DNA of 64,000 bases from Paenibacillus sp. FSL H7-0331. Lineage in GTDB: Bacteria > Bacillota > Bacilli > Paenibacillales > NBRC-103111. Of the stretch, positions 1 to 64,000 are shown one piece after another; within the stretch, counting starts at the first letter, position 1; every line of letters starts with the position of its first letter. The notes below the pieces were generated by a model that saw only the letters and a program-made list of their open reading frames with translations, had not been told where the DNA came from and did no database searches. The stretch is from positions 1 to 64,000 of the forward strand of contig NZ_MRTH01000005.1 in assembly GCF_001956045.1 (NCBI RefSeq), written 5' to 3'. A program made the translations under genes and the position numbers.

Positions 1-9
1 TTCTTATAC

Positions 10-91
10 GCGGTCGTGGTGGAACGGCAGACACGCTATCTTGAGGGGGTAGTGTCCCATGGACGTGCGGGTTCAAATCCCGCCGACCGCA
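10..91 (+). tRNA. tRNA-Leu (anticodon GAG)
   Basis: The acceptor arms gcggtcg and cgaccgc pair at the two ends. The anticodon stem ctatc/ggtag encloses the loop ttgaggg with anticodon GAG, which reads CTC leucine codons. The long variable arm is typical of class II tRNAs such as Leu, and the T arm carries gggttcaaatccc. CCA is not encoded. The same anticodon would match the apparent specifier of the T-box ahead of ilvB in this window. Confidence 0.95.
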
Positions 92-106
92 TACCAGTTG
101 CAAACG

Positions 107-140
107 AGAAGACCCTTGATGTTTAAGGGTCTTCTTGTTC
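107..140 (+). terminator. Rho-independent terminator after tRNA-Leu
   Basis: An 11 bp perfect stem (agaagaccctt / aagggtcttct) with a 7-nt loop is followed by tgttcatttt. It lies 15 bases after the tRNA. Confidence 0.75.
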
Positions 141-293
141 ATTTTAAGTCTATCTTATTGATATCATTTTCTTGCGTAGGTTACTGTGTAATATATTCAA
201 TCTTGGCATATCACGCCAAGTGTTTTTCTTTACACAAAATAAACATTGTTTCCTGAGAATTGGCTGTATTTTGTTGGGGTATTGTCTTCGTTG

Positions 294-308
294 ATGGTAT
301 AATACCAT
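294..308. promoter_or_regulatory. Perfect palindrome over a -10-like box
   Basis: The sequence ATGGTAT-A-ATACCAT is a perfect 7-1-7 inverted repeat that includes TATAAT (298-303). A weak -35 (TTGGGG) lies 18 bp upstream. It sits about 55 bp ahead of the Xre-family gene. Such a palindrome is a reasonable autoregulatory operator for an Xre repressor, but this is inference. Confidence 0.4.
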
Positions 309-364
309 TTAATCAATCCCCATAATTGAGCTTTATAAGGGGACCCAGGCGAGGAGAAAGACCA

Positions 365-595
365 ATGGAATTTGCAAGTAAGCTGAAGGAGTTACGACAG
401 CAGAGGGACCTTTCCTTACGCAAGCTTGGTGAGAAATCGGGCATCAGCTACTCCATCCTGAATTCAATCGAGAACGGCAGGATTCATCCATCCAGAGATA
501 ATGTGATAGCCCTTGCCTATGCGCTGAAGGTCGAGCATAATGGAGAACTGCTGGCCATTGCCGGGTATGCTTCTGACAGGGAAGGAAATGAGTAA
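365..595 (+). CDS. Xre-family HTH transcriptional regulator, small
   Basis: A 76-residue protein made almost entirely of a Cro/C1-type helix-turn-helix (about residues 5-60). The segment LRKLGEKSGISYSILNSIE is a typical scaffold and recognition helix. There is no effector domain, so it probably binds DNA as a simple dimer. The ATG at 365 was chosen because GAGGAG lies just upstream; a TTG at 326 would add 13 residues without a good ribosome site. Its stop overlaps the next gene's start by one base (taATG), suggesting translational coupling with the DUF1003 protein. The palindrome at 294-308 may be its operator. Confidence 0.85.
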   Translation: MEFASKLKELRQQRDLSLRKLGEKSGISYSILNSIENGRIHPSRDNVIALAYALKVEHNGELLAIAGYASDREGNE

Positions 596-1098
596 TGGAC
601 AAGCAACGCAGAATTGAGCGATTGGTGGAAGATTTCGAAAAAAAAGTCACATCCAGACTGAATGATGATTATTTTCATTCTACCAAGTGGTCGGACAGGC
701 TTGCTGATCGAATAGCTGAGTTTGGCGGCAGCTGGAAATTTATTAATGTGTTCTTTGCCGTTTTGATCTTGTGGATTGTTGTTAATAGTTTAACTTTTAC
801 TAAAGTCATTCATTTTGACGAATCGCCTTTTATTTTGTTAAACCTGGTATTATCTTTCCTGGCAGGCTTTCAGGCACCTATCATTATGATGTCGCAAAAT
901 AGGCAAGCGGCTCGGGATAAGCAGGAATCTGTGATTGACTATGCCATCAACTATAAAGCAGAGCAAGAGATTCACCAAATTCGCAATCATTTGCATCAGC
1001 TTGAAAGTAAAATGAGCGAAGTGAATTTGTTAGAGTTTAAAAATGAAATCAGGTCAGAACTGGCGGAAATCAAGCAGTTGCTGCTGGAAAGAAAATAA
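595..1098 (+). CDS. DUF1003 family membrane protein
   Basis: 167 residues. Two hydrophobic segments near residues 50-68 and 78-100 flank a short loop, and the segment FLAGFQAPIIMMSQNRQAARD matches the conserved core of the DUF1003 family. The N-terminus is charged, and the C-terminal 55 residues form a likely coiled coil (QEIHQIRNHLHQLESKM). The biochemical role of the family is not known. The gene starts on the stop codon of the Xre regulator and the next small coiled-coil gene follows after 18 bases, so the three genes are probably one transcript. Confidence 0.8.
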   Translation: MDKQRRIERLVEDFEKKVTSRLNDDYFHSTKWSDRLADRIAEFGGSWKFINVFFAVLILWIVVNSLTFTKVIHFDESPFILLNLVLSFLAGFQAPIIMMSQNRQAARDKQESVIDYAINYKAEQEIHQIRNHLHQLESKMSEVNLLEFKNEIRSELAEIKQLLLERK

Positions 1099-1116
1099 AT
1101 GTATAGGTGGATAAAC

Positions 1117-1377
1117 ATGAGCGATCTTCATAAGAATAAATGCAATGAATTGCGGGACCAGCTTCATCAGCATGTACAGGGCAGCGACGACTTCGTTCAA
1201 GGTGTGATGAGTGCTTTGGATGCTCTTGAGCGGGAGCCGATCATGCTGGATAATATGGAGAAGCTCAGCCAGGAAAACAGGAGATTAAAGCAGGAGATCG
1301 TTAGACTTAGGGATATACTACACAGCAAAGACGAAGGCAGTATGTCCAGCAAGCTGCGTGATGCACTTAGGGAGTAA
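1117..1377 (+). CDS. Small coiled-coil protein, unknown function
   Basis: An 86-residue soluble, charged protein with a probable coiled coil at about residues 40-75 (MEKLSQENRRLKQEIVRLRD). I do not recognise a named family. The ATG at 1117 has AGGTGG at a normal distance; the in-frame ATG at 1099, directly after the preceding stop, has no ribosome site. It is the third gene of the Xre/DUF1003 cluster. Confidence 0.65.
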   Translation: MSDLHKNKCNELRDQLHQHVQGSDDFVQGVMSALDALEREPIMLDNMEKLSQENRRLKQEIVRLRDILHSKDEGSMSSKLRDALRE

Positions 1378-1483
1378 CCGCCAAAAGGGAACAATTGGGA
1401 GTATTGCAGCTAAAAAATGCATGCGGATTAGCCGATAGGTATGAGGTGGGCTTTATTATTGAACCAGGGAAGCAGGTGATAAC

Positions 1484-1663
1484 ATGGAAATTAGTAGTGC
1501 ATTAGCTGCTGTCAGTACTGGAGATGCTTTGAAGCAAGCCGTTGGAATTACCTTGTTAGGGAAAGTACAGGATACACAAGCTGCCCAGGCAGCTGTGATG
1601 CTGCAGGACTTTGCTGCGGCTCAGCATCCGAATCTAGGCAAAACCTTGGATATTCGGATTTGA
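1484..1663 (+). CDS. YjfB family putative motility protein
   Basis: A 59-residue protein (MEISSALAAVSTGD... to ...NLGKTLDIRI). The layout of an N-terminal Ala/Ser-rich helix, a central segment with repeated Gln/Ala, and a C-terminal hydrophobic turn ending in D-I-R-x matches the small YjfB family of Bacillales, annotated as putative motility proteins with little functional evidence. The ribosome site AGGTGAT lies 6 bases upstream. It stands alone between the coiled-coil gene and the phosphodiesterase gene. Confidence 0.7.
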   Translation: MEISSALAAVSTGDALKQAVGITLLGKVQDTQAAQAAVMLQDFAAAQHPNLGKTLDIRI

Positions 1664-1814
1664 TTGCCCACAATCTATTGGGAACAGGGTTGAGTGTCTG
1701 CGATTAGCGGAACTTGACCCTGTTCATTATTTGAATGGTTACCGTAAACGAGGATTGGCATCTGAAAGAGAGGCTTGCCAGGCAAGCTTATTATATCTGT
1801 AGGAGGATCACATT

Positions 1815-2555
1815 ATGAAAACAAACGGTAATACAACGATCATCATCGGCCATCGCGGGGCGGCGGGAGAAGCTCCTGAAAATACACTGGGTTCATTTGC
1901 GCTCGCTGTGGAGCAGGGAGCAGAGGCGTTAGAGCTCGATATCCACGAATCTGCGGATGGAGCACTTATCGTATGCCATGATGCCAGTGTGGACCGTACA
2001 ACCAATGGCCAAGGCTTGATTAGCCGAATGACACAGGAAGAGCTTCAGAAGCTGGACGCGGGCAGCTGGTTTTCCCCCCATTTTGCTGGAGAGAAGCTTC
2101 CTGTATTAGAAGAGGTGTTCGCGCTTATACCACAAAATATCCTCATTAATATAGAAGTGAAGTGCGCCTATAGCAGCCGACTGGAGCAGCGTTTGCTTGA
2201 GCTCCTTCAGCAGTTTGACCGTTTGCACAACGTTATCATATCTTCCTTTGATCATAAAATATTGGTTCGTCTGAAGCAGGCGGAGCCTGAGCTCAAAATC
2301 GGCTTGCTATATACGGCTAATTTTCAAAGTCATCGGAGGATGGCAGAATCGGTGGGAGTTGAGGTGTTCTCCCTGCATCCTTATCACCGCCTGATCGATG
2401 CAGAGGACGTACAGGATGCGATACAAAACGGCTTATATGTGTATCCCTACACGATTAATGAGGAAGAGGATCTGCGCAAGGCACTGGATGCAGGAGTTTC
2501 TGGTATCATTACGGACTATCCGGGAAGATTGAAGGCATTGCGAGACACCCGTTAA
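1815..2555 (+). CDS. Glycerophosphodiester phosphodiesterase
   Basis: A 246-residue cytosolic TIM-barrel enzyme that hydrolyses glycerophosphodiesters to glycerol-3-phosphate and an alcohol. The N-terminal GHRGAAGEAPENT contains the family HRG and EN signature, ELDIHE supplies metal-binding acidic residues, and VCHDASVDRTTNG contains the second catalytic His. IEVK and the C-terminal YTINEEEDLRKALDAGVSGIITDYP complete the GDPD fold. The length is usual for UgpQ/YhdW-type cytosolic enzymes, with no signal peptide. AGGAGGATC lies just upstream of the ATG, and a strong hairpin follows the gene. Confidence 0.92.
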   Translation: MKTNGNTTIIIGHRGAAGEAPENTLGSFALAVEQGAEALELDIHESADGALIVCHDASVDRTTNGQGLISRMTQEELQKLDAGSWFSPHFAGEKLPVLEEVFALIPQNILINIEVKCAYSSRLEQRLLELLQQFDRLHNVIISSFDHKILVRLKQAEPELKIGLLYTANFQSHRRMAESVGVEVFSLHPYHRLIDAEDVQDAIQNGLYVYPYTINEEEDLRKALDAGVSGIITDYPGRLKALRDTR

Positions 2556-2622
2556 GAGAGACTACGGAGCGTAAATCTTAATCAATTCGATTTTTCTCAA
2601 GAGAAATTTCGTTCTGGCAAAA

Positions 2623-2676
2623 CAAATAAGGGCTGTCCCTCATCCAAAGTGGCTGTGAGGGGACGCCCTTATTTGC
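2623..2676. terminator. Terminator between convergent genes
   Basis: A long near-perfect inverted repeat (aaataagggctgtccctca / tgaggggacgcccttattt) lies between the GDPD gene on plus and the DUF2621-like gene on minus, and could serve both directions. Confidence 0.7.
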
Positions 2677-2694
2677 TCATACCCGAAGATCGCA

Positions 2695-3120
2695 TTAATT
2701 CAGCAGATGTCGATACGCGCTGTAATCGATCTGCTTTTTGTCCAGGTAGGAGGTCAAGCTATTGTAATCGCGTTTGGGAGTGGCCAAAATATAACCTTCG
2801 ATGCAATGCTCCCGAGTGATCGAGGAGGCGTTGCCTTCCAATGCGAGTTGTGCGATCCGGGCGGCAATCGAGTGGCGCGCAATATCCCGGAATGGCGATG
2901 GCACAGGATCGACCAACACATCCAGCAGCGCCTTGGACTCATCGGTCCATAGATGCCGCGACGTTTCTACATAATGATTTTGCCAATCAAGCTTGGACTT
3001 TCCATCGGCCTTCGGCAGCACCTTCATAAATTTGCGGAACATAAAAAAGCCGCCAATTGACATAAACGTAATGAGCACGAAAACCCAAAATAATATAAAC
3101 CACATAAACCAAGAGTTCAT
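2695..3120 (-). CDS. DUF2621-like membrane protein
   Basis: 141 residues with one N-terminal membrane segment (about residues 4-26, MWFILFWVFVLITFMSIGGFF) and a cytosolic tail. The tail has LWTDESKALLDVLVDPVPSPFRDIARHSI and ATPKRDYNSLTSYLDKKQIDYSAYRHLL, which I recognise with moderate confidence as the Bacillales DUF2621 family (YneK-like). The function is unknown. The ATG at 3120 has AGGTGA upstream; a start at 3168 would add 16 residues without a good ribosome site. Confidence 0.65.
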   Translation of the reverse strand: MNSWFMWFILFWVFVLITFMSIGGFFMFRKFMKVLPKADGKSKLDWQNHYVETSRHLWTDESKALLDVLVDPVPSPFRDIARHSIAARIAQLALEGNASSITREHCIEGYILATPKRDYNSLTSYLDKKQIDYSAYRHLLN

Positions 3121-3277
3121 CGTAATTGTCACCTCATGCTTAGTATAACTTATTTTATCGATCATCAAAAGTGTTCTTGGCGCTTACGCCCCGACATTTC
3201 ACTTGATATTTCTAGATTTATTGCTCCAATCCTAGTAAAATGGAGAGGTGTGAAAAATAAAGGAGATGAATCCTGCG

Positions 3278-4390
3278 ATGCCCAGAATAGGTTCCCATGT
3301 ATCGTTTTCAGATAAAGGATTGTTGAATGCTGCGACAGAGGCTGTATCCTACGGCTCTTCGACGTTTATGATTTATACAGGTGCCCCGCAAAATACACGC
3401 CGTAAGCCGATCGAAGAGCAGTTTGTCGAAGAAGGCAAGGCGGTGATGGACAAGCATAACATGAGTGAGATTATTGTACATGCGCCCTATATTATTAATT
3501 TGGGGTCTTATAAGGAAGATACGTTCGAGCTTGCGGTTCGTTTCTTACAGGAAGAAATTCGGCGTACGGATTATTTGGGTGTGAGGCAAATTGTACTCCA
3601 CCCTGGCGCTTATACGGATATGGATGCGGAATTTGGTCTGAAACGGATTGCGCAAGGACTGAATGAAGTGCTCGAAGGCGTTAAGGACACGAATGTGAAC
3701 ATTGCTTTGGAGACGATGGCAGGTAAAGGTTCGGAGCTTGGACGGAGCTTTGAAGAGCTTGCGGCGATCATTGGCATGGTAGGGGATAACGGAAAGCTGT
3801 CGGTCTGTATGGATACGTGCCACATTCATGATGCTGGCTATGATATTATTAACAACCTCGACGGGGTACTGGAGCATTTTGACAAGGTAGTCGGGTTGGA
3901 TCGCATTGGTGTGGTGCATCTGAATGACAGCAAAAATCCGAAGGGCGCAGGTAAAGATCGCCATGCTCCGGTAGGGGCTGGATGGATCGGCTTTGAAGCG
4001 ATGAACCGTATCGTTCACCACGACAAGCTGAAGCATCTACCGCTTATTCTGGAAACACCCTGGATCGGCAAAAACGATAAAACACAGCGGCCGATGTACG
4101 AAGTGGAAATTGCTTTGCTTAACGGTAATGTGGAACAGCGCTTTGGCGGTGAATTTATGGAAGATGTAGAACGCTTGTCCCATTTCTTTACGAAACGGGA
4201 TATCGAGCACCGGGATTTCGTGCTTCAGACCTGGGATGTCTTGAAAACCGATGCCAAAGCCAAGAAGGACGATGGACGCGAGCCCATGGAACGGTTGTTT
4301 GATACCGTAAGTGAAGAACGTTTGTTCCCTGAGCTAAGCGAAGAACAGATCAATCAACGGATAACCGGTTGGTTCGCCAAGGGCAAGTAA
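3278..4390 (+). CDS. nfo: Deoxyribonuclease IV (AP endonuclease), C-terminally extended
   Basis: An endonuclease IV-type TIM barrel that incises DNA at abasic sites using a three-zinc centre. Likely metal ligands lie in [50 protein letters not shown] and LETPW, all in family order. The barrel is complete by about residue 285; roughly 85 further charged, helical residues follow, longer than the 280-300 usual for the family. The ATG at 3278 lies 12 bases after AGGAG. The in-frame ATG at 3266 directly abuts AGGAG and is less likely. It is followed 44 bases later by purU. Confidence 0.92.
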
Positions 4391-4434
4391 ACCGCCCAAT
4401 CTATAAAATGAATCTATAAGGAGCCAGTCGTATT

Positions 4435-5328
4435 ATGACACCGAATATAGCACCAAAGAATATTAGAGATGATTTGAAAAACCGGGCCAGGATGCTTGTA
4501 GCCTGCCCGGATCAGCCGGGGATCGTTGCGGCGGTTTCACGGTTTTTATTTGAGCATGGAGCTAACATTGTCCAGTCTGATCAATACACGATTGACCCGC
4601 AAGGGGGAATGTTCTATATTCGAATCGAATTTGATCTGGATAATCTGGATGGACGTCGGGAACAGCTGAAGAGTGAGTTTGCCAAAGTAGCAGATCGTTT
4701 TAGCATGGATTGGTCAATTAACCGTGCAGGTCGCAAGAAGCGTCTGGCCATCTTTGTTTCCAAGGAGGATCATGCTTTGCTTGAGCTGCTGTGGCAGTGG
4801 CAGGCTGGAGATCTGGAAGCAGAGATCGCGATGGTTATTAGCAATCACAATGATCTCCGCGGTTTGGTAGAATCGTTCGGGATCGCTTATCACCATATTC
4901 CGGTCACTGCCGACACGAAGGCTGATGCCGAACGCAGACAGCTTGAATTGGTCATGGGTCAAGTTGACGCTGTTGTGCTGGCAAGATACATGCAGATTAT
5001 TTCACCTAAATTTATTGAACATTTTGCCAATCGGATTATTAATATTCATCATTCATTTCTACCCGCCTTTGTTGGCGGCAAGCCTTATGCACAGGCTCAT
5101 AATCGTGGTGTGAAAATTATCGGGGCCACTGCACACTACGTAACCGAGGAGCTTGACGGAGGTCCGATTATCGAGCAGGACGTCCAGCGCGTCAGTCATC
5201 GTGACAACGTTGACGATCTAAAACGAATTGGCCGCCATATCGAGCGAATTGTGCTGGCACGCGCCGTTTCGTGGCATGTAGAAGATCGGGTTATCGTGCA
5301 TGGGAATAAAACTGTCGTATTTAATTAA
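4435..5328 (+). CDS. purU: Formyltetrahydrofolate deformylase
   Basis: A 297-residue enzyme that hydrolyses 10-formyl-THF to THF and formate, balancing the one-carbon pool. An N-terminal ACT domain (about residues 18-95, starting RMLVACPDQPGIVAAVSRFL) is followed by a formyltransferase-fold domain (about 102-285). NIHHSFLPAF carries the catalytic Asn-His pair region and ATAHYVTEELDGGPIIEQD the catalytic Asp. The length is normal. Ribosome site AAGGAG; a bidirectional terminator follows. Confidence 0.95.
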   Translation: MTPNIAPKNIRDDLKNRARMLVACPDQPGIVAAVSRFLFEHGANIVQSDQYTIDPQGGMFYIRIEFDLDNLDGRREQLKSEFAKVADRFSMDWSINRAGRKKRLAIFVSKEDHALLELLWQWQAGDLEAEIAMVISNHNDLRGLVESFGIAYHHIPVTADTKADAERRQLELVMGQVDAVVLARYMQIISPKFIEHFANRIINIHHSFLPAFVGGKPYAQAHNRGVKIIGATAHYVTEELDGGPIIEQDVQRVSHRDNVDDLKRIGRHIERIVLARAVSWHVEDRVIVHGNKTVVFN

Positions 5329-5342
5329 ATAGCAGAACACAC

Positions 5343-5384
5343 AAAAAAAGACTGTACCTTTTTCTTAAGGGCAGTCTTTTTGGC
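5343..5384. terminator. Bidirectional terminator
   Basis: The inverted repeat aaaaagactg / cagtcttttt with A- and T-runs on either side lies between convergent purU and the GGDEF gene. Confidence 0.8.
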
Positions 5385-5401
5385 CTATATTCAGTCTGGA
5401 A

Positions 5402-6514
5402 TCAACCTCCAGCCGATTGTTGAGAAGCAGGCATTTGAACGACCGTTTTGTTTTTGCCGGATCGTTTGGCGATATAGAGTGAAGCATCTGCTCCTCTGAA
5501 CAGAGCCTCCTTGCCTTCGCCTGTGGCATAATTTTGCAGACCTATACTGATCGTGGCAGCTTTGGAATCCAATTCGGGGTGCAGCGTTAAATTGAGCTTT
5601 TGGCGGATCTGCTCAGCAATGAGATACGATTGATCCATCGACTTATCGGCAAAAATAATGGCAAATTCCTCACCTCCATAACGAGCGACAAAGTCGTTAG
5701 AGGTTACGGTTTCTTTGATGATCAAGGCAACCCGCTGTAAAATAATATCTCCTACCCAATGGCCGTAGGTATCATTAATATGCTTGAAATTATCGATATC
5801 GAGAATAGCTAGCTGCAGTGGGAGATGGTTGCGTTCATTTTGATCAATCAGCTTTTCCAAATATTCATGAAAGGTTTTATGGTTGTATAGATCCGTCAAA
5901 GCATCCATCTTGGAAAGCTTGTCCATTATAATCGTTTTGACCAGCAGCTCCTGTTTGGTCTGCGTGGTGTGCTTCAGATTGTTAAGTAGTTCAATGCCGT
6001 TGCTTGAAATGGTCATAGCGATAACAGTCACCCCGATATAGAGAAACAGGATGCCAATCAATTCATTAGTTTGCATGCTGACACGAAGAATTGGGGAGAA
6101 AGCGTATAAAGCCGTAAAGCTGACAATGACCAGGCAATAAGCAAGCAGGATACGGTTTTTGTTAAAGGAGAGTACGGACGTGAGTATCGGGAATATATAA
6201 ATCGCGGGTACGATGCCAATCGTCGGGTTCATATAAATAATGCTGGACGCGTAAATAATACCGGTCACGATTAAAAGATCGTCGTTATGGATCTTGCGAT
6301 AGCGGTACAGCATTTCGACGACCCCGGTAATGCTTGACAGCACCAAGGTCTGCATGACCAATATGTAGAAATAGGTATAGGGAGCTGAGAACGTTTCCAT
6401 ACGATGGATCAGAAATTCCAGCAGGATGGTCAATATAATCGTTATCCAATATAAGTTGAGCATCTTTCGATAGGTTTGACTTTTATTAGCCAACTCCAAT
6501 AATAAATGATTCAT
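5402..6514 (-). CDS. Membrane-bound diguanylate cyclase (GGDEF)
   Basis: 370 residues: about six transmembrane segments in the first ~190 residues (a 6TM sensor module), then a GGDEF domain from DALTDLYNHKTFHEYL to the C-terminus. The active-site loop is ARYGGEEFAIIF, an intact GGEEF, and FKHINDTYGHWVGD supplies the usual metal/GTP region, so it should make c-di-GMP from GTP. Where an inhibitory RxxD site would sit, five residues before GGEEF, the sequence reads TSND, so product inhibition through a canonical I-site is not expected. Ribosome site GGGAG. Monocistronic, convergent with purU. Confidence 0.92.
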   Translation of the reverse strand: MNHLLLELANKSQTYRKMLNLYWITIILTILLEFLIHRMETFSAPYTYFYILVMQTLVLSSITGVVEMLYRYRKIHNDDLLIVTGIIYASSIIYMNPTIGIVPAIYIFPILTSVLSFNKNRILLAYCLVIVSFTALYAFSPILRVSMQTNELIGILFLYIGVTVIAMTISSNGIELLNNLKHTTQTKQELLVKTIIMDKLSKMDALTDLYNHKTFHEYLEKLIDQNERNHLPLQLAILDIDNFKHINDTYGHWVGDIILQRVALIIKETVTSNDFVARYGGEEFAIIFADKSMDQSYLIAEQIRQKLNLTLHPELDSKAATISIGLQNYATGEGKEALFRGADASLYIAKRSGKNKTVVQMPASQQSAGG

Positions 6515-6786
6515 GATCGACTCCCATCGTTCAAATTACCCTATATTCTAAATCCGAATACTACATATTCGTCAACGCAAGGAGAATTCCTTCGTATGCA
6601 GTTTACTTTTAAAAAATGATTTTTTTTTGGTTGTCCGCAGGTTTTGGCTGGCAAACCGAAACGGACAATGGTAAAATGGTGCGAGTGAGCTTTTTTGTGC
6701 TAAAGGCTTTTATGCACACGTTAACATGATCAATAATTAGCTGTGTGGAGTCCAAATTGCGCCAACAAATTTAGGAGGTTCTATTT

Positions 6787-8796
6787 ATGACGGTAATTAA
6801 TAAAGCGATCGAACAATTATCCATCGATACGATTCGTACGTTGTCGATCGATGCAATTGAAAAAGCGAAATCCGGACATCCCGGTATGCCAATGGGTGCT
6901 GCACCTATGGGGTACGAGCTGTTTGCGAAATTTATGAATCATAACCCAGAAAATCCGACTTGGATTAACCGCGACCGCTTCGTATTATCCGCGGGCCACG
7001 GATCTATGCTGCTATACAGCTTGCTTCACTTAAGCGGTTATGACCTGCCACTGGAAGAGCTTAAGCAATTCCGTCAATGGGGAAGTAAAACTCCGGGTCA
7101 CCCTGAGGTTGGACATACAGCGGGTGTAGACGCAACTACGGGTCCTTTGGGACAAGGCTTGGGTATGGCTGTTGGTATGGCGCTTGCAGAAGCACAAATG
7201 GGTGCTGTTTATAATAAAGATAAATTCCGTGTAGTGGATCATTATACATATGTGATCTGCGGCGATGGCGACCTGATGGAAGGTCTTTCCTCCGAGGCAG
7301 CTTCACTGGCTGGACATTTAAAGCTGAGCAAGCTGGTTGTTTTGTACGATTCCAATGATATTTCGCTCGACGGCGAGCTGAACCTGTCATTCTCCGAAAA
7401 TGTCATGCAGCGTTTTGAAGGTTATGGCTGGCAGGTGCTTCGTGTAGACGACGGTAACGACCTGAATGCCATTCATGAAGCTGTGAATCAGGCTCATACG
7501 GATTATCGTCCTACTTTAATTGAAGTGAAAACGGTAATTGGATACGGCAGCCCGAACAAAGGTGGCAAGGGCGGACATTTGGGACCGCATGGTTCCCCGC
7601 TTGGTCTTGAAGAAGTAGTGTTAACCAAAAAGGCATATGCTTGGGAAGCAGAAGAAGATTTCTTCGTTCCTGCGGCTGTAACTGAGCATTTTGCTGAAGT
7701 GAAGAAAAAAGGTATCCAAACCAACGCAGCTTGGGAAAAAATGTTTGCTGAATATGCTAAAGCTTATCCAGAGCTGGCTAAGCAGTTCGAAGCAGCTATT
7801 AGCGGCGACCTTCCTGAAGGCTGGGATAAGGATATTCCAGAAGGCGCACCTGCTGATAAAGGAACACGTACGGCTTCCGGTATCGTATTGAATGCTATTG
7901 CCAAAAATGTACCTTGGCTTGTGGGTGGATCTGCTGACCTGGAGTCTTCCACAATGACGCATTTGAAGGATCTTGGCGTAGCAACAGCCAAAAATTATAA
8001 CGGCCAAAATATTTATTATGGTGTTCGTGAATTCGGTATGGGTGCTGCGGTTAACGGAATGCTGCTGCATGGAGGCTTGAAAGTATTCGGCGGTACGTTC
8101 TTCGTATTCTCGGATTACCTGCGTCCGGCAATTCGTCTGGCTTCCATCATGGGTGTACCGGCTATCTACGTATTTACACATGACAGCATCGGTGTCGGTG
8201 AAGATGGTCCTACGCATGAGCCTATCGAGCAATTGGCTGCACTTCGCGTGATTCCGGGTGTTACCGTGATCCGTCCGGCAGATGGCGACGAGACAGCGGC
8301 AGCTTGGCGTTATGCGGTTGAGAACAAAAAAGGCCCTGTAGCCTTGATCTTCTCCCGTCAAGCAGCAGCAAAACTAGATGGTACTGTGCAAGCGAAGGAT
8401 TCACTTAAACGCGGTGCCTATGTAGTGTCCGATGCGGACAATGGTCAACCACAAGCACAGCTGATCGCTACCGGTACAGAAGTACAACTGGCTATCGCTG
8501 CACAGAAGGAACTGGCTGCAGAAGGAATTGCTGTTCGTGTCATCAGTATGCCAAGCTGGGAGCTGTTCGACAAGCAATCCCAGGAATACAGAGATTCCGT
8601 TATTCTTCCTGGCGTTAAAGCGCGTCTTGCCATTGAGATGGGACATTCATTCGGTTGGGATCGTTATGTGGGTGATCAAGGCGATGTATTGGGTATTAAC
8701 CGCTTTGGTGCTTCAGCTCCGGGCCCTGTTGTTATTAAAGAGTACGGCTTCTCGGTTGAAAATGTAGTAGCACGTGTGAAGCAGCTGCTGAAATAA
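6787..8796 (+). CDS. tkt: Transketolase
   Basis: A 669-residue thiamine-diphosphate enzyme of the non-oxidative pentose phosphate pathway that transfers two-carbon units between ketoses and aldoses. Near the N-terminus [16 protein letters not shown] and [15 protein letters not shown] are typical. [20 protein letters not shown] is the ThDP/Mg motif. [17 protein letters not shown] and [20 protein letters not shown] mark the pyrimidine domain, and the C-terminal transketolase domain follows. Full family length. AGGAGG precedes the ATG, and ppnP follows 28 bases after the stop, probably in the same transcript. Confidence 0.97.
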
Positions 8797-8824
8797 GAAA
8801 GAATAGTGAAAGGAGAAACCAACC

Positions 8825-9142
8825 ATGTCACAATTTGAGCAAGTGAGCGTTATTAAAAAAGCGAATATATACTTCGACGGAAAAGTAACAAGCCGTACAA
8901 TCGTATTCGCCGATGGCACTAAAAAAACGCTTGGTATTATGCTGCCTGGTGAATATGAATTCGGAACGGATACCAAGGAAATTATGGAGATTCAAGCCGG
9001 AGAGCTGAGCGTGCTGCTGCCAGGTACGACGGAATGGCTGCAAATTAATGGTACAGGTGAATTCACGGTTCCGGCTAATGCCAAATTCAAGCTGGAAGTC
9101 AAAACAGCTACCGATTATATTTGTTCATACATTGCCGAATAA
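8825..9142 (+). CDS. ppnP: Pyrimidine/purine nucleoside phosphorylase
   Basis: A 105-residue single-domain cupin of the PpnP (YaiE/DUF1255) family, which phosphorolyses several nucleosides to base and ribose-1-phosphate. The typical opening VSVIKKANIYFDGKVTSRTI, the core TLGIMLPGEYEFGTDTKEIMEI and the ending FKLEVKTATDYICSY are all present. Its place right behind transketolase fits salvage of nucleoside ribose into the pentose phosphate pathway. The gene starts after a GAAAGGAG site and ends in a strong terminator. Confidence 0.9.
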   Translation: MSQFEQVSVIKKANIYFDGKVTSRTIVFADGTKKTLGIMLPGEYEFGTDTKEIMEIQAGELSVLLPGTTEWLQINGTGEFTVPANAKFKLEVKTATDYICSYIAE

Positions 9143-9162
9143 TAGCTTTAAAGATGAAAAAC

Positions 9163-9208
9163 AATACCCTGTCGCCCGCATGAATGGCGGTTGGACAGGG
9201 TATTTTTT
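9163..9208. terminator. Bidirectional terminator after tkt-ppnP
   Basis: An 11 bp stem (aataccctgtc / gacagggtatt) with a T-run on plus and, on minus, tgtttttc. It separates ppnP from the convergent dehydrogenase-PilZ gene. Confidence 0.8.
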
Positions 9209-9232
9209 GGGAATACGGGTATGGCGAAAAAT

Positions 9233-10495
9233 TTATTGTGTCGTGGATTCGTAATCTCCAGATATGTAAGGATAAATAGCGATATAATCTTCGATTTTCA
9301 GACGTACATAAGGTGCCAGTCCGGATAACATACATCCATAGCGGAAGCTTCCGTTGTCATTATCAATTCGGATGACCCGGGCGGTGATAGGAGGGAGATC
9401 CGCTTCCTTCGGGAAATGGATGACGACGAACATATCCATCGATAGCGGGAAAGAGGATACGATCTGCATACCGCTTTCTGATAAATCATAGAGCTTGCCC
9501 TCTATCGTTTGTCCGGTGAATGAGCCTTCCTGCTCCCATTGATGGACAGATAAAATAAGCGGGATATCGATGTGTAAACGCGTGTTTTTGCGGCGCTCGT
9601 AGCCGGAAGCTTGCTTGACGACCAGCGTCTGCATCCATTCTTCATAGCATTGAACGATTGCGCTCATATCCTGGTCACCGAAACCTTTGGATAAACCGAT
9701 CTGGAACAAGTTGGTTGCTGCTTTCTGCAGCGGCAAAGGCAGTTGATAGCTGTTGGATAGTTCACCTGCCAGCAGTAGATCCTTGAGCATTAATTGCAGT
9801 GAAAATTGTGAGCTGAAGTCACGGTTGATGATCTTGCTGCCTTTGGATTCAGCCTGTTTGCTGGAAGCTCCACCTGCGAGTACAGCTTCAATAAAACGTT
9901 CAGGATCGAGACCTGCTTTGGTTGCTATCGCCAGACCCTCGATAAAGCCAAGCAAATTGACTGCGGCTATCGTGTTGTGAGCGAGCTTCGCTGAGGAACC
10001 GGAGCCTGAAGGGCCCATATAGATGACCTTCGTTCCAATAGCTTCAAATAGTGAACGCTGTTTGTCGAGTGCCGCGAATCTGCCACCAGCCATAAAGGCG
10101 AGTGTGCCGTTCTCAGCTGCCGGTTTGCTGCCGGTAACAGGGGCATCCAGAAAGTCAACAGCGCGCTCCAGCAAAGCTTCGTGAATCTGCCGGCTTGTAT
10201 CGGGCGAGATGGTGCTGCAATCAATTACTGTCTGGCCAGCAGACAAACCGTGAATGATTCCTGTAGTACCGAGAATGACCTCCAATACAGCAGCATCGTC
10301 CTTGAGCATGGTCATAATGACGTCCGTTTCCTGAGCAACTTCAACGGCTGAACTTACAGCAACGGCACCAAGAGCGACGACCTCTGCGGTCTTATCCGCT
10401 GTGCGATTGTAAACCTTTACAGAATAACCCTTGCTCAATAAATTGATTACCATGGGCTTACCCATAGTGCCAAGACCAATAAATCCTACCCTCAT
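9233..10495 (-). CDS. 3-hydroxyisobutyrate dehydrogenase-like enzyme fused to a PilZ domain
   Basis: A 420-residue, two-part protein. Residues 1-290 are a complete beta-hydroxyacid dehydrogenase: Rossmann GLGTMG (7-12), YNRT at the end of strand 2 suggesting NADP(H) preference, DAPVTGSKPAAENGTL substrate loop, and KLAHN with the catalytic Lys near 170. Residues 297-410 form a PilZ domain with R302-KNT-R306 and D338-LSESG-342, the two signature motifs (RxxxR and D/NxSxxG) that bind c-di-GMP. The enzyme class reduces or oxidises small hydroxyacids or semialdehydes; the substrate is unknown. Ribosome site GAGGTGAT. The two parts are in one open frame, with no sign of a sequencing frameshift. Confidence 0.9.
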   Translation of the reverse strand: MRVGFIGLGTMGKPMVINLLSKGYSVKVYNRTADKTAEVVALGAVAVSSAVEVAQETDVIMTMLKDDAAVLEVILGTTGIIHGLSAGQTVIDCSTISPDTSRQIHEALLERAVDFLDAPVTGSKPAAENGTLAFMAGGRFAALDKQRSLFEAIGTKVIYMGPSGSGSSAKLAHNTIAAVNLLGFIEGLAIATKAGLDPERFIEAVLAGGASSKQAESKGSKIINRDFSSQFSLQLMLKDLLLAGELSNSYQLPLPLQKAATNLFQIGLSKGFGDQDMSAIVQCYEEWMQTLVVKQASGYERRKNTRLHIDIPLILSVHQWEQEGSFTGQTIEGKLYDLSESGMQIVSSFPLSMDMFVVIHFPKEADLPPITARVIRIDNDNGSFRYGCMLSGLAPYVRLKIEDYIAIYPYISGDYESTTQ

Positions 10496-10553
10496 TAGCT
10501 AATCACCTCTGCTCTTATTGTAGCATTTCAAGCTGACTGAGGGAATGATGGAC

Positions 10554-10583
10554 TTGCAATTCAGTTCCCAATTACAGTATCCT
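10554..10583 (+). promoter_or_regulatory. Possible pgi promoter
   Basis: TTGCAA, an 18-base spacer and TATCCT give a moderate sigma-A match. It would start transcription near 10590, just ahead of the Fur-box-like site. Confidence 0.35.
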
Positions 10584-10598
10584 ATCTTTATGTACCCA

Positions 10599-10613
10599 TG
10601 ATAATGATTATCA
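10599..10613. promoter_or_regulatory. Fur-box-like site overlapping the pgi ribosome site
   Basis: TGATAATGATTATCA is a perfect match to the 7-1-7 Bacillus Fur consensus TGATAATNATTATCA. Its last base is the first base of AGGAGG of the pgi ribosome-binding site, 12 bases before the ATG. A bound repressor here would block elongation or access just downstream of a promoter. The sequence match is direct; binding by Fur is inferred. Confidence 0.6.
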
Positions 10614-10625
10614 GGAGGATGACAA

Positions 10626-11981
10626 ATGAGTAACAAGCTAAAATTTGATTACAGCAAAGCTCTTTCTTTTATCCAGCAGCACGAGATTGACTATTTAGCC
10701 GATCCGATTCGATTGGCCCATGATCAGTTACATAACAAAACAGGAGCGGGTTCCGACTATCTGGGTTGGATCGACCTGCCAGTTGATTATGATAAGGAAG
10801 AATTCGCTCGTATTCAACAAGCGGCCAAGAAGATCCAGTCCGATTCGGATGCGCTTGTTGTTATTGGTATCGGGGGTTCATACCTTGGAGCCAGAGCAGC
10901 GATTGAAATGCTGTCCCACTCCTTCTATAACCTGCTGCCCAAGGGCAAGCGCAAGACGCCTGAAATTTATTTTGTAGGTAATAACATCAGTTCGACGTAT
11001 GTGACTCACTTGCTGCAGCTGCTTGAAGGCAAGGATGTCTCCGTCAATGTTATTTCCAAATCAGGCACAACTACAGAACCGGCTATTGCTTTCCGCATAT
11101 TCCGTGAGCTGTTGGAGAAGAAATACGGTGTTGAAGAGGCGCGTAAGCGGATCTATGCAACGACGGACCATTCCAAGGGAGCCCTGAAGAAGCTGGCAAC
11201 AGCTGAGGGATATGAATCCTTTGTTATTCCTGATGATGTAGGTGGACGTTATTCCGTGCTGACGGCTGTTGGCTTACTGCCTATTGCTGCTGCCGGTGTC
11301 GATATCGAAGCAATCATGAAAGGCGCGGCGGATGCGAAGGAAGTATACAGCAATCCAAAGCTGGAAGAAAATGAAAGCTATCAATATGCAGCTGTTCGTA
11401 ATGCCTTGTACCGTAAAGGTAAAACAACAGAAATTTTAGTTAATTATGAGCCTTCTTTGCACTTTGTATCGGAATGGTGGAAGCAGCTGTTTGGAGAAAG
11501 TGAAGGCAAGGACTACAAGGGGATTTTCCCGGCTGCTGTTGATTTCTCAACAGATCTGCACTCCATGGGGCAATTCATCCAGGAGGGAAATCGTACGTTG
11601 TTTGAAACCGTGATCCAGGTTGCGGAAGCCGCAGAGCAAATTACGATCGGTACGGACGAGAATGACTTGGACGGGCTTAATTTCCTGAGCGGTAAAACGA
11701 TGGATTTTGTTAACAAAAAAGCGTTCGAAGGCACGATGCTGGCGCACACAGATGGTGGTGTACCGAATCTGATCGTCACCATTCCGGACACAAGTGCGTA
11801 CACATTTGGATACATGGTTTATTTCTTCGAGAAAGCTTGCGGAATCAGCGGTTATTTGATGGGTGTCAATCCATTCGACCAGCCGGGTGTTGAGGCTTAC
11901 AAGAAGAATATGTTTGCTCTGTTGGGCAAGCCTGGATACGAGAAAGAAAAAGCAGAACTGGAAGCTAGACTTACCAAGTAA
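10626..11981 (+). CDS. pgi: Glucose-6-phosphate isomerase
   Basis: A 451-residue glycolytic enzyme interconverting glucose-6-phosphate and fructose-6-phosphate, of the short Gram-positive type (about 450 residues). [16 protein letters not shown] binds substrate phosphate together with [31 protein letters not shown] and the [17 protein letters not shown] region are typical of the family, and the catalytic Glu and His regions are intact. AGGAGG at 10613-10618 is the ribosome site and is overlapped by a perfect Fur-box-like palindrome, which is unusual for a housekeeping gene. A terminator follows. Confidence 0.97.
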
Positions 11982-11998
11982 TGTATGATGCTGGATCG

Positions 11999-12041
11999 AG
12001 CGGCGCACCCTTAGCTTATTGATGGGTGTGCTGCTTTTTTG
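11999..12041 (+). terminator. Terminator after pgi
   Basis: The imperfect stem agcggcgcaccc / gggtgtgctgct is followed by TTTTTT. Confidence 0.8.
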
Positions 12042-12082
12042 CAAATCAGGTACTGTAGTGAGGATAAGGAGGGAGCTTGCCA

Positions 12083-12748
12083 ATGCTGGCTCAGTATAAA
12101 ACAGTCAAAGGGCCGGGAATCGATGAGATGGTGATCAAGAAATCCCGGTTTATCGGACATGCGAGGCCAGTGGCTACAGAGGATGAGGCTGTACGTTTTA
12201 TCGAAAGCATCAAGCAGCAGCATAAGCTGGCTAATCACAACTGTTCGGCTTACATGATCGGGCAGCGGGACGAGATCCAGAAGCAATCTGACGATGGCGA
12301 ACCAAGTGGGACTGGAGGACGTCCGATTTTGGAGGTTATCAAGAATCAGGGCTTGAAAAACGTCGCCGTTGTGGTTACGCGTTATTTTGGCGGAATTATG
12401 CTGGGGGCTGGCGGACTGATTCGTGCTTACACCGATGGAGCTGTTATTGGTATCGCCGCAGCCGTCCCGGTGTATCAGGTGCTGCACAAGGAAATACATG
12501 TGGAGATCGATTATACGTGGCATGGCAAAATGGAGAACGAGCTGCGTGGTCGCAAAGTGCTGGTTGAAGACACCCATTTTACGGACAAGGTAACCCTGAT
12601 CTGTTTGCCGACTGCAGGTGAAGCGGATGCGTTTACTGGGTGGGTACAGGATGTTACACAAGGTCAAGGCGTGATTATACAGGGTGATGAACGCTACATA
12701 GAGCATGCAGTAGGGAATCAGGATGGGGCGGGCACCACAGGCATATAA
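12083..12748 (+). CDS. YigZ/IMPACT family protein
   Basis: 221 residues. The N-terminal UPF0029/IMPACT domain shows SRFIGHARPV, the DDGEPSGTGGRPIL motif and the VVVTRYFGGIMLGAGGLIRAY signature; the C-terminal ~70 residues match the DUF1949 domain of bacterial YigZ/YvyE. The molecular role in bacteria is not settled; links to translation regulation come from the eukaryotic relative. The ATG at 12083 has AAGGAGGGA 10 bases upstream; the TTG at 12077 is too close to the ribosome site. Confidence 0.88.
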   Translation: MLAQYKTVKGPGIDEMVIKKSRFIGHARPVATEDEAVRFIESIKQQHKLANHNCSAYMIGQRDEIQKQSDDGEPSGTGGRPILEVIKNQGLKNVAVVVTRYFGGIMLGAGGLIRAYTDGAVIGIAAAVPVYQVLHKEIHVEIDYTWHGKMENELRGRKVLVEDTHFTDKVTLICLPTAGEADAFTGWVQDVTQGQGVIIQGDERYIEHAVGNQDGAGTTGI

Positions 12749-12856
12749 GATCATTATCAGATCATATTGCCGATATTTCCTCTTGCTATACCATGATTAA
12801 ATGATAAACTATGAGTTGTGAAGATTTTCCTGAGAGTATCCACAGAGAGTGAGTGA

Positions 12857-13450
12857 ATGGTGTTGGCCAGAAAAGCAGTAGCGCAAGAGCTTAGTCGCGA
12901 AAGGATTCTGGAGGGAGCACGACAGCTTTTCGCTGAACACGGGTATCAAACTTTAACGATGCGCAGTATCGCCCAAGCCATGGGATACAGTCACGGAGCG
13001 CTGTATTATCATTTTAAAGAAAAAGCGGATTTATTTTATACTTTGGTTAATGAGGATTTCAATATGCTGCTGAATCGTCAACGCGAGATGCTGGCCCGTA
13101 CCCGTATGGGCGATGTTGGACAATTGCAGAAGCTGATGCAGGAGTTTATCAGGTTTGGTCTTGAGAATCCTTATCATTATGAAATTATGTTTATGATTAA
13201 CGATCCGGAGCTGCAAAAATACTCACGTACCGAGCAGGCTGAATGTCTCGATTTATTCGCGACAGTAGTGCGTTCCGTTATTGCCCGTCAACCGAATAAT
13301 GAGTCGAAAATGTACAGCCTGCCCTGGAGTCTGTTCATGTCAATGCATGGATTTATATCTTATAATATTCATTACCAGCAGTCGTATGACGATGTCAAAA
13401 AGCTGGCCGAGCAGCATGTGAAGTTTTTGAGTGAAGGCTTGCTCAGCTAG
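12857..13450 (+). CDS. TetR/AcrR family transcriptional regulator
   Basis: 197 residues. The N-terminal HTH (about residues 10-60) reads ARQLFAEHGYQTLTMRSIAQAMGYSHGALYYHFKEKADLF with the classic YYHF segment. The C-terminal ligand-binding part is helical and similar to TetR_C_13/WHG-type domains. The effector and targets are unknown. Its 3' end overlaps the convergent yjbQ gene by eight bases, so the two transcripts are antisense at their tails. Confidence 0.88.
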   Translation: MVLARKAVAQELSRERILEGARQLFAEHGYQTLTMRSIAQAMGYSHGALYYHFKEKADLFYTLVNEDFNMLLNRQREMLARTRMGDVGQLQKLMQEFIRFGLENPYHYEIMFMINDPELQKYSRTEQAECLDLFATVVRSVIARQPNNESKMYSLPWSLFMSMHGFISYNIHYQQSYDDVKKLAEQHVKFLSEGLLS

Positions 13451-13844
13451 ATGTGAATTGAACCAGAGCATGTCGCTGGCGAGGTCCATCAAATTCACAA
13501 AAGTAAATACCTTGCCAACGACCGAGAATCAGGCGCCCGCCTGCTACGAGTACAGTTTGTGAGGAGCCGACAGTGATCGCCTTGAGATGGGCAGCCGTAT
13601 TGCCTTCGGCGTGTTGGTATTGGGGATGCTCCCATGGATAGACTTCATTGAGACGCATAAGTACATCTCTTTTTACATCAGGATCTGCATTCTCATTAAT
13701 GGTTATGCCTGCAGTCGTATGTGGGCAATAAATGACAGCGGTACCATCCTCGATTGCATCCTGCTTTAAGAGCCTGGTTATGTGTTGAGTGATATCGATC
13801 ATTTCATCGCGGTGGTTGGTTTGAAGATGTAGGGTGTGAATCAT
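13443..13844 (-). CDS. YjbQ (UPF0047) family protein, secondary thiamine-phosphate synthase-like
   Basis: A 133-residue small soluble protein. The block YCPHTTAGITINENADPDVKRD is the UPF0047 signature, and the C-terminal GGRLILGRWQGIYFCEFDGPR is also conserved. Members show weak thiamine-phosphate synthase activity in some assays, but the physiological role is uncertain. Ribosome site AAGGAGG 9 bases before the ATG. Convergent and slightly overlapping with the TetR gene. Confidence 0.88.
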   Translation of the reverse strand: MIHTLHLQTNHRDEMIDITQHITRLLKQDAIEDGTAVIYCPHTTAGITINENADPDVKRDVLMRLNEVYPWEHPQYQHAEGNTAAHLKAITVGSSQTVLVAGGRLILGRWQGIYFCEFDGPRQRHALVQFTSS

Positions 13845-13977
13845 GGAAATCGCCTCCTTGTCAGCCTATTATAAACTATCCTCGGTGTCATCACAAAACG
13901 TGGTATAATAAACGAATGACTACAAGAGGACAGGTTAGCCTATTGGCGAGCTGGGTCGGGAAAGGATGACAAGAGCC

Positions 13978-14202
13978 ATGGATTTAACAGAAAATACGTT
14001 GGCCAACACGGAAATCATGATGGAAGAAATTAAAAAAAAGCTACGGATGGCAAGTGGAGCTGCACTCAAGGCATCTTCATTGAACGATAATCAATATGAG
14101 GATTTGAAAGACCTGTACGAAATGGTAGCTGCTAAATCGAAATTCAGCATTAGCGAGATTGAAGCGATAACCGTCGAATTAGGCCGATTGCGTAAAGTGT
14201 AA
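13978..14202 (+). CDS. DUF1128 family small protein (YfkK-like)
   Basis: 74 residues. MDLTENTLANTEIMMEEIKKKLRMASGAALKASSL and YEDLKDLYEMVAAKSKFSISEIEAITVELGRLRK match the UPF0435/DUF1128 family of Bacillales, a helical cytosolic protein of unknown role. An ATG at 13966 directly abuts the GGGAAAGG ribosome site, so the in-frame ATG at 13978 is preferred. A TATAAT at 13904-13909 may be its -10 box. Confidence 0.8.
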   Translation: MDLTENTLANTEIMMEEIKKKLRMASGAALKASSLNDNQYEDLKDLYEMVAAKSKFSISEIEAITVELGRLRKV

Positions 14203-14311
14203 CGGTACAACTGTACAAGCAACTGGGTTTTGACTTCCATACTCTATAGCGTAGCCTGAGACACGGTAAGCCGTGCAACTCGGGTATGGCTTAAGAATGG
14301 AGGTTGATGAC

Positions 14312-14593
14312 ATGCGTCCAACGATTCTCAAGAAGGATGTTCAGAAGCTGCTCGGCAAGAACATTTATGCAATCAAAAAAGACGGTACAGCTGTAAGCGG
14401 TAAGCTGGTTCGCATCAGTGGAAACCGTTTGATCGTGGCTCCCCCAAAAGGTAAAGCGAGAGTGTCGGCATTAATACCACTCGTATTATTCGATCTGTTG
14501 GCAGTGGGTACGGCCCCTTTTGCCGGTTATGGTGGGTATGGAGGATATGGTGGTTACGGCGGTTATGGTTACGGAAGTCCTTTTTTCTTTTAA
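14312..14593 (+). CDS. Small basic protein with a Gly-Tyr repeat tail
   Basis: 93 residues. The first ~60 residues are basic and SH3-like or LSM-like in pattern (GKNIYAIKKDGTAVSGKLVRISGNRLIVAPPKG), followed by a hydrophobic stretch (ALIPLVLFDLLAVG) and a tail with four GYGG repeats ending SPFFF. Similar small proteins are common in Paenibacillus and related spore formers, sometimes linked to spore or surface layers, but I cannot name a function. The ATG at 14312 has GGAGG at 14299-14303; the longer frame from 14273 has no good site. Confidence 0.72.
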   Translation: MRPTILKKDVQKLLGKNIYAIKKDGTAVSGKLVRISGNRLIVAPPKGKARVSALIPLVLFDLLAVGTAPFAGYGGYGGYGGYGGYGYGSPFFF

Positions 14594-14608
14594 CATCATT
14601 AAATAGGT

Positions 14609-14646
14609 CTGACTGCTTCCCTGAGGAAGCAGTCAGGCTTTTTTTA
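14609..14646 (+). terminator. Strong terminator
   Basis: A perfect 12 bp stem (ctgactgcttcc / ggaagcagtcag) with a 4-base loop followed by gcttttttta. Confidence 0.9.
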
Positions 14647-14676
14647 TTTGATACAGATAATGAACGGCATTGCGGC

Positions 14677-16293
14677 TTAGCTCGAAGTGTGCTCCGTGCC
14701 TGTTATACTCAAAATTTCGTCGATAATCGCAGCTCTTCCATTAGGTGTCCAGCTCATGCGGACCCATTGCGGGATGGGCCTCACTTGATTGCTTTGGACG
14801 GCCTGAATGGAGTTCCATGCATGCGTCCTGCGCATGCGTTCATAGATAGCCTCGCTGCCAGCACGAACGTTTTTTTGCAGCACAAATACATAGTCAGCCT
14901 CCAGTGGAGGCAGCCATTCAGGCTGTACCTCCAACGATAGAGAATTCAAGGGCACATTTCTTCCCGGCTTTAAACCAAGGTCATGATAGATCAATTCATT
15001 CAAAGGATGGTTGACGGTACCATGGATTCGTACACAAGCGTGGGTAACTTGCATGACACTGACCGTCTTGTTCTCCATGCTATGGTGCAGCATACGCCGC
15101 GCGGACGTAACACGCAGAGCCAGTTGGTTGAGCGTAGCTTCAGCTTCCTGATGCCTGCCTAGCATGGAGCTCAGCTTGCGATAATTGACAAGCCAATCCG
15201 GACTAGTCAGCAGTATCGATGACGCGGCCAACTTGTTGAATTGATGATGGAAGCCCTGATGGTATCGATCTCCTATGATCAGGTCTGGCTGCGCATGAGC
15301 GAGCTCTTCCCATTGGGCAGCTAGCAGGTGCTCATATTCAGCATCAGACATACCCGGATAGCGGCAGCAATTAATCGAGGCGACAGGCTCGATACCAAGC
15401 GATAGCAGGTTATCATGAAACCGGGTGCAGGAAGCGACAGCAATCCTCATCCGGTTTCGCTTCATATACAGTGTAGGAGATACACCTACTGTGCGATGGA
15501 ACACACGGCTAAAATAAAATTCGTCTTCGTAGCCGACAGCCTTGGATACCTCCTTGATCCTACAATCCTGCTGGCCCAGCAGCTCCTTTGCATTGTCCAT
15601 GCGCAGACGACTTAAATAAGCAACAGGTGTTTCTCCAACCGTTTTTTTAAACAAGCGGGAAAAGGAGCTCGCTGTCAGTCCTGCCATTTTCGACAAAGTT
15701 TTCATCTCCAGCTGTTCATCAAGGTGTGTTTGCATATAAGCAAGTGCCTGCTCGATACCTTGGGCAGCAGGAAATTCAGTCGGTTGTTGTTCCGTGGAAT
15801 GCTCCATAATGGTAAGGAGCAACTCCTGAAATTGTAAATGGTGCTTGAATGGATCATTGGGCTGGAGGCTGTCCTCATACAGCTGCTGAACTTTATGAAG
15901 AAGGGTATTCGATTTGCGAATAGGGATAAGGCCAAGGGGAAACAAAGGTGTGTCTGTGCCGTGTAAATTCAACCTTTTGTGACTGCCTGCGACTGGGGGC
16001 GATGCTTGCGAACCGACATAGTGCTCAAGCTCCAGGGAGTAGTAGGCCAGGTTCTCGGACTCCACAGATAACTCTATGTTCATGCCTGGAGTTAAATAAT
16101 ATAATTGTTGAGGTTCAAATTCATAACGCTTCTGATCTATGAGCACAGTACCTTTGCCTTGGGTAATCAAGCAGAGCATCGAAACCGGAAAATGGCTGTA
16201 CTGCAGTTTGTACCGCTTATGATGCCGACGGCTGCGGATGGAGGTAAGAAAACATACAGAATGGGGCGTTGGGGAGCTGGGTTTATTTGTCAT
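14677..16293 (-). CDS. Btr-like AraC regulator with siderophore-binding domain (paralog 1)
   Basis: 538 residues. A cupin-like N-terminal part (1-~110), an AraC-type double HTH (about 170-275: MKTLSKMAGLTASSFSRLFKK and KEVSKAVGYEDEFYFSRVFHR), and a C-terminal TroA/FecB-like binding domain (about 280-530). This layout matches Bacillus Btr (YbbB), in which the binding-protein domain senses ferric siderophore and activates the uptake operon. A Fur-like site lies 46 bases upstream of the start. It is a clear paralog of the regulator at 17592-19181 and lies downstream of a solute-binding lipoprotein on the same strand. Confidence 0.88.
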   Translation of the reverse strand: MTNKPSSPTPHSVCFLTSIRSRRHHKRYKLQYSHFPVSMLCLITQGKGTVLIDQKRYEFEPQQLYYLTPGMNIELSVESENLAYYSLELEHYVGSQASPPVAGSHKRLNLHGTDTPLFPLGLIPIRKSNTLLHKVQQLYEDSLQPNDPFKHHLQFQELLLTIMEHSTEQQPTEFPAAQGIEQALAYMQTHLDEQLEMKTLSKMAGLTASSFSRLFKKTVGETPVAYLSRLRMDNAKELLGQQDCRIKEVSKAVGYEDEFYFSRVFHRTVGVSPTLYMKRNRMRIAVASCTRFHDNLLSLGIEPVASINCCRYPGMSDAEYEHLLAAQWEELAHAQPDLIIGDRYHQGFHHQFNKLAASSILLTSPDWLVNYRKLSSMLGRHQEAEATLNQLALRVTSARRMLHHSMENKTVSVMQVTHACVRIHGTVNHPLNELIYHDLGLKPGRNVPLNSLSLEVQPEWLPPLEADYVFVLQKNVRAGSEAIYERMRRTHAWNSIQAVQSNQVRPIPQWVRMSWTPNGRAAIIDEILSITGTEHTSS

Positions 16294-16338
16294 AAAAACG
16301 AGTCTCCGATCCAGAAGTTCGATTCAATCCTGTAGCAA

Positions 16339-16353
16339 CGATAATGATTCTCA
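16339..16353. promoter_or_regulatory. Fur-box-like site upstream of Btr-like regulator 1
   Basis: CGATAATGATTCTCA differs from the 7-1-7 Fur consensus at two positions. It lies 46 bp upstream of the regulator at 14677-16293, in its promoter region. Confidence 0.6.
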
Positions 16354-16464
16354 ATAACATGATTAAAACAAGGATATTGTGCTTTGTCAATCTTTTTGGA
16401 TAGCAAAAACCCCTCATTCTCACAAATGAAGTGAAAATGAAGAGCGAATAACTTTTGAGTAGAC

Positions 16465-17493
16465 TTATTGGATACCAAAGTGGGTGTAGAGATCATCCAG
16501 AATCAGCTTGGCGGCCAAGGCACCTCCACCGAGATTCCAAGTGATGGGATCAACCTTGAAATATTTTCCATTTTTAACTCCCTTTAAATCTTTCCAAATC
16601 GGGTGGGTGATCCACTCCTGCTGATATTGAAGAGTGTTTTTTTGATCGGGAAGCTGCGTGGTGATATCGAATATATAATCACCGTCTAACTGAGGAATAT
16701 GCTCTTTGGAGATGAGATTGACCCCAGAGCCGGTAAGGCCTTCAATCTGTTGTGCCTTGGGAATTGGCAGGCCGAGCTCTTTAATAATTAAACCGGGAAA
16801 GCCGGTCACATAAAATTTGGCGCTGTTATCTTTTTCGAAACGGATGATCGAAACCTCGGTTGTAGACAGCTTGTCGCCCATCTTTTGTTTGAACCCGGCT
16901 ATACGAGTATTCCAGTCCGCTATGATTGTCGCTTCGGCCTCTTGTTTATTCAAAGCGTCTGCCATCAGTTTGATATTTACCTTCCAATCAGCCAAATCTT
17001 TGGTTACAATGGTGGGCGCGATGGAAGAAAGCTGCGGATATATTTTTTCGTGACGAACTTTGGTTGCGATAATAAGGTCTGGCTTGAGAGCAATAATGGC
17101 TTCGATATTCGGCTGCGATTCCTCACCGAGGCTCTTTACCCCATTCATGGTGCTGCCCAAATAGCGGAACCATGGTTTCTGATCGACAGATTCTACCGCA
17201 CCGACTGGCTTGACTCCAAGTGCGACTCCAATGTCGACGGCGCCGGCAAATAAATAAACAACACGCTCCGGTGTTTTGTTGAGAGTGAATGTGCCCATTT
17301 CATGGGTTATCGTTTTATTGACTATAGCGGTGCTGCTGTTCTCTTTGACGGGTACTGCTTCCTTCGGTTGAACCGCTTCAGTAGCGGCGGGTGCTGAATC
17401 ACCGGGACTGCCGCCAAGATTGGTGTGAGTAATGCCGCAGCCTGCCAGGACCAGCAGCAGGATGAGTCCGATTAAAATAGATATGTGCTTCAT
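16465..17493 (-). CDS. Ferric-siderophore ABC transporter substrate-binding lipoprotein (1)
   Basis: 342 residues with a lipoprotein signal peptide (MKHISILIGLILLLVLAGC, lipobox L-A-G-C), a Ser/Ala/Pro linker to about residue 55, then a class III (FecB/FeuA-type) binding fold: TFTLNKTPERVVYLF, IIALKPDLIIATK and VSIIRFEKDNSAKFYVTGFPG. It probably delivers a ferric siderophore to a FecCD permease, perhaps the permeases at 19272-21313, since no permease is beside it. Fur-like box 33 bases upstream; AraC regulator 1 lies downstream. It is a paralog of the protein at 21425-22417. Confidence 0.92.
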   Translation of the reverse strand: MKHISILIGLILLLVLAGCGITHTNLGGSPGDSAPAATEAVQPKEAVPVKENSSTAIVNKTITHEMGTFTLNKTPERVVYLFAGAVDIGVALGVKPVGAVESVDQKPWFRYLGSTMNGVKSLGEESQPNIEAIIALKPDLIIATKVRHEKIYPQLSSIAPTIVTKDLADWKVNIKLMADALNKQEAEATIIADWNTRIAGFKQKMGDKLSTTEVSIIRFEKDNSAKFYVTGFPGLIIKELGLPIPKAQQIEGLTGSGVNLISKEHIPQLDGDYIFDITTQLPDQKNTLQYQQEWITHPIWKDLKGVKNGKYFKVDPITWNLGGGALAAKLILDDLYTHFGIQ

Positions 17494-17525
17494 ACTTCTC
17501 TTCCCCCTGTTAAGTTAGCATCTAT

Positions 17526-17540
17526 TGATAATGATTTTCA
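17526..17540. promoter_or_regulatory. Fur-box-like site upstream of siderophore-binding protein 1
   Basis: TGATAATGATTTTCA differs from TGATAATNATTATCA at one position, and dyad bases continue on the right (TTATTG). It lies 33 bp upstream of the lipoprotein start on the minus strand. Confidence 0.75.
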
Positions 17541-17591
17541 TTATTGATGCTAACCTTCTGGGCGTTGGAAGTCCATATCGTAATTTGTCTG

Positions 17592-19181
17592 TTATTTTGT
17601 ATTTTTTTGATACTCTACTAGTTGGTCAATAATTGCCCTTCTGCCACCAGACGTCCAACTCATACTAAACCAATTGGGAATTAACATAACATTACCTTGT
17701 TGAACGGCTTTGATCGCCTTCCATGCATGCGTACCGCACATTTGCTCGTACATGTTTTCACTGCCCGCACGCAGATGGTTTTTTTGAATAAACAAATGGT
17801 CGGTCTCCAGTGGAGGAAGCCATTGGGGAGCCAACTCAATGCTTTTGGTTTGCATTGGCATATTGCTGCCGGGTTTTAAACCAAGCTCCTGGTAGATCAA
17901 TTCATTGAGAGGATGATCGATCGTTCCCTGAATCCTGACAAAAAGGTGGTTGACCTGCATGAGCGTAACCGTCTGATTATCCATACTGCGTGCAAGCAGT
18001 CTCCGTGCTGCAGTCGTATGTAAAGCCAACTGGTTAAGTTCCTGCTCCGCCTTTTCCTCTCGTCCAAGCAGCTCGGCTATATTTCGATAGTTGACGCTCC
18101 AATCTGGATCTACGGCAAACATCACGGTAGGTGTAATCCTGATTAATTCCTCTTGAAACTCTTGATGGAACATGTCGGCGATGATGACGTCGGGCTGAGC
18201 GTGCTCAAGCTCCTGCAAACGGCAGGACAAAACATGAGCGTGCTCGCTGTCTCCCATACCGGGATATTTGAAGCAGTTCACATGAACGATAGGTTCAATG
18301 CCAAGTGAACGCAGGCTGTCCTGGAATTTCAAGCAAGAGACAACGGCGATCTTCAACCTATACCTCGTCATGAAAAAAGTAGGGGATACGCCGACCTTTT
18401 GCTGGAACATTCGGCTAAAATAAAACTCATTTTCATAGCCGACTGCTGCGGATACCTGCTTAATCTTGTATCCGGGTTTGGACAACAGGTGTTTGGCACT
18501 TTCCATACGCAGTTGAGTCAAATATTCAATGGGGGATACCCCTATGGTTTTCTTGAATAATCGGGAAAAGGAGCTGGTCGTCATCCCGGCCATTGTCGCA
18601 AGCTTGACCATGTCGAGCTTGCCTGCAAAGTTCGATTGCATATACGCTGTGATCTGCTGTATGCTGTGCCGAATTAAAGGTTTCACCGAATCATGGGCAG
18701 GAGCCTGAAGAATTTGCTGCAGCAGCTCCTGAAATTGAATATGAGACTGGAAAGGATCCGCAGGCTCATTTCTTTTCTCATAGAGGGAGTGAAGTAGTGC
18801 TTGAACATTTGCGGGATCTTCCATAGGAATATAACCCGCAGGAAATGCAGGCAGAGGCGCACGGAGTAGTTGAATGCTTTGATGGTTTTTACCCACAGCA
18901 GCACTTGTGAAATGTCTGAACATAACTGTGTAATACTCGATCGACTCGGACTGTAAAGCGATTTCGATATCCATGTTGGGCTTGAATATATAGAGCTGCA
19001 GAGGTTTGATTTCAATAAGCTTACTATCGATCAATAGTGTCCCCGTGCCCTTGATAATGAAGCAAATCATTGTGACCGGAAAATGACGATATCGCATCAG
19101 CTCCTTACAGTAACGACGTTTGTGTATCGAGTGCAGAAAGTAAATCGAATACGGAGCTGGGTATCGCGGCTGGTTATTCAT
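17592..19181 (-). CDS. Btr-like AraC regulator with siderophore-binding domain (paralog 2)
   Basis: 529 residues with the same three-part layout as the regulator at 14677: a cupin-like N-terminus, AraC HTH (MVKLATMAGMTTSSFSRLFKK and KQVSAAVGYENEFYFSRMFQQ), and a TroA-like C-terminal domain. It follows the two permease genes on the same strand after a hairpin, in the order known from Bacillus feu loci, where the neighbouring regulator activates uptake when siderophore is bound. The ATG at 19181 has GGAG 8 bases upstream; a start at 19205 would add eight residues without a site. Confidence 0.88.
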   Translation of the reverse strand: MNNQPRYPAPYSIYFLHSIHKRRYCKELMRYRHFPVTMICFIIKGTGTLLIDSKLIEIKPLQLYIFKPNMDIEIALQSESIEYYTVMFRHFTSAAVGKNHQSIQLLRAPLPAFPAGYIPMEDPANVQALLHSLYEKRNEPADPFQSHIQFQELLQQILQAPAHDSVKPLIRHSIQQITAYMQSNFAGKLDMVKLATMAGMTTSSFSRLFKKTIGVSPIEYLTQLRMESAKHLLSKPGYKIKQVSAAVGYENEFYFSRMFQQKVGVSPTFFMTRYRLKIAVVSCLKFQDSLRSLGIEPIVHVNCFKYPGMGDSEHAHVLSCRLQELEHAQPDVIIADMFHQEFQEELIRITPTVMFAVDPDWSVNYRNIAELLGREEKAEQELNQLALHTTAARRLLARSMDNQTVTLMQVNHLFVRIQGTIDHPLNELIYQELGLKPGSNMPMQTKSIELAPQWLPPLETDHLFIQKNHLRAGSENMYEQMCGTHAWKAIKAVQQGNVMLIPNWFSMSWTSGGRRAIIDQLVEYQKNTK

Positions 19182-19225
19182 GAGCAGGTCTCCAATCCAT
19201 CGCATGAATCGATAATAATCAAGGA

Positions 19226-19267
19226 TAGCCAGACGAACCCTTCCTTGTGCGTAAGGTTCGTCTGGCT
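19226..19267 (-). terminator. Hairpin between permease gene and Btr-like regulator 2
   Basis: A 13 bp perfect inverted repeat (agccagacgaacc / ggttcgtctggct) follows the second permease stop on the minus strand. The downstream tract is only moderately T-rich, so it could be a terminator or a partial attenuator that lowers read-through into the regulator. Confidence 0.65.
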
Positions 19268-19271
19268 CCTG

Positions 19272-20315
19272 TTATACGGCATTACGATTTGTGTACAACA
19301 AATAAATAAAGAACGGGGCCCCTACTGCAGAAGTAAACACACCTACAGGGATGTCCAAAGGGAGAAAAAAGGTGCGGCCAACGAGATCGGCAACGACGAC
19401 GATGATCGCTCCAAGCAGCGCAGAGACTGGCAGTATACTGCCGAAGCTGGTGCCGACCAGCTTGCGAGCCATATGTGGGGCCAGCAGTCCGACAAACCCG
19501 ATACCACCGCCCACGGAAACGGCTGATCCGGCCAAGGCAACGCTTAACAGCAGCAGCACCAATCGATTGCGCTCTACATGGCTTCCAGCGCTGGCAGCGA
19601 CATCGTCCCCGAGCTGCTGAATATTGACGTGCCGAGCCAGCAGGAAGGCTAGTGGAATCAGAATGACAGTCCACGGCAGCAGCGTAAATACATTTTCCCA
19701 ATTTGTTCCGTATACAGATCCCGTCAGCCATAGATAGGCTTGGCCCGCATCATTTTTGGGACTGAAAATGATCATCATCGTGGTCATGGCCGACATCAGG
19801 GTGGAGACTCCTACGCCAACCAGAATAAGACGAAATGGGGTGACTCCTTTTTTCCAGGCAAGCGCATAGAGGACAACGGCCACAACGGCTGCTCCGAGCA
19901 TGGCGGATACCGGAAGCAGTCGTATACTCATCGTTTTGGCCAAGTACGTCAGAAAGACAACAGCCGCTACGGCAGCACCACCCGTCACGCCCAATATGTC
20001 TGGTGACGCCATGGGGTTACGGATCATCCCTTGCAGGATCGCACCTGAGGATGCTAATGAAGCACCGATCAGCAGTGCCAGCAATATGCGAGGAAGACGC
20101 AGCTTTTGAATAATCATGGTTTGATCCTCAGCGCCTATACCTAATACACTGCGAATGACATCAAGGGGCTGGATATACATTTCTCCAAGTCCTGTACTGA
20201 CCACAAATGCGGTCGTGCATACAATGAGCAGCGCTGCAATGACGAGCACGGTTCTCTTATGAATTAAAAAGGATATACGCCCGCGGACAGAGCGGATGGG
20301 GACATACGGTTTCAT
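19272..20315 (-). CDS. Ferric-siderophore ABC permease, FecCD family (FeuC-like)
   Basis: 347 residues, around nine to ten transmembrane helices. Typical FecCD blocks are present: LRLPRILLALLIGASLASSGAILQ, NPMASPDILGVTGGAA, and near the C-terminus GGGIGFVGLLAPHMARKLVG, LLGAIIVVVADLVGRTFFLPLDIPVGVFTSAVGAPFFIYLLY. It forms the membrane channel with the partner permease. Its start overlaps the partner stop (ATGA). No ATPase gene is nearby; in Bacillus FeuBC use the distant ATPase YusV, so a shared ATPase elsewhere is likely. Confidence 0.93.
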   Translation of the reverse strand: MKPYVPIRSVRGRISFLIHKRTVLVIAALLIVCTTAFVVSTGLGEMYIQPLDVIRSVLGIGAEDQTMIIQKLRLPRILLALLIGASLASSGAILQGMIRNPMASPDILGVTGGAAVAAVVFLTYLAKTMSIRLLPVSAMLGAAVVAVVLYALAWKKGVTPFRLILVGVGVSTLMSAMTTMMIIFSPKNDAGQAYLWLTGSVYGTNWENVFTLLPWTVILIPLAFLLARHVNIQQLGDDVAASAGSHVERNRLVLLLLSVALAGSAVSVGGGIGFVGLLAPHMARKLVGTSFGSILPVSALLGAIIVVVADLVGRTFFLPLDIPVGVFTSAVGAPFFIYLLYTNRNAV

Positions 20316-21313
20316 GTTTTGGCAATCCCCTTTCGAGCCATATAGATAAAGAACGGAGCTCCGATCATGGCGGTCATAACACCAACCGGCATTTCTTCAG
20401 GAATCATAATAAAGCGGGCGACCAGATCGGCCAAAATCAGCAGAATCGCACCGAGCAGCGCACAATAGGGAATGACCCAGCGATAATCCATTCCAACGAA
20501 AAACCGGGATATATGCGGAATGACAATGCCGATAAAACCGATGGGTCCGGCGACAGAAACTGAGCTGCCAGCGAGCACGACAATGATGATCGCTGCCACC
20601 GTCTTGATCACAACTGTACGCTGTCCAAGGCTCTTGGCAGTATCCTCACCCATCAACAGTAAATTGACATCGCGTGCAATGACACAAGCAGCCAGCCAGC
20701 ATACGATCATATAAGGAAGCACAGCAAGCAGCATGTCCGGCGAGCGTCCGGCGATGGACCCGGTTAACCAGAATAATACACTGCTCAGTACTTGTTTGTT
20801 GACGACCAGCATCGCTTGTGTCAATGAAGAGAATAAAGCTGTCATCGCCGAACCCGCCAAAATAATTTTGATAGGCGTTAAACCGTCTCTTCCCATGGAG
20901 CCGAGCACATACACAGCTGCTGCAGCGGCAGCAGCTCCCAGGAATGAGATCCACATCAAAACGGAAAGCGAGGAGACGGATAGTACTGTTGCTGCGAATA
21001 CGATGAAAAAAGTAGCCCCTGCATTCACACCAAGCACACTTGGCGCTGCAAGCGGATTGCGGGTTAATGCCTGCATCAGGGCTCCGGCAATAGCCAGACT
21101 GGCCCCGATGGCTGCTGCGATGAATGCCCGTGGCATGCGTGTCGTATGTATAATCACCTGTTCACGAACGGCTTCATCGTAATGCATGAGCGTTTGCCAA
21201 GCGGTGGCGAAACGGAAATTGGTAGCTCCAAACATAATGCTTGAGATTAGGCAAACCAGCAATATTAAAGCGGCTGCGATCAATCCCGATACTCTCCAAA
21301 GATTAGCAGTCAT
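20312..21313 (-). CDS. Ferric-siderophore ABC permease, FecCD family (FeuB-like)
   Basis: About 333 residues with FecCD features: TRMPRAFIAAAIGASLAIAGALMQ, NPLAAPSVLGVNAGA, VAGPIGFIGIVIPHISRFFVG and the ending IPEEMPVGVMTAMIGAPFFIYMA. It partners the downstream permease, with which it overlaps by four bases. The ATG at 21313 has GGAGG 7 bases upstream; a start at 21370 would add 19 residues and run into the intergenic hairpin. Confidence 0.92.
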   Translation of the reverse strand: MTANLWRVSGLIAAALILLVCLISSIMFGATNFRFATAWQTLMHYDEAVREQVIIHTTRMPRAFIAAAIGASLAIAGALMQALTRNPLAAPSVLGVNAGATFFIVFAATVLSVSSLSVLMWISFLGAAAAAAAVYVLGSMGRDGLTPIKIILAGSAMTALFSSLTQAMLVVNKQVLSSVLFWLTGSIAGRSPDMLLAVLPYMIVCWLAACVIARDVNLLLMGEDTAKSLGQRTVVIKTVAAIIIVVLAGSSVSVAGPIGFIGIVIPHISRFFVGMDYRWVIPYCALLGAILLILADLVARFIMIPEEMPVGVMTAMIGAPFFIYMARKGIAKT

Positions 21314-21341
21314 GGATATCCTCCAGAAATGTCCTGATGAT

Positions 21342-21380
21342 GCATAAGAGAGAATGAGCCCACGGCTCATTCTCCTATGC
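21342..21380 (-). terminator. Intercistronic hairpin between binding-protein and permease genes
   Basis: gcataagagagaatgagcc and ggctcattctcctatgc pair around a three-base loop, giving a very stable stem of about 17 bp. It has no long T-run. Such hairpins between binding-protein and permease genes usually protect or partly terminate the upstream message so more binding protein is made. Confidence 0.6.
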
Positions 21381-21424
21381 GTTACTTCTATTCCATTAAT
21401 AAATATGAAATGGAGCTGAACAGT

Positions 21425-22417
21425 CTATTTGATCTCAAAATATTTATAAAGATCATCCAACAGCGATTTGGCTGCCGTACTGCCTGCACCCAGATTCCAT
21501 GTCACAACATCGACTTTAAAGTATTTACCGTTTTTGACGCCCTTAAGGTCTTTCCAGAGAGGATGTGAGGTCCATTCAGATTGAGTTTTTCTTGCATTTG
21601 ATCCATCATCCACCTGAGACGTAATATCAAAGATATAGTCGCCGTCCAGCTGTGGCATTTGCTCCTTGGAGGTCAGATTGATCACGGTTTTACCCTCAAC
21701 CTGCTGTGCCTTTGGTCTTGGCAATCCGAGCTCCTTGAAGATGGTGCCTGCAAAGCCGGTTGAGTAAATCCGAGCACTGCCATCCCGCTCGAAGCGAATA
21801 ATCGATACTTCGGATTTGCCGATTCGATCTCCCATTTTTTGCTTAAATGTAGCGACTCCTGTATCCCATTCCTTGATGATTTTTGCTGCTTCATCCTGCT
21901 TATTTAATGCTTCCGCAGCAATGTTCAGATTTTCCTTCCAGGAAAATAAATCACCCACAATGATGGTCGGAGCTATGGAATTAAGCTGTGGATATACTTT
22001 CTCATTCCTGGTTTTTTGCCCGATGATCAGGTCAGGCTTAAGAGCGATAATAGCTTCGATATTCGGCTGCAATTCATCACCGAGGTTCTTAACCCCATCC
22101 ATTTTCGAACCCAAATACTTGTACCACGGTTTTTCATCCCACGATTCTACCGCGCCTACTGGCTTCACGTTTAAAGCAGTAGTGATGTCTACCATGCCGC
22201 TGAATAGGACAACAACGCGTTCAGGTACCTTTTTCAAGGTAGTGGTCCCCATGGTGTGGGTAATGGTTTTGTCATAAGCAACGGCTGGCTTGGACGACGC
22301 TGCATCCTTTCCAGGCGTAGTGCCAGTGGCTGCGCCTGTAGAGGCAACTGGACTCGATCCGCAACCAGCGGCAAACAATAATACAACGAATGCTAATAAT
22401 AAGTGCAGCTGTTTCAT
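21425..22417 (-). CDS. Ferric-siderophore ABC transporter substrate-binding lipoprotein (2, FeuA-like)
   Basis: 330 residues. Signal peptide with lipobox FAAGC (MKQLHLLLAFVVLLFAAGC), a Gly/Ala/Ser linker, then a FecB-type binding fold closely similar to the protein at 16465: ITHTMGTTTLKKVPERVVVLF, IIALKPDLIIGQK, VSIIRFERDGSARIYSTGFAG. It captures ferric siderophore outside the membrane for the two downstream permeases. The nitroreductase gene ends 34 bases upstream, so the order on this strand is nitroreductase, binding protein, permease, permease. Confidence 0.93.
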   Translation of the reverse strand: MKQLHLLLAFVVLLFAAGCGSSPVASTGAATGTTPGKDAASSKPAVAYDKTITHTMGTTTLKKVPERVVVLFSGMVDITTALNVKPVGAVESWDEKPWYKYLGSKMDGVKNLGDELQPNIEAIIALKPDLIIGQKTRNEKVYPQLNSIAPTIIVGDLFSWKENLNIAAEALNKQDEAAKIIKEWDTGVATFKQKMGDRIGKSEVSIIRFERDGSARIYSTGFAGTIFKELGLPRPKAQQVEGKTVINLTSKEQMPQLDGDYIFDITSQVDDGSNARKTQSEWTSHPLWKDLKGVKNGKYFKVDVVTWNLGAGSTAAKSLLDDLYKYFEIK

Positions 22418-22451
22418 TGGTGTTCCCCCTTGTTAAACTTTTGTTGCAAGC

Positions 22452-23030
22452 TTACAGCTTGTCATGTATGGTCAGAATTTGCTGGGCATCCTTGCGCGGA
22501 CGCGGCGGAGGAATGAGCTCCGGATAGCCAATGTGCAGCAAGCCGACTATTTTCTCACCTGGCTGCACCCCTACAGTCTCCCTGAAGCCAGGGTGGTAAT
22601 TAAAGTTATTCGTCTTCCAGACGACGCCAAGTCCTTGTTCCCATGCGGCAAGCTGAAAGGTCTGTATCCAGGCGCTAGCGGCTGCATAATCCTCATCCCA
22701 CTGCTTTTGACGGGAATCCTCGTTCATTACCACAATCAAGTGCATGGGCACATGCAGAAAATAATCCATTTTCTTTTGAGCATACTTAACCCGATCTTCA
22801 GCACTATAGGTATCGACCATAGCTTTGGCCAGTGTGTCACGTGCTTCTTCCATATAAAGAATGAATCTCCATGGCTCCCGGACTCCATGAGTCGGTGCCC
22901 AGGCAGCAACATTCAGCAGCTCGATCAGTAGTTCTTTTGAAACAGGATCGCTTTTGAACTGACGAATCGAACGTCGCGATTTTATCAAATTAGCCATTGC
23001 ACCTGTACTTTGAGTATGTAATGATTCCAT
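22452..23030 (-). CDS. Nitroreductase family flavoprotein in siderophore operon
   Basis: 192 residues of the FMN-dependent nitroreductase fold: IKSRRSIRQFKSDPVSKELL near the N-terminus, AAWAPTHGVREPWRFI, and EQGLGVVWKTNNF, with the C-terminal KIVGLLHIGYPE. Substrates in the family range from quinones to nitro compounds and flavins. As first gene behind a perfect Fur-like site and ahead of the uptake genes, it may reduce ferric siderophore or flavin to release iron; this is inference from context. Ribosome site AAGGAGG. Confidence 0.88.
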   Translation of the reverse strand: MESLHTQSTGAMANLIKSRRSIRQFKSDPVSKELLIELLNVAAWAPTHGVREPWRFILYMEEARDTLAKAMVDTYSAEDRVKYAQKKMDYFLHVPMHLIVVMNEDSRQKQWDEDYAAASAWIQTFQLAAWEQGLGVVWKTNNFNYHPGFRETVGVQPGEKIVGLLHIGYPELIPPPRPRKDAQQILTIHDKL

Positions 23031-23064
23031 GAATGGGTAACCTCCTTTTATAGCTCTATATAAT

Positions 23065-23079
23065 TGATAATGATTATCA
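23065..23079. promoter_or_regulatory. Fur-box-like site, nitroreductase-siderophore operon
   Basis: TGATAATGATTATCA is a perfect match to the 7-1-7 Fur consensus, 34 bp upstream of the nitroreductase start on the minus strand. It would place the four-gene operon under iron repression. Confidence 0.8.
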
Positions 23080-23170
23080 TTAATCCTTATCCATCATAAA
23101 GATGATTTTGGTGATTGTACATATCTTAATTTGCCTGATTGGCTGGATTATTTTGTCCCGACTAATGAAT

Positions 23171-23199
23171 AAAAAAAGAACCCATAGGTATGGGCTCCT
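23171..23199 (-). terminator. Terminator after rluA-family gene
   Basis: On the minus strand gagcccata / tatgggttc pair and are followed by seven T residues. Confidence 0.75.
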
Positions 23200-23209
23200 T
23201 AGGTTAAGG

Positions 23210-24205
23210 CTATAGGCTGGCATGAGGGGATGGGCGAAACGGGTGCAAAAACATTTTGGGAATCGCCGTTTCGAAGCGCAGCAGCTCCCCCTTGGTCGGA
23301 TGTATAAAGGCTAGAACGCGCGCGTGCAGACCGAGTCTGTTAATGATTTTCGACTTGGAGCCATACTTCTTGTCACCGACCACAGGATGACCGATGTCCT
23401 CCATATGAACACGAATCTGATTTTTGCGGCCTGTTTCCAGATGAATATCCAACAAAGAGAAATTTCCGTTCGTTTGGACCAATCGGTAATGGGTTATCGC
23501 TTGTTGTCCATCATTGGGGTACTGACTGGAGTACATCTTAAGTGTGCTGCTTTCTTTGAGCCATGAGGTGATCGTACCTTCAATTTTTCGCACCTTGCCT
23601 TCAACCAGAGCTGTGTAGGAACGCTCCTTGACCATGTCCTGCCATGCGTTTTGCAAGGTTTGCTGAACCTTCTCGCTTTTGGCGAATACCATCACTCCGG
23701 AGGTGTCGCGGTCCAGTCGGTGAACGATGAAAATACGGTTGCGCGGATTTTCTTCACGAACATGCATCGTAAGCTGACGATAGGCTGTGACCTCGTCTTC
23801 CTTGTGTGTCGCTGAAACTGAGAGAATACCGGAATCCTTGTTAATGACGATGAGATCCTCATCCTCATGCAAAATAGTGAGACCCAATATAGGTGATGCC
23901 TGTGCGGATTTATCCTTGCTAATACTGACGATATGCCCGGGCTTGAGCGCAAAATTATAGGTGGTTATAGTCCGATCATTCACTGAAACCTGCCCGCGGG
24001 CCAGAATGGATTTAACTGAATTACGTCCCATATTGGAGAGATGCTCCAATAAAAAAGTCAGCAGCTCCGCGGGCTCGGCTACCTTGAAGACGATAGGCTT
24101 GGAAGGACCCTTATGTGAAGTAGTCGGCTTATTAGAAATATTCGCTTTGCTAGCTGGGCGTGGATTTCGATTTGCGCCTCGATTGGCTTTGGGTGGTTTA
24201 CTCAT
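23210..24205 (-). CDS. RluA family pseudouridine synthase
   Basis: About 331 residues. A basic, Asn/Lys/Pro-rich N-terminal tail (to ~40) precedes an S4 RNA-binding domain (about 45-105, SVKSILARGQVSVNDRTIT) and the catalytic domain with IVHRLDRDTSGVMVFAKS, whose Asp is the catalytic residue, and HLETGRKNQIRVHMEDIGHPVVGD. It isomerises uridine in rRNA or tRNA; the target cannot be told from sequence. The start is uncertain: 24205 has GGAG 14 bases upstream, 24229 has none. Confidence 0.9.
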   Translation of the reverse strand: MSKPPKANRGANRNPRPASKANISNKPTTSHKGPSKPIVFKVAEPAELLTFLLEHLSNMGRNSVKSILARGQVSVNDRTITTYNFALKPGHIVSISKDKSAQASPILGLTILHEDEDLIVINKDSGILSVSATHKEDEVTAYRQLTMHVREENPRNRIFIVHRLDRDTSGVMVFAKSEKVQQTLQNAWQDMVKERSYTALVEGKVRKIEGTITSWLKESSTLKMYSSQYPNDGQQAITHYRLVQTNGNFSLLDIHLETGRKNQIRVHMEDIGHPVVGDKKYGSKSKIINRLGLHARVLAFIHPTKGELLRFETAIPKMFLHPFRPSPHASL

Positions 24206-24494
24206 TAGGTAGTTGTCGCTCCGATTCATTGGTTTATTCAGTTTATTTCTTTACTATACCATGTTCGGCAGGACGGGAGAAGGTCATGCGCAGTGAATGC
24301 TAAATCATATACTCGAAGGTGGGTATGAGGACCCCATAGTAACGACTTCGTGACTACTCTGTATGGACATCAGCATAATCTTGCTTTATTTGACATAATG
24401 AACGCTTTCCATGCATAGAATAAACTTTACCGGGAATCCTACAAATAGAAGGTAAACGGTAATAATTCGGTAAATAGTGGTAAATCATCCTAAG
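24206..24494. other. Intergenic region without a gene, with GGTAAA repeats
   Basis: I see no convincing gene here. Four GGTAAA/GGTAAT hexamers occur at about 24451, 24458, 24469 and 24479, just before the PhoP-box-like array. Confidence 0.5.
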
Positions 24495-24533
24495 TTAACA
24501 GAGTGTTCACACTAAGTTAATACTGCGTTCATG
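24495..24533 (+). promoter_or_regulatory. PhoP-box-like array of four direct repeats
   Basis: TTAACA, TTCACA, TTAATA and TTCATG begin at 24495, 24506, 24517 and 24528, exactly 11 bases apart with five-base spacers. Bacillus PhoP binds TT(A/C/T)ACA repeats with this spacing, usually four of them over positions -22 to -60 of activated promoters. A TACACT -10-like box at 24543-24548 would put the array in that position. The repeats are seen directly; PhoP control is inferred. Confidence 0.55.
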
Positions 24534-24581
24534 TTGGTGGCTTACACTTAGTCCGTAGTGAATGAAAGAGGAGGGAAATTA

Positions 24582-24812
24582 ATGATTTTATATCAAATGG
24601 CCAAACGGATGGAGCAAAGAAAGAAGCTTCAGCATACGATTGAGCAATCCGAGGGTATTATGGCACAGCAGCTTGTCACGCAAAAAGAACAGGTTGAAGC
24701 ACAGCTTATGACGCAGGCGAATTACTGGGCAGAAGAAGGCAATGACGATTTCATGTTAAGTGCAATGGTTCCTGAGGTCGGCGGTATTCAAACAAATACA
24801 GCAGGCTTGTAG
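24582..24812 (+). CDS. Small helical protein of unknown function
   Basis: 76 residues, mostly helical and Gln/Glu/Lys-rich (MAKRMEQRKKLQHTIEQSEG, then QKEQVEAQLMTQANYWAEEGNDDF) with a short hydrophobic, Gly-containing tail. I recognise no family and no signal peptide or membrane segment. GAGGAGGG lies 6 bases before the ATG, one of the strongest sites in the window, so it is very probably translated. A four-repeat PhoP-box-like array lies 49-87 bases upstream, suggesting induction under phosphate limitation. Confidence 0.7.
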   Translation: MILYQMAKRMEQRKKLQHTIEQSEGIMAQQLVTQKEQVEAQLMTQANYWAEEGNDDFMLSAMVPEVGGIQTNTAGL

Positions 24813-24925
24813 CTGGAAATGGAATTTACCTTACGAGGTGTTCCATTTCTTTTTTTTGTATTCGGCATCTTTTCCGTGTAAAATAGGGTTGCATGAATCC
24901 TGTAAAGTAAAAGAGGTTATTTCGC

Positions 24926-26689
24926 ATGAAAATCGTATTATCGACGCTTAACGCCAAATTTATCCATACATCGCTTGCCCTCCGTTATTTGAAAGCCTTC
25001 TGTGGCGACGACTTTAACATAGACATTACGGAATATACGATAAAAGATCCGGCGATGAACATTGTTTCGGATTTATTTCAACGTCAACCTGATGTGATCG
25101 GTTTCTCCTGTTACATCTGGAATATCGAAGAAACGATTACCGTGATCAGCATGCTGAAGAAAATTAATCCTCAGCTTATTATTATTTTAGGTGGTCCTGA
25201 GGTCTCTTATGATACCGATTATTGGATGGAGAGACTGCCGCAGGTCGATTATATCGTGATGGGTGAGGGAGAAGAAACCTTCCATCATTTGCTGAAGGAA
25301 ATTAGTGGGGATCGTGCGTTCTACAGTGTATTCGGGACTGCTTATCGCAAAGAGGGCAGAGTTCTGATCAATCCGCCGCGGCCAAAGCTGAAGCTCGACG
25401 ATATCCCGTCACCACACCGATTTGCCGAAGATGTTCCGAGCCTGGCGAACCGTGTCGTTTATTTTGAAACGAGCCGTGGCTGCCCGTTTAGCTGTCAGTT
25501 CTGTTTGTCTTCAATTGAAGTGGGTGTTCGTTATTTTGACATCGATCGGACAAAAAACGACATTCTGTATTTGATCGCATCCGGTGCGAAGCTGATCAAG
25601 TTTGTGGACAGAACCTTTAATATCAAGCGCGATTATGCGATGGACATATTTGAATTTCTCATTAACAACCATCAGGGCTGTGTGTTCCAATTTGAGATTA
25701 CAGCGGACATTATGCGACCCGAGGTATTGGAGTATTTGGCGGAAAATGCGCCGCCGGGTGTGTTCCGTTTTGAAATTGGCGTACAGTCCACGAATGATTT
25801 GACGAATGGACTTGTGAAGCGTCGGCAAAATTTTGCCAAGCTGTCGCGAACCGTGACCATGGTCAAGGAAAGTGGCAAGATTGATCAGCATTTGGATTTG
25901 ATTGCCGGTTTGCCTGAGGAGAATTATAATTCATTCCGCAAAACGTTCAACGATGTGTTTGAATTGGGGCCTGAGGAGCTGCAGCTCGGATTTTTGAAAA
26001 TGCTGCGGGGTACAGGCATGCGCGCTGACGCCGAAAAGTATGGTTACATGTATATGGACAATGCGCCCTACGAAATTCTGGGCAACGATATTTTGCCATT
26101 CTCCGATCTGGTAAGGATCAAACGGGTTGAGGATGTACTGGAAAAATACTGGAATTCACATCGTCTGGATCATACCGTGAATTATTTAATTCGGGAGCAG
26201 TTCCCTTCGGCTTTTGATTTCTTCCAGCAGTTTGGCGACTATTGGGAAACCCAGGGCTGGCAAAAAATCGGCCATCAGCTCGAGGATTTGTTTACCCGAC
26301 TGCGTGCGTTTCTGATTCATCGGGGAACACAGCGGATGGATGTTATTGAGGGCTTGATGAAACTGGATTACTTCCTCAACCATAAGTACAAGCCTCGTAA
26401 AATATGGTGGGAATTTACTCTGAACAAAGCGGCGCAGAACGATTACTTACGCAGGCTTGTCCATAACCCGGAGGCCGTTTCCACAGCTTATGCTGAACTT
26501 GGTATCGGGGAGAAGGATATCCACAAGCACGTGATGATCGAGGTGCTTCCGTTCCGACTGGATACGTATCTGGAAACAGGGGAGCTTATCGCTGATGCAG
26601 AGCAGTTGCTTATCATTTATTTCCCGCCCGACACTTCGACTCGTGCAATGCACTTTACATTGTCGCTAACATCGGCGCAGGCGATGTAG
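24926..26689 (+). CDS. B12-binding domain radical SAM protein (DUF4080)
   Basis: 587 residues. N-terminal cobalamin-binding-type domain (about 1-135, with IGFSCYIWN and IILGGPEVSYD), a radical SAM barrel (about 175-390) with the cluster motif in ETSRGCPFSCQFCLSS (CxxxCxxC), and a C-terminal DUF4080 region (about 400-560). Members are presumed methylases or related enzymes, but no substrate is known. Family length is normal. A terminator within the first copy of a direct repeat follows it. Confidence 0.9.
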   Translation: MKIVLSTLNAKFIHTSLALRYLKAFCGDDFNIDITEYTIKDPAMNIVSDLFQRQPDVIGFSCYIWNIEETITVISMLKKINPQLIIILGGPEVSYDTDYWMERLPQVDYIVMGEGEETFHHLLKEISGDRAFYSVFGTAYRKEGRVLINPPRPKLKLDDIPSPHRFAEDVPSLANRVVYFETSRGCPFSCQFCLSSIEVGVRYFDIDRTKNDILYLIASGAKLIKFVDRTFNIKRDYAMDIFEFLINNHQGCVFQFEITADIMRPEVLEYLAENAPPGVFRFEIGVQSTNDLTNGLVKRRQNFAKLSRTVTMVKESGKIDQHLDLIAGLPEENYNSFRKTFNDVFELGPEELQLGFLKMLRGTGMRADAEKYGYMYMDNAPYEILGNDILPFSDLVRIKRVEDVLEKYWNSHRLDHTVNYLIREQFPSAFDFFQQFGDYWETQGWQKIGHQLEDLFTRLRAFLIHRGTQRMDVIEGLMKLDYFLNHKYKPRKIWWEFTLNKAAQNDYLRRLVHNPEAVSTAYAELGIGEKDIHKHVMIEVLPFRLDTYLETGELIADAEQLLIIYFPPDTSTRAMHFTLSLTSAQAM

Positions 26690-26718
26690 GTCTGAGCTTT
26701 ATCGTCCATATATTCAAC

Positions 26719-26764
26719 AAAAAGCAGTCTTAACTAGAAAGTATAGTTTTTAGACTGCTTTTTG
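26719..26764. terminator. Terminator inside repeat copy 1
   Basis: aaaaagcagtct and agactgcttttt pair around an AT-rich loop, with A and T runs on either side, so it can act in both directions. The same structure recurs at 29698-29743. Confidence 0.85.
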
Positions 26765-26879
26765 CGTTGTTAATCGATTATGGTTGGTTGTTCCGGGTTT
26801 CTTAAAAATTCAAAAATCAGTTTAATTTGGGATTCGGTATTTCTATCGGTGGAAAGGTTCGGTAATTGATTTTCGGAAA
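26719..26879. repeat. Direct repeat copy 1 (~161 bp), flanks signalling cassette
   Basis: Matches 29698-29858 in the same orientation with about five mismatches by eye, after which similarity stops sharply on both sides. It contains a terminator and the 3' end of the NUDIX gene. Confidence 0.95.
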
Positions 26880-26880
26880 T
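26771..26880 (-). pseudogene. 3' fragment of a NUDIX hydrolase gene
   Basis: The minus strand encodes SENQLPNLSTDRNTESQIKL and continues to the same stop as the intact NUDIX gene at 29749, with a single substitution near the end (NPEQ for NPDQ). About 36 codons remain and no start or catalytic NUDIX box is present, so it is a duplicated remnant. It directly adjoins the 3' end of the DUF4097 lipoprotein gene. Confidence 0.9.
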
Positions 26881-26899
26881 AAAGTCATGATACCTGCTA

Positions 26900-27601
26900 T
26901 TATTTTTTCTTTTGAACTACGGTACCTTTCACATCACCAATCTTGATTTGCCCGTTACCGGATTGTGTAATCGTGGCGTTCTGACCCACATGATTTAAAT
27001 CCAGTGTCCCGTCTCCGACATCAATGATAGCCGATCCCTCTACCTGATCTACATCGATCTGTCCATTGACATTCTTAATCTCAATATCTGAAGTGATTTC
27101 ATATAGCTTCAAATTCCCATCTCTGCTCGTTATAGTAAGGGGTCCCTTCGTATTAGCTACATTGATATTTCCATTTATATTATCGACTTTCACTCCGGAT
27201 GACATATCCAATATCCGAATATTGCCGTCCTTATGGGATAGGATCTCTATTTGAAGGTGCTTCGGAGCCTTAATTTGAAGATTAACAGTTCCTGAGCCCA
27301 TTGAAAGAAATTGGCTTTTAAAGGAAGCATTCAAATATGCAGTGTCTTTCTCATCGTTCAGATCAAGTTTTAGATTATCCTTGTTAATATTTTTAGAAGT
27401 GACATCAGCCGTAACTTGAATGCTATCAGAGTCCGTAGTTCCAACAATCTCAATTTCCCCATTTTTGTTATCAATGACCAATCTCTTGAGTTCACTTGCT
27501 TGCAATACAAGGTTTTTCTCACCCCATGGTTCCTCTTTTAAACCGCATGCTGCAAGAAGAAACAGCAATGATAAAATGATTACACATTGAAACCTTTTCA
27601 T
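26900..27601 (-). CDS. DUF4097-type beta-strand-repeat lipoprotein
   Basis: 233 residues. Lipoprotein signal (MKRFQCVIILSLLFLLAAC, lipobox L-A-A-C), then a repetitive beta domain with recurring patterns such as DNKNGEIEIVG, SHKDGNIRI, VDNINGNINVANTKGPL, SRDGNLKLYEI, NVNGQIDVDQVEGS and VGDGTLDLNHV, typical of DUF4097 beta-solenoid proteins. It would sit on the outer face of the membrane. It is divergent from the fused kinase-regulator gene 236 bases away, so it may be its target or its sensing partner, as in Lia/Yvl-like envelope stress modules; this is inference. The ATG at 27601 has GGGGAG rather close. Confidence 0.82.
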   Translation of the reverse strand: MKRFQCVIILSLLFLLAACGLKEEPWGEKNLVLQASELKRLVIDNKNGEIEIVGTTDSDSIQVTADVTSKNINKDNLKLDLNDEKDTAYLNASFKSQFLSMGSGTVNLQIKAPKHLQIEILSHKDGNIRILDMSSGVKVDNINGNINVANTKGPLTITSRDGNLKLYEITSDIEIKNVNGQIDVDQVEGSAIIDVGDGTLDLNHVGQNATITQSGNGQIKIGDVKGTVVQKKK

Positions 27602-27837
27602 GTTCTCTCCCCATTTCATTTGTTGTAGGTATAGACTGTTCCTTACCCCCTTTAACTAAAGATTGGAATAAGATATAATTTCCATATTCATTTGAGTTCA
27701 TCAGCTTCGACATCAAACTACCAAAATAGCTGTCATATTGCATAGCTACAAAGCGTCATAATCTTGATATGACAGAGAATAAATGGTTGTATAGGGTATC
27801 TGTCCCAACAACTTTAATGATGATCGGAGGTGCATAC

Positions 27838-29619
27838 ATGCATTTAAAACAATGGTCTTGGCAAGATTGGACCATGCTCACCCTTCGCCTATTATGGGTA
27901 GTAGCTGTGATTATTCTTATGTATCTGGACAAACCTGATTTCCCTTTTGGGTTCGTGTTGGCTGCTCTTCTGGTTTGCAACCTGGTCCCTTTTTTGTTTG
28001 TGAGAAATAACTATTACCTTTATCTGATTGCAGAATGTTTACTTGCTGGTGGTGTATCGCTTATTCTTGCTTACAGCTACGAATTACTACGTTTGTTTCT
28101 TCCTGCTCTTTTTACGATAGCATTCTATAGCAGAGGCAAAACGCACTGGCTCACATTGCCTGTTACAGTAATTCTGTTTATGTTAAGTTCGCGTGCAAAT
28201 GATGGTGTGTCGTCGTTCTCCCATCCTTTCATTTGGCAAAGCTTAACCGATGGGCTCATAGTATATGGTGCTAGCTTCGCTCTTCACAAAGGTGCGGCAG
28301 CCATCAATACCATTCAACAAAAGCTTGCCTTGATAAAGGAGCAATATAGCATTCTAGAGCAGCATTCTTTGCAGATTGAAAGAATGACGCTACTGGAAGA
28401 AAGATATCGTATGGCTCGAGAACTACATGATTCGATTGGACATAACTTTACATCTCTGATTCTGGGCATGGAAACATTAACGCCTCATATTCATACTAAT
28501 GTAGGCAAAACCAAGCTCCTGGGTATGCTGGAACTGGCAAGAACCGGGTTACAGGATATCCGCCTTCAAGTACACCAAATAGACCCTGTAGAAGAAACGA
28601 TGCCTCTCGTACAGGCCTTAATGCAAATGATAGATGAATTTAAAATCAATACGGGCGTCCGCGTTTTCTTCCGCACGAGGGGTGAACCTTATCATGTAAT
28701 GAAGCAAGCCAAGCTTGTCTTGTACCGTTGTTTGCAGGAATCTCTGACCAATGCGAGTCGACATGGTCAGGCGAGTTCTATTCAGGTTATCCTACAGTAT
28801 GATCCTGCCCAGGTGATGCTTCAGGTACATGATAATGGAATGGGTAAGGAACACATTCAATATGGATTTGGCCTCACAGGTATGAGTGACCGTCTCGCTG
28901 CACTGCAAGGTAAACTCTATATTGATTCACAGATAGATGAGGGCACAATGGTCACTTGTACCATTCCAAATCAGGCGAATGAGGGTAGCCAGCAGATTAA
29001 AATCTTAATCACTGATGATCAGCCGTTGATTCGTGAAAGTCTGGGGCTACTTTTAGGGGAGGAAAAGGATTTTCAAGTACGGGTTGCCGGAAACGGAAAA
29101 CAAGCGATTGATCTCTGCGAGCAGGATAAACCTGATATCGTATTGATGGATATCAACATGCCGGAAATGGATGGTTTGGAAGCCACCAAAATAATTAAAG
29201 AAACATGGCCGAATATACGAATCATGATGATTACAACCCTAGAAGGTGTTTCTTATGCAGCGGAGGCTCTTCGCTTAGGGGCGGAGGGTTACTTGCTGAA
29301 ATCCATTCATCCTAAAGAATTAGCAGCGACCATACGGATTGTCAATAGCGGTGGTACGATGATTTCACAGGATGTGGCCCATCAGTTGTTTCAATATCAG
29401 AATGTGGATGTAGCCCTTAATCCCTATGATTTAACGGAACGGGAACTGGACGTTCTACAAGGATTAATAGAGGGACTTCGAAATAAAGCAATCGCACAGA
29501 AACTACATTTGTCCGAAGGTACGATTAGAAACTACATTTCTTCAATCTACTTGAAGTTACAGGTGGCAGACCGCAATGAGGCAGTAGAGAAGACTAGAAA
29601 TGAACATCTTATTTTGTAA
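27838..29619 (+). CDS. Sensor histidine kinase fused to NarL-type response regulator
   Basis: 593 residues in one frame. About five to six membrane helices (1-155), a coiled linker, a HisKA_3 dimerisation domain with ARELHDSIGHN (phospho-His near 197) and an HATPase domain with LQESLTNASRHG, VHDNGMGKE and YGFGLTGMSDR. From about residue 386 a receiver domain begins (KILITDDQPLIRES, phospho-Asp in MDINMPEMDG near 438), ending in a LuxR-type HTH (LTERELDVLQGLIEG... LSEGTIRNYISSIYLKL). These are normally two proteins. The ATG at 27838 has GGAGG 7 bases upstream; a start at 27769 lacks a site. The DNA-binding domain would be membrane-tethered unless processed. Confidence 0.88.
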   Translation: MHLKQWSWQDWTMLTLRLLWVVAVIILMYLDKPDFPFGFVLAALLVCNLVPFLFVRNNYYLYLIAECLLAGGVSLILAYSYELLRLFLPALFTIAFYSRGKTHWLTLPVTVILFMLSSRANDGVSSFSHPFIWQSLTDGLIVYGASFALHKGAAAINTIQQKLALIKEQYSILEQHSLQIERMTLLEERYRMARELHDSIGHNFTSLILGMETLTPHIHTNVGKTKLLGMLELARTGLQDIRLQVHQIDPVEETMPLVQALMQMIDEFKINTGVRVFFRTRGEPYHVMKQAKLVLYRCLQESLTNASRHGQASSIQVILQYDPAQVMLQVHDNGMGKEHIQYGFGLTGMSDRLAALQGKLYIDSQIDEGTMVTCTIPNQANEGSQQIKILITDDQPLIRESLGLLLGEEKDFQVRVAGNGKQAIDLCEQDKPDIVLMDINMPEMDGLEATKIIKETWPNIRIMMITTLEGVSYAAEALRLGAEGYLLKSIHPKELAATIRIVNSGGTMISQDVAHQLFQYQNVDVALNPYDLTERELDVLQGLIEGLRNKAIAQKLHLSEGTIRNYISSIYLKLQVADRNEAVEKTRNEHLIL

Positions 29620-29697
29620 TGGTATTGTATGTATCAATTTTTTCTGGTTTTTAATACTAGATGACTCTAAAATTGTATATAAAGGAAAGGATAGTAA

Positions 29698-29743
29698 AAA
29701 AAGCAGTCTTAACTAGAAAATATAGTTTTTGGACTGCTTTTTG
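29698..29743. terminator. Terminator inside repeat copy 2
   Basis: aaaaagcagtct and ggactgcttttt pair, with flanking A and T runs. It sits between the convergent kinase-regulator and NUDIX genes. Confidence 0.85.
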
Positions 29744-29858
29744 CGTTGTTAATCAATTATGGTTGGTTGATCCGGATTTCTTAAAAATTCAAAAATCAGT
29801 TTAATTTGGGATTCGGTATTTCTATCGGTGGAAAGGTTCGGTAATTGATTTTCGGAAA
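29698..29858. repeat. Direct repeat copy 2 (~161 bp), flanks signalling cassette
   Basis: Same orientation and nearly identical to 26719-26879. Here the repeat runs into the intact NUDIX gene, so this copy is probably continuous with the original gene. Confidence 0.95.
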
Positions 29859-30366
29859 AAAACTGAATATCCGTTGTTTCTATTCCTGTTATTGGAGCTC
29901 CCCCGATAATCTCACAGCGAATAAAGATTTTGTAATAATGGTAAGGCTGAGGCGGGTGTGGATGTTTAGTGCTGTCAAAAATAGCGAGCAGTTTCGTGAC
30001 CTTTACCTCATATCCAGACTCCTCCTTCAATTCCTTGATTACATTTTCAGAGGGGGATAGGCCGATATCGCAAAAACCGCCAGGTAAAGACCATCTATTG
30101 TTATTGCTTTCTCTTACCATTAAAATTTGATCGTCTTTAAATACGACTCCGCGAACATCCGCTTTAGGCGTTTGAAAACCGGTTTCATTCGTAAATAAGT
30201 CATTGATCTTGTCCATCTCTAATCCCGTGTAGGTCTGCATAATTTCCGCACTAATGGTACGCAGCTCGGTGAACCGTTCAATATCAAAGGGATCTTTGGA
30301 AAAGGTTAACCCCGCTTGCGATAAAAATTGTATCCTTTTTGCCCAATCCAGCCATTGCAAGCTCAT
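29749..30366 (-). CDS. NUDIX hydrolase with NUDIX_N domain
   Basis: 205 residues. The N-terminal ~60 residues (MSLQWLDWAKRIQFLSQAGLTFSKDPFDIERF) match the NUDIX_N helical domain found with ADP-ribose or nucleoside-diphosphate hydrolases. The NUDIX domain carries LPGGFCDIGLSPSENVIKELKEESGY, which fits the box G-x5-E-x7-REUxEExGU with K at the usual R position. Substrate unknown. The ATG at 30366 has GAGGTG at good distance; GTG at 30375 is less likely. Its last ~36 codons are duplicated at 26771-26880. Confidence 0.87.
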   Translation of the reverse strand: MSLQWLDWAKRIQFLSQAGLTFSKDPFDIERFTELRTISAEIMQTYTGLEMDKINDLFTNETGFQTPKADVRGVVFKDDQILMVRESNNNRWSLPGGFCDIGLSPSENVIKELKEESGYEVKVTKLLAIFDSTKHPHPPQPYHYYKIFIRCEIIGGAPITGIETTDIQFFSENQLPNLSTDRNTESQIKLIFEFLRNPDQPTIID

Positions 30367-30383
30367 TACGAACACACCTCATT

Positions 30384-30430
30384 GAAAAAGCATCTGAGAG
30401 CCATGTATCAGGGGGCCATTCAGATGCTTA
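30384..30430 (-). terminator. Terminator after manA
   Basis: On minus, agcatctga and tcagatgct pair and are followed by TTTTTC. It separates manA from the downstream NUDIX gene on the same strand. Confidence 0.75.
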
Positions 30431-30457
30431 GTTTATTTTGTATCATACAAGTAAGAA

Positions 30458-31426
30458 TTAAGGCAGATAGCTTCTTAGAACCGTCATCGATCCCGTGAGC
30501 GTATACTCGCCTAAATTGGCAGGAATCAGATAACACTCACCCGGTTTGACAGACTGCTGCTCTCCATCGCCCCATTCAATCGTCCCAGATCCGTCACAGA
30601 TCACATGAACGATAAAGCTTTCCGGCGTTGTTTGCAGCTTCCATGACTGTTCAACCTTGCCCTTTTCAGTAATGAAAAATGGTGATTGAGCTAAGGTCAA
30701 CCATTGATTGGATGATTCCAAATTGGTTTTCATAAAAGTAGCTCCGGAATTGGAGTAAGCAATTACATTTAACGAGTCTTCAATATGCAAGTCCCGAGGC
30801 TTGCCGTCCAGACCTAATCGATTGTAATCATACAAGCGGTATGTACTGTCGGAATTTTGCTGAATTTCGGCAACAAGTACACCTGCACCCAAAGCATGTA
30901 CAGTACCTGAAGGAATGTAGAAGGAGTCGCCGGTTTCAACTGTAATCTCATTCAGCGTATCCATAATCCGATTTTCGCTAATTGCCTGAGCCAATTGCTC
31001 ACGGGTGACCCCATCGTTCATGCCATAAATAATTTTGGCTCCTGGCTTGGCGTCAAGAATATACCACATTTCTGTTTTGCCCAGCTCACCTGACGGCAGC
31101 CCTTGATAAGTGTCGTTAGGATGAACCTGAACGGACAAGTCGTCTTGACAATCCAGCAATTTGATCAATAAAGGGAACCGGCCATTCTTCTCGGAAAATC
31201 CTTTGCTGCCAAAAAACGTCTGACCGTATTGTTCACGGACTTCGTCCAGACCAAGGCCTTTAAGTGAACCATTAATAACTTTGGTCGTACCGTTAGGATG
31301 ATCGCCAATGGCCCAAGCCTCCCCGATAGGGCCCTCCGGTAATTCTAGCCCGAATTGCTCAAGTGCCCGACCTCCCCAAACACGTTCTTTCAGTTCCGGT
31401 TGAAATAATAAAGGATATGGTTTCAT
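30458..31426 (-). CDS. manA: Mannose-6-phosphate isomerase, class I
   Basis: A 322-residue zinc enzyme interconverting fructose-6-phosphate and mannose-6-phosphate. LSVQVHPNDTYQG supplies metal ligands, GKTEMWYILDAKPGAKIIYG the next, and IPSGTVHALGAGVLVAEIQQNSD the catalytic core, as in Bacillus ManA/YvyI. Length normal. It could feed mannose-6-phosphate to the GDP-mannose-type route suggested by the nucleotidyltransferase at 40900. Ribosome site AGGGA. Confidence 0.94.
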   Translation of the reverse strand: MKPYPLLFQPELKERVWGGRALEQFGLELPEGPIGEAWAIGDHPNGTTKVINGSLKGLGLDEVREQYGQTFFGSKGFSEKNGRFPLLIKLLDCQDDLSVQVHPNDTYQGLPSGELGKTEMWYILDAKPGAKIIYGMNDGVTREQLAQAISENRIMDTLNEITVETGDSFYIPSGTVHALGAGVLVAEIQQNSDSTYRLYDYNRLGLDGKPRDLHIEDSLNVIAYSNSGATFMKTNLESSNQWLTLAQSPFFITEKGKVEQSWKLQTTPESFIVHVICDGSGTIEWGDGEQQSVKPGECYLIPANLGEYTLTGSMTVLRSYLP

Positions 31427-31491
31427 TCGATTCCCTGCTTTCTCGCATGAGTTCTGCTTCTTTATGCATATGTAGCCTACCTTACATTATA

Positions 31492-32070
31492 TCAATCGAG
31501 CTTCAGCTTTTCTACCGCGATCAAATAGGGAGGATGATTTCTTTGATTCATGAAACGGTATTCCAGCACCTGAAACTGTTTTTGCGGTAGCTGTTCGGCC
31601 CAGGCTCGAACGGCTGCGGCCTCATCTTCGCCACCTTGGTGTCCTGTATACAACACGATAGTCAGTATACCGCCTTTTCTTAAGCTGGCTGCGGCAGCCT
31701 GCAGCGCGGGAATGGTAGCGGATGGGGTTGTAACAGCTTGATGATCGCCTCCAGGCAGGTAGCCCAGGTTGAACATAACCGCTCCAATCCGTCGCTGCGC
31801 GGCTTCCGGGACATGGGATTCCAGCTCTGCATGACTGCACAAATGCAGCCGGACATGGGAATAGTCCGGCTGCTCTTGGGCCAAGCGTTGTTTAGTTGCG
31901 GTAATCGCTTGCTGTTGAATATCAAAGGCATGTACAGTGCCTTCATGACCTACAAGCCTTGCGAGGAAAAGCGTGTCGCCCCCATTGCCAGCAGTAGCAT
32001 CGACTACCGTGTCTCCGGGTCCCACAAGCTGCTGGACCAGCTTGTGGGCATAGTTAAGAATAGATAACAA
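31492..32070 (-). CDS. mnmM: tRNA (mnm5s2U34) methyltransferase, YtqB-like
   Basis: A 192-residue class I SAM methyltransferase. VDATAGNGGDTLFLARLVG is the SAM-binding motif I, VMFNLGYLPGGDHQAVTTP a conserved family motif, and GGILTIVLYTGHQGGEDE the core. Bacillus YtqB (MnmM) performs the last methylation in wobble-uridine modification of certain tRNAs. Translation appears to start at TTG with GGAGG 10 bases upstream. The tail lies near manA, and ytqA lies two genes upstream as in Bacillus apart from the intervening cytochrome gene. Confidence 0.85.
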   Translation of the reverse strand: MLSILNYAHKLVQQLVGPGDTVVDATAGNGGDTLFLARLVGHEGTVHAFDIQQQAITATKQRLAQEQPDYSHVRLHLCSHAELESHVPEAAQRRIGAVMFNLGYLPGGDHQAVTTPSATIPALQAAAASLRKGGILTIVLYTGHQGGEDEAAAVRAWAEQLPQKQFQVLEYRFMNQRNHPPYLIAVEKLKLD

Positions 32071-32090
32071 ACCGAACCCGCCTCCATCGA

Positions 32091-32861
32091 TTATTTTTTG
32101 CTGGCCAGCCAGCTTGCCAATGATTCAACCTCATCGGTCTTAAGCATATCTTTGAATGCTGGCATCACCTTTCCGCCACCATTTATTTTGGCAATTAATT
32201 CATCTTTATTTCTTTTGGAACCTACAGCCGATATATTGGGACCCATACCGCCTTGCAGTTGATCTCCATGACAAGCCATACAGTTGTCCTTGAACAGCAC
32301 TTCTGCTTTTGCAGCAGCCGCGGTGGTGACCGGTGCTTTGGTTTCTGCGGCTGGCTTGGGCGCATCCACGGGTGCTACAGGTGCCGGGGCAGGACTGGGA
32401 GCAGGTGCCGCTTTGGGCTGCTCTTGCACGGGCTGTGCTTCCGGCTTCACAGCCTCCGTCTTGGCCGGCTCTGACACGGCCACCTTAGGCTCTTGCGTCT
32501 GCGGTGCAGTCGGCTTGACGACCTCAGGTGTCGCTGCCTTCGGCTGCTCTTGCACCGCTGCAGGTGCGGGCTTGACCTCGGCGGCACCTGTTGGCTTCGC
32601 TGGCTCTGGCGTAGGCGTCGCAGCAGGTTTCGCTGGTTCGGCTGCGCTGCTAGCCGCTGTACTGCCAGAGCTGGTACCGCTTGGTGTGTTAGCTGGCGGT
32701 TTAGCCTCAGTCTCAGACTTTGGCGGAGTGACAGCCGCGCTTGGGCTCGCCGGGCTCGGTGTAGAGCTTGCTTGCTGTGCAGCAGGCTTGTCACTGCTGC
32801 ATCCGGCAATAGCCAATACGGTTAACATACAGGTCCATACAAACAGGTTACGTTTCTTCAT
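32091..32861 (-). CDS. Membrane-anchored cytochrome c with long Ala/Pro/Lys linker
   Basis: 256 residues. Lipoprotein signal ending LAIAGC, then about 150 residues of Ala/Pro/Lys/Glu-rich low complexity with a repeated VQEQPKAA, then a class I cytochrome c domain of about 80 residues: VLFKDNCMACHGDQLQGG has the heme-attachment CMACH, and KVMPAFKDMLKTDEVESLASWL the axial Met region. Bacillus c-551/CccB is a comparable lipoprotein electron carrier, but the linker here is unusually long, as if to reach through the wall. The ATG at 32861 was chosen after GAGGAG. Confidence 0.88.
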   Translation of the reverse strand: MKKRNLFVWTCMLTVLAIAGCSSDKPAAQQASSTPSPASPSAAVTPPKSETEAKPPANTPSGTSSGSTAASSAAEPAKPAATPTPEPAKPTGAAEVKPAPAAVQEQPKAATPEVVKPTAPQTQEPKVAVSEPAKTEAVKPEAQPVQEQPKAAPAPSPAPAPVAPVDAPKPAAETKAPVTTAAAAKAEVLFKDNCMACHGDQLQGGMGPNISAVGSKRNKDELIAKINGGGKVMPAFKDMLKTDEVESLASWLASKK

Positions 32862-32982
32862 TAAATAGTCACAGCTCCTCACAAGTAATTAAATTCATGC
32901 TCAGGTTGATGCCTGGATCATAACGCCTACTCAGGTAACGTATAGCAGATGTTATTCGGTTCAACCTATCATGAAAATAATG

Positions 32983-33939
32983 TCAGGAGCAGATGAATTT
33001 CTTACCTTGATACGTATCCCGATTTCGCAGCTCCGCGTCGATAGCGTTAAGCACTTCCCATTTTTTTAGGCTCCACATCGGGCCGATCAGTAAGTCGCGA
33101 GGTGCATCACCGGTAAGTCGGTGGACAATCATTTCCTGAGGCAGCAGTTCAAGGGTGTCAACCACAAGCTTGACATACTCGTCCATTTCCAAAAAGCGCA
33201 GCAGTCCTGCCTCATACTGCTTTACCATCGGCGTTTTACGCATTAGATGCAGCAGATGGATTTTAATACCTTCCACGCCCATATTGGCTACAACGCGACC
33301 AGTTTCAAGCATCATTTCATGGGTTTCACCAGGAAGACCATGAATAATGTGGGCGCAGGTCCGAATATTGTGCTTTTTAAGCTTGGCTACCGCATCGGTA
33401 TAGCACTGCGTATCATGAGCGCGATTAATCAGCTTGGAAGTTGATTCATGAACAGTTTGCAGGCCCATTTCAACCCACAAATAGGTCCTTTCATTCAACT
33501 CGGCCAAATATTCGACAACATCATCCGGCAAGCAATCCGGTCTTGTGGCGATAGATAAGCCAACGACCCCTGGCTGCTGCAAAATGACTTCATAATACTC
33601 ACGCAGCTCGTCTACAGGCGCATAGGTGTTGGTATAGGCTTGGAAATAACCGATATACTGCGCATCAGGCCATTTTTTATGCTGCAGATCGCGAATTTTG
33701 TTGAATTGTGTAACCAGATCATCACGGCGGCTGCCTGCAAAATCTCCGGAGCCGCGCGCACTGCAAAAGGTACAGCCGCCTGTGGCAATCGCACCATCCC
33801 GGTTTGGACAAGTAAATCCGGCGTCAAGCATTACCTTAAAAACCTTGCTGCCAAACACGCGGCGCATTTCGGTATTCCATGTATGAAATCGCTTGTCACC
33901 CCATTGAACGGGGAACGCTGTTTCTTGAATTTGATTCAT
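32983..33939 (-). CDS. TIGR01212-type radical SAM protein (YtqA-like)
   Basis: 318 residues. The radical SAM cluster site is in FTCPNRDGAIATGGCTFC, the widely spaced Cys pattern of the YhcC/YtqA family, followed by YFQAYTNTYAPVDELREYYE, GLSIATRPDCLPDDV and WVEMGLQTVHESTSKLINRAHD, all family hallmarks. Substrate not established; the family is suspected in tRNA or sulfur-related modification. The ATG at 33939 has AAGGAG 9 bases upstream; the upstream in-frame start lacks a site. Confidence 0.9.
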   Translation of the reverse strand: MNQIQETAFPVQWGDKRFHTWNTEMRRVFGSKVFKVMLDAGFTCPNRDGAIATGGCTFCSARGSGDFAGSRRDDLVTQFNKIRDLQHKKWPDAQYIGYFQAYTNTYAPVDELREYYEVILQQPGVVGLSIATRPDCLPDDVVEYLAELNERTYLWVEMGLQTVHESTSKLINRAHDTQCYTDAVAKLKKHNIRTCAHIIHGLPGETHEMMLETGRVVANMGVEGIKIHLLHLMRKTPMVKQYEAGLLRFLEMDEYVKLVVDTLELLPQEMIVHRLTGDAPRDLLIGPMWSLKKWEVLNAIDAELRNRDTYQGKKFICS

Positions 33940-34122
33940 GTTACAAAACTCCTTCTTGTGGCAAATCCATAAATGCAATCAGCTCCATTTTAACGTATAT
34001 TGAAGCGGTTTGCGAACATTTCCCATAGCAAAAGCCCCCTGCATGTTCAAAGAATACTTCATGCTCTAATCGACCATGCTACATTTGTACCAAACAAAAC
34101 AATTCGAAGGGAGAATCATTCA

Positions 34123-34719
34123 ATGAACAAGTTTAGCAAGCTGGTGATTGTGTTGGCCCTGACTTCAACTATGGGGTTCGGTACTCAGGCTTTTGCAGAG
34201 ATGGGGGTCAATAGCTCGACTACAGGCAGCAGCGGTACGGGTACGCTAAATGCTTATGGAACGGGGACTACGACGACGGGTACGGATGGTATGGGAACAA
34301 CGGGTACAACAACAGGCACAGGTACCTATGGTACAGGAACAACAACTGACACAACCGGAACTTATGGAACTGGCACAACGGGAACGGGTACAACTGGATA
34401 TGGTACTACAAGTAGCACAACACCCGGTGCCTATGGAACTTATGGCACAGATGGAACAGGTACAGGTACTACCAATTATGGCACCACATTAGGCAACACC
34501 GTTAGCAACAAGACCCATCACCTGCTTGACCGAATGAACACTTATAGCAATACAAATGCGAACACAAAAGGGTATGGCGGCAATTATGATACTTATAGCT
34601 ATCGTGCCAATGCGGATACAACGACAAAAGGTACAAACTGGGGTTGGTTGGGATTACTTGGTTTGTTAGGTCTGGTCGGGATGCGTGGCGGGAACCGTAA
34701 CGAATCGGACATTAAATAA
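34123..34719 (+). CDS. Gly/Thr-rich secreted protein with WGxxGxxG-type C-terminus
   Basis: 198 residues. Signal peptide (MNKFSKLVIVLALTSTMGFG, cleavage after AFA), a low-complexity Gly/Thr/Tyr region with TGTYGTGTTGTGT-type repeats (about 30-125), and a C-terminal NWGWLGLLGLLGLVGMRGGNR: a hydrophobic segment with the WGxxGxxG pattern followed by basic residues. That tail resembles a family of Bacillales surface proteins named for the motif; a membrane or surface anchor is likely. Ribosome site GAAGGGAG. The longer frame from 34000 lacks a site. Confidence 0.8.
   Translation: MNKFSKLVIVLALTSTMGFGTQAFAEMGVNSSTTGSSGTGTLNAYGTGTTTTGTDGMGTTGTTTGTGTYGTGTTTDTTGTYGTGTTGTGTTGYGTTSSTTPGAYGTYGTDGTGTGTTNYGTTLGNTVSNKTHHLLDRMNTYSNTNANTKGYGGNYDTYSYRANADTTTKGTNWGWLGLLGLLGLVGMRGGNRNESDIK
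34205..34500 (+). repeat. Low-complexity ACN/GGN coding repeat
   Basis: Degenerate short repeats such as acgggtacaacaacaggcac encode the Gly/Thr/Tyr-rich part of the secreted protein. Synonymous variation between units indicates protein-level rather than recent DNA-level repetition. Confidence 0.7.
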
Positions 34720-34728
34720 TTTTTGAGA

Positions 34729-34771
34729 TAAGAACGGCGGCTGCCTTCAAGCTGATGGCGGCCGTCTTTTC
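34729..34771 (+). terminator. Terminator after WGxxGxxG protein gene
   Basis: Imperfect inverted repeat aagaacggcggctgcc / ggcggccgtctt followed by TTTTCAT. Confidence 0.6.
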
Positions 34772-34856
34772 ATAAACTACCTATTTAGAGTATAATCATT
34801 CCTGAGCGGTTAGTTCGTGTGTAAGATAATCGTAAGTTTACAGCCGGAGGATGATT

Positions 34857-35573
34857 ATGCGTTTACGAGGAAGAAAAGGAATTCGAGAAGCACTCATAGC
34901 ACAACCAGAGCTTATTATATTGGAGCCTGCCACTTATAAAGGAAAATGGAGCTCGTTATTTGGCAATAATAATCCAATTCATGTCGAGCTTGGAATGGGG
35001 AAAGGCAAATTTATTAGTGAGCTTAGCTATCAGAACCCTAATATTAATTACATAGGCGTTGATATGTACGATGAGCTGCTGCGTAGGGCTGGTGAAAAAG
35101 CAGAACTGGCACGTGCCGCGGATGGAGGAAGTCTGGATAACCTCAAGCTGGCATTATTTAATATTGAAAAAATCGAGGAGATCTTCGATAACAGCGAGCT
35201 GGAACGGATTTATTTGAATTTTAGCGACCCGTGGCCCAAAAAACGACACGCCCGCCGTCGATTGACGCATGCCGGATTTGTGCGCAAATATATCGAAATT
35301 TTGAATGAAAAGGGCGAAATTCATTTTAAAACTGATTCACGTTCTCTTTTCGAGTTTTCGTTGAATTCATTTGCAGACATGGGTCTGCGTATGCGTAACA
35401 TTTCACTCAATTTGCATGGAGAAGGCGTTCGTACCGATTTGGTTTTAACTGAATATGAAACCAAATTTTCGGAGCAGGGTGTTCCTATTCATCGGTTGGA
35501 AGTGGTGATTGGCAAGCAGGCGATGGATCAGCATCTACAACAGCTGGCTGATCTGGAGCGTTCGGAGGAGTAG
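34857..35573 (+). CDS. trmB: tRNA (guanine-N7-)-methyltransferase
   Basis: A 238-residue SAM enzyme that methylates G46 in tRNA variable loops. VELGMGKGKFISEL is the SAM motif, NYIGVDMYDELLRRA follows, and YLNFSDPWPKKRHARRRLTH is the TrmB hallmark, as is FKTDSRSLFEFSLNSF. The ATG at 34857 lies 6 bases after GGAGG; the ATG at 34851 directly abuts it and is excluded. Followed by a strong terminator. Confidence 0.95.
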   Translation: MRLRGRKGIREALIAQPELIILEPATYKGKWSSLFGNNNPIHVELGMGKGKFISELSYQNPNINYIGVDMYDELLRRAGEKAELARAADGGSLDNLKLALFNIEKIEEIFDNSELERIYLNFSDPWPKKRHARRRLTHAGFVRKYIEILNEKGEIHFKTDSRSLFEFSLNSFADMGLRMRNISLNLHGEGVRTDLVLTEYETKFSEQGVPIHRLEVVIGKQAMDQHLQQLADLERSEE

Positions 35574-35589
35574 TGGACGTTCGAAATAC

Positions 35590-35637
35590 AAAAAAAAGCA
35601 TGCAGGCTCTCTATCGTAGAGAACCTGCATGCTTTTT
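35590..35637. terminator. Strong bidirectional terminator
   Basis: aaaaaagcatgcaggctct and a matching gcatgcttttt arm pair almost perfectly, between convergent trmB and the glycosyltransferase gene. Confidence 0.9.
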
Positions 35638-35655
35638 GTAGCTGAGGGAGCATTC

Positions 35656-36789
35656 TCATGAAGAACTCACGTTAACCCGCAGCATCTCCATAATCGCTTG
35701 TGAGCAATCGGCTGGATGATAGGCATGGTTATGTGAGGTTGGGTTCGACCGTGCTTTGGACAGTTCGGAATACCGATCAATCAACTGTTGAAACCATCGG
35801 TCGATGGTTGCGTCCGATTTAATGGGCTCTCCATACCCGTGCTGGGTGAAGTAATCCATATTCTCTTCCTCTTGGCCGGGAATCGGTTGGTAGAATAACA
35901 TCGGAATCCCTTTGGATAAGCCCTCGGTACAGGTCATTCCACCGGGTTTTGTAATCAGTAAATCGGACACTTCCATCCATTTATCGACTTCGCGCGTAAA
36001 TCCCATCAATCGAATATTTTCATGCTGAAACCGTTCATCGTGCGATAATTCAGCTAGTGCCTTATCGTTACTGCCGAGACAAATAATCAACTGTATCTTT
36101 TCCCGCCAGTCTGTGAAGTGGTTCAACGATTCCTTCGTGTTCATTAACCCCCAGCCGCCACCCATAACGAGAACCGTCGGCATGGCCTTCAAGCCAAATT
36201 GTGAGCGCAGTTCTTCACGATTATGGGGCTCCCAAAAATTCGGATGAACAGGTATCCCCGTCACCTCGATAGCTTCGGGCTGCACACCGCGCTTCAAAAG
36301 CTGATCCTTAACGTTAGAGCTGGATACCAAATATTTGTTAACCTCAGAGCTTACCCAGGTGCCGTGCGCATCATAATCCGTAATCACCGTACACAAAGGA
36401 ACATTTAAGCCAGCTCGCTTTAATCTTGAGATCACCGCATTGGGAATCGGATGCGTGCAAACGATCGCATCGGGTCGAAGCTGATGAACAACAGCGGCTG
36501 TCTGTGCATAAAAAATTCGGTGCAGAGCTAATTGAGCAAAACGGTTTAAAGACTTTTTATACTGGGAACGATACATGATCCCATACAGCTTGGGCTGTGT
36601 GGTGACGGTTTTGCGGTAAGCAGTAAGTATCCAAGGAGCCAAAGTTGGATTGAGAAAGGAGCCGAGCTCCAGTACACGTGTCTGAATATCGGGCGAGAGC
36701 ATACGAAGACTGACTGACAGTGCCTGAGCAGCTTGTGTATGCCCGGCTCCAAAGCCTTCGGATAATAACAAGACCCTTTTTTTACGCAT
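35656..36789 (-). CDS. UgtP/MGDG-synthase-like glycosyltransferase
   Basis: A 377-residue GT28-type enzyme. LLLSEGFGAGHTQAAQALS is the N-terminal glycosyl-acceptor motif of diacylglycerol glucosyltransferases, and VCTHPIPNAVISRLKRAG and TVITDYDAHGTWVSSEVNKYLV follow the same family. Near the C-terminus LLITKPGGMTCTEGLSKGIPMLFYQPIPGQEEEN is the UDP-sugar site. It probably adds sugar to diacylglycerol for glycolipids or lipoteichoic acid anchors. Weak ribosome site (GGTGAA). Confidence 0.88.
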   Translation of the reverse strand: MRKKRVLLLSEGFGAGHTQAAQALSVSLRMLSPDIQTRVLELGSFLNPTLAPWILTAYRKTVTTQPKLYGIMYRSQYKKSLNRFAQLALHRIFYAQTAAVVHQLRPDAIVCTHPIPNAVISRLKRAGLNVPLCTVITDYDAHGTWVSSEVNKYLVSSSNVKDQLLKRGVQPEAIEVTGIPVHPNFWEPHNREELRSQFGLKAMPTVLVMGGGWGLMNTKESLNHFTDWREKIQLIICLGSNDKALAELSHDERFQHENIRLMGFTREVDKWMEVSDLLITKPGGMTCTEGLSKGIPMLFYQPIPGQEEENMDYFTQHGYGEPIKSDATIDRWFQQLIDRYSELSKARSNPTSHNHAYHPADCSQAIMEMLRVNVSSS

Positions 36790-36863
36790 ATGCGTTTCAC
36801 CATACCTTGTTACAATTGGATTTACACAAATTTAACATTAATCATTTTGAATCCAAAAAGCAA

Positions 36864-37391
36864 CTATGTGAATAATACGACAGCTCCGAATGCGGCAGCG
36901 GTGCCGATGATACAGCCAACCAGACAGTCCGACGGGTAGTGCAGTCCCAGATACATGCGCGATATGCCCACTAAGGATGCGACTGGCAGCAAAACTGTGC
37001 CTAACCAAGCGTTTGCATAGAAAAGCGGAATCGTAATGGAAAAGATGGCTGTAGTGTGTCCTGAAGGAAACGAATGATCCGTTAACGGATTTTTGTATGT
37101 ATTCGTATCCTTGAGAACAAGATAAGGTCGAAGCCGCGGATAGTTTTTTTTGAACAAGGCGACTGGCACATGACTGACGGCTAACGCAATACAGCTCTGC
37201 ATGCCTGCCAGACGCCAGCTGTCATGCCCGAATAAGCTCAAGCACAATGCGGCTGTCACCGTGAAGGTTGCACCTCCAAGGTGGGTAATCATATTGAAGA
37301 AGCGATCCAGGTAAGTACGGCGCATCCTTTTGTTAATCCATAGAAACATACGGTTCTCTTGCTGCTGCAGCCAGGACACGAAGCGTTTCAT
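36864..37391 (-). CDS. PAP2 family membrane phosphatase
   Basis: 175 residues with about five membrane helices. The three PAP2 motifs are present: KKNYPRLRP, DHSFPSGHTTAIFS and SRMYLGLHYPSDCLVGCIIG, giving the catalytic His pair and Arg. Likely substrates are undecaprenyl pyrophosphate or phosphatidic-type lipids (BcrC/YwoA-like). The ATG at 37391 has AGGAGGTGA 5 bases upstream; a start at 37496 would add 35 residues without a good site. It lies 74 bases upstream of the glycolipid transferase on the same strand. Confidence 0.88.
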   Translation of the reverse strand: MKRFVSWLQQQENRMFLWINKRMRRTYLDRFFNMITHLGGATFTVTAALCLSLFGHDSWRLAGMQSCIALAVSHVPVALFKKNYPRLRPYLVLKDTNTYKNPLTDHSFPSGHTTAIFSITIPLFYANAWLGTVLLPVASLVGISRMYLGLHYPSDCLVGCIIGTAAAFGAVVLFT

Positions 37392-37974
37392 TCCAGTCAC
37401 CTCCTGTTTAAAAGTATATAAGGTGCACAAACCGATCAGTAATGATGTGAATATAAGGTGACTTTTTTGATCATCTTTTATAACCAGCATATACATACCT
37501 ACTCCATATTATATACTTCGTTTGTTATTGGAGTATTAACCGCATATAAATACCGTTTAAACATCTAGGCAGCGGCAGCAGGAACAGGGAGCTTACGCAA
37601 AATTTGTGCAAGCAGTAGAATTATTGTATCATAAAAGCTGTGTATCGACCCCAAAATACAGGCTGGCGCCCTGCAAAAACTTGAGAAAAGCTGCTATCGG
37701 TCAATTAGTACTAATGAAAATCGCTGAGAATTGATGAAAAGACGGAATAAAGCATGGATGGCAAAGAACACGACCCTAATTCCTTATAAAACACTGATTA
37801 TTCATAAGATCCGGCTTATTCCGGCTATAAGGCGCTTTTGACAAAGTATAGGAAAGAGAGGAAAATCATATTCGGTTGTTTGGAAAAAAAATATAAACCA
37901 ACGAAGCTTATACATGCCTAAGCATGATAGACAGAGAAAACTTTGGGGTACATAACAAAAAAGGGGGATTTTAA
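37392..37974. other. Long intergenic region, no gene found
   Basis: This 583-base stretch between divergent genes is AT-rich with no credible gene. A TTGACA lies at 37838-37843 without a good -10. I looked for known riboswitch cores (GEMM, ydaO, guanidine) and found none I would defend. Confidence 0.5.
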
Positions 37975-39210
37975 ATGCTGGACAATGTCATACTGGTTAT
38001 TCAGGTTGTCTTGGCGCTGATTGGGGTTTATCAGCTCTTTTTGACGTGCTTTGGCTGGTATCGGGTCAAGGCAAAGCCGCAATTTGCACCACAAAAATCA
38101 TTCGCTATTCTGGTCGCTGCTCATAACGAGGAACAAGTGGTCGGTGCGCTGATCGATAATTTGAAAAAACTCGATTATCCGAAAGAATTATATGATGTAT
38201 TCGTAATTTGCGACAACTGCACAGACCGTACAGCCGATATTACCCGCAGCAAGGGAGCCTATGCATGTGAACGTCACAATCTCAAGCTTCGTGGTAAAGG
38301 CTATGCCATTGAATGGATGCTGAAGGAGCTTTGGAAGAAGCCACGCAGCTATGATGCCATCGTGATGTTTGATGCGGACAATCTGGTGAACCCGGATTAT
38401 TTGACACTTATGAACAATGACTTGTGTAACGGCTCCAAGGTTATTCAGGCTTATCTGGATACCAAGAACCCGAACGATTCATGGATTACTGCGGCTTATG
38501 CCGTAACCTATTGGTATTGCAACCGTCTATGGCAGCTTCCGCGCCAAAACCTTGGCTTGGCTAACTTCCTTGGAGGCACGGGCATGTGCTTCGATACGAA
38601 CCTGCTGAAGGAAATCGGCTGGGGCGCAACCAGTCTGGTTGAGGATCTGGAGTTCACCATGCGTTGTGTACAGCGTGGCATTAACCCGACATTTAATTAT
38701 GATGCCAAGGTATACGATGAAAAGCCTCTGACCTTCAAAGCTTCCGCCAAACAGCGTCTTCGCTGGATGCAAGGACATTTTGATGTAGCACGCCGTTATT
38801 CCTTTCCTTTGCTGTGGCAGGGTCTGAAGGAAGGCAGCTGGTCGAAGCTCGACACAGGCCTATATGCACTTAACGTATACAATGTGCTGATCGGTTCGTT
38901 AGTTACGATTGTTTTGTGGACAGATAGGATTACACCAGGTCTGCCCTACCTTCAATCTTTATTTGATTACTCACCGCCGGTTTTCATGACGATTGGAATA
39001 TTAAGCTTTATTCAATTCCCACTTGCGCTTATTATTGAAAAGGCAAATTGGAAAACCTATTTGTATTTAATCCCGTTTCCGCTGTTTATGTTATCCTGGT
39101 GGCCAATAACCGTCTATGCGTTTTTCACGCAAAATAACAAGCAGTGGAGCCATACTGAGCACACGCGTGTCATTCGGTTGGAGGAAGTACAAAGCAAGCA
39201 GGTTAGCTAA
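37975..39210 (+). CDS. Membrane glycosyltransferase, family 2
   Basis: 411 residues. One N-terminal membrane segment (4-25), a cytosolic GT2 domain (about 42-290), and three to four C-terminal helices. FAILVAAHNEEQVVGALIDNL opens the domain. FDADNLVNPDY contains DxD, LGGTGMCFDTN and SLVEDLEFTMR give the ED motif, and QRLRWMQGHF is the QxxRW box of processive synthases. It resembles hyaluronan/cellulose synthase-like or N-acetylglucosaminyl transferases; the polymer is unknown. AAGGGGGA lies 7 bases upstream. A separate transcript from infC, whose promoter begins just after the stop. Confidence 0.88.
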   Translation: MLDNVILVIQVVLALIGVYQLFLTCFGWYRVKAKPQFAPQKSFAILVAAHNEEQVVGALIDNLKKLDYPKELYDVFVICDNCTDRTADITRSKGAYACERHNLKLRGKGYAIEWMLKELWKKPRSYDAIVMFDADNLVNPDYLTLMNNDLCNGSKVIQAYLDTKNPNDSWITAAYAVTYWYCNRLWQLPRQNLGLANFLGGTGMCFDTNLLKEIGWGATSLVEDLEFTMRCVQRGINPTFNYDAKVYDEKPLTFKASAKQRLRWMQGHFDVARRYSFPLLWQGLKEGSWSKLDTGLYALNVYNVLIGSLVTIVLWTDRITPGLPYLQSLFDYSPPVFMTIGILSFIQFPLALIIEKANWKTYLYLIPFPLFMLSWWPITVYAFFTQNNKQWSHTEHTRVIRLEEVQSKQVS

Positions 39211-39218
39211 ATAAGCAA

Positions 39219-39248
39219 TTGACTTTGTAAAGCATATTATGATATGAT
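39219..39248 (+). promoter_or_regulatory. infC operon promoter
   Basis: TTGACT, an 18-base spacer and TATGAT. It starts right after the glycosyltransferase gene and ahead of the structured leader. Confidence 0.6.
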
Positions 39249-39254
39249 GACCTA

Positions 39255-39395
39255 GTTGAAAAAGAAGAGGCGCCCGCTTCTCACCTGACTGACCTTGAGT
39301 TGGCTGGTTATAAAGCTAGAGTGAATGTGAATTTGGTAATTGATCACTTAAACTTTAACAGACGTGGGCGTTCGCTGCCCGCGTCTTTTTTAATT
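39255..39395 (+). ncRNA. L20-type ribosomal protein leader (autoregulatory)
   Basis: The 5' leader before infC-rpmI-rplT has a paired GC-rich element (gaggcgcccgcttc) and ends with a terminator (39360-39391, agacgtgggcg / tgcccgcgtct, then T6). This is the layout of the Bacillus L20 leader, in which L20 binding promotes premature termination. Identified by position and arrangement; the detailed fold was not computed. Confidence 0.7.
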
Positions 39396-39417
39396 TAATC
39401 CATGGAGGTGGCAAGTT

Positions 39418-39933
39418 ATTAGTACAGAGCATTTAATTAACGAGGATATTCGAGTGAAGGAAGTACGCTTGATCGGTGGGGACGGAGAACAACTCGGAAT
39501 CAAACCTATTCGCGAAGCACTTCAGATCGCACAGGATGCCAATTTGGATTTAGTTAATGTTGCTCCAACGGCTAAACCGCCGGTTTGCCGGATTATGGAT
39601 TACGGGAAATTCCGCTATGAAACACAAAAGAAAGAAAAGGAAGCCCGTAAAAATCAAAAAATTGTTGAACTTAAAGAAGTTCGCTTGAGTGCAACTATCG
39701 ATGAGCATGACTTTCAAACGAAGCAGCGCAATGTTGTGAAGTTTTTAAATGAAGGCGATAAAGTGAAATTGAGTGTTCGTTTCCGTGGCCGTGAAATTGC
39801 TCATGCAAGCATAGGGCAAAAGGTACTGGAGCGGATGGCTGCCGAAGTTGAGGAACTATCTATCGTCGAGCGTAGAGCTAAGCTTGAAGGTCGCAGTATG
39901 ATTCTGATTTTGGCACCTAAGCAGCAAGCATAA
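39418..39933 (+). CDS. infC: Translation initiation factor IF-3, probable AUU start
   Basis: 171 residues from the ATT at 39418. GGAGGTGG at 39404-39411 lies 6 bases before ATT, and the reading gives ISTEHLINEDIRVKEVRLIG, matching the conserved IF-3 N-terminus. No ATG, GTG or TTG fits there; the first GTG at 39454 would remove 12 conserved residues. AUU initiation of infC is a known device by which IF-3 limits its own synthesis. NVAPTAKPPVCRIMDYGKF and VKLSVRFRGREIAH are IF-3 signatures. First gene of the infC-rpmI-rplT operon. Confidence 0.93.
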   Translation: MSTEHLINEDIRVKEVRLIGGDGEQLGIKPIREALQIAQDANLDLVNVAPTAKPPVCRIMDYGKFRYETQKKEKEARKNQKIVELKEVRLSATIDEHDFQTKQRNVVKFLNEGDKVKLSVRFRGREIAHASIGQKVLERMAAEVEELSIVERRAKLEGRSMILILAPKQQA

Positions 39934-39957
39934 ATTTGAAGGAGGACTCCACACATC

Positions 39958-40161
39958 ATGCCGAAAATGAAAACACACAGCAGCCTTAAAGGCCGCTTTA
40001 AGATCACAGGTACAGGTAAAGTTATGAGATACAAAGCTCACAAAAACCACTTACTGTCCGCAAAATCCAATCGTCAAAAACGCGTATTGGGTACTAATCC
40101 AGTTATGGCTGCTGGTGACGTTAAACGTTTGAAACAACAATTGGGCAACATCAAAGGCTAG
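39958..40161 (+). CDS. rpmI: Ribosomal protein bL35
   Basis: A 67-residue basic protein (MPKMKTHSSLKGRFKITGTG, HKNHLLSAKS, NRQKRVLGTN), a typical bL35 of the 50S subunit. Ribosome site GGAGGA. It lies 24 bases after infC and 43 before rplT. Confidence 0.97.
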   Translation: MPKMKTHSSLKGRFKITGTGKVMRYKAHKNHLLSAKSNRQKRVLGTNPVMAAGDVKRLKQQLGNIKG

Positions 40162-40204
40162 TTCTGCATCTTTATCCCACTTAAATTTCTGGAGGTAATG
40201 AAAT

Positions 40205-40564
40205 ATGGCAAGAGTAAAGGGCGGGTTCGTAACTCGTCGTCGTCATAAAAAGATTTTGAAGCTGGCAAGAGGTTATTTTGGTTCCAAGCATCGTTTATTT
40301 AGAACAGCAAATCAACAAGTAATGAAATCCTTGCTGTATGCTTACCGTGACCGTCGTACGAAAAAACGTGATTTCCGCAGACTGTGGATTACTCGTATCA
40401 ATGCTGCAGCTCGTATCAATGGCTTGTCTTACAGCAAGTTCATGCATGGTTTGAAGCTTTCCGGTATCGAAGTTAACCGTAAAATGCTGGCTGACCTGGC
40501 TGTTAACGATCTGAACGCATTTAACGATCTAGCTACTGCAGCTAAACAAAAAGCGAATGCTTAA
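40205..40564 (+). CDS. rplT: Ribosomal protein bL20
   Basis: 119 residues ([60 protein letters not shown]). It assembles early on 23S rRNA and is the expected repressor acting on the leader at 39255-39395. Ribosome site GGAGG; a terminator follows. Confidence 0.98.
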
Positions 40565-40580
40565 TTGTTATCATCAATAA

Positions 40581-40629
40581 TAAAAAACGCATTTTCCTGA
40601 ATCTTGATTGAGGGAAACGCGTTTTTTTG
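40581..40629 (+). terminator. Terminator after rplT
   Basis: Inverted repeat aaaaaacgcattttcct / agggaaacgcgttttttt followed by a T-run. Confidence 0.85.
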
Positions 40630-40899
40630 TTTTTCAGATTTTTTTCAGAAGTTGATGTTACTTTAGTTAACGGTACTAAGGTAATGAATTCATGCTTTTC
40701 TAACAAATGTCCTTGAATTGAACGTAACTTAACTATATTCTAATATTTGCTTAATTGTTTTGAAAACAATATATGGTATCATAAATATAAATCTAATCCA
40801 TAGGACTTATTACCTAAATGCTGGAATTGATCTTTTTCGTGAATTTTACGTATATGAAGTTAAAGCATATTTGATTATAGAGAGATTAGGTGAGTGGTT
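40630..40899 (+). promoter_or_regulatory. Upstream region of the glycan operon
   Basis: AT-rich, without a gene. TTGCTT with a 17-base spacer and TATATG near 40750-40778 is a possible weak promoter; nothing stronger was seen. Confidence 0.3.
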
Positions 40900-42216
40900 A
40901 TGAACATCATATTGCTTTCCGGTGGTTCTGGGGTAAGACTATGGCCTTTATCTAATGAGCAGCGTCCCAAGCAATTCATTCCTCTAATTAAAGATCACAG
41001 CGGCCAGCCGAAATCCATGCTTCAGCATGTGTGGAGTCAATTGAAACATCGGAATCTACATAACTCTACGGTTATCGCAACCTCGGTGGGACAGCAGGCG
41101 TTGATCCATGATCAGATTGGTCGGGAAGTGGATTTGGTGCTTGAACCGGAAAAACGTGATACGTTTCCTGCCATTCTGTTATCTGTTGCTTATTTATACT
41201 CGCATCGGGGTGTTTCCAGAGATGAGCCTGTTGCGGTGATGTCGGTGGATAGCCGAGTCGAAGATTCATTTTATGATGCGCTCATCAACCTGCCGGAAGC
41301 ATTGGAAAGTACGGGGGCTAATGTAGCTTTAATGGGTGTGAAACCGACATTTCCTTCTCGGAAATATGGTTATATTGTCCCGGAGCCAGATACAGAGAAG
41401 TTGCCGATTATGACGATAGAGCGATTTTATGAAAAACCAAATGCGCAGGATGCTGCTCTATATATAGAACGCGGCGCTTTGTGGAACTGTGGTGTCTTTT
41501 GCTTCAAGGTGGGTTTTCTATTGGACTTGCTGGCCAGCATGGGGCTTCCGCAAACCTATGAGGAGCTGCTGCTTGTATACAGTCAACTGGAGATTCGAAG
41601 CTTTGATTATGCGGTTGTAGAGCGGGAACGACGAATTGCTGCGCTGATGTATACCGGTTCATGGAAGGATATGGGAACATGGTGCACAGTGGCAGAGGAG
41701 CTAAATGATCCGGTTGTCGGTAAAGGCTTCCTTGGCAAAGACAACAATCAGGTACAAATTGTGAATGAATTGGATATTCCTATTATCGCAGTGGGACTTT
41801 CCGATATTGTTATTGCCGCGAGTAAAGAAGGGATTCTGGTAAGCCACAGAGGATCGGATGCGCAGCTAAAAGAAGCCGTACAGCTTATGAAAGAAAGCTT
41901 GCTGCCAAAGAGTGACTCCATCGAAACTCACAGCCGTTTGGTAGATCGCTCCGTATTTGCGGATGGTACGATCGTAACGACCCAAAGGATTCATTTGAAG
42001 GCAGGGATGGAACGGATATTTGAACCCCTGATGGATGGAAGAAGGCAAATTGTTTCCTGGACTGTGATGCACGGAAGCTCCAGAGTGGTTAAAAATAAAG
42101 AAGGTATCGTCGTATCAAGCGGCTGGAATGTGACATTGGAAAATCGTGATGAGGCAGTGATACAAGCATTAGGTCCTGTTGATCTTCTGGAAATAACAAC
42201 CATCACTAATCTATAA
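40900..42216 (+). CDS. Mannose-1-phosphate guanylyltransferase-like sugar nucleotidyltransferase
   Basis: 438 residues. MNIILLSGGSGVRLWPLSNE followed by QRPKQFIPL is the nucleotidyltransferase signature of ManC-type enzymes, which make GDP-mannose from mannose-1-phosphate and GTP. FYEKPNAQDAALYIERGALWNCGVFCF and the GSWKDMGTW segment are also typical. The C-terminal ~90 residues hold a cupin-like part resembling the isomerase region of bifunctional enzymes but short, so a separate isomerase such as ManA would be needed. The ATG at 40900 has AGGTGAG upstream. First gene of a six-gene glycan operon. Confidence 0.82.
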   Translation: MNIILLSGGSGVRLWPLSNEQRPKQFIPLIKDHSGQPKSMLQHVWSQLKHRNLHNSTVIATSVGQQALIHDQIGREVDLVLEPEKRDTFPAILLSVAYLYSHRGVSRDEPVAVMSVDSRVEDSFYDALINLPEALESTGANVALMGVKPTFPSRKYGYIVPEPDTEKLPIMTIERFYEKPNAQDAALYIERGALWNCGVFCFKVGFLLDLLASMGLPQTYEELLLVYSQLEIRSFDYAVVERERRIAALMYTGSWKDMGTWCTVAEELNDPVVGKGFLGKDNNQVQIVNELDIPIIAVGLSDIVIAASKEGILVSHRGSDAQLKEAVQLMKESLLPKSDSIETHSRLVDRSVFADGTIVTTQRIHLKAGMERIFEPLMDGRRQIVSWTVMHGSSRVVKNKEGIVVSSGWNVTLENRDEAVIQALGPVDLLEITTITNL

Positions 42217-42243
42217 ATAGGCTTGAACTGGAGGATGGCTACT

Positions 42244-42492
42244 GTGAGAGAAAGAACTGTTGTCAGGGAAAAGAGATCGCTGATCGGGTATGATGACGAA
42301 AAAGTAAAATCGTATATCCATTCTCTGCAATTGGAAATTAGAGCTCTTGAGAGACGACGTCGGGAAGATCATCAAGTATTTATGAATCAAAGCGCGGAGC
42401 TGCTTGGTGAAATCGATCAATTGAAACAGAAAGCCCATGAACTTGATCAAATGGAAAACAATTTAAAGCAATGGATCCAACGAAACCAGTAA
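42244..42492 (+). CDS. Small coiled-coil protein in glycan operon
   Basis: 82 residues from GTG at 42244, 9 bases after GGAGG; an ATG at 42235 directly abuts that site. Charged and helical, with a likely coiled coil over most of the length (KVKSYIHSLQLEIRALERRR, LGEIDQLKQKAHELDQMENN). No family recognised. Its 3' end overlaps the start of the GT2 synthase by 22 bases in another frame, and the synthase itself begins with a similar coiled coil, so the two may associate. Confidence 0.65.
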   Translation: MRERTVVREKRSLIGYDDEKVKSYIHSLQLEIRALERRRREDHQVFMNQSAELLGEIDQLKQKAHELDQMENNLKQWIQRNQ

Positions 42493-44828
42493 AAACGTTT
42501 GGTTTAGCTTGGCTTGGGCTCCGCAAAAGCTGGACCAACGAACGAATTAAAGAACTGGATGAGCAGCTATCCAAGCAAAAAAAACACCATGAGCAGGATG
42601 AAAAGCGAAGAAGGCTTCGTTTGGAAGAATTGGGTCGGCAGAAAGAGTATTTGCAAAAAGAAATCGAGGATCGGGAACGATTCATCGATCAGCTGATAAC
42701 ACAAAAGCTGAACATTATGGACCGGAAAGGCTTTGAGCCTTCTTTTGATGATCGGGTCAAACAGAAGCTTCGTCTCGGTGATCTACTGGTCGCAGAAGGT
42801 TTGATTTCACAAATACAATTGAATCAGGCGATGGAGCGTCAGAAATCATTTGGTGGCCGTTTGGGTGATCTTGTTGTGGAAATGGGCTTCACCAAAAAGG
42901 ATTTGGTTACTGCCATTATCAATCAGCAATCGCAAAAAGGCCGTCTGGGGGATATGTTGGTCGAAACGGGTGCGATTACCCAGCATCAGCTTAATGAAGC
43001 ATTGGGTATTCAGCGGAAAAGTGGCGGCATGCTGGGTGATATTCTGATGTCCCTGCGCTCGATTGATCCTGAGAAGCTGTATCGACATATCGCAACGCAA
43101 AATAATCTCGGACGCATCGGTACAGAATATGCTTTTGAAGATATGTTGTACAAGCTGCCTGAGGCTTTGGCTAGACAATATGATGCTGTAGTTATTAATA
43201 AAGATTTAAATCGATTTTTGGTTGCTGTAGGCGGACCTTTGTCCGATGAGGCGAGTGCAGAGATTGAGGGACTGCTTGGTCTGCCTATTGAACAGGTGCT
43301 CGCAACACGAGATGAAATGGAGTTTTTCTGGAAGGAAGTCTATCAATCGGAATTGATGGTCGAGAGCACGCAAAAGCTGGTTAATGAACAGCCACAAAAT
43401 TCGGCGCATGTCACGTTTACGAAAGCTCAAATATCGACTGCTGTTATTTGTGTCTTTGTCTTCCTTGTAAGTCTTGTTATCGATTGGTTTCACACTTTAA
43501 TTGTTATGAATATAGCTGTGCAAATTTTTTATTTCTCCATGACACTTTTTAAATTTATGATTATTATGTTTGGTACTCGCGAGAATGCTCAGATGAGGTT
43601 CACGAAGGAAGAAATTGATGCTATTGATGAAAGATCACTTCCAGTCTATACCATCCTTGTTCCCATGTATAAGGAAAGTCAAGTGATTCCGCACTTATTG
43701 AGCAATATTGAGCAAATCGATTACCCGAAAGCCAAGCTTGACGTTCGTTTATTAATTGAGCAGGACGATGTGGAAGCCCAGGAGCTTTTGAAGGAAATGG
43801 ACCTGCCTCCTTATTATACAACGATTGTAGTGCCACACAGCTTGCCCAAAACGAAGCCGAAAGCCTGCAATTATGGATTAATTCGTGCACGTGGCGAGTA
43901 TGTTGTTATTTATGATGCAGAGGATCGTCCAGACCCCGATCAGCTTAAAAAGGTGCACGCTGCCTTTGTCAAAAATGAAGATAATTGTGCCTGTATTCAA
44001 GCAAAACTTAACTATTTCAATAGCGATCAGAATTTGCTGACCCGATGGTTTACTCACGAATACAGCATGTGGTTCGAGCTTCTGCTGCCTGGTGTTATGC
44101 AATTGGATATCCCGATTCCATTGGGGGGGACTTCCAATCATTTTAAAATGAAGGTTCTAAAGGAAATTAATGCATGGGACCCTTATAATGTAACAGAGGA
44201 TGCTGATTTGGGTATTCGACTTTATAAATCAGGTTACACGACGGCTATCGTAGATTCCCGAACCTGGGAGGAAGCCAACAGCCGCGTTGGAAACTGGATT
44301 CGGCAGCGTTCGCGCTGGATCAAAGGCTACATGCAGACTTGGCTTGTTCACATGCGTAATCCGTTTAGGCTGTATAAAGAGCTGGGCCTTAAAGGGTTTA
44401 TGGGCTTTCAGGTGATGGTATTGGCAACGCCGATGCTGCCACTTTTAAATCCGTTTTACTGGGTAATGATCATCATGTGGTACGCTTGGAAGGTACAATG
44501 GATTCCGCAGTTTTTCCCGGGGCCGATCTATTATCTGGCTTCTGTTGAGTTTTTAATTGGAAACTTTTTATTCGTATTTGGTAATGTGGCTGGTATTTAT
44601 TGGGTTATCCATGATTTAGAGAAGCGAAAGGAAAATATTTTCTCCTACAGTCTCGTCAAATATGCACTGTTAACACCTGCTTATTGGGTGCTCATGAGTT
44701 TAGCTGCGGTTAAGGCTGCATGGCAGTTGATTACAAAGCCATTCTATTGGGAGAAAACAACCCATGGCTTGTCAAAAGTTGCCCCTGGTTCATTCTCAGC
44801 CAATAGCGCTAGTCAGGATGGGGGATAG
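42471..44828 (+). CDS. GT2 polysaccharide synthase with two N-terminal MshEN modules
   Basis: 785 residues: coiled coil (20-75), two MshEN modules (101-210), a linker (~215-310), two membrane helices (~320-367), GT2 domain (~390-640), and about four C-terminal helices. Four 24-residue units begin at 101, 130, 158 and 187 with 5-4-5 spacers: RLGDLLVAEGLISQIQLNQA, RLGDLVVEMGFTKKDLVTAI, RLGDMLVETGAITQHQLNEA and MLGDILMSLRSIDPEKLYRH. The first pair keeps every Arg, Gly and Gln expected for c-di-GMP binding; the last unit has lost Arg and Gly. Catalytic DAEDRPDPD, TEDADLGIRL and QRSRWIKGY are intact. E. coli NfrB is a GT2 regulated this way, but with the module elsewhere. Confidence 0.9.
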   Translation: MDPTKPVKTFGLAWLGLRKSWTNERIKELDEQLSKQKKHHEQDEKRRRLRLEELGRQKEYLQKEIEDRERFIDQLITQKLNIMDRKGFEPSFDDRVKQKLRLGDLLVAEGLISQIQLNQAMERQKSFGGRLGDLVVEMGFTKKDLVTAIINQQSQKGRLGDMLVETGAITQHQLNEALGIQRKSGGMLGDILMSLRSIDPEKLYRHIATQNNLGRIGTEYAFEDMLYKLPEALARQYDAVVINKDLNRFLVAVGGPLSDEASAEIEGLLGLPIEQVLATRDEMEFFWKEVYQSELMVESTQKLVNEQPQNSAHVTFTKAQISTAVICVFVFLVSLVIDWFHTLIVMNIAVQIFYFSMTLFKFMIIMFGTRENAQMRFTKEEIDAIDERSLPVYTILVPMYKESQVIPHLLSNIEQIDYPKAKLDVRLLIEQDDVEAQELLKEMDLPPYYTTIVVPHSLPKTKPKACNYGLIRARGEYVVIYDAEDRPDPDQLKKVHAAFVKNEDNCACIQAKLNYFNSDQNLLTRWFTHEYSMWFELLLPGVMQLDIPIPLGGTSNHFKMKVLKEINAWDPYNVTEDADLGIRLYKSGYTTAIVDSRTWEEANSRVGNWIRQRSRWIKGYMQTWLVHMRNPFRLYKELGLKGFMGFQVMVLATPMLPLLNPFYWVMIIMWYAWKVQWIPQFFPGPIYYLASVEFLIGNFLFVFGNVAGIYWVIHDLEKRKENIFSYSLVKYALLTPAYWVLMSLAAVKAAWQLITKPFYWEKTTHGLSKVAPGSFSANSASQDGG

Positions 44829-44832
44829 AAGA

Positions 44833-46473
44833 ATGCCTGTCATGCATCGAAGTGTTTATTGGGTATTATTTCTCTTGTTATTCACGTTAGAGTTTTCGGC
44901 TGGTTTCTATGTTAGCCACGTTATCGGTTATGTGCATTCCGATTCCATGAGCCGTGTGGCCAATGCTTTTTATGTATTGTACAGCCGTGACCCCCATTTG
45001 GGTGCGATTGGATTTGTATGGAATCCGTTGCCTAGTGTTATTGAACTGTTTCTGCTGCTGCCTTATCACTGGTTTCCTGAGCTTGCCTCTTCGGCATTGG
45101 CAGGTGTGATCATGAGCAGCGTATTTGCCGGAATGACAGCTGTATTGCTGGCTCGTGCCGCTGTCGAGTTTGGTTTGTCTCGCAGGTTTGCCGTTATATT
45201 GAGTATAAGCTTCAGTTGTAATCCATTTATATTTTTATTCGGTGCTAACGGGCTCAGCGATGCCCCCTTTATATATTTTATCATGTCATCGGTTATTCAC
45301 TTATGTCATTGGATGCACGGACGAAGGGTGGGCAGCTTGTTTAGACTCAGCTTCATGTTGGCTCTTGCTTTTTGGACCCGTTATGAAGCTGTGCCGCTTG
45401 GAGCTGCTTTGGCTTTGGCCGTTATCTTAATCGTATTCTGGATTCCGCCCAGTGATCCGAGAGTCGAGCCGCAGATTGAGCGTAATCTCAAGTTTAAACT
45501 GTTTCAGATTGAGGGAACCTGGGCGTTAATACTTGCTCCTGTGGTTTATTCTGGCTTGATTTGGATTTGGCTGAACTACTTGATTATGGACAACGCGCTT
45601 TATTTTCTGAATTCAGAATACTCCAACGTTGCGCAGGCTCAGGGACTTGGAACGGACCAGCAGTTCCTTGATATGCAGGGCAATCCGCTGCTCGGTCTGA
45701 TTTTCGTAGCGAAGAAGACGATGTACTATTCCCTTCCATTATTGAGTATTGTGGTGCTTAGAATATGGAATCGAAGGTGGATGGTGTGGGACTTCCTGGT
45801 ACTCGCTTGTTTGTTTGCCTCGATTCTTGCGCTGCAATTTCTGCTGCTGATGAAGGGAACCTCATACGGCTGGTTCCGTTATTTTATGTACGTTTTACCG
45901 ATTACGGTAGCCTGGCTGCCCTATGAGCTGTCTCGCGTTAAACGATCGATGGTCAATTATAGTATCGTCCTGGCCGGCATGATCGCAAGTGGCTATATTT
46001 TGACACAAGCTTTAATGAGCCCTGTGATTGCGCCTGATGAGAATAAATTTCTGCATGCGAAGGAATATGCTGCGGGTCAGCAGATTGAGAAAGAAATTGC
46101 TAATTATTTGGATACCGAACTAGATGGCTACAATATACTGATGGATTCTTATTCCGCATATGCAATCATTCTGAACAGCAAGGCGCCGAGTAAATTTCTA
46201 ATTACGAGTGATTTAATGTTTAAAGATTCCCTGCAGCATCCTATAGAAAACGGAGTCGATTTCATACTGAGTCCAAAGCCTGATAAAAGCTCAGCGTTAA
46301 GTGCAGACAATGCAACCTACCTTAATTTTTATGAGAAGGGCACCTCATGGACGCAGCTATACAAGGAGTTCGGAGGCAAGTGGAGATTGTACAAAATTAT
46401 TCGACCAGTTGAAGGAGGTGGAAAAGATGAATCAGCCTATTCCGGAAATATCTATGGTGATCCCGGTTTATAA
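44833..46473 (+). CDS. Polytopic membrane glycosyltransferase-like protein (GT-C fold)
   Basis: 546 residues with about ten membrane helices in the first ~400 residues and an extracytoplasmic C-terminal part. The early loop RVANAFYVLYSRDPHLGAIG has the acidic residue expected in GT39/GT83-type lipid-linked sugar transferases, and FWTRYEAVPLGAALALAVIL resembles DUF2029/PMT-like proteins. The exact family is uncertain. The ATG at 44833 has GGGGGA upstream, giving a four-base gap after the synthase gene. In context it is the likely sugar-transferring partner of the GtrB/GtrA pair. Confidence 0.75.
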   Translation: MPVMHRSVYWVLFLLLFTLEFSAGFYVSHVIGYVHSDSMSRVANAFYVLYSRDPHLGAIGFVWNPLPSVIELFLLLPYHWFPELASSALAGVIMSSVFAGMTAVLLARAAVEFGLSRRFAVILSISFSCNPFIFLFGANGLSDAPFIYFIMSSVIHLCHWMHGRRVGSLFRLSFMLALAFWTRYEAVPLGAALALAVILIVFWIPPSDPRVEPQIERNLKFKLFQIEGTWALILAPVVYSGLIWIWLNYLIMDNALYFLNSEYSNVAQAQGLGTDQQFLDMQGNPLLGLIFVAKKTMYYSLPLLSIVVLRIWNRRWMVWDFLVLACLFASILALQFLLLMKGTSYGWFRYFMYVLPITVAWLPYELSRVKRSMVNYSIVLAGMIASGYILTQALMSPVIAPDENKFLHAKEYAAGQQIEKEIANYLDTELDGYNILMDSYSAYAIILNSKAPSKFLITSDLMFKDSLQHPIENGVDFILSPKPDKSSALSADNATYLNFYEKGTSWTQLYKEFGGKWRLYKIIRPVEGGGKDESAYSGNIYGDPGL

Positions 46474-47407
46474 TGAAGCGGTTCATATTGCTCATTCTTT
46501 GCTATTGATTGAAGAAGAACTAAAGAAGCTTACGTATTCGTATGAAATTATTGTTGTTGATGATGGTTCCAAAGATGCTACCTGGCAGCAGTTAACTTGG
46601 GTGGGTGAGCATTCAGAGCATTTTACGGGCCTGCGTCTTAGTCGTAATTTCGGTAAGGAGCTTGCCTTGTGCGCGGGCTTGGAGCATGCCAGAGGACAGG
46701 CTGTGATTGTGATGGATTCCGATTTGCAGCATCCTCCGGCCTTGTTAGCCGAAATGATACGATTGTGGCGTGAAGACGGTAAGGATATCGTGGAATGTGT
46801 CAAAGTAGATCGTGGGAGAGAATCACTGAACAAATCCCTCAGCTCTGCGATATTTTATAGTGTGCTTAATCGCTTGTCCGGATTCGATCTGCGTGGTGCG
46901 TCCGATTTCAAGCTTCTGGATCAAAAAGTGATTCAAGCATGGCGGGAGATGCCAGAGCGTAACATGTTCTTTCGCGGTATGACGGCTTGGCTGGGATATG
47001 ATAAGGTACAGATTCCTTTCGAGGTGGCAGAACGAGCAGGTGGCAAAACCCAATGGCCGTTTCATAGCTTGCTGAAGCTGGCGGTTAATGCCGTTGTTTC
47101 CTTTTCGTCGATTCCATTACGCTTTGTCAGCTTGATTGGATTGGTTTTTCTGCTTGGAGCTATTATTTTAGGTGTTCAAACCTTGTATCAAAAATTTGTC
47201 GGCGACGCTGTAACCGGATTTACAACCGTTATCTTACTGCTGCTGGTTGTGGGCAGTGTCATTATGATCTCACTTGGTATCATCGGCGAGTATATCGCAT
47301 CTATCTATAATGAGGTAAAAGGAAGGCCTCGATATTTGGTCAGTCAAAAAATTAACAGCGAAGCTGCCCCGGCAGAATTAGGCTTCAAGGTTAGCGAAGC
47401 TTTATGA
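46427..47407 (+). CDS. GtrB/DPM1-like polyprenyl-phosphate glycosyltransferase
   Basis: 326 residues. The cytosolic GT2 domain shows ISMVIPVYNEAVHIAHSLLL, IIVVDDGSKDATW and VIVMDSDLQHPPALL, followed by the VKVDRGRESLNKSLSSAIFYS and RGMTAWLGYDKVQIPFEV motifs of bactoprenol glucosyl/mannosyl transferases. Two C-terminal helices (~235-300) anchor it. It charges undecaprenyl phosphate with a sugar inside the cell. The ATG at 46427 with GGAGGTGG upstream overlaps the previous gene by 47 bases. Confidence 0.9.
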   Translation: MNQPIPEISMVIPVYNEAVHIAHSLLLIEEELKKLTYSYEIIVVDDGSKDATWQQLTWVGEHSEHFTGLRLSRNFGKELALCAGLEHARGQAVIVMDSDLQHPPALLAEMIRLWREDGKDIVECVKVDRGRESLNKSLSSAIFYSVLNRLSGFDLRGASDFKLLDQKVIQAWREMPERNMFFRGMTAWLGYDKVQIPFEVAERAGGKTQWPFHSLLKLAVNAVVSFSSIPLRFVSLIGLVFLLGAIILGVQTLYQKFVGDAVTGFTTVILLLLVVGSVIMISLGIIGEYIASIYNEVKGRPRYLVSQKINSEAAPAELGFKVSEAL

Positions 47408-47802
47408 AACGATTGATGTTGAAGTATGGAGTCGTTGGTTTGTTGGGGACACTTATCCATTTTGCTGCTTTGTTTGTACTGGTTGAAGCGTTCCATTTTA
47501 ATCCGGTAGTGGGCTCCACACTTGGTTTTTTACTCGTTCTGATCATTTCGTATGTACTGAACAAATGGTGGACCTTTCAGGATGCCCCATCGGGCTGGAA
47601 GCCGTTCATGAAATACGTGGTTGTGTCCTTGACAGGATTGCTGCTCAATAGCGGTATTATGTACACGGTTGTCGACTGGCTGCACTGGAATTATTTGTTC
47701 GGTCAATGTATGGTTGTTCTGGCGGTTCCTCTCTCCAATTTTATTTTTAACTATTACTGGACCTTTCGCCAAGAGACCGTTAGTCCAAATAGTAAAGGAT
47801 GA
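47404..47802 (+). CDS. GtrA family membrane protein
   Basis: 132 residues with four membrane helices. KYGVVGLLGTLIHFAALFVL and the SYVLNKWWTFQ motif, repeated near the end as FIFNYYWTFRQ, are the GtrA signature. The family is thought to flip sugar-charged undecaprenyl phosphate across the membrane. It overlaps the GtrB-like gene by four bases (ATGA). Last gene of the glycan operon; no clear terminator before the ilvB promoter. Confidence 0.92.
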   Translation: MKRLMLKYGVVGLLGTLIHFAALFVLVEAFHFNPVVGSTLGFLLVLIISYVLNKWWTFQDAPSGWKPFMKYVVVSLTGLLLNSGIMYTVVDWLHWNYLFGQCMVVLAVPLSNFIFNYYWTFRQETVSPNSKG

Positions 47803-47843
47803 ACCCCTGATAACCGTACTTCCGAGATAAGTTTGATAAGTTC

Positions 47844-47872
47844 TTGACTCTGCCAACGATTCGGCATATAAT
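47844..47872 (+). promoter_or_regulatory. ilv-leu operon promoter
   Basis: TTGACT, a 17-base spacer and TATAAT form a near-consensus sigma-A promoter just ahead of the T-box leader. Confidence 0.85.
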
Positions 47873-47884
47873 ATTGTAAAAGTA

Positions 47885-48232
47885 CAACAGATGTAACTGC
47901 AATGATGAGGACGAAGTTATAAGGGCCCTTATGATCCAGAGAGCAGCGGATTTGCTGAAACCAATGCCATTAATCCCTTATGTACGAGCTCACCTCGGAG
48001 CTGTTTTCCTGAAAAGTATGTTCACTGGATTCAAGAACATAGCTATTAGGGGAAAACGGAATCGCACACGTTATCGTGCTGAAGGTATAACAGCTATATG
48101 TATTTGCTGCGTACCTGCTAAGGTTATTTGCTGTGAGGCATTTAACAAACTCTGGGTGGTACCACGGAAGATTAGAACCCCTTTCGTCCCTTCAGGCGCT
48201 CTATTTGGCGTTTGGGATGAAAGGGGTTTTTA
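47885..48232 (+). promoter_or_regulatory. T-box leader, leucine specificity likely (CTC specifier)
   Basis: The T-box core gggtggtaccacgg lies at 48154-48167. Stem I has the base pairing gagg/cctc, the agagagc loop and a specifier region cgagCTCacctcgg; CTC would select tRNA-Leu(GAG). The terminator (48177-48232, aacccctttcgtccc / gggatgaaaggggtt, then T5) alternates with an antiterminator involving the T-box. Uncharged tRNA-Leu should prevent termination and switch on ilvB-ilvN-ilvC-leuA. Confidence 0.92.
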
Positions 48233-48264
48233 GGTATTCTCAATTTACGAGAGGAGGACAAATC

Positions 48265-50004
48265 ATGATCGTTCAAACAACAAAAAAGTCAAAAGAACAG
48301 CTGCACAAGGAACTGCTTCAACCGGATGTAATTACAGGATCGGAAATGCTGCTTCGCAGCCTGCTACTGGAGGAAGTGGATTGCGTCTTTGGTTACCCCG
48401 GCGGAGCTGTATTATATATTTATGATGCTATGCACGGCAATCCTGATTTCAAGCATTTATTAACTCGTCATGAGCAAGGAGCTATACATGCAGCTGACGG
48501 CTATGCGCGTTCTACCGGCAAGGTGGGGGTCTGTATCGCGACTTCCGGACCTGGAGCAACGAACTTGGTTACGGGAATTGCCACAGCCTACATGGACTCG
48601 GTGCCGCTTGTAGTCATTACAGGCAATGTATCTACAGCTGTGATTGGAACGGATGCTTTCCAGGAAGCGGATATCACAGGAATTACCTTGCCGATTACAA
48701 AACACAGCTATTTGGTGCGTGATGTAAAGGATTTACCTCGCGTCATTAAAGAAGCTTTCCATATTGCTTCTACAGGTCGTAGAGGTCCAGTATTGATTGA
48801 TATACCCAAAGATGTATCCAACGCAGAAGCGCCGTTTTACTACCCGGAAAAAGTAGAGATTCGCGGCTATCATCCAACTGTTCAGCCGAACAAGCTGCAG
48901 GTGGATCGGATGCTGGAGGCGATTGCTGAAGCTGAGCGCCCTATGATTCTTGCAGGCGGTGGTGTTGTGTACGCGGATGCGTCCAAGGAATTGCTGGAGT
49001 TTGTCGAGAAAACGCAAATTCCGGTAACAACCACACTGCTCGGATTAGGTGGTTTTCCAAGCGCAAATCCATTATGGTTGGGGATGCCGGGCATGCACGG
49101 AACATACGCGGCTAACCATGCGCTGCAAAATTGCGATTTGCTCATCGGAATCGGTGCAAGATTCGATGACCGGGTAACGATGAAGGTTAACGGATTTGCG
49201 CCAAAAGCGAAGATCGTTCATATCGATGTTGATCCTGCAGAGATCGGTAAAATTGTGGAGACCCATATCCCTGTAGTCGGTGATATCAAAGCGGTACTTC
49301 AGCTTGCGCTTCTGAAGGCGAAGAAATCACAATCGACTGCGTGGATCGAGCACGTTCAGGCGGACAAAGCTAACCATCCACTGCGCTATATTGATTCGGA
49401 CACGGAGCTTAAGCCGCAGTATGTCATTGAAATGATTCATGAAACAACCAACGGTGACGCGATTGTTACGACAGATGTAGGGCAGCACCAAATGTGGACA
49501 GCCCAATATTATAAGTTCAACAAGCCGCGCTCATGGATCACTTCCGGCGGTTTGGGCACGATGGGCTTCGGATTCCCTTCCGCGATTGGCGCTCAGGTAG
49601 CTAACCCGGATCGAATGGTTGTTTCCATTAATGGGGATGGCGGTATGCAGATGTGCTCGCAGGAGCTTGCGATTTGTGCGATTAACCAAATACCTGTTAA
49701 AATTGTAGTTATCAATAATCAGGTGCTGGGTATGGTACGCCAGTGGCAGGAAATCATTCATGGCAATCGTTTCAGCCATATTGATCTGGCGGGCAGTCCT
49801 GATTTTGTTAAGCTTGCTGAAGCTTACGGCGTTAAGGGCTTAAGAGCAACGAATAAAGAAGAAGCCCGCCGCATGTGGCAGGAAGCACTGGACACCCCAG
49901 GTCCGGTACTCGTCGAATTTTTCGTCCGCAGGGATGAGAACGTGTATCCAATGGTTACACAAGGCTCGACGATAGATCAAATGATAATGGGGGATTCGGA
50001 ATGA
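48265..50004 (+). CDS. ilvB: Acetolactate synthase, large subunit
   Basis: A 579-residue ThDP enzyme joining two pyruvates to acetolactate (or pyruvate and 2-oxobutyrate to acetohydroxybutyrate). VDCVFGYPGGAVLYIYDAMH and TRHEQGAIHAADGYAR hold the catalytic Glu, and INGDGGMQMCSQELAICAIN is the ThDP/Mg motif. The central FAD-binding part is intact. The ATG at 48265 has GAGGAGG upstream; the frame stays open further back into the T-box, but this is not a real start. The end overlaps ilvN (ATGA). Confidence 0.97.
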   Translation: MIVQTTKKSKEQLHKELLQPDVITGSEMLLRSLLLEEVDCVFGYPGGAVLYIYDAMHGNPDFKHLLTRHEQGAIHAADGYARSTGKVGVCIATSGPGATNLVTGIATAYMDSVPLVVITGNVSTAVIGTDAFQEADITGITLPITKHSYLVRDVKDLPRVIKEAFHIASTGRRGPVLIDIPKDVSNAEAPFYYPEKVEIRGYHPTVQPNKLQVDRMLEAIAEAERPMILAGGGVVYADASKELLEFVEKTQIPVTTTLLGLGGFPSANPLWLGMPGMHGTYAANHALQNCDLLIGIGARFDDRVTMKVNGFAPKAKIVHIDVDPAEIGKIVETHIPVVGDIKAVLQLALLKAKKSQSTAWIEHVQADKANHPLRYIDSDTELKPQYVIEMIHETTNGDAIVTTDVGQHQMWTAQYYKFNKPRSWITSGGLGTMGFGFPSAIGAQVANPDRMVVSINGDGGMQMCSQELAICAINQIPVKIVVINNQVLGMVRQWQEIIHGNRFSHIDLAGSPDFVKLAEAYGVKGLRATNKEEARRMWQEALDTPGPVLVEFFVRRDENVYPMVTQGSTIDQMIMGDSE

Positions 50005-50489
50005 ATCACAAACATACGATATCCGTTTTAGTGAATAACCAACCTGGCGTTCTGCAGCGGGTGTCCGGCTTGTTCGGACGCAGAGGCTTTAACATTGAGA
50101 GCATCTCCGTAGGAGAAGCCGAGGAACAGGGCTTGTCGCGCATGGTTATTGTGACAACCGGAGACGATAAAACCTTAGAGCAAGTATCCAAGCAACTGTA
50201 TAAGCTGATTGATGTCATTAAAGTTATTGATTTGAGCTCCAACCCGATGGTTGCGCGCGAGCTGGCCTTGATCAAAGTCAGTGCAGACCCAAGCTTGCGT
50301 CCGGAAATTTTCGGATTAGTCGAAACGTTCCGTGCATCGGTTGTCGATATTAGCCCGTCGTCATTGATTATTCAGGTAGTAGGTGATGCCCTTAAGATTG
50401 AAGCTATGGCTGAGCTCTTGAAGCCTTACGGTATTCGTGAGCTTTCAAGAACAGGTGTTACGGCTATGGTTCGCGGCATCGTTAAGTAG
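50001..50489 (+). CDS. ilvN: Acetolactate synthase, small regulatory subunit
   Basis: 162 residues. N-terminal ACT domain (KHTISVLVNNQPGVLQRVSG, LFGRRGFNIESISVGEAEEQ) binds valine for feedback, and the C-terminal IlvN domain ends PYGIRELSRTGVTAMVRG. It binds and activates the large subunit. It starts within the last codons of ilvB, so the two are translationally coupled. A large hairpin-forming gap separates it from ilvC. Confidence 0.95.
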   Translation: MNHKHTISVLVNNQPGVLQRVSGLFGRRGFNIESISVGEAEEQGLSRMVIVTTGDDKTLEQVSKQLYKLIDVIKVIDLSSNPMVARELALIKVSADPSLRPEIFGLVETFRASVVDISPSSLIIQVVGDALKIEAMAELLKPYGIRELSRTGVTAMVRGIVK

Positions 50490-50533
50490 TCAAGCAAAAA
50501 GTAGTTCAAGCAAACAAAACAAGGAAAACAGCT

Positions 50534-51641
<1,108 letters not shown>

Positions 51642-51675
51642 GTCTCGTTCGTTGATTGGCATATACAGATAACTG

Positions 51676-51753
51676 AGGTCGGCTTGAAGATAATGGGAAT
51701 GCTCGCGGCGGTAACTCCACCGGTTTTCTCAGCTTCGAGCCGTACCTTTTTCT
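51676..51753 (+). promoter_or_regulatory. Terminator-like structure between ilvC and leuA
   Basis: ggtcggcttgaag and cttcgagccgtacc pair and enclose a second small hairpin (cggtaactccaccg). TTTTT follows. It resembles an internal attenuator or partial terminator. A second small hairpin (attttgctgaagcaaaat) lies at about 51771-51788. Confidence 0.55.
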
Positions 51754-51844
51754 GCTTAAAGGCGAAGTAAATTTTGCTGAAGCAAAATTCGGTAGATGCT
51801 TACGAAGTTAGTTTTCTACGAAAACTTTTAGGAGGTGACCACCC

Positions 51845-53401
51845 ATGAGAAAAATTTATATATTCGATACGACGCTGAGAGATGGAGAGCAATCCCCAGG
51901 CGTGAACCTGAACATGCAGGAGAAGCTGGAGATCGCATTGCAGCTGGAAAGGCTGGGTGTCGACCGGATTGAAGCTGGATTTCCTGCGGCATCTCCCGGT
52001 GACTTGGCGGGTGTGAACGCGGTAGCTCGTGCGATCAAGAATGCATCAGTTATCGGTCTGGCCCGTTCCCGTGAGCAGGACATAGATGCCGTGCGTGAGG
52101 CGCTTAAGGGTGCTCAGGACCCTTGTCTTCACTTGTTTTTGGCTTCGTCCCCCATCCATCGTAAGTATAAGCTGAAGATGAGCAAGGAGCAAATGCTGGA
52201 GACGGCAGATAAGGCCATCCGTTATGCCAAGAAGTATTTTGACAAAATTGAGTTCTCACCTGAGGATGCGGGTCGTACAGAGCTTGACTTCCTGTGTGAA
52301 GTCACAGCAATGGCCATTCGTGCGGGTGCAACGGTCGTTAATATTCCAGACACGGTAGGCTATTTGAATCCGAGTGAGTTCGGCAACATTTTTAAAGTGT
52401 TAAAGGAAAATGTGCAGGATATTGAAAAGATTCAATTGAGTGCACATTGCCATGACGATTTGGGGATGGCTACCGCCAATGCGCTCGCAGCCGTACTGAA
52501 TGGTGCCGATCAAATTGAAGGAACGATCAATGGTATCGGAGAACGTGCCGGTAATACCTCGCTGGAGGAAGTGGCTATGGCACTGGAAACACGCCAGGAC
52601 TTCTTTCAAGCCAAAACTTCATTGGTGCTTGGTGAAATTGCCCGTACGAGCCGTCTGGTCAGCAAGCTGACAGGTATGGTTGTACCTGGCAACAAAGCGA
52701 TAGTAGGGGCTAATGCCTTTGCTCACGAATCGGGTATTCATCAGGATGGCATGTTGAAGGAAAAGACAACCTACGAGATTATGTCTCCGGAAATGATCGG
52801 TCTGAAAGAAAGCACACTCGTGTTGGGCAAACATTCCGGTCGTCATGCCTTCCGTGAAAAACTGATCGATATCGGGTATGAGCTGTCGGATGAACAAGTG
52901 AATACTGCATTTTCCAAATTCAAAGATTTAGCCGACAAGAAAAAGGAAGTTTCAGACGAAGATATCCGTGCGTTGATCGAAGAAAAGCTGATCGAAACAC
53001 CGGAGGTATTCGCTCTGGATAACCTGCAGCTATCCTATGGCAATCAATCCGTGCCTACGGCAACTATCCGTGTCACTACCTTGGATGGTGGCGCTGTGGA
53101 AGAGGCAGCTGTTGGCAATGGATCGGTTGATGCGATCTACAAGGCTATTGATAAGGTAACCAAGGAAGAGGTTGAATTGGAAGATTATTCAATCAAATCG
53201 GTTACTCAAGGTAAGGATGCACTGGGCGAGGTTCACGTACTGATGCGTCAGGGAGATTACTCGGTTCAGGGCCGCGGGGTCAGTACAGATATTCTTGAAG
53301 CTAGTGCAAGAGCGTATATCGATGCCATTAACCGATTGATCGAAAAACGCAAAACACCTGCCCGCACACGGAACAGCCGTGATAACGTAACCTTGATTTA
53401 A
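51845..53401 (+). CDS. leuA: 2-isopropylmalate synthase
   Basis: 518 residues. Committed step to leucine: acetyl-CoA plus 2-ketoisovalerate. The TIM-barrel catalytic domain opens with [18 protein letters not shown], has the [20 protein letters not shown] metal motif and [13 protein letters not shown]; a linker follows, then the C-terminal LeuA allosteric domain (about 390-500), which senses leucine. Ribosome site AGGAGGTGA. leuB, leuC and leuD do not follow in this window. Last gene of the T-box-controlled operon. Confidence 0.97.
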
Positions 53402-53452
53402 GATCAAAGCATTAAAGCAAGCAATTGTGGCTTTACGGTCCTTACATCCAAT

Positions 53453-53500
53453 AACATTCTGCTGCAGCGCTTTATGGCTTGCAGTGGAATGTTTATTTGT
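53453..53500 (+). terminator. Candidate terminator after leuA
   Basis: aacattc and gaatgtt, extended by ctgca/tgcag, form an interrupted stem followed by tatttgtt. Moderate strength. Confidence 0.55.
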
Positions 53501-53638
53501 TATGCAGCAAGATAAATCACAACGTCCACTGCACTGGGAATATTTAAATGAAGGAATCTTTTTGTGCCTGCCGAATTGGATTAGAATAACGGATAACATG
53601 TCGAATCCATATAGACACACTGAAGGAGGAGTTGTCCC

Positions 53639-55291
53639 TTGAAATCGCAAACGAGTCTTGTCAAATATATGCTGCTGCTCTCTCTGGTTCTGTTCATTGG
53701 CTGTACCAGTCTGGTGTTTCCACCGCGACAGGTTGCTGCTGCTGCTTCTTACGGCTATGAGGTGGCTCCCCAGGAGATTGTAGGAGTGACCAAGCCTACG
53801 ATTACCTTTTATTTTAAAACGACCATGACTGCCATTCCCGCTTACACCATGTATCTGAATGGTGAACCTGTGACTGCCTCTTATGATAAAGAGAAAGGTA
53901 CGTTCACTTATACACCAGACTATAGTTTGAAGCCGGGTTTGCAAAATGTGCGTATGTCCATTACTTATAGAGGGTATGAGCCTGTTGAGGCATCATGGAC
54001 CTTTACAGTGGCTCAGGACGCGATTAGCGACTTTACTGCCGCCAACCCGGAGCAGCTGGACGGATTTGCTGCGCTTAATGATTACAGGCTGCTTTATGGA
54101 TTACCCACCGTCAAGATGAACGGTCGTCTGAATGCCAGTGCTACGGCGCATGCCAAGTATTTGGATGCCAATAAAATTCAGCAAAGCCCGGATAGCATGG
54201 AAAGCCTGCATGAGGAGAACCCGAACAAAAAAGGATTTTTTGGTAAATCTCCATTAGAGCGCGGCGCTTACTTTGGTTACACATCAGGAGTAGGAGAAGA
54301 TGCTGCCTTTTATTCAGGGACTATCAGTCAAGTCATCGATGTCTTATTTGACGCTCCTTACCATCGGGACCCGTTTTTGAACCCGTATATCAAAGAGGTG
54401 GGGGTTGGCAAGGTAGGCGATTATACGATTATAGAATTTAGTTCGGAATCGGATACACCTGACAAGCTTGTCGTATCACCGGTTGAAGGGGATCGGTATG
54501 TGCCGACCTCGTTTAAAGGTGATGAACAGCCCGATCCATTGCGAGTTCATACTGCCCAAACGTATCCTGTTGGCTATCCGATCATGGCACAATATTACGG
54601 CTCAGAGGTGAAGAAGGTTAAGCTTCTAAGCGCGGAGCTGCTGGACAGTAGCAAAAAACCGTTTGATCTGCTAACAAATACACCAGATAACGATAGTGAT
54701 TTGACAAACGGAGTGATTGTTTTACCTCGCCAACCGCTTCAGTTCGATACGGCCTATCACGTGAAGCTTAACCTTCAAGTGACTCATCGTGATGGCAGCA
54801 TGAAGACGGAAGTCAAGGAATGGGATTTTTCAACGGAGCCTGCCGACCAGATCGGCAAGAAGAAGCTGCACCAGAACGCGACCGTATACAGGCAGAGCTA
54901 TCTCACGCTGAACCCTATTTCTCACACAGCAAGCTTTGGGCTGAATGCCAATAGCTATCAGGTCGATGGTATTGATTTTCCGATGAATCTGTCTCCTGCT
55001 ATTGTAGAAGGCTCGTCTTATTTATATATTCGTGATCTGGCTGCAGCTCTTGGGGCATCCGTAGAGTGGAATGAACAGCTGCGTGCAGTTGTTTATACAA
55101 AGAAGGGTTTGAAAGTCACCTTGTATACGACTATCAATGAGTATGAGATTAACGGGGTAACCTGGAAAACAGACACTCCGGCAAAGCTGATCGGGGAAAG
55201 CACCATGGTACCGGTTCGCCTGCTGGCGGAGGTGCTGGGTGCAAAAGTCGATTATTTGGATGCGACACGAACGGTAAAAATCACATATTAA
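53639..55291 (+). CDS. Secreted CAP-domain protein with C-terminal stalk domain
   Basis: 550 residues starting at TTG, with GGAGGA 8 bases upstream. Signal peptide (to about residue 35), an N-terminal beta region, a CAP/SCP-like domain (about 140-285; ALNDYRLLYGLPTVKMNGRL, LNASATAHAKYL, and the GEDAAF and VGVGKVGDYTIIEF motifs), and a C-terminal copper-amine-oxidase-N-like stalk domain (about 455-550; IRDLAAALGASVEWNEQLRA, VPVRLLAEVLGAKVDYLDAT). Stalk domains commonly tether proteins to the cell surface in Paenibacillus. Function unknown; CAP domains of spore formers occur in germination and wall-associated proteins. Confidence 0.85.
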   Translation: MKSQTSLVKYMLLLSLVLFIGCTSLVFPPRQVAAAASYGYEVAPQEIVGVTKPTITFYFKTTMTAIPAYTMYLNGEPVTASYDKEKGTFTYTPDYSLKPGLQNVRMSITYRGYEPVEASWTFTVAQDAISDFTAANPEQLDGFAALNDYRLLYGLPTVKMNGRLNASATAHAKYLDANKIQQSPDSMESLHEENPNKKGFFGKSPLERGAYFGYTSGVGEDAAFYSGTISQVIDVLFDAPYHRDPFLNPYIKEVGVGKVGDYTIIEFSSESDTPDKLVVSPVEGDRYVPTSFKGDEQPDPLRVHTAQTYPVGYPIMAQYYGSEVKKVKLLSAELLDSSKKPFDLLTNTPDNDSDLTNGVIVLPRQPLQFDTAYHVKLNLQVTHRDGSMKTEVKEWDFSTEPADQIGKKKLHQNATVYRQSYLTLNPISHTASFGLNANSYQVDGIDFPMNLSPAIVEGSSYLYIRDLAAALGASVEWNEQLRAVVYTKKGLKVTLYTTINEYEINGVTWKTDTPAKLIGESTMVPVRLLAEVLGAKVDYLDATRTVKITY

Positions 55292-55396
55292 CACTGCTCT
55301 TTCCCATCCATATACCTATTCTGCTTGTACGCCCAATCTTTACAACTCCCAACTACATACCATATCTAAGAACTGTATGAGGGGAGGATGAAATCA

Positions 55397-55519
55397 ATGG
55401 GCTTGGTAGCAGGAGCAGGTTGTGGAGTTGGTCCGGTTGTTGGCGGTATTCGCACGAGCACAGGCGCAATATTGGTATTATTCATTCTATTGGTCATCAT
55501 TACTCGCAGTTGTTTATAA
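55397..55519 (+). CDS. YjcZ-like small membrane peptide
   Basis: 40 residues: a Gly/Val-rich start (MGLVAGAGCGVGPVVGG) followed by a single membrane helix (GAILVLFILLVIITRSCL). This is the pattern of the small YjcZ/sporulation-type peptides common in Bacillales. GGGGAGGATG lies about 7 bases upstream. Too short to name with certainty. Confidence 0.65.
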   Translation: MGLVAGAGCGVGPVVGGIRTSTGAILVLFILLVIITRSCL

Positions 55520-55533
55520 TCATATATGCAATG

Positions 55534-55567
55534 TACAAGCCTCTGGGGACACTGGGGGCTTTTTTGT
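55534..55567 (+). terminator. Terminator after YjcZ-like gene
   Basis: A short GC stem (agcctc / ggggct) followed by TTTTTTG. Confidence 0.6.
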
Positions 55568-55769
55568 ATACATCTGTATGTAAAATACAGGAAAAAAATA
55601 GCATATTTTTTAGAGATAGATCTTGTATAATGAGGATGAGTGGAATGCTTCTCTCATTGTAGTATAACCTTGAAAAATCAAACATAAATTCTTTATTTTT
55701 ATGTCTATACCATGCTGCTGATAGGAGCTTAGAATGAAATCAAACTAAACTTACAGGGGGAGTTGAAGA

Positions 55770-57101
55770 ATGTACAGCACTAAATATTTGGGTGTGTTTC
55801 TGGCGGTATCCCTGATAAGCATAGTTGCTGCTTGCGCAAATAAATATGATGCTTCTTCAATCGGTCAAGGATTTGGAGCCGACCGTAGGTCTGACCACGG
55901 TGGAATTACCCTGTCACTCCAAACCCTTCAGTCAGATAAAAATTCCCCTTCCTATTTAATTGAAGAAAAAATTGTCAATGATTATATGCAAATTCACCCC
56001 AATATTACAATTGAATTTGATCGTCTGAATACCGAACAACAGAAAAACAAGCTTAAAGCACAAGCCGCATCCGGTGAAGTAGCCGATATTACGATGGTAA
56101 ATCCAGGAGCCCAAATGAAACCGTTTGTTGACAGCGGTGTGCTCGCCCCTTTAGACGATATCCTGGAGGGTGAATTAAAAGCGACATTCCAAGGCGGTGT
56201 GCTCAACTATTATACGTTTGATGGAAAAGTGTATGCGCTACCATATAATCTGAACATTGCTGGAATCTTTTATAATAAGGATATATTTGCCAAAGCAGGA
56301 TTGAGCTTTCCCAAAACCTTCGAAGAATTAATCGAGGTCACCAAGCAGCTTAGAGCCAAAGGCGTCACTCCGATAGCCATCGGTGCCAAGGATCGTTGGA
56401 CAACTTCCTTTTTGTTTATGAATATTCTTCAGCGGCTTAATGGTGGTCCCGGCTTTCTGCAGGATATCATTAATAACAAAAGGAATTTTAATGATCCGGT
56501 CTTTGTCCATGCCGTTCTGAAGCTGCAAAATTTGATTCAGGCAGGTGCATTTGATGAAGGAGCAACGTCCGTCGATTCTTTAACGGCCTCCAATTTATTT
56601 CGAACCGGCAGGGCTGCGATGTATTACATAGGAACCTGGGAGGTTCCCAAGATTGAAACCTGGCCAGATAAGGAAAAAGTAGGATTCATGAAGTTTCCTA
56701 CTGTTGAGGGGCAGGGCGATCCGAATGATTTCATGATTGCACCTGGAACCGCGTATACATTATCTGCCAAAAGCAAACATTTGGAGGAAAGTAAACAATT
56801 TTTGAAATATCTCATGTTGAATTATCCGACAGTAGCTTTCAAGATGAACGCGGCAGTAGGCCTCAGTCAAAAGGTGAAGGGTGACTTTAAAGCAGCCAGC
56901 TACTCTCAATTGCAGATAGAAACCTTGAATATGTTTAAGGATATCAAAGGCGGGGAAATGAATTTTGACAATGTGATTGCTCCAGCTGTTGCTCAAACCC
57001 ATTTGGATCAGCTGCAAAATCTTTTTGTGCAGCATGTGAAGCCTGAAGATGTGGCCAAAGAACATCAGGTTTCATGGGAGCTCAATACGAAACGAAAATG
57101 A
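55770..57101 (+). CDS. Sugar-type ABC solute-binding lipoprotein (family 1)
   Basis: 443 residues. Lipoprotein signal with lipobox V-A-A-C, then an SBP_bac_1 fold: YMQIHPNITIEFDRLNTEQQ, DITMVNPGAQMKPFVDSGVL, YALPYNLNIAGIFYNKDIFA and GRAAMYYIGTWEVPK are typical of carbohydrate-binding CUT1 proteins. No sugar permeases are adjacent; instead a YesM/YesN-type kinase and regulator follow 58 bases later. It may work as an external sensor subunit for the kinase, or with permeases elsewhere. Confidence 0.9.
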   Translation: MYSTKYLGVFLAVSLISIVAACANKYDASSIGQGFGADRRSDHGGITLSLQTLQSDKNSPSYLIEEKIVNDYMQIHPNITIEFDRLNTEQQKNKLKAQAASGEVADITMVNPGAQMKPFVDSGVLAPLDDILEGELKATFQGGVLNYYTFDGKVYALPYNLNIAGIFYNKDIFAKAGLSFPKTFEELIEVTKQLRAKGVTPIAIGAKDRWTTSFLFMNILQRLNGGPGFLQDIINNKRNFNDPVFVHAVLKLQNLIQAGAFDEGATSVDSLTASNLFRTGRAAMYYIGTWEVPKIETWPDKEKVGFMKFPTVEGQGDPNDFMIAPGTAYTLSAKSKHLEESKQFLKYLMLNYPTVAFKMNAAVGLSQKVKGDFKAASYSQLQIETLNMFKDIKGGEMNFDNVIAPAVAQTHLDQLQNLFVQHVKPEDVAKEHQVSWELNTKRK

Positions 57102-57159
57102 CACAGAGCTTGCGATTGTGAAGTAGGTTTTCTTCGAAAACTCTAAGGAGGGACTTTCA

Positions 57160-59058
57160 TTGAAAAAATTTCGCTGGAACACCATCAGCGTAAGATTGTT
57201 CATTTGGTTCCTCTTCTCTACGCTGTTTCTTGTCCTATTATTGGCTAGCATTTTTTATACATATAGCACGAATCAAATGAGCTTGAGAATTGCTGAGATC
57301 GCTAGGAAAAATGTTTCTCAAGCTGCTGATAATTTCAATTTGCTGGCACAGGGCTACAACAGCTTGTCCAAATCAATAACAGCGAGCTCTGATGTGCAGC
57401 GGGTTCTTGCAGAGGACGAAACGACCCCAGCCCTGCAGCTCATCAACAACCGAACGATTATTAATTTGCTGGAAGCGGCATTTTACAGCAGGAATGATCT
57501 TGTTGGCATTCATATCATTACCAATTGGGGAAAGGTGTATAGCTACGAAGCGGCAACTCACCCTTATGTGACAAATCCCTTGGAAAGTACCTGGTATGAT
57601 GAAATCCGGCATTCTCAGGGCGAGCTGCTGTGGTTTGGTATGAAGCAACCAACATTGACCGTGCAAGACCAACCGGTCTTTTCGTTTGGTAGACTGATTT
57701 ATGACCTGTATTCACGCGAGCCTATCGGAGTTCTGCTTATTGAAGCCAGTCCTCGTCCTATACTTTCGACCTTGAGCAATCTTCATATGGGAGCAGGCAG
57801 TCTGGCCTTCATCATGAAGCCGGCCGATACGCGCTATCCAGGGATGCCGAATAAAAACGAAATATTGGCTGAGTCCGGGCGAAGCAGTGAGCAATTTCCC
57901 GAAATCGATCTTTTGCTCAATGACAGGGAAGCAGTGCGAATGTCCAAGCAGGTCGATACAGACCCGGAGCATTTGATCGTCATGGAGGAGCAGTCCAATT
58001 TGAAATGGTCGATTGTCAGTGTCACACCCAAATCTAATTTTCAGGTGCAGCTGCAGGAGGCGAATCGTTATTTTCTTATCGTTCTCTGCTTTTTGCTATT
58101 GGCCGCGGTCATCTTGGCAACGATCATGTCGCGGTCCATTTCAGCTCCTATTATTCGACTGGTTCGTGAGATGAAGGCGCTGGAGCGGGGCCAATTAAAT
58201 ACAATTGTCGAAATACGTTCCTTTGAAGAAATGAATTATTTGGTAGCGAATTTTAATCAAATGGTCAGTCGAATCAAGCAGCTCGTTGACAGGGTGCGTA
58301 TTGTGACAGCCAGTGAAAAAAATGCTCAGCTCTATGCGCTGCAGTCTCAGGTAAATCCCCATTTTTTATATAACACGTTGGATATGATTTATTGGGAGCT
58401 GGATGATAGGAAAAATGATAAATTAGGGGATGTCATATTGGCGCTTTCGAAAATGTTTCGTTACAGCAGCGAATGGCATCATTCAGACGTCACTTTGCAA
58501 GAAGAATTGGACCAAACCCACAATTATTTGCACATCATTCAAGCCCGCTCTGGCGGACGTTTGCAAATTGATCTGAATATTCCTGATGAGTGGCTGCAGG
58601 TTCAAATTCCGAAAATGACGCTCCAGCCGTTGATTGAAAATGCCGTAGTCCACGGCCTTTCGAAATTAGATCGATCGGGTTTGATATCTGTCCATATGGA
58701 AATTGGCGAACAAGACTTACAAATACGTATACAAGACAACGGGAGCGGCATATCCTATCCCAAGCTCGTCGATCTTCAAAAAACACTAGAAAAAGTCATG
58801 CTGCTTGAATTGCATCACTTCGAGGAGGAAGAGAAAAACTATCGGGTTATGGAACAAGCCAATCCGGTCGGAACGGCTAGTGCCGGCATCGGCTTGGTGA
58901 ACGTGCATCGCAGGCTTGTGCTGAAATTCGGAGCCTTATACGGTCTGCAAATCACAAGCGAACAAGGCAGCGGTACTACCATTACGATTACTCTCCCGAG
59001 AGATATTCCTGTTTCTTCGATGGTTCATGATCCTGTTAGGAGTGGAGGGGCATTATGA
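57160..59058 (+). CDS. YesM-type sensor histidine kinase
   Basis: 632 residues from TTG with AAGGAGGG 7 bases upstream. First membrane helix ~13-34, extracellular cache-type sensor ~35-300, second helix ~305-325, HAMP ~325-380, then the His_kinase domain with SQVNPHFLYNTLDMIYWELD (phospho-His) and an HATPase with LQPLIENAVVHGLSKLDRSG, IQDNGSGI and GIGLVNVHRRL. It phosphorylates the downstream regulator, with which it overlaps by four bases. In this family signals are usually sugars or peptides, often presented by a binding protein. Confidence 0.93.
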   Translation: MKKFRWNTISVRLFIWFLFSTLFLVLLLASIFYTYSTNQMSLRIAEIARKNVSQAADNFNLLAQGYNSLSKSITASSDVQRVLAEDETTPALQLINNRTIINLLEAAFYSRNDLVGIHIITNWGKVYSYEAATHPYVTNPLESTWYDEIRHSQGELLWFGMKQPTLTVQDQPVFSFGRLIYDLYSREPIGVLLIEASPRPILSTLSNLHMGAGSLAFIMKPADTRYPGMPNKNEILAESGRSSEQFPEIDLLLNDREAVRMSKQVDTDPEHLIVMEEQSNLKWSIVSVTPKSNFQVQLQEANRYFLIVLCFLLLAAVILATIMSRSISAPIIRLVREMKALERGQLNTIVEIRSFEEMNYLVANFNQMVSRIKQLVDRVRIVTASEKNAQLYALQSQVNPHFLYNTLDMIYWELDDRKNDKLGDVILALSKMFRYSSEWHHSDVTLQEELDQTHNYLHIIQARSGGRLQIDLNIPDEWLQVQIPKMTLQPLIENAVVHGLSKLDRSGLISVHMEIGEQDLQIRIQDNGSGISYPKLVDLQKTLEKVMLLELHHFEEEEKNYRVMEQANPVGTASAGIGLVNVHRRLVLKFGALYGLQITSEQGSGTTITITLPRDIPVSSMVHDPVRSGGAL

Positions 59059-60221
59059 ATATACTTGTTGTGGATGATGAAAGGTCGATTCGTGATGGCT
59101 TTAAGAGGACGCTCGACAAGGCGTACCCTCATATGAATGTTATGACTGCAGAGTCCTGCCAGGAAGCGATCATTGTGCTGCTGAGTGAACGTATTCATAT
59201 CCTGCTGCTTGATATTATGATGCCGGCTATGGATGGGTTGGAGCTGCTGGCTGCCCTGCGGGAATCACACCTAAGCACCAAAGTGGTCATTATATCGGCC
59301 CATTCCAAGTTTGCGTATGCCCAGGAAGCACTGCGCTTAGGGGTCAAGGATTATGTGGTGAAACCGGTTGGCAAGGAGCCGTTGATCAAGATTATCTCTA
59401 TGCTGGAAAACGAATGGATAGAAGAAATGAGAGATTTATCGGAAAAGGATTTGATTCATTTAAATTTGAACTATTTGAGGGAGGCCGTATTTCGCCGCTG
59501 GGTACGAGGGCTGGATATCGGCAGATTTGACGTATCGCGATTTGTTGAAAGCCATCCTCGATTTCATCTTGTATTTGTTCAATTGGAAACGAATCAGGAT
59601 ATATCTTTAAAGCATTTTGTGATCGAAAATGTATTGTCCGAATGGTTTGAAATGAATGGTAACGGCTTTATCGTCAGCCTGGAAGGCAATATCCTGGTGG
59701 GAGTCGTGACGCTCCGGGAGGATACGGGAATCTGCTCATTTGAAGAGGGTGCAAGAAAGCATCTTGATCAATGCTTAAAGGTCCCCTATCAGATGGTTGT
59801 TAGTCGGTTGCTGACCGATTTTCATTCCATTCCCGACGAAATTAAAAACCTGCAGCTAACCGGATTCTCAGCCTTGAAGAAGGATGTGCCAGCAAGCAAA
59901 AACGATGAGACCATCACTATTGCCCTTCAATATATTCGTGGGCACTTTCAGGATACATTATCACTTGAAAAAGTAGCCTCTATTGTCTATTTAAATCCGA
60001 TTTATTTTAGCCAGCTGTTCAAACAAAAGACAGGGATCGGCTACAAGGATTACGTGACACAGCTGCGAATGGAAAGAGCCAAGGAGCTGCTGGCTAATCG
60101 GGGTCTAAGAGTCACGGATGTCGCCAGACTCGTTGGCTACGACGATCTTCGTCATTTTACACAAGTATTCCGCAAAAATTATCATTGTACGCCAACCGAA
60201 TATCGAAACGAGCTTACATGA
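59055..60221 (+). CDS. YesN-type response regulator with AraC HTH
   Basis: 388 residues. Receiver domain 1-120 (ILVVDDERSIRDGFKRTLDK, phospho-Asp at D53 in LLDIMMPAMDG, Lys in DYVVKPVGK), a middle region of unknown fold, and an AraC-type double HTH at the C-terminus (LEKVASIVYLNPIYFSQLFK and VTDVARLVGYDDLRHFTQVF). It probably activates nearby transport genes: the binding-protein gene upstream or the importer operon 193 bases downstream. Confidence 0.93.
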   Translation: MNILVVDDERSIRDGFKRTLDKAYPHMNVMTAESCQEAIIVLLSERIHILLLDIMMPAMDGLELLAALRESHLSTKVVIISAHSKFAYAQEALRLGVKDYVVKPVGKEPLIKIISMLENEWIEEMRDLSEKDLIHLNLNYLREAVFRRWVRGLDIGRFDVSRFVESHPRFHLVFVQLETNQDISLKHFVIENVLSEWFEMNGNGFIVSLEGNILVGVVTLREDTGICSFEEGARKHLDQCLKVPYQMVVSRLLTDFHSIPDEIKNLQLTGFSALKKDVPASKNDETITIALQYIRGHFQDTLSLEKVASIVYLNPIYFSQLFKQKTGIGYKDYVTQLRMERAKELLANRGLRVTDVARLVGYDDLRHFTQVFRKNYHCTPTEYRNELT

Positions 60222-60414
60222 GGGGAAATATCCATTCAAGCCCGCTCAAATTAATGAACAATTTCATTGAAAAAACAAACCAAACTCCTTTAGTTTGTGT
60301 CCTATACCAGGCTGGAGGGGTCACGTACAATAACAGAGAAAGCAATAATATGACATTAAAAATCATATTTGGAATTAACAGCGCTTTCAAAACTTAGGTA
60401 CGGAGGGGAAAACA

Positions 60415-62256
60415 ATGAGGCTCAACAAAATGTCCAGCTTGATCTGTGCATTCGTACTCACGCCAGCTCTATTGGTAGGCTGTAGTTCGGCCACACCACC
60501 ACCAGCGGCTATGAACCAGCCTGTCAAGCAGGAACCCGCTAAACCCGCAACACCGGCGGTCACACCACCTGCGCCTGCAGCAGCAGCTCCAAGCGGGGAT
60601 GCCAAGGAAACGCCAAGAAATGAGACTTTGTACATTAATGGTCTGCAATGGGGGGCGCCAACCAACTTCAATTTATTGAGCGGTAATCCTGCCTTTCCGA
60701 TCAACTACGGCAACTCCCGGGAACTGATCTACGAAACCTTGTTTATGATCAACATGCTTGATGGCAAGCTCGAGCCCTTGCTTGGAACCAAATATACCTG
60801 GACAGATGATTTTACGATGAAGGTCGAGTTGAATAAGGATGCCAAGTGGAGCGACGGGAAGCCATTTACCTCCGATGACGCTGTCTATACGTATATGCTT
60901 GGCAAGAAGTATCAGGTGAACTGGAGCAGCTTTTGGACATTCCTGGAGGACGTTACTGCCGACGGTCCGAATGCTTTCAATATTAAGCTAAAGAAAGACA
61001 ATCCTAACAAGCTTACGGTACTGGACAGTATTGATCTGATCCCGATGCTTCCTAAGCATATCTGGGAGGAGATTGAAAAGAAATCGAATAATGATCTGGC
61101 AACGATCCGGAAAGAATTCAATGCAAGCCCTGTAGGTACCGGACCTTATAAAATGTATTTCTACAACGACCAGAAGATCACTGTTGCCAGAGACGATAAT
61201 TACTGGGGTAAGGCGCTGTTCGGCGGAAAGCTGGCTGCACCGAAGTATATCACTCACGTGATTTACAAGGATAATGCTGCAGGCGATCTGGCTTTCAAAA
61301 GCGGTCAGGTTGACGTATCCCAGCAGTTCATTCCTCAGGTTTGGAACATGTGGAAGGATGGGGCTCCCGTCAAAACCTACATGAAGGATGCTCCTTATTA
61401 TTTGCCGGGCTCGATACCTTCGATTTTCTTCAATATGTCGAAAAAAGGTCTCGACAATGTGGATGTAAGAAAAGCCATTGCGATGGCAATCGACTATAAA
61501 AAGGTATCCGATCTGGCGATGAGTGGTTATTCTTCTGCCATGAAGCCATCGATCACATTGGATTCGGATGCCGAGAAGAAATATGTCGATCAGGACGCGA
61601 TCAAGTCACTCCAATGGACAACGGATGTAGCTGGGGCGAATGCGCTGCTGGATAAAATCGGCGCCAAAAAAGGTGCGGATGGCATTCGTGTACTGGACGG
61701 AACCCGACTTGGACCGTACGATGTGGAGTGTCCTTACGGCTGGTCGGACTGGAACGCATCGCTCGAGATTGTCGCGCAAAATGCGAAAGCGATTGGTATT
61801 GAAATTAGAACCAAATTCCCGGAACAGCCTGTGTGGAATAACGATCTGCAAACGGGTAAATTCGATATTATCATGAATACACCAGCGGGGGGAATCAGCC
61901 CGAGCCAACCGTGGAACCGTGCAAGAACGATTATGTATTCCAAAGGTGTAGCAGCAGCTGGCGAAATGGCGTTCTGGAACTGGGGACGTTATAAAAACGA
62001 ACAGGCGGATCAAATTATCGACAAAATCCCAACGATCTCGGATGAGGCTCAAGTCAAGGCTCTGTATACGGAGCTTACCAAGATCTGGCTCAAAGACATT
62101 CCATCGATTCCTTTGATGTACAGACCGTGGGTGTTCCATACCGTTAACGAATCGATATGGAAAGGATTCCCTTCCCAAGGGGATGGTTCTAACATTCCTC
62201 CGCAAATCGCGATCGACGGGGCCGGTATCAAAGCGCTGTATCAAATTCACAACTAA
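60415..62256 (+). CDS. Peptide/oligosaccharide ABC transporter solute-binding lipoprotein (SBP_bac_5)
   Basis: 613 residues. Lipobox L-V-G-C, a Pro/Ala-rich linker (to about residue 65), then the large DppA/OppA-type fold: RELIYETLFMINMLDGKLEP, TMKVELNKDAKWSDGKPFTS, ASPVGTGPYKMYFY and the late IPLMYRPWVFHTVN. Members bind oligopeptides, nickel or, in Paenibacillus and Thermotoga relatives, oligosaccharides. The neighbouring carbohydrate-type regulator favours a glycan, but this is inference. GGAGGGG upstream. Confidence 0.92.
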   Translation: MRLNKMSSLICAFVLTPALLVGCSSATPPPAAMNQPVKQEPAKPATPAVTPPAPAAAAPSGDAKETPRNETLYINGLQWGAPTNFNLLSGNPAFPINYGNSRELIYETLFMINMLDGKLEPLLGTKYTWTDDFTMKVELNKDAKWSDGKPFTSDDAVYTYMLGKKYQVNWSSFWTFLEDVTADGPNAFNIKLKKDNPNKLTVLDSIDLIPMLPKHIWEEIEKKSNNDLATIRKEFNASPVGTGPYKMYFYNDQKITVARDDNYWGKALFGGKLAAPKYITHVIYKDNAAGDLAFKSGQVDVSQQFIPQVWNMWKDGAPVKTYMKDAPYYLPGSIPSIFFNMSKKGLDNVDVRKAIAMAIDYKKVSDLAMSGYSSAMKPSITLDSDAEKKYVDQDAIKSLQWTTDVAGANALLDKIGAKKGADGIRVLDGTRLGPYDVECPYGWSDWNASLEIVAQNAKAIGIEIRTKFPEQPVWNNDLQTGKFDIIMNTPAGGISPSQPWNRARTIMYSKGVAAAGEMAFWNWGRYKNEQADQIIDKIPTISDEAQVKALYTELTKIWLKDIPSIPLMYRPWVFHTVNESIWKGFPSQGDGSNIPPQIAIDGAGIKALYQIHN

Positions 62257-62293
62257 TCGTTGAATAGGTTTGTGGCAACATCATAAAGCTGGG

Positions 62294-62334
62294 GGCCTAT
62301 ATTTGGTTGAACAACCCGAATATAGGCTTCTTTC
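62294..62334 (+). terminator. Hairpin between binding-protein and permease genes
   Basis: gcctatatt and aatataggc pair around ~14 bases, followed by TTCTTTC. As in the iron operon at 21342-21380, it lies between a binding-protein gene and its permeases and could reduce read-through. Confidence 0.65.
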
Positions 62335-62380
62335 TAACCGGTCCCTATATGAATAACATCTGCTGAGGAGCGTGTAAAAT

Positions 62381-63391
62381 GTGAACGCTTACACCAAGTA
62401 TTTTATCAATAAGTTTTTCTGGTATTTTCTTACCCTAGTTATCGCGGTTACGTTGAACTTTGTTTTGCCAAGACTGGTACAGGGAAACCCGATCAGCAGC
62501 ATCGCCTCACAAATGACGCAGGGCATGACGGACAGTGACAGCATCAAAAAGGTATATGAAACCTTTACGATTGAATTCGGCATCGATAAGCCTCTGGGTA
62601 CACAGTTTCTGATCTACGTTAAAAATCTGCTTACCGGTAATTTGGGCACCTCGTTTGGGCTTTATCCGAAAAAAGTAACCGATATTTTGGCATCCGCCAT
62701 TCCATGGACCTTGGCACTGCAGCTTCCGGCGATCCTGACTGGATGGATTATCGGCAATATTCTTGGAGCTGTTGCAGCTTATAAAAAAGGCGTTTTCGAC
62801 AAAGCACTCTTTCCGATCGCGCTGTTTGTCAACTCGATTCCTTTCTTTACGCTGGCCATCATTATGCTCTATGTTTTTGCACTTAATCTCAAATGGTTTC
62901 CTTTATCGGGAGGATATGATTTCCAGATGATCCCTCGGTTAAGCTGGGATTTTATCGGCTCCGTGATTCGACATCACACGCTTCCTTTTCTGTCGATTGT
63001 ATTGGTTACCATTGGCGGTCAAGCAATAGGTATGAGAGAAATGTCCATTTATGAGTTGAATGCTGATTATGTCCTTTATAGCAAATTATTAGGCATTCGC
63101 GATTCCAAAATCGCCCAATATGTATTCAAGAATGCGATGCTGCCCCAAATAACCGGATTGGCTCTGTCGATAGGAACGATGGTCGGCGGATCATTGATTT
63201 GTGAAATTGTGTTCAGCTATCCGGGCATTGGAACCTGGCTGTTTACTGCGATCCGGCAATTGGATTATCCGTTAATTTCCGGCTGTACCTTAATTATTGC
63301 CTTTACGGTCCTGGTGGCGAACTTCCTGATAGAGATCGTGTATGGTATTGTTGACCCCAGAATCAAGGCGGCTCAAATGGAGGAAAATTAA
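62381..63391 (+). CDS. ABC transporter permease, DppB/OppB type
   Basis: 336 residues from GTG, with GAGGAG about 10 bases upstream. Six membrane helices. The early [17 protein letters not shown] and [27 protein letters not shown], and the EAA-like loop with [20 protein letters not shown] are typical of this subfamily; VDPRIK ends it. It forms the channel with the next gene, whose ATG follows one base after this stop. Confidence 0.93.
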
Positions 63392-63392
63392 G

Positions 63393-64000
63393 ATGAATCA
63401 TTCTGTGAAAATATTGTTGAAGTCGCCTAAGTTTGTTTTTGGCACCAGTGCCTTGCTGTTGATGCTTGCCCTTGTCCTCATCTATCCATTAATCAACAGA
63501 AACGATCCGTTGGAAATGATGGCTATGGCTTTCCAGCCTCCTGATTCCAAGCTGCTCCTTGGCTCGGATAATTTTGGGCGAGATTTATTTCTGGAGCTCA
63601 TGTACGGTATTCGGACCTCTGTGCGTGTAGGTCTGATCGCCGGTATCTGCGCTACGGTAATTGGGCTGATTATGGGATTGCTAGCGGGGTATATCGGTGG
63701 TTTGGTCGATAATATCCTCACGGCTGTCACCAATATTTTTATCGTTATTCCTTCTTTTATTATATTGATTCTGATTTCCGTAAGCATCAATTCACGAAGC
63801 TCGCTGGTCACCGCAATCATTATCGGGATTACGAGCTGGCCCTGGACAGCTAGAGCAGTTCGTGCGCAAACCAGCTCATTAAGAAATAGGGATCATGTGA
63901 ATATAGCCAAAATTTCCGGTCATAGCACACCGCGGATTATCATTTTTGAAATTCTTCCTTATATCGCGTCTTATGTGGTGATGGCTTTCGTCCTGCAGAC
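63393..64000 (+). CDS. ABC transporter permease, DppC/OppC type (cut by window end)
   Basis: The first ~202 codons are present; the gene continues past the window. A first helix ([18 protein letters not shown]), then [20 protein letters not shown] and [20 protein letters not shown] with the typical GSDxxGRD motif, then the EAA region ([17 protein letters not shown]). It pairs with the DppB-type permease directly upstream. ATPase genes probably follow outside the window. Confidence 0.92.

Follow-up and report, generated by a model that had tools for sequence, protein, structure and literature searches.

Cyclic di-GMP is best known for the control of slime and swimming, and the outputs of PilZ domains lie mostly in glycan synthesis, motility and protein partners. 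To our knowledge, there are few examples of direct c-di-GMP control over intermediary metabolism. The minus-strand gene at 9233..10495 of the window (the whole stretch of 64,000 nucleotides from Paenibacillus sp. FSL H7-0331) encodes a 420-aa protein in which a beta-hydroxyacid dehydrogenase is joined to a PilZ domain. Is this a genuine two-domain enzyme, and could its PilZ part place a soluble redox reaction under c-di-GMP?

A dehydrogenase and a PilZ domain in one reading frame

The gene is a single uninterrupted ORF of 420 codons starting with ATG, with a ribosome-binding-site-like GAGGTGA (10503..10509, minus strand) in the Shine-Dalgarno-like AGAGGTGA immediately 5′ of the start codon. 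Pfam detects NAD_binding_2 at residues 2-161 (175.5 bits, cut-off 21), NAD_binding_11 at residues 164-283 (100.9 bits, cut-off 30) and PilZ (PF07238) at residues 300-405 (40.1 bits, cut-off 22.5), the last over model positions 1-100 of 102. All on the minus strand, the dehydrogenase part (residues 1-289, 9629..10495, as delimited by Pfam and by comparison with 1vpd) is followed by a linker at about residues 290-299 (9599..9628), seen in the alignment and as low pLDDT in the AlphaFold model, and then by the PilZ domain (9281..9598). The first-pass annotation had described a complete dehydrogenase running in frame into PilZ, and both the ORF and Pfam bear this out. The motifs it listed are all present where it had placed them: the nucleotide-binding loop GLGTMG at residues 7-12 (10460..10477), DAPVTGSKPAAENGTL at 117-132, KLAHN at 170-174 (9974..9988), RKNTR, an RxxxR motif, at 302-306 (9578..9592) and DLSESG, a DxSxxG motif, at 337-342 (9470..9487). 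In KLAHN, we take K170 to be the catalytic lysine and N174 its partner asparagine. Residues 117-124 of the second motif, DAPVTGSK (10124..10147), are presumably the substrate loop, judging from the alignment and from comparison with 3pef and 1vpd. Both Pfam domains above cut-off, GxGxxG, K170 and N174 place the N-terminal part in the beta-hydroxyacid dehydrogenase superfamily. The Pfam score, RxxxR and DxSxxG, and the beta-barrel fold of solved PilZ domains identify the C-terminal part.

The same architecture recurs among relatives. Among about 5.8 billion proteins searched, 5699 matched, and all of the best 120, which range from 97% down to about 57% identity, carry PF07238 together with the dehydrogenase domains. 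When only the PilZ part was used to scan 84,980 species genomes, 109 stretches were confirmed. The best 80 of these come from Paenibacillus, Cohnella, Gordonibacillus and Paenibacillaceae or Bacilli bins, and in each of the 80 the full-length match lies within one stop-free frame of 410-691 codons; in Paenibacillus periandrae the whole frame is conserved at 98% identity. These 80 and a further 25 loci fetched from the order make up 105 fused loci (3 of them duplicates), in which the dehydrogenase and PilZ matches share one stop-free frame; for L125 this holds from dehydrogenase residue 58 onwards only. Because the whole frame is conserved in this way, neither chance nor a read error can account for the fusion. 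We found nothing in favour of an artificial join of two genes through sequencing or assembly error, which the first-pass annotation had named as grounds for refutation, and reject it as next to inconceivable. This is confirmed as a genuine two-domain enzyme gene.

Identity of the dehydrogenase

The residues expected of a working enzyme are in place. In the aligned best 120 of the 5699 relatives, the GxGxxG motif (G7, G9 and G12), N30/R31, D117-V120, G122, K170, N174, K238 and D239 are kept in 120 of 120. K170 is present in 105/105 fused loci and N174 in 104/105; both, as well as K238 and D239, are kept in all 32 of the pgi-linked orthologues that lack PilZ (see below).

The best PDB match is 1vpd, a tartronate semialdehyde reductase, at 41% identity and a target-length TM-score of 0.96; 3pef matches at 39% identity, also with a target-length TM-score of 0.96 (the match covers residues 2-285 only). 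Fold and coenzyme and catalytic motifs are like those of tartronate semialdehyde reductase, but the substrate loop reads VTGSKPAAENGTL in the fusion protein and VSGGEPKAIDGTL in 1vpd, and only the fusion protein carries PilZ. With 3pef it has GSK..AE.GTL and NR(S/T) in common. The Geobacter gamma-hydroxybutyrate dehydrogenases (3pef, 3pdu) and the Arabidopsis glyoxylate reductase GLYR1 (3doj) are likewise chains without PilZ. Naming the substrate through protein families failed, as the dehydrogenase part reaches none of the NCBIfam equivalog cut-offs: for tartronate semialdehyde reductase it scores 259.6 bits against 397 (NF008592) and 246.2 against 340.75 (TIGR01505), and for 3-hydroxyisobutyrate dehydrogenase 205.7 against 291.6 (TIGR01692). 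For this reason "3-hydroxyisobutyrate dehydrogenase-like", the wording of the first-pass annotation, is too specific a name. Most likely, the dehydrogenase part is an NADPH-dependent semialdehyde or hydroxyacid reductase under c-di-GMP control. It would prefer NADPH, and its substrate would be a small semialdehyde or 2-keto/3-hydroxy acid, of the glyoxylate, tartronate or succinic semialdehyde type.

The missed equivalog cut-offs, and a fold match to N-PAC (2uyy, titled a "cytokine-like nuclear factor" in the PDB), would also fit a dehydrogenase part that is a non-catalytic scaffold within a purely signalling adaptor. This is very unlikely, because the tested catalytic and coenzyme residues are retained almost throughout, both with PilZ and without it.

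Distribution and probable origin and loss of the PilZ part

In a sample of 392 genomes of the order, which we take to be Paenibacillales, the PilZ subfamily is found in 109 genomes at E 1e-18 or better, with one match each (weakest about 9e-42) in frames of 384-691 aa. A receptor domain and a full redox enzyme are thus combined in a single polypeptide in slightly more than a quarter of the sampled genomes. At 1e-18, this PilZ is without a match in the remaining 283; the full-length query matches in 290 of the 392 at 1e-80. Free-standing copies of the subfamily were not seen within the order at E 1e-18, with up to 12 first-look candidates scored per genome. Of the best-scoring 34 PilZ-less dehydrogenase loci, which were fetched, 32 adjoin pgi as the fusion gene does. 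The other two, L124 (44-48% identity) and L126 (51%), have neither pgi nor any other window neighbour within the 14 kb fetched; they are probably paralogues, and were excluded from trees and counts. Control by c-di-GMP appears dispensable for the enzyme, given the 283 genomes without a PilZ match and the 32 PilZ-less orthologues with their catalytic lysine. These orthologues at the same locus are natural matched controls for the fused form.

Trees were built for pgi (130 rows) and for the dehydrogenase part (131 rows), after 7 of the 137 loci had been dropped, either as duplicates or because pgi was missing or short. The fused/unfused label needs 10 changes on the pgi tree and 9 on the dehydrogenase tree, at least 4 of them being forced by well-supported branches, and unfused rows are nested at several points within fused groups. 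With PilZ subfamily, junction and locus the same throughout, a single early fusion followed by recurrent loss is a simpler account than multiple fusions. Probably, the fusion was formed once, early in the order, and PilZ was later lost repeatedly, with the enzyme retained. We infer this single origin rather than read it off the trees, because both are midpoint-rooted and their deepest branches are weak (44). The two parts have diverged jointly: over 99 rows, PilZ and dehydrogenase distances correlate with r 0.82 (0 of 2000 permutations as high), with a partial r of 0.52 given pgi. In locally aligned segments of the same number of rows, PilZ is less diverged than the dehydrogenase (0.322 vs 0.380).

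In one genome of the order (G039), the match to the fusion gene is split into two segments that adjoin close to dehydrogenase residue 56 (L125, about 7620-7790). This copy is either frameshifted near residue 56 or affected by a sequence error there.

Samples of the class (398 genomes) and of the phylum (269), both overlapping the order, gave no fusion outside it. Five class-sample genomes match, two of them (G001, G007) fused and belonging to the order, and the phylum sample matches only in G001. The other three class-sample matches are free-standing PilZ genes of 116-120 aa from the same subfamily (L171 7913-8263, L172 8150-8509, L173 7706-8068), and the dehydrogenase has no match in any of the three 16-kb stretches around them. 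The first two are from Desulfuribacillus (NCBI class Desulfuribacillia). Their PilZ proteins (116-119 aa) are unfused, are 45-46% identical to the PilZ of the fusion, have a similar VHQWEG.G.FKGQ loop, and adjoin a gene that we read as dapF.

PilZ presence and the number of GGDEF genes

By a loose count across the 392 genomes, the median GGDEF content is 3.95 per Mb in fused genomes (n=109) and 3.19 in the rest (n=283). A scored count was made in 45 genomes (22 of the 32 unfused and 23 of the 109 fused), hand-picked after the loose counts had been seen. In this selection the medians are 3.46 per Mb fused vs 2.16 unfused (rank test p 0.0022), and phylogenetic regression of GGDEF content on PilZ gives a slope of 1.27 per Mb (p 0.0098). 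Well-supported branches yield four independent pairs only, with a median sign-test p of 0.25, which is not significant alone, and of seven hand-drawn sister comparisons one runs the opposite way. The GGDEF-PilZ association therefore rests on few independent events. The sole genome of the 392 with no GGDEF match, the unfused G005, is small (2.4 Mb) and may be reduced or incomplete.

Does the PilZ domain read c-di-GMP?

Across the best 120 of the 5699 relatives, R302, R306, S339 and G342 are invariant, and D337 is kept in 119 and replaced by N in one (P0025), so that RxxxR and DxSxxG are complete in 119. They are also complete in 104 of the 105 fused loci, the exception being a truncated match (L071) whose frame itself has the motif. 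Positions 303-305 and 340-341, inside the same motifs, are variable. Taken together with the higher density of GGDEF genes in genomes that retain PilZ, the near-total conservation of these motifs supports the view that the domain reads c-di-GMP.

A structure model, which the first-pass annotation had proposed as a check, agrees as to the fold: in Foldseek the PilZ model matches known PilZ structures, modestly (best E 4.5e-4), with BcsA at the top. The full-length AlphaFold model has pTM 0.67, with pLDDT below 50 at residues 296-307 and 320-326, and gives no confident placement of PilZ on the dehydrogenase. By sequence, the PilZ part matches no PDB chain at E up to 1. This last result would fit a domain that no longer reads c-di-GMP and either takes another ligand or merely stabilises the enzyme. 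Some PilZ folds indeed do not bind c-di-GMP; XC1028, according to a title in the reference list of PMC12564702, is PilZ-like without the c-di-GMP switch. Against such a change of role, which we consider improbable, stand the near-invariant R302, R306, D337, S339 and G342 amid freely varying motif neighbours, and the tendency of the domain to be absent where GGDEF genes are fewer.

A signature of this PilZ subfamily is the loop QWEQEGSFTGQ at residues 319-329 (9509..9541, minus strand), in which W320, G324, F326, G328 and Q329 are found in all of the best 120 of 5699 relatives. We had considered it as a docking element specific for the dehydrogenase. This is unlikely, because the loop has a counterpart in the three free-standing PilZ relatives. 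The linker region, from W287 up to R301, ranges from 14 to 37 aa among relatives. As its length varies so much, a rigid allosteric link is not required.

Gene neighbourhood

The neighbours in the window are genes that we take to be pgi (glucose-6-phosphate isomerase; divergent, 10626..11981), a ppnP-like gene (convergent, 8825..9142) and tkt (transketolase, 6787..8796), all on the plus strand. Between the ppnP-like gene and the fusion gene, a hairpin at 9163..9204 is flanked by T-runs on both strands and is a possible shared terminator of the two; a consensus terminator scan of 8800-10700 reported none.

Among the best 80 of the 109 scan loci, the commonest of 12 neighbour genes sought are pgi (80), a yigZ-like gene (78), tetR (63), tkt (61) and ppnP (60, some loci ending at contig ends). 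In all 80, pgi lies upstream on the opposite strand, at a spacing of about 126-305 bases in 77 and of 891 (L059), 4374 (L079) and 5113 (L075) bases in the others. It is within the fetched stretch in 103 of the 105 fused loci, counting the 3 duplicates. On the Cohnella side of the tree, four loci (L155, L163, L164 and L165) have a fusion-pgi spacing of about 1.4-2.5 kb vs 0.1-0.3 kb. The divergent arrangement of the dehydrogenase and pgi is widespread in the order, with or without PilZ, and points to a common regulatory region or to a function linked to upper glycolysis. It is uninformative about PilZ, since the unfused loci have pgi too.

At a distance of 2.7 kb from the fusion gene, a minus-strand gene at 5402..6514 encodes a diguanylate cyclase of the GGDEF type, in which the motif reads GGEEF. 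The first-pass annotation had correctly noted its position; as support for c-di-GMP control it is weak, because an orthologue in the same place and orientation (67-96% identity) occurs in only 23 of the best 80 of 109 loci. Among the 72 loci that extend more than 5 kb past the fusion gene, a GGDEF match is missing from 49, and another 2 show only a weak one, in opposite orientation. A dedicated adjacent cyclase is thus unsupported as a rule.

Possible function of the fusion

The reading that we favour, with a confidence slightly better than even, is that of a two-domain, NADPH-preferring reductase regulated by c-di-GMP through its PilZ domain, with a single early fusion beside pgi and several later losses of the receptor. 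It builds on the fusion itself, the intact catalytic and receptor motifs, the joint divergence of both parts, the linkage to pgi and the retention of the enzyme without PilZ. In this mechanism, c-di-GMP would bind PilZ through RxxxR and DxSxxG, the bound domain and the flexible linker would rearrange on a dehydrogenase oligomer, and turnover would be raised or lowered. About evenly balanced is the fuller proposal that c-di-GMP directly switches a soluble NADPH-dependent reductase through the enzyme's own PilZ domain, that this arrangement is ancient in the Paenibacillus order and belongs to the pgi-tkt locus, and that lineages which cut back their c-di-GMP signalling shed the receptor and kept the enzyme.

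The main rival is recruitment without a kinetic effect. Here, PilZ would be an address label: the dehydrogenase would be constitutively active, and PilZ, once bound to c-di-GMP, would bring it to a partner or a site such as a membrane or exopolysaccharide complex, leaving the chemistry unchanged. A flexible linker of variable length and the lack of a predicted PilZ docking on the enzyme would suit such a tether. The loop counterpart in free-standing relatives is in keeping with a partner outside the enzyme, or with a structural role, more than with a contact specific for this enzyme, and protein-protein contacts are the mode of some PilZ proteins, as stated in PMC12564702. However, the commonest neighbours (among the window neighbours that were sought) are not membrane- or glycan-like, and we regard recruitment as a possible, rather doubtful, explanation.

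Direct control of the reductase would have partial precedents. In BcsA and Alg44, too, an enzyme or enzyme system includes a PilZ domain that carries RxxxR and DxSxxG (PMC12564702); they serve polysaccharide synthesis, whereas the fusion protein is predicted to be a soluble redox enzyme. The Streptomyces protein GlgX is a metabolic enzyme under direct c-di-GMP control (PMC9530166). It is a glycogen-debranching enzyme, and its binding part is tabulated as "C-domain", not PilZ, in PMC10519070. The N-acyl amino acid synthases Nas343 and Nas354 are also PilZ-bearing enzymes outside glycan synthesis; they are makers of N-acyl amino acids from metagenomic clones, and their regulation is a proposal. 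In Edwardsiella, the PilZ protein BcsA and a dehydrogenase are listed as separate genes (PMC2764856). PilZ-enzyme fusions beyond glycan synthesis and direct c-di-GMP control of a metabolic enzyme are already known. A PilZ-dehydrogenase fusion was not found among the titles and abstract openings listed from the open-licence literature, and the terms "dehydrogenase" and "Paenibacillus" are absent from the searchable text of the reviews PMC10519070 and PMC12564702. Unusual here are the soluble redox enzyme and the order-wide, patchy distribution. The observations suggest that c-di-GMP may directly steer a metabolic reaction in many soil bacteria of the Paenibacillus group. If true, a lifestyle signal would be wired straight into carbon and redox flow at an upper glycolysis/pentose phosphate locus.

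Elsewhere in the window, the region 14677-22417 holds an apparently duplicated iron-uptake set, read by eye from the translations. Two minus-strand genes for presumed AraC-type regulators with a C-terminal part resembling siderophore-binding proteins (14677-16293 and 17592-19205) are interleaved with those for putative iron-siderophore binding lipoproteins (16465-17493 and 21425-22417), and the genes at 19272-20315 and 20312-21370 presumably encode FecCD-type permeases.
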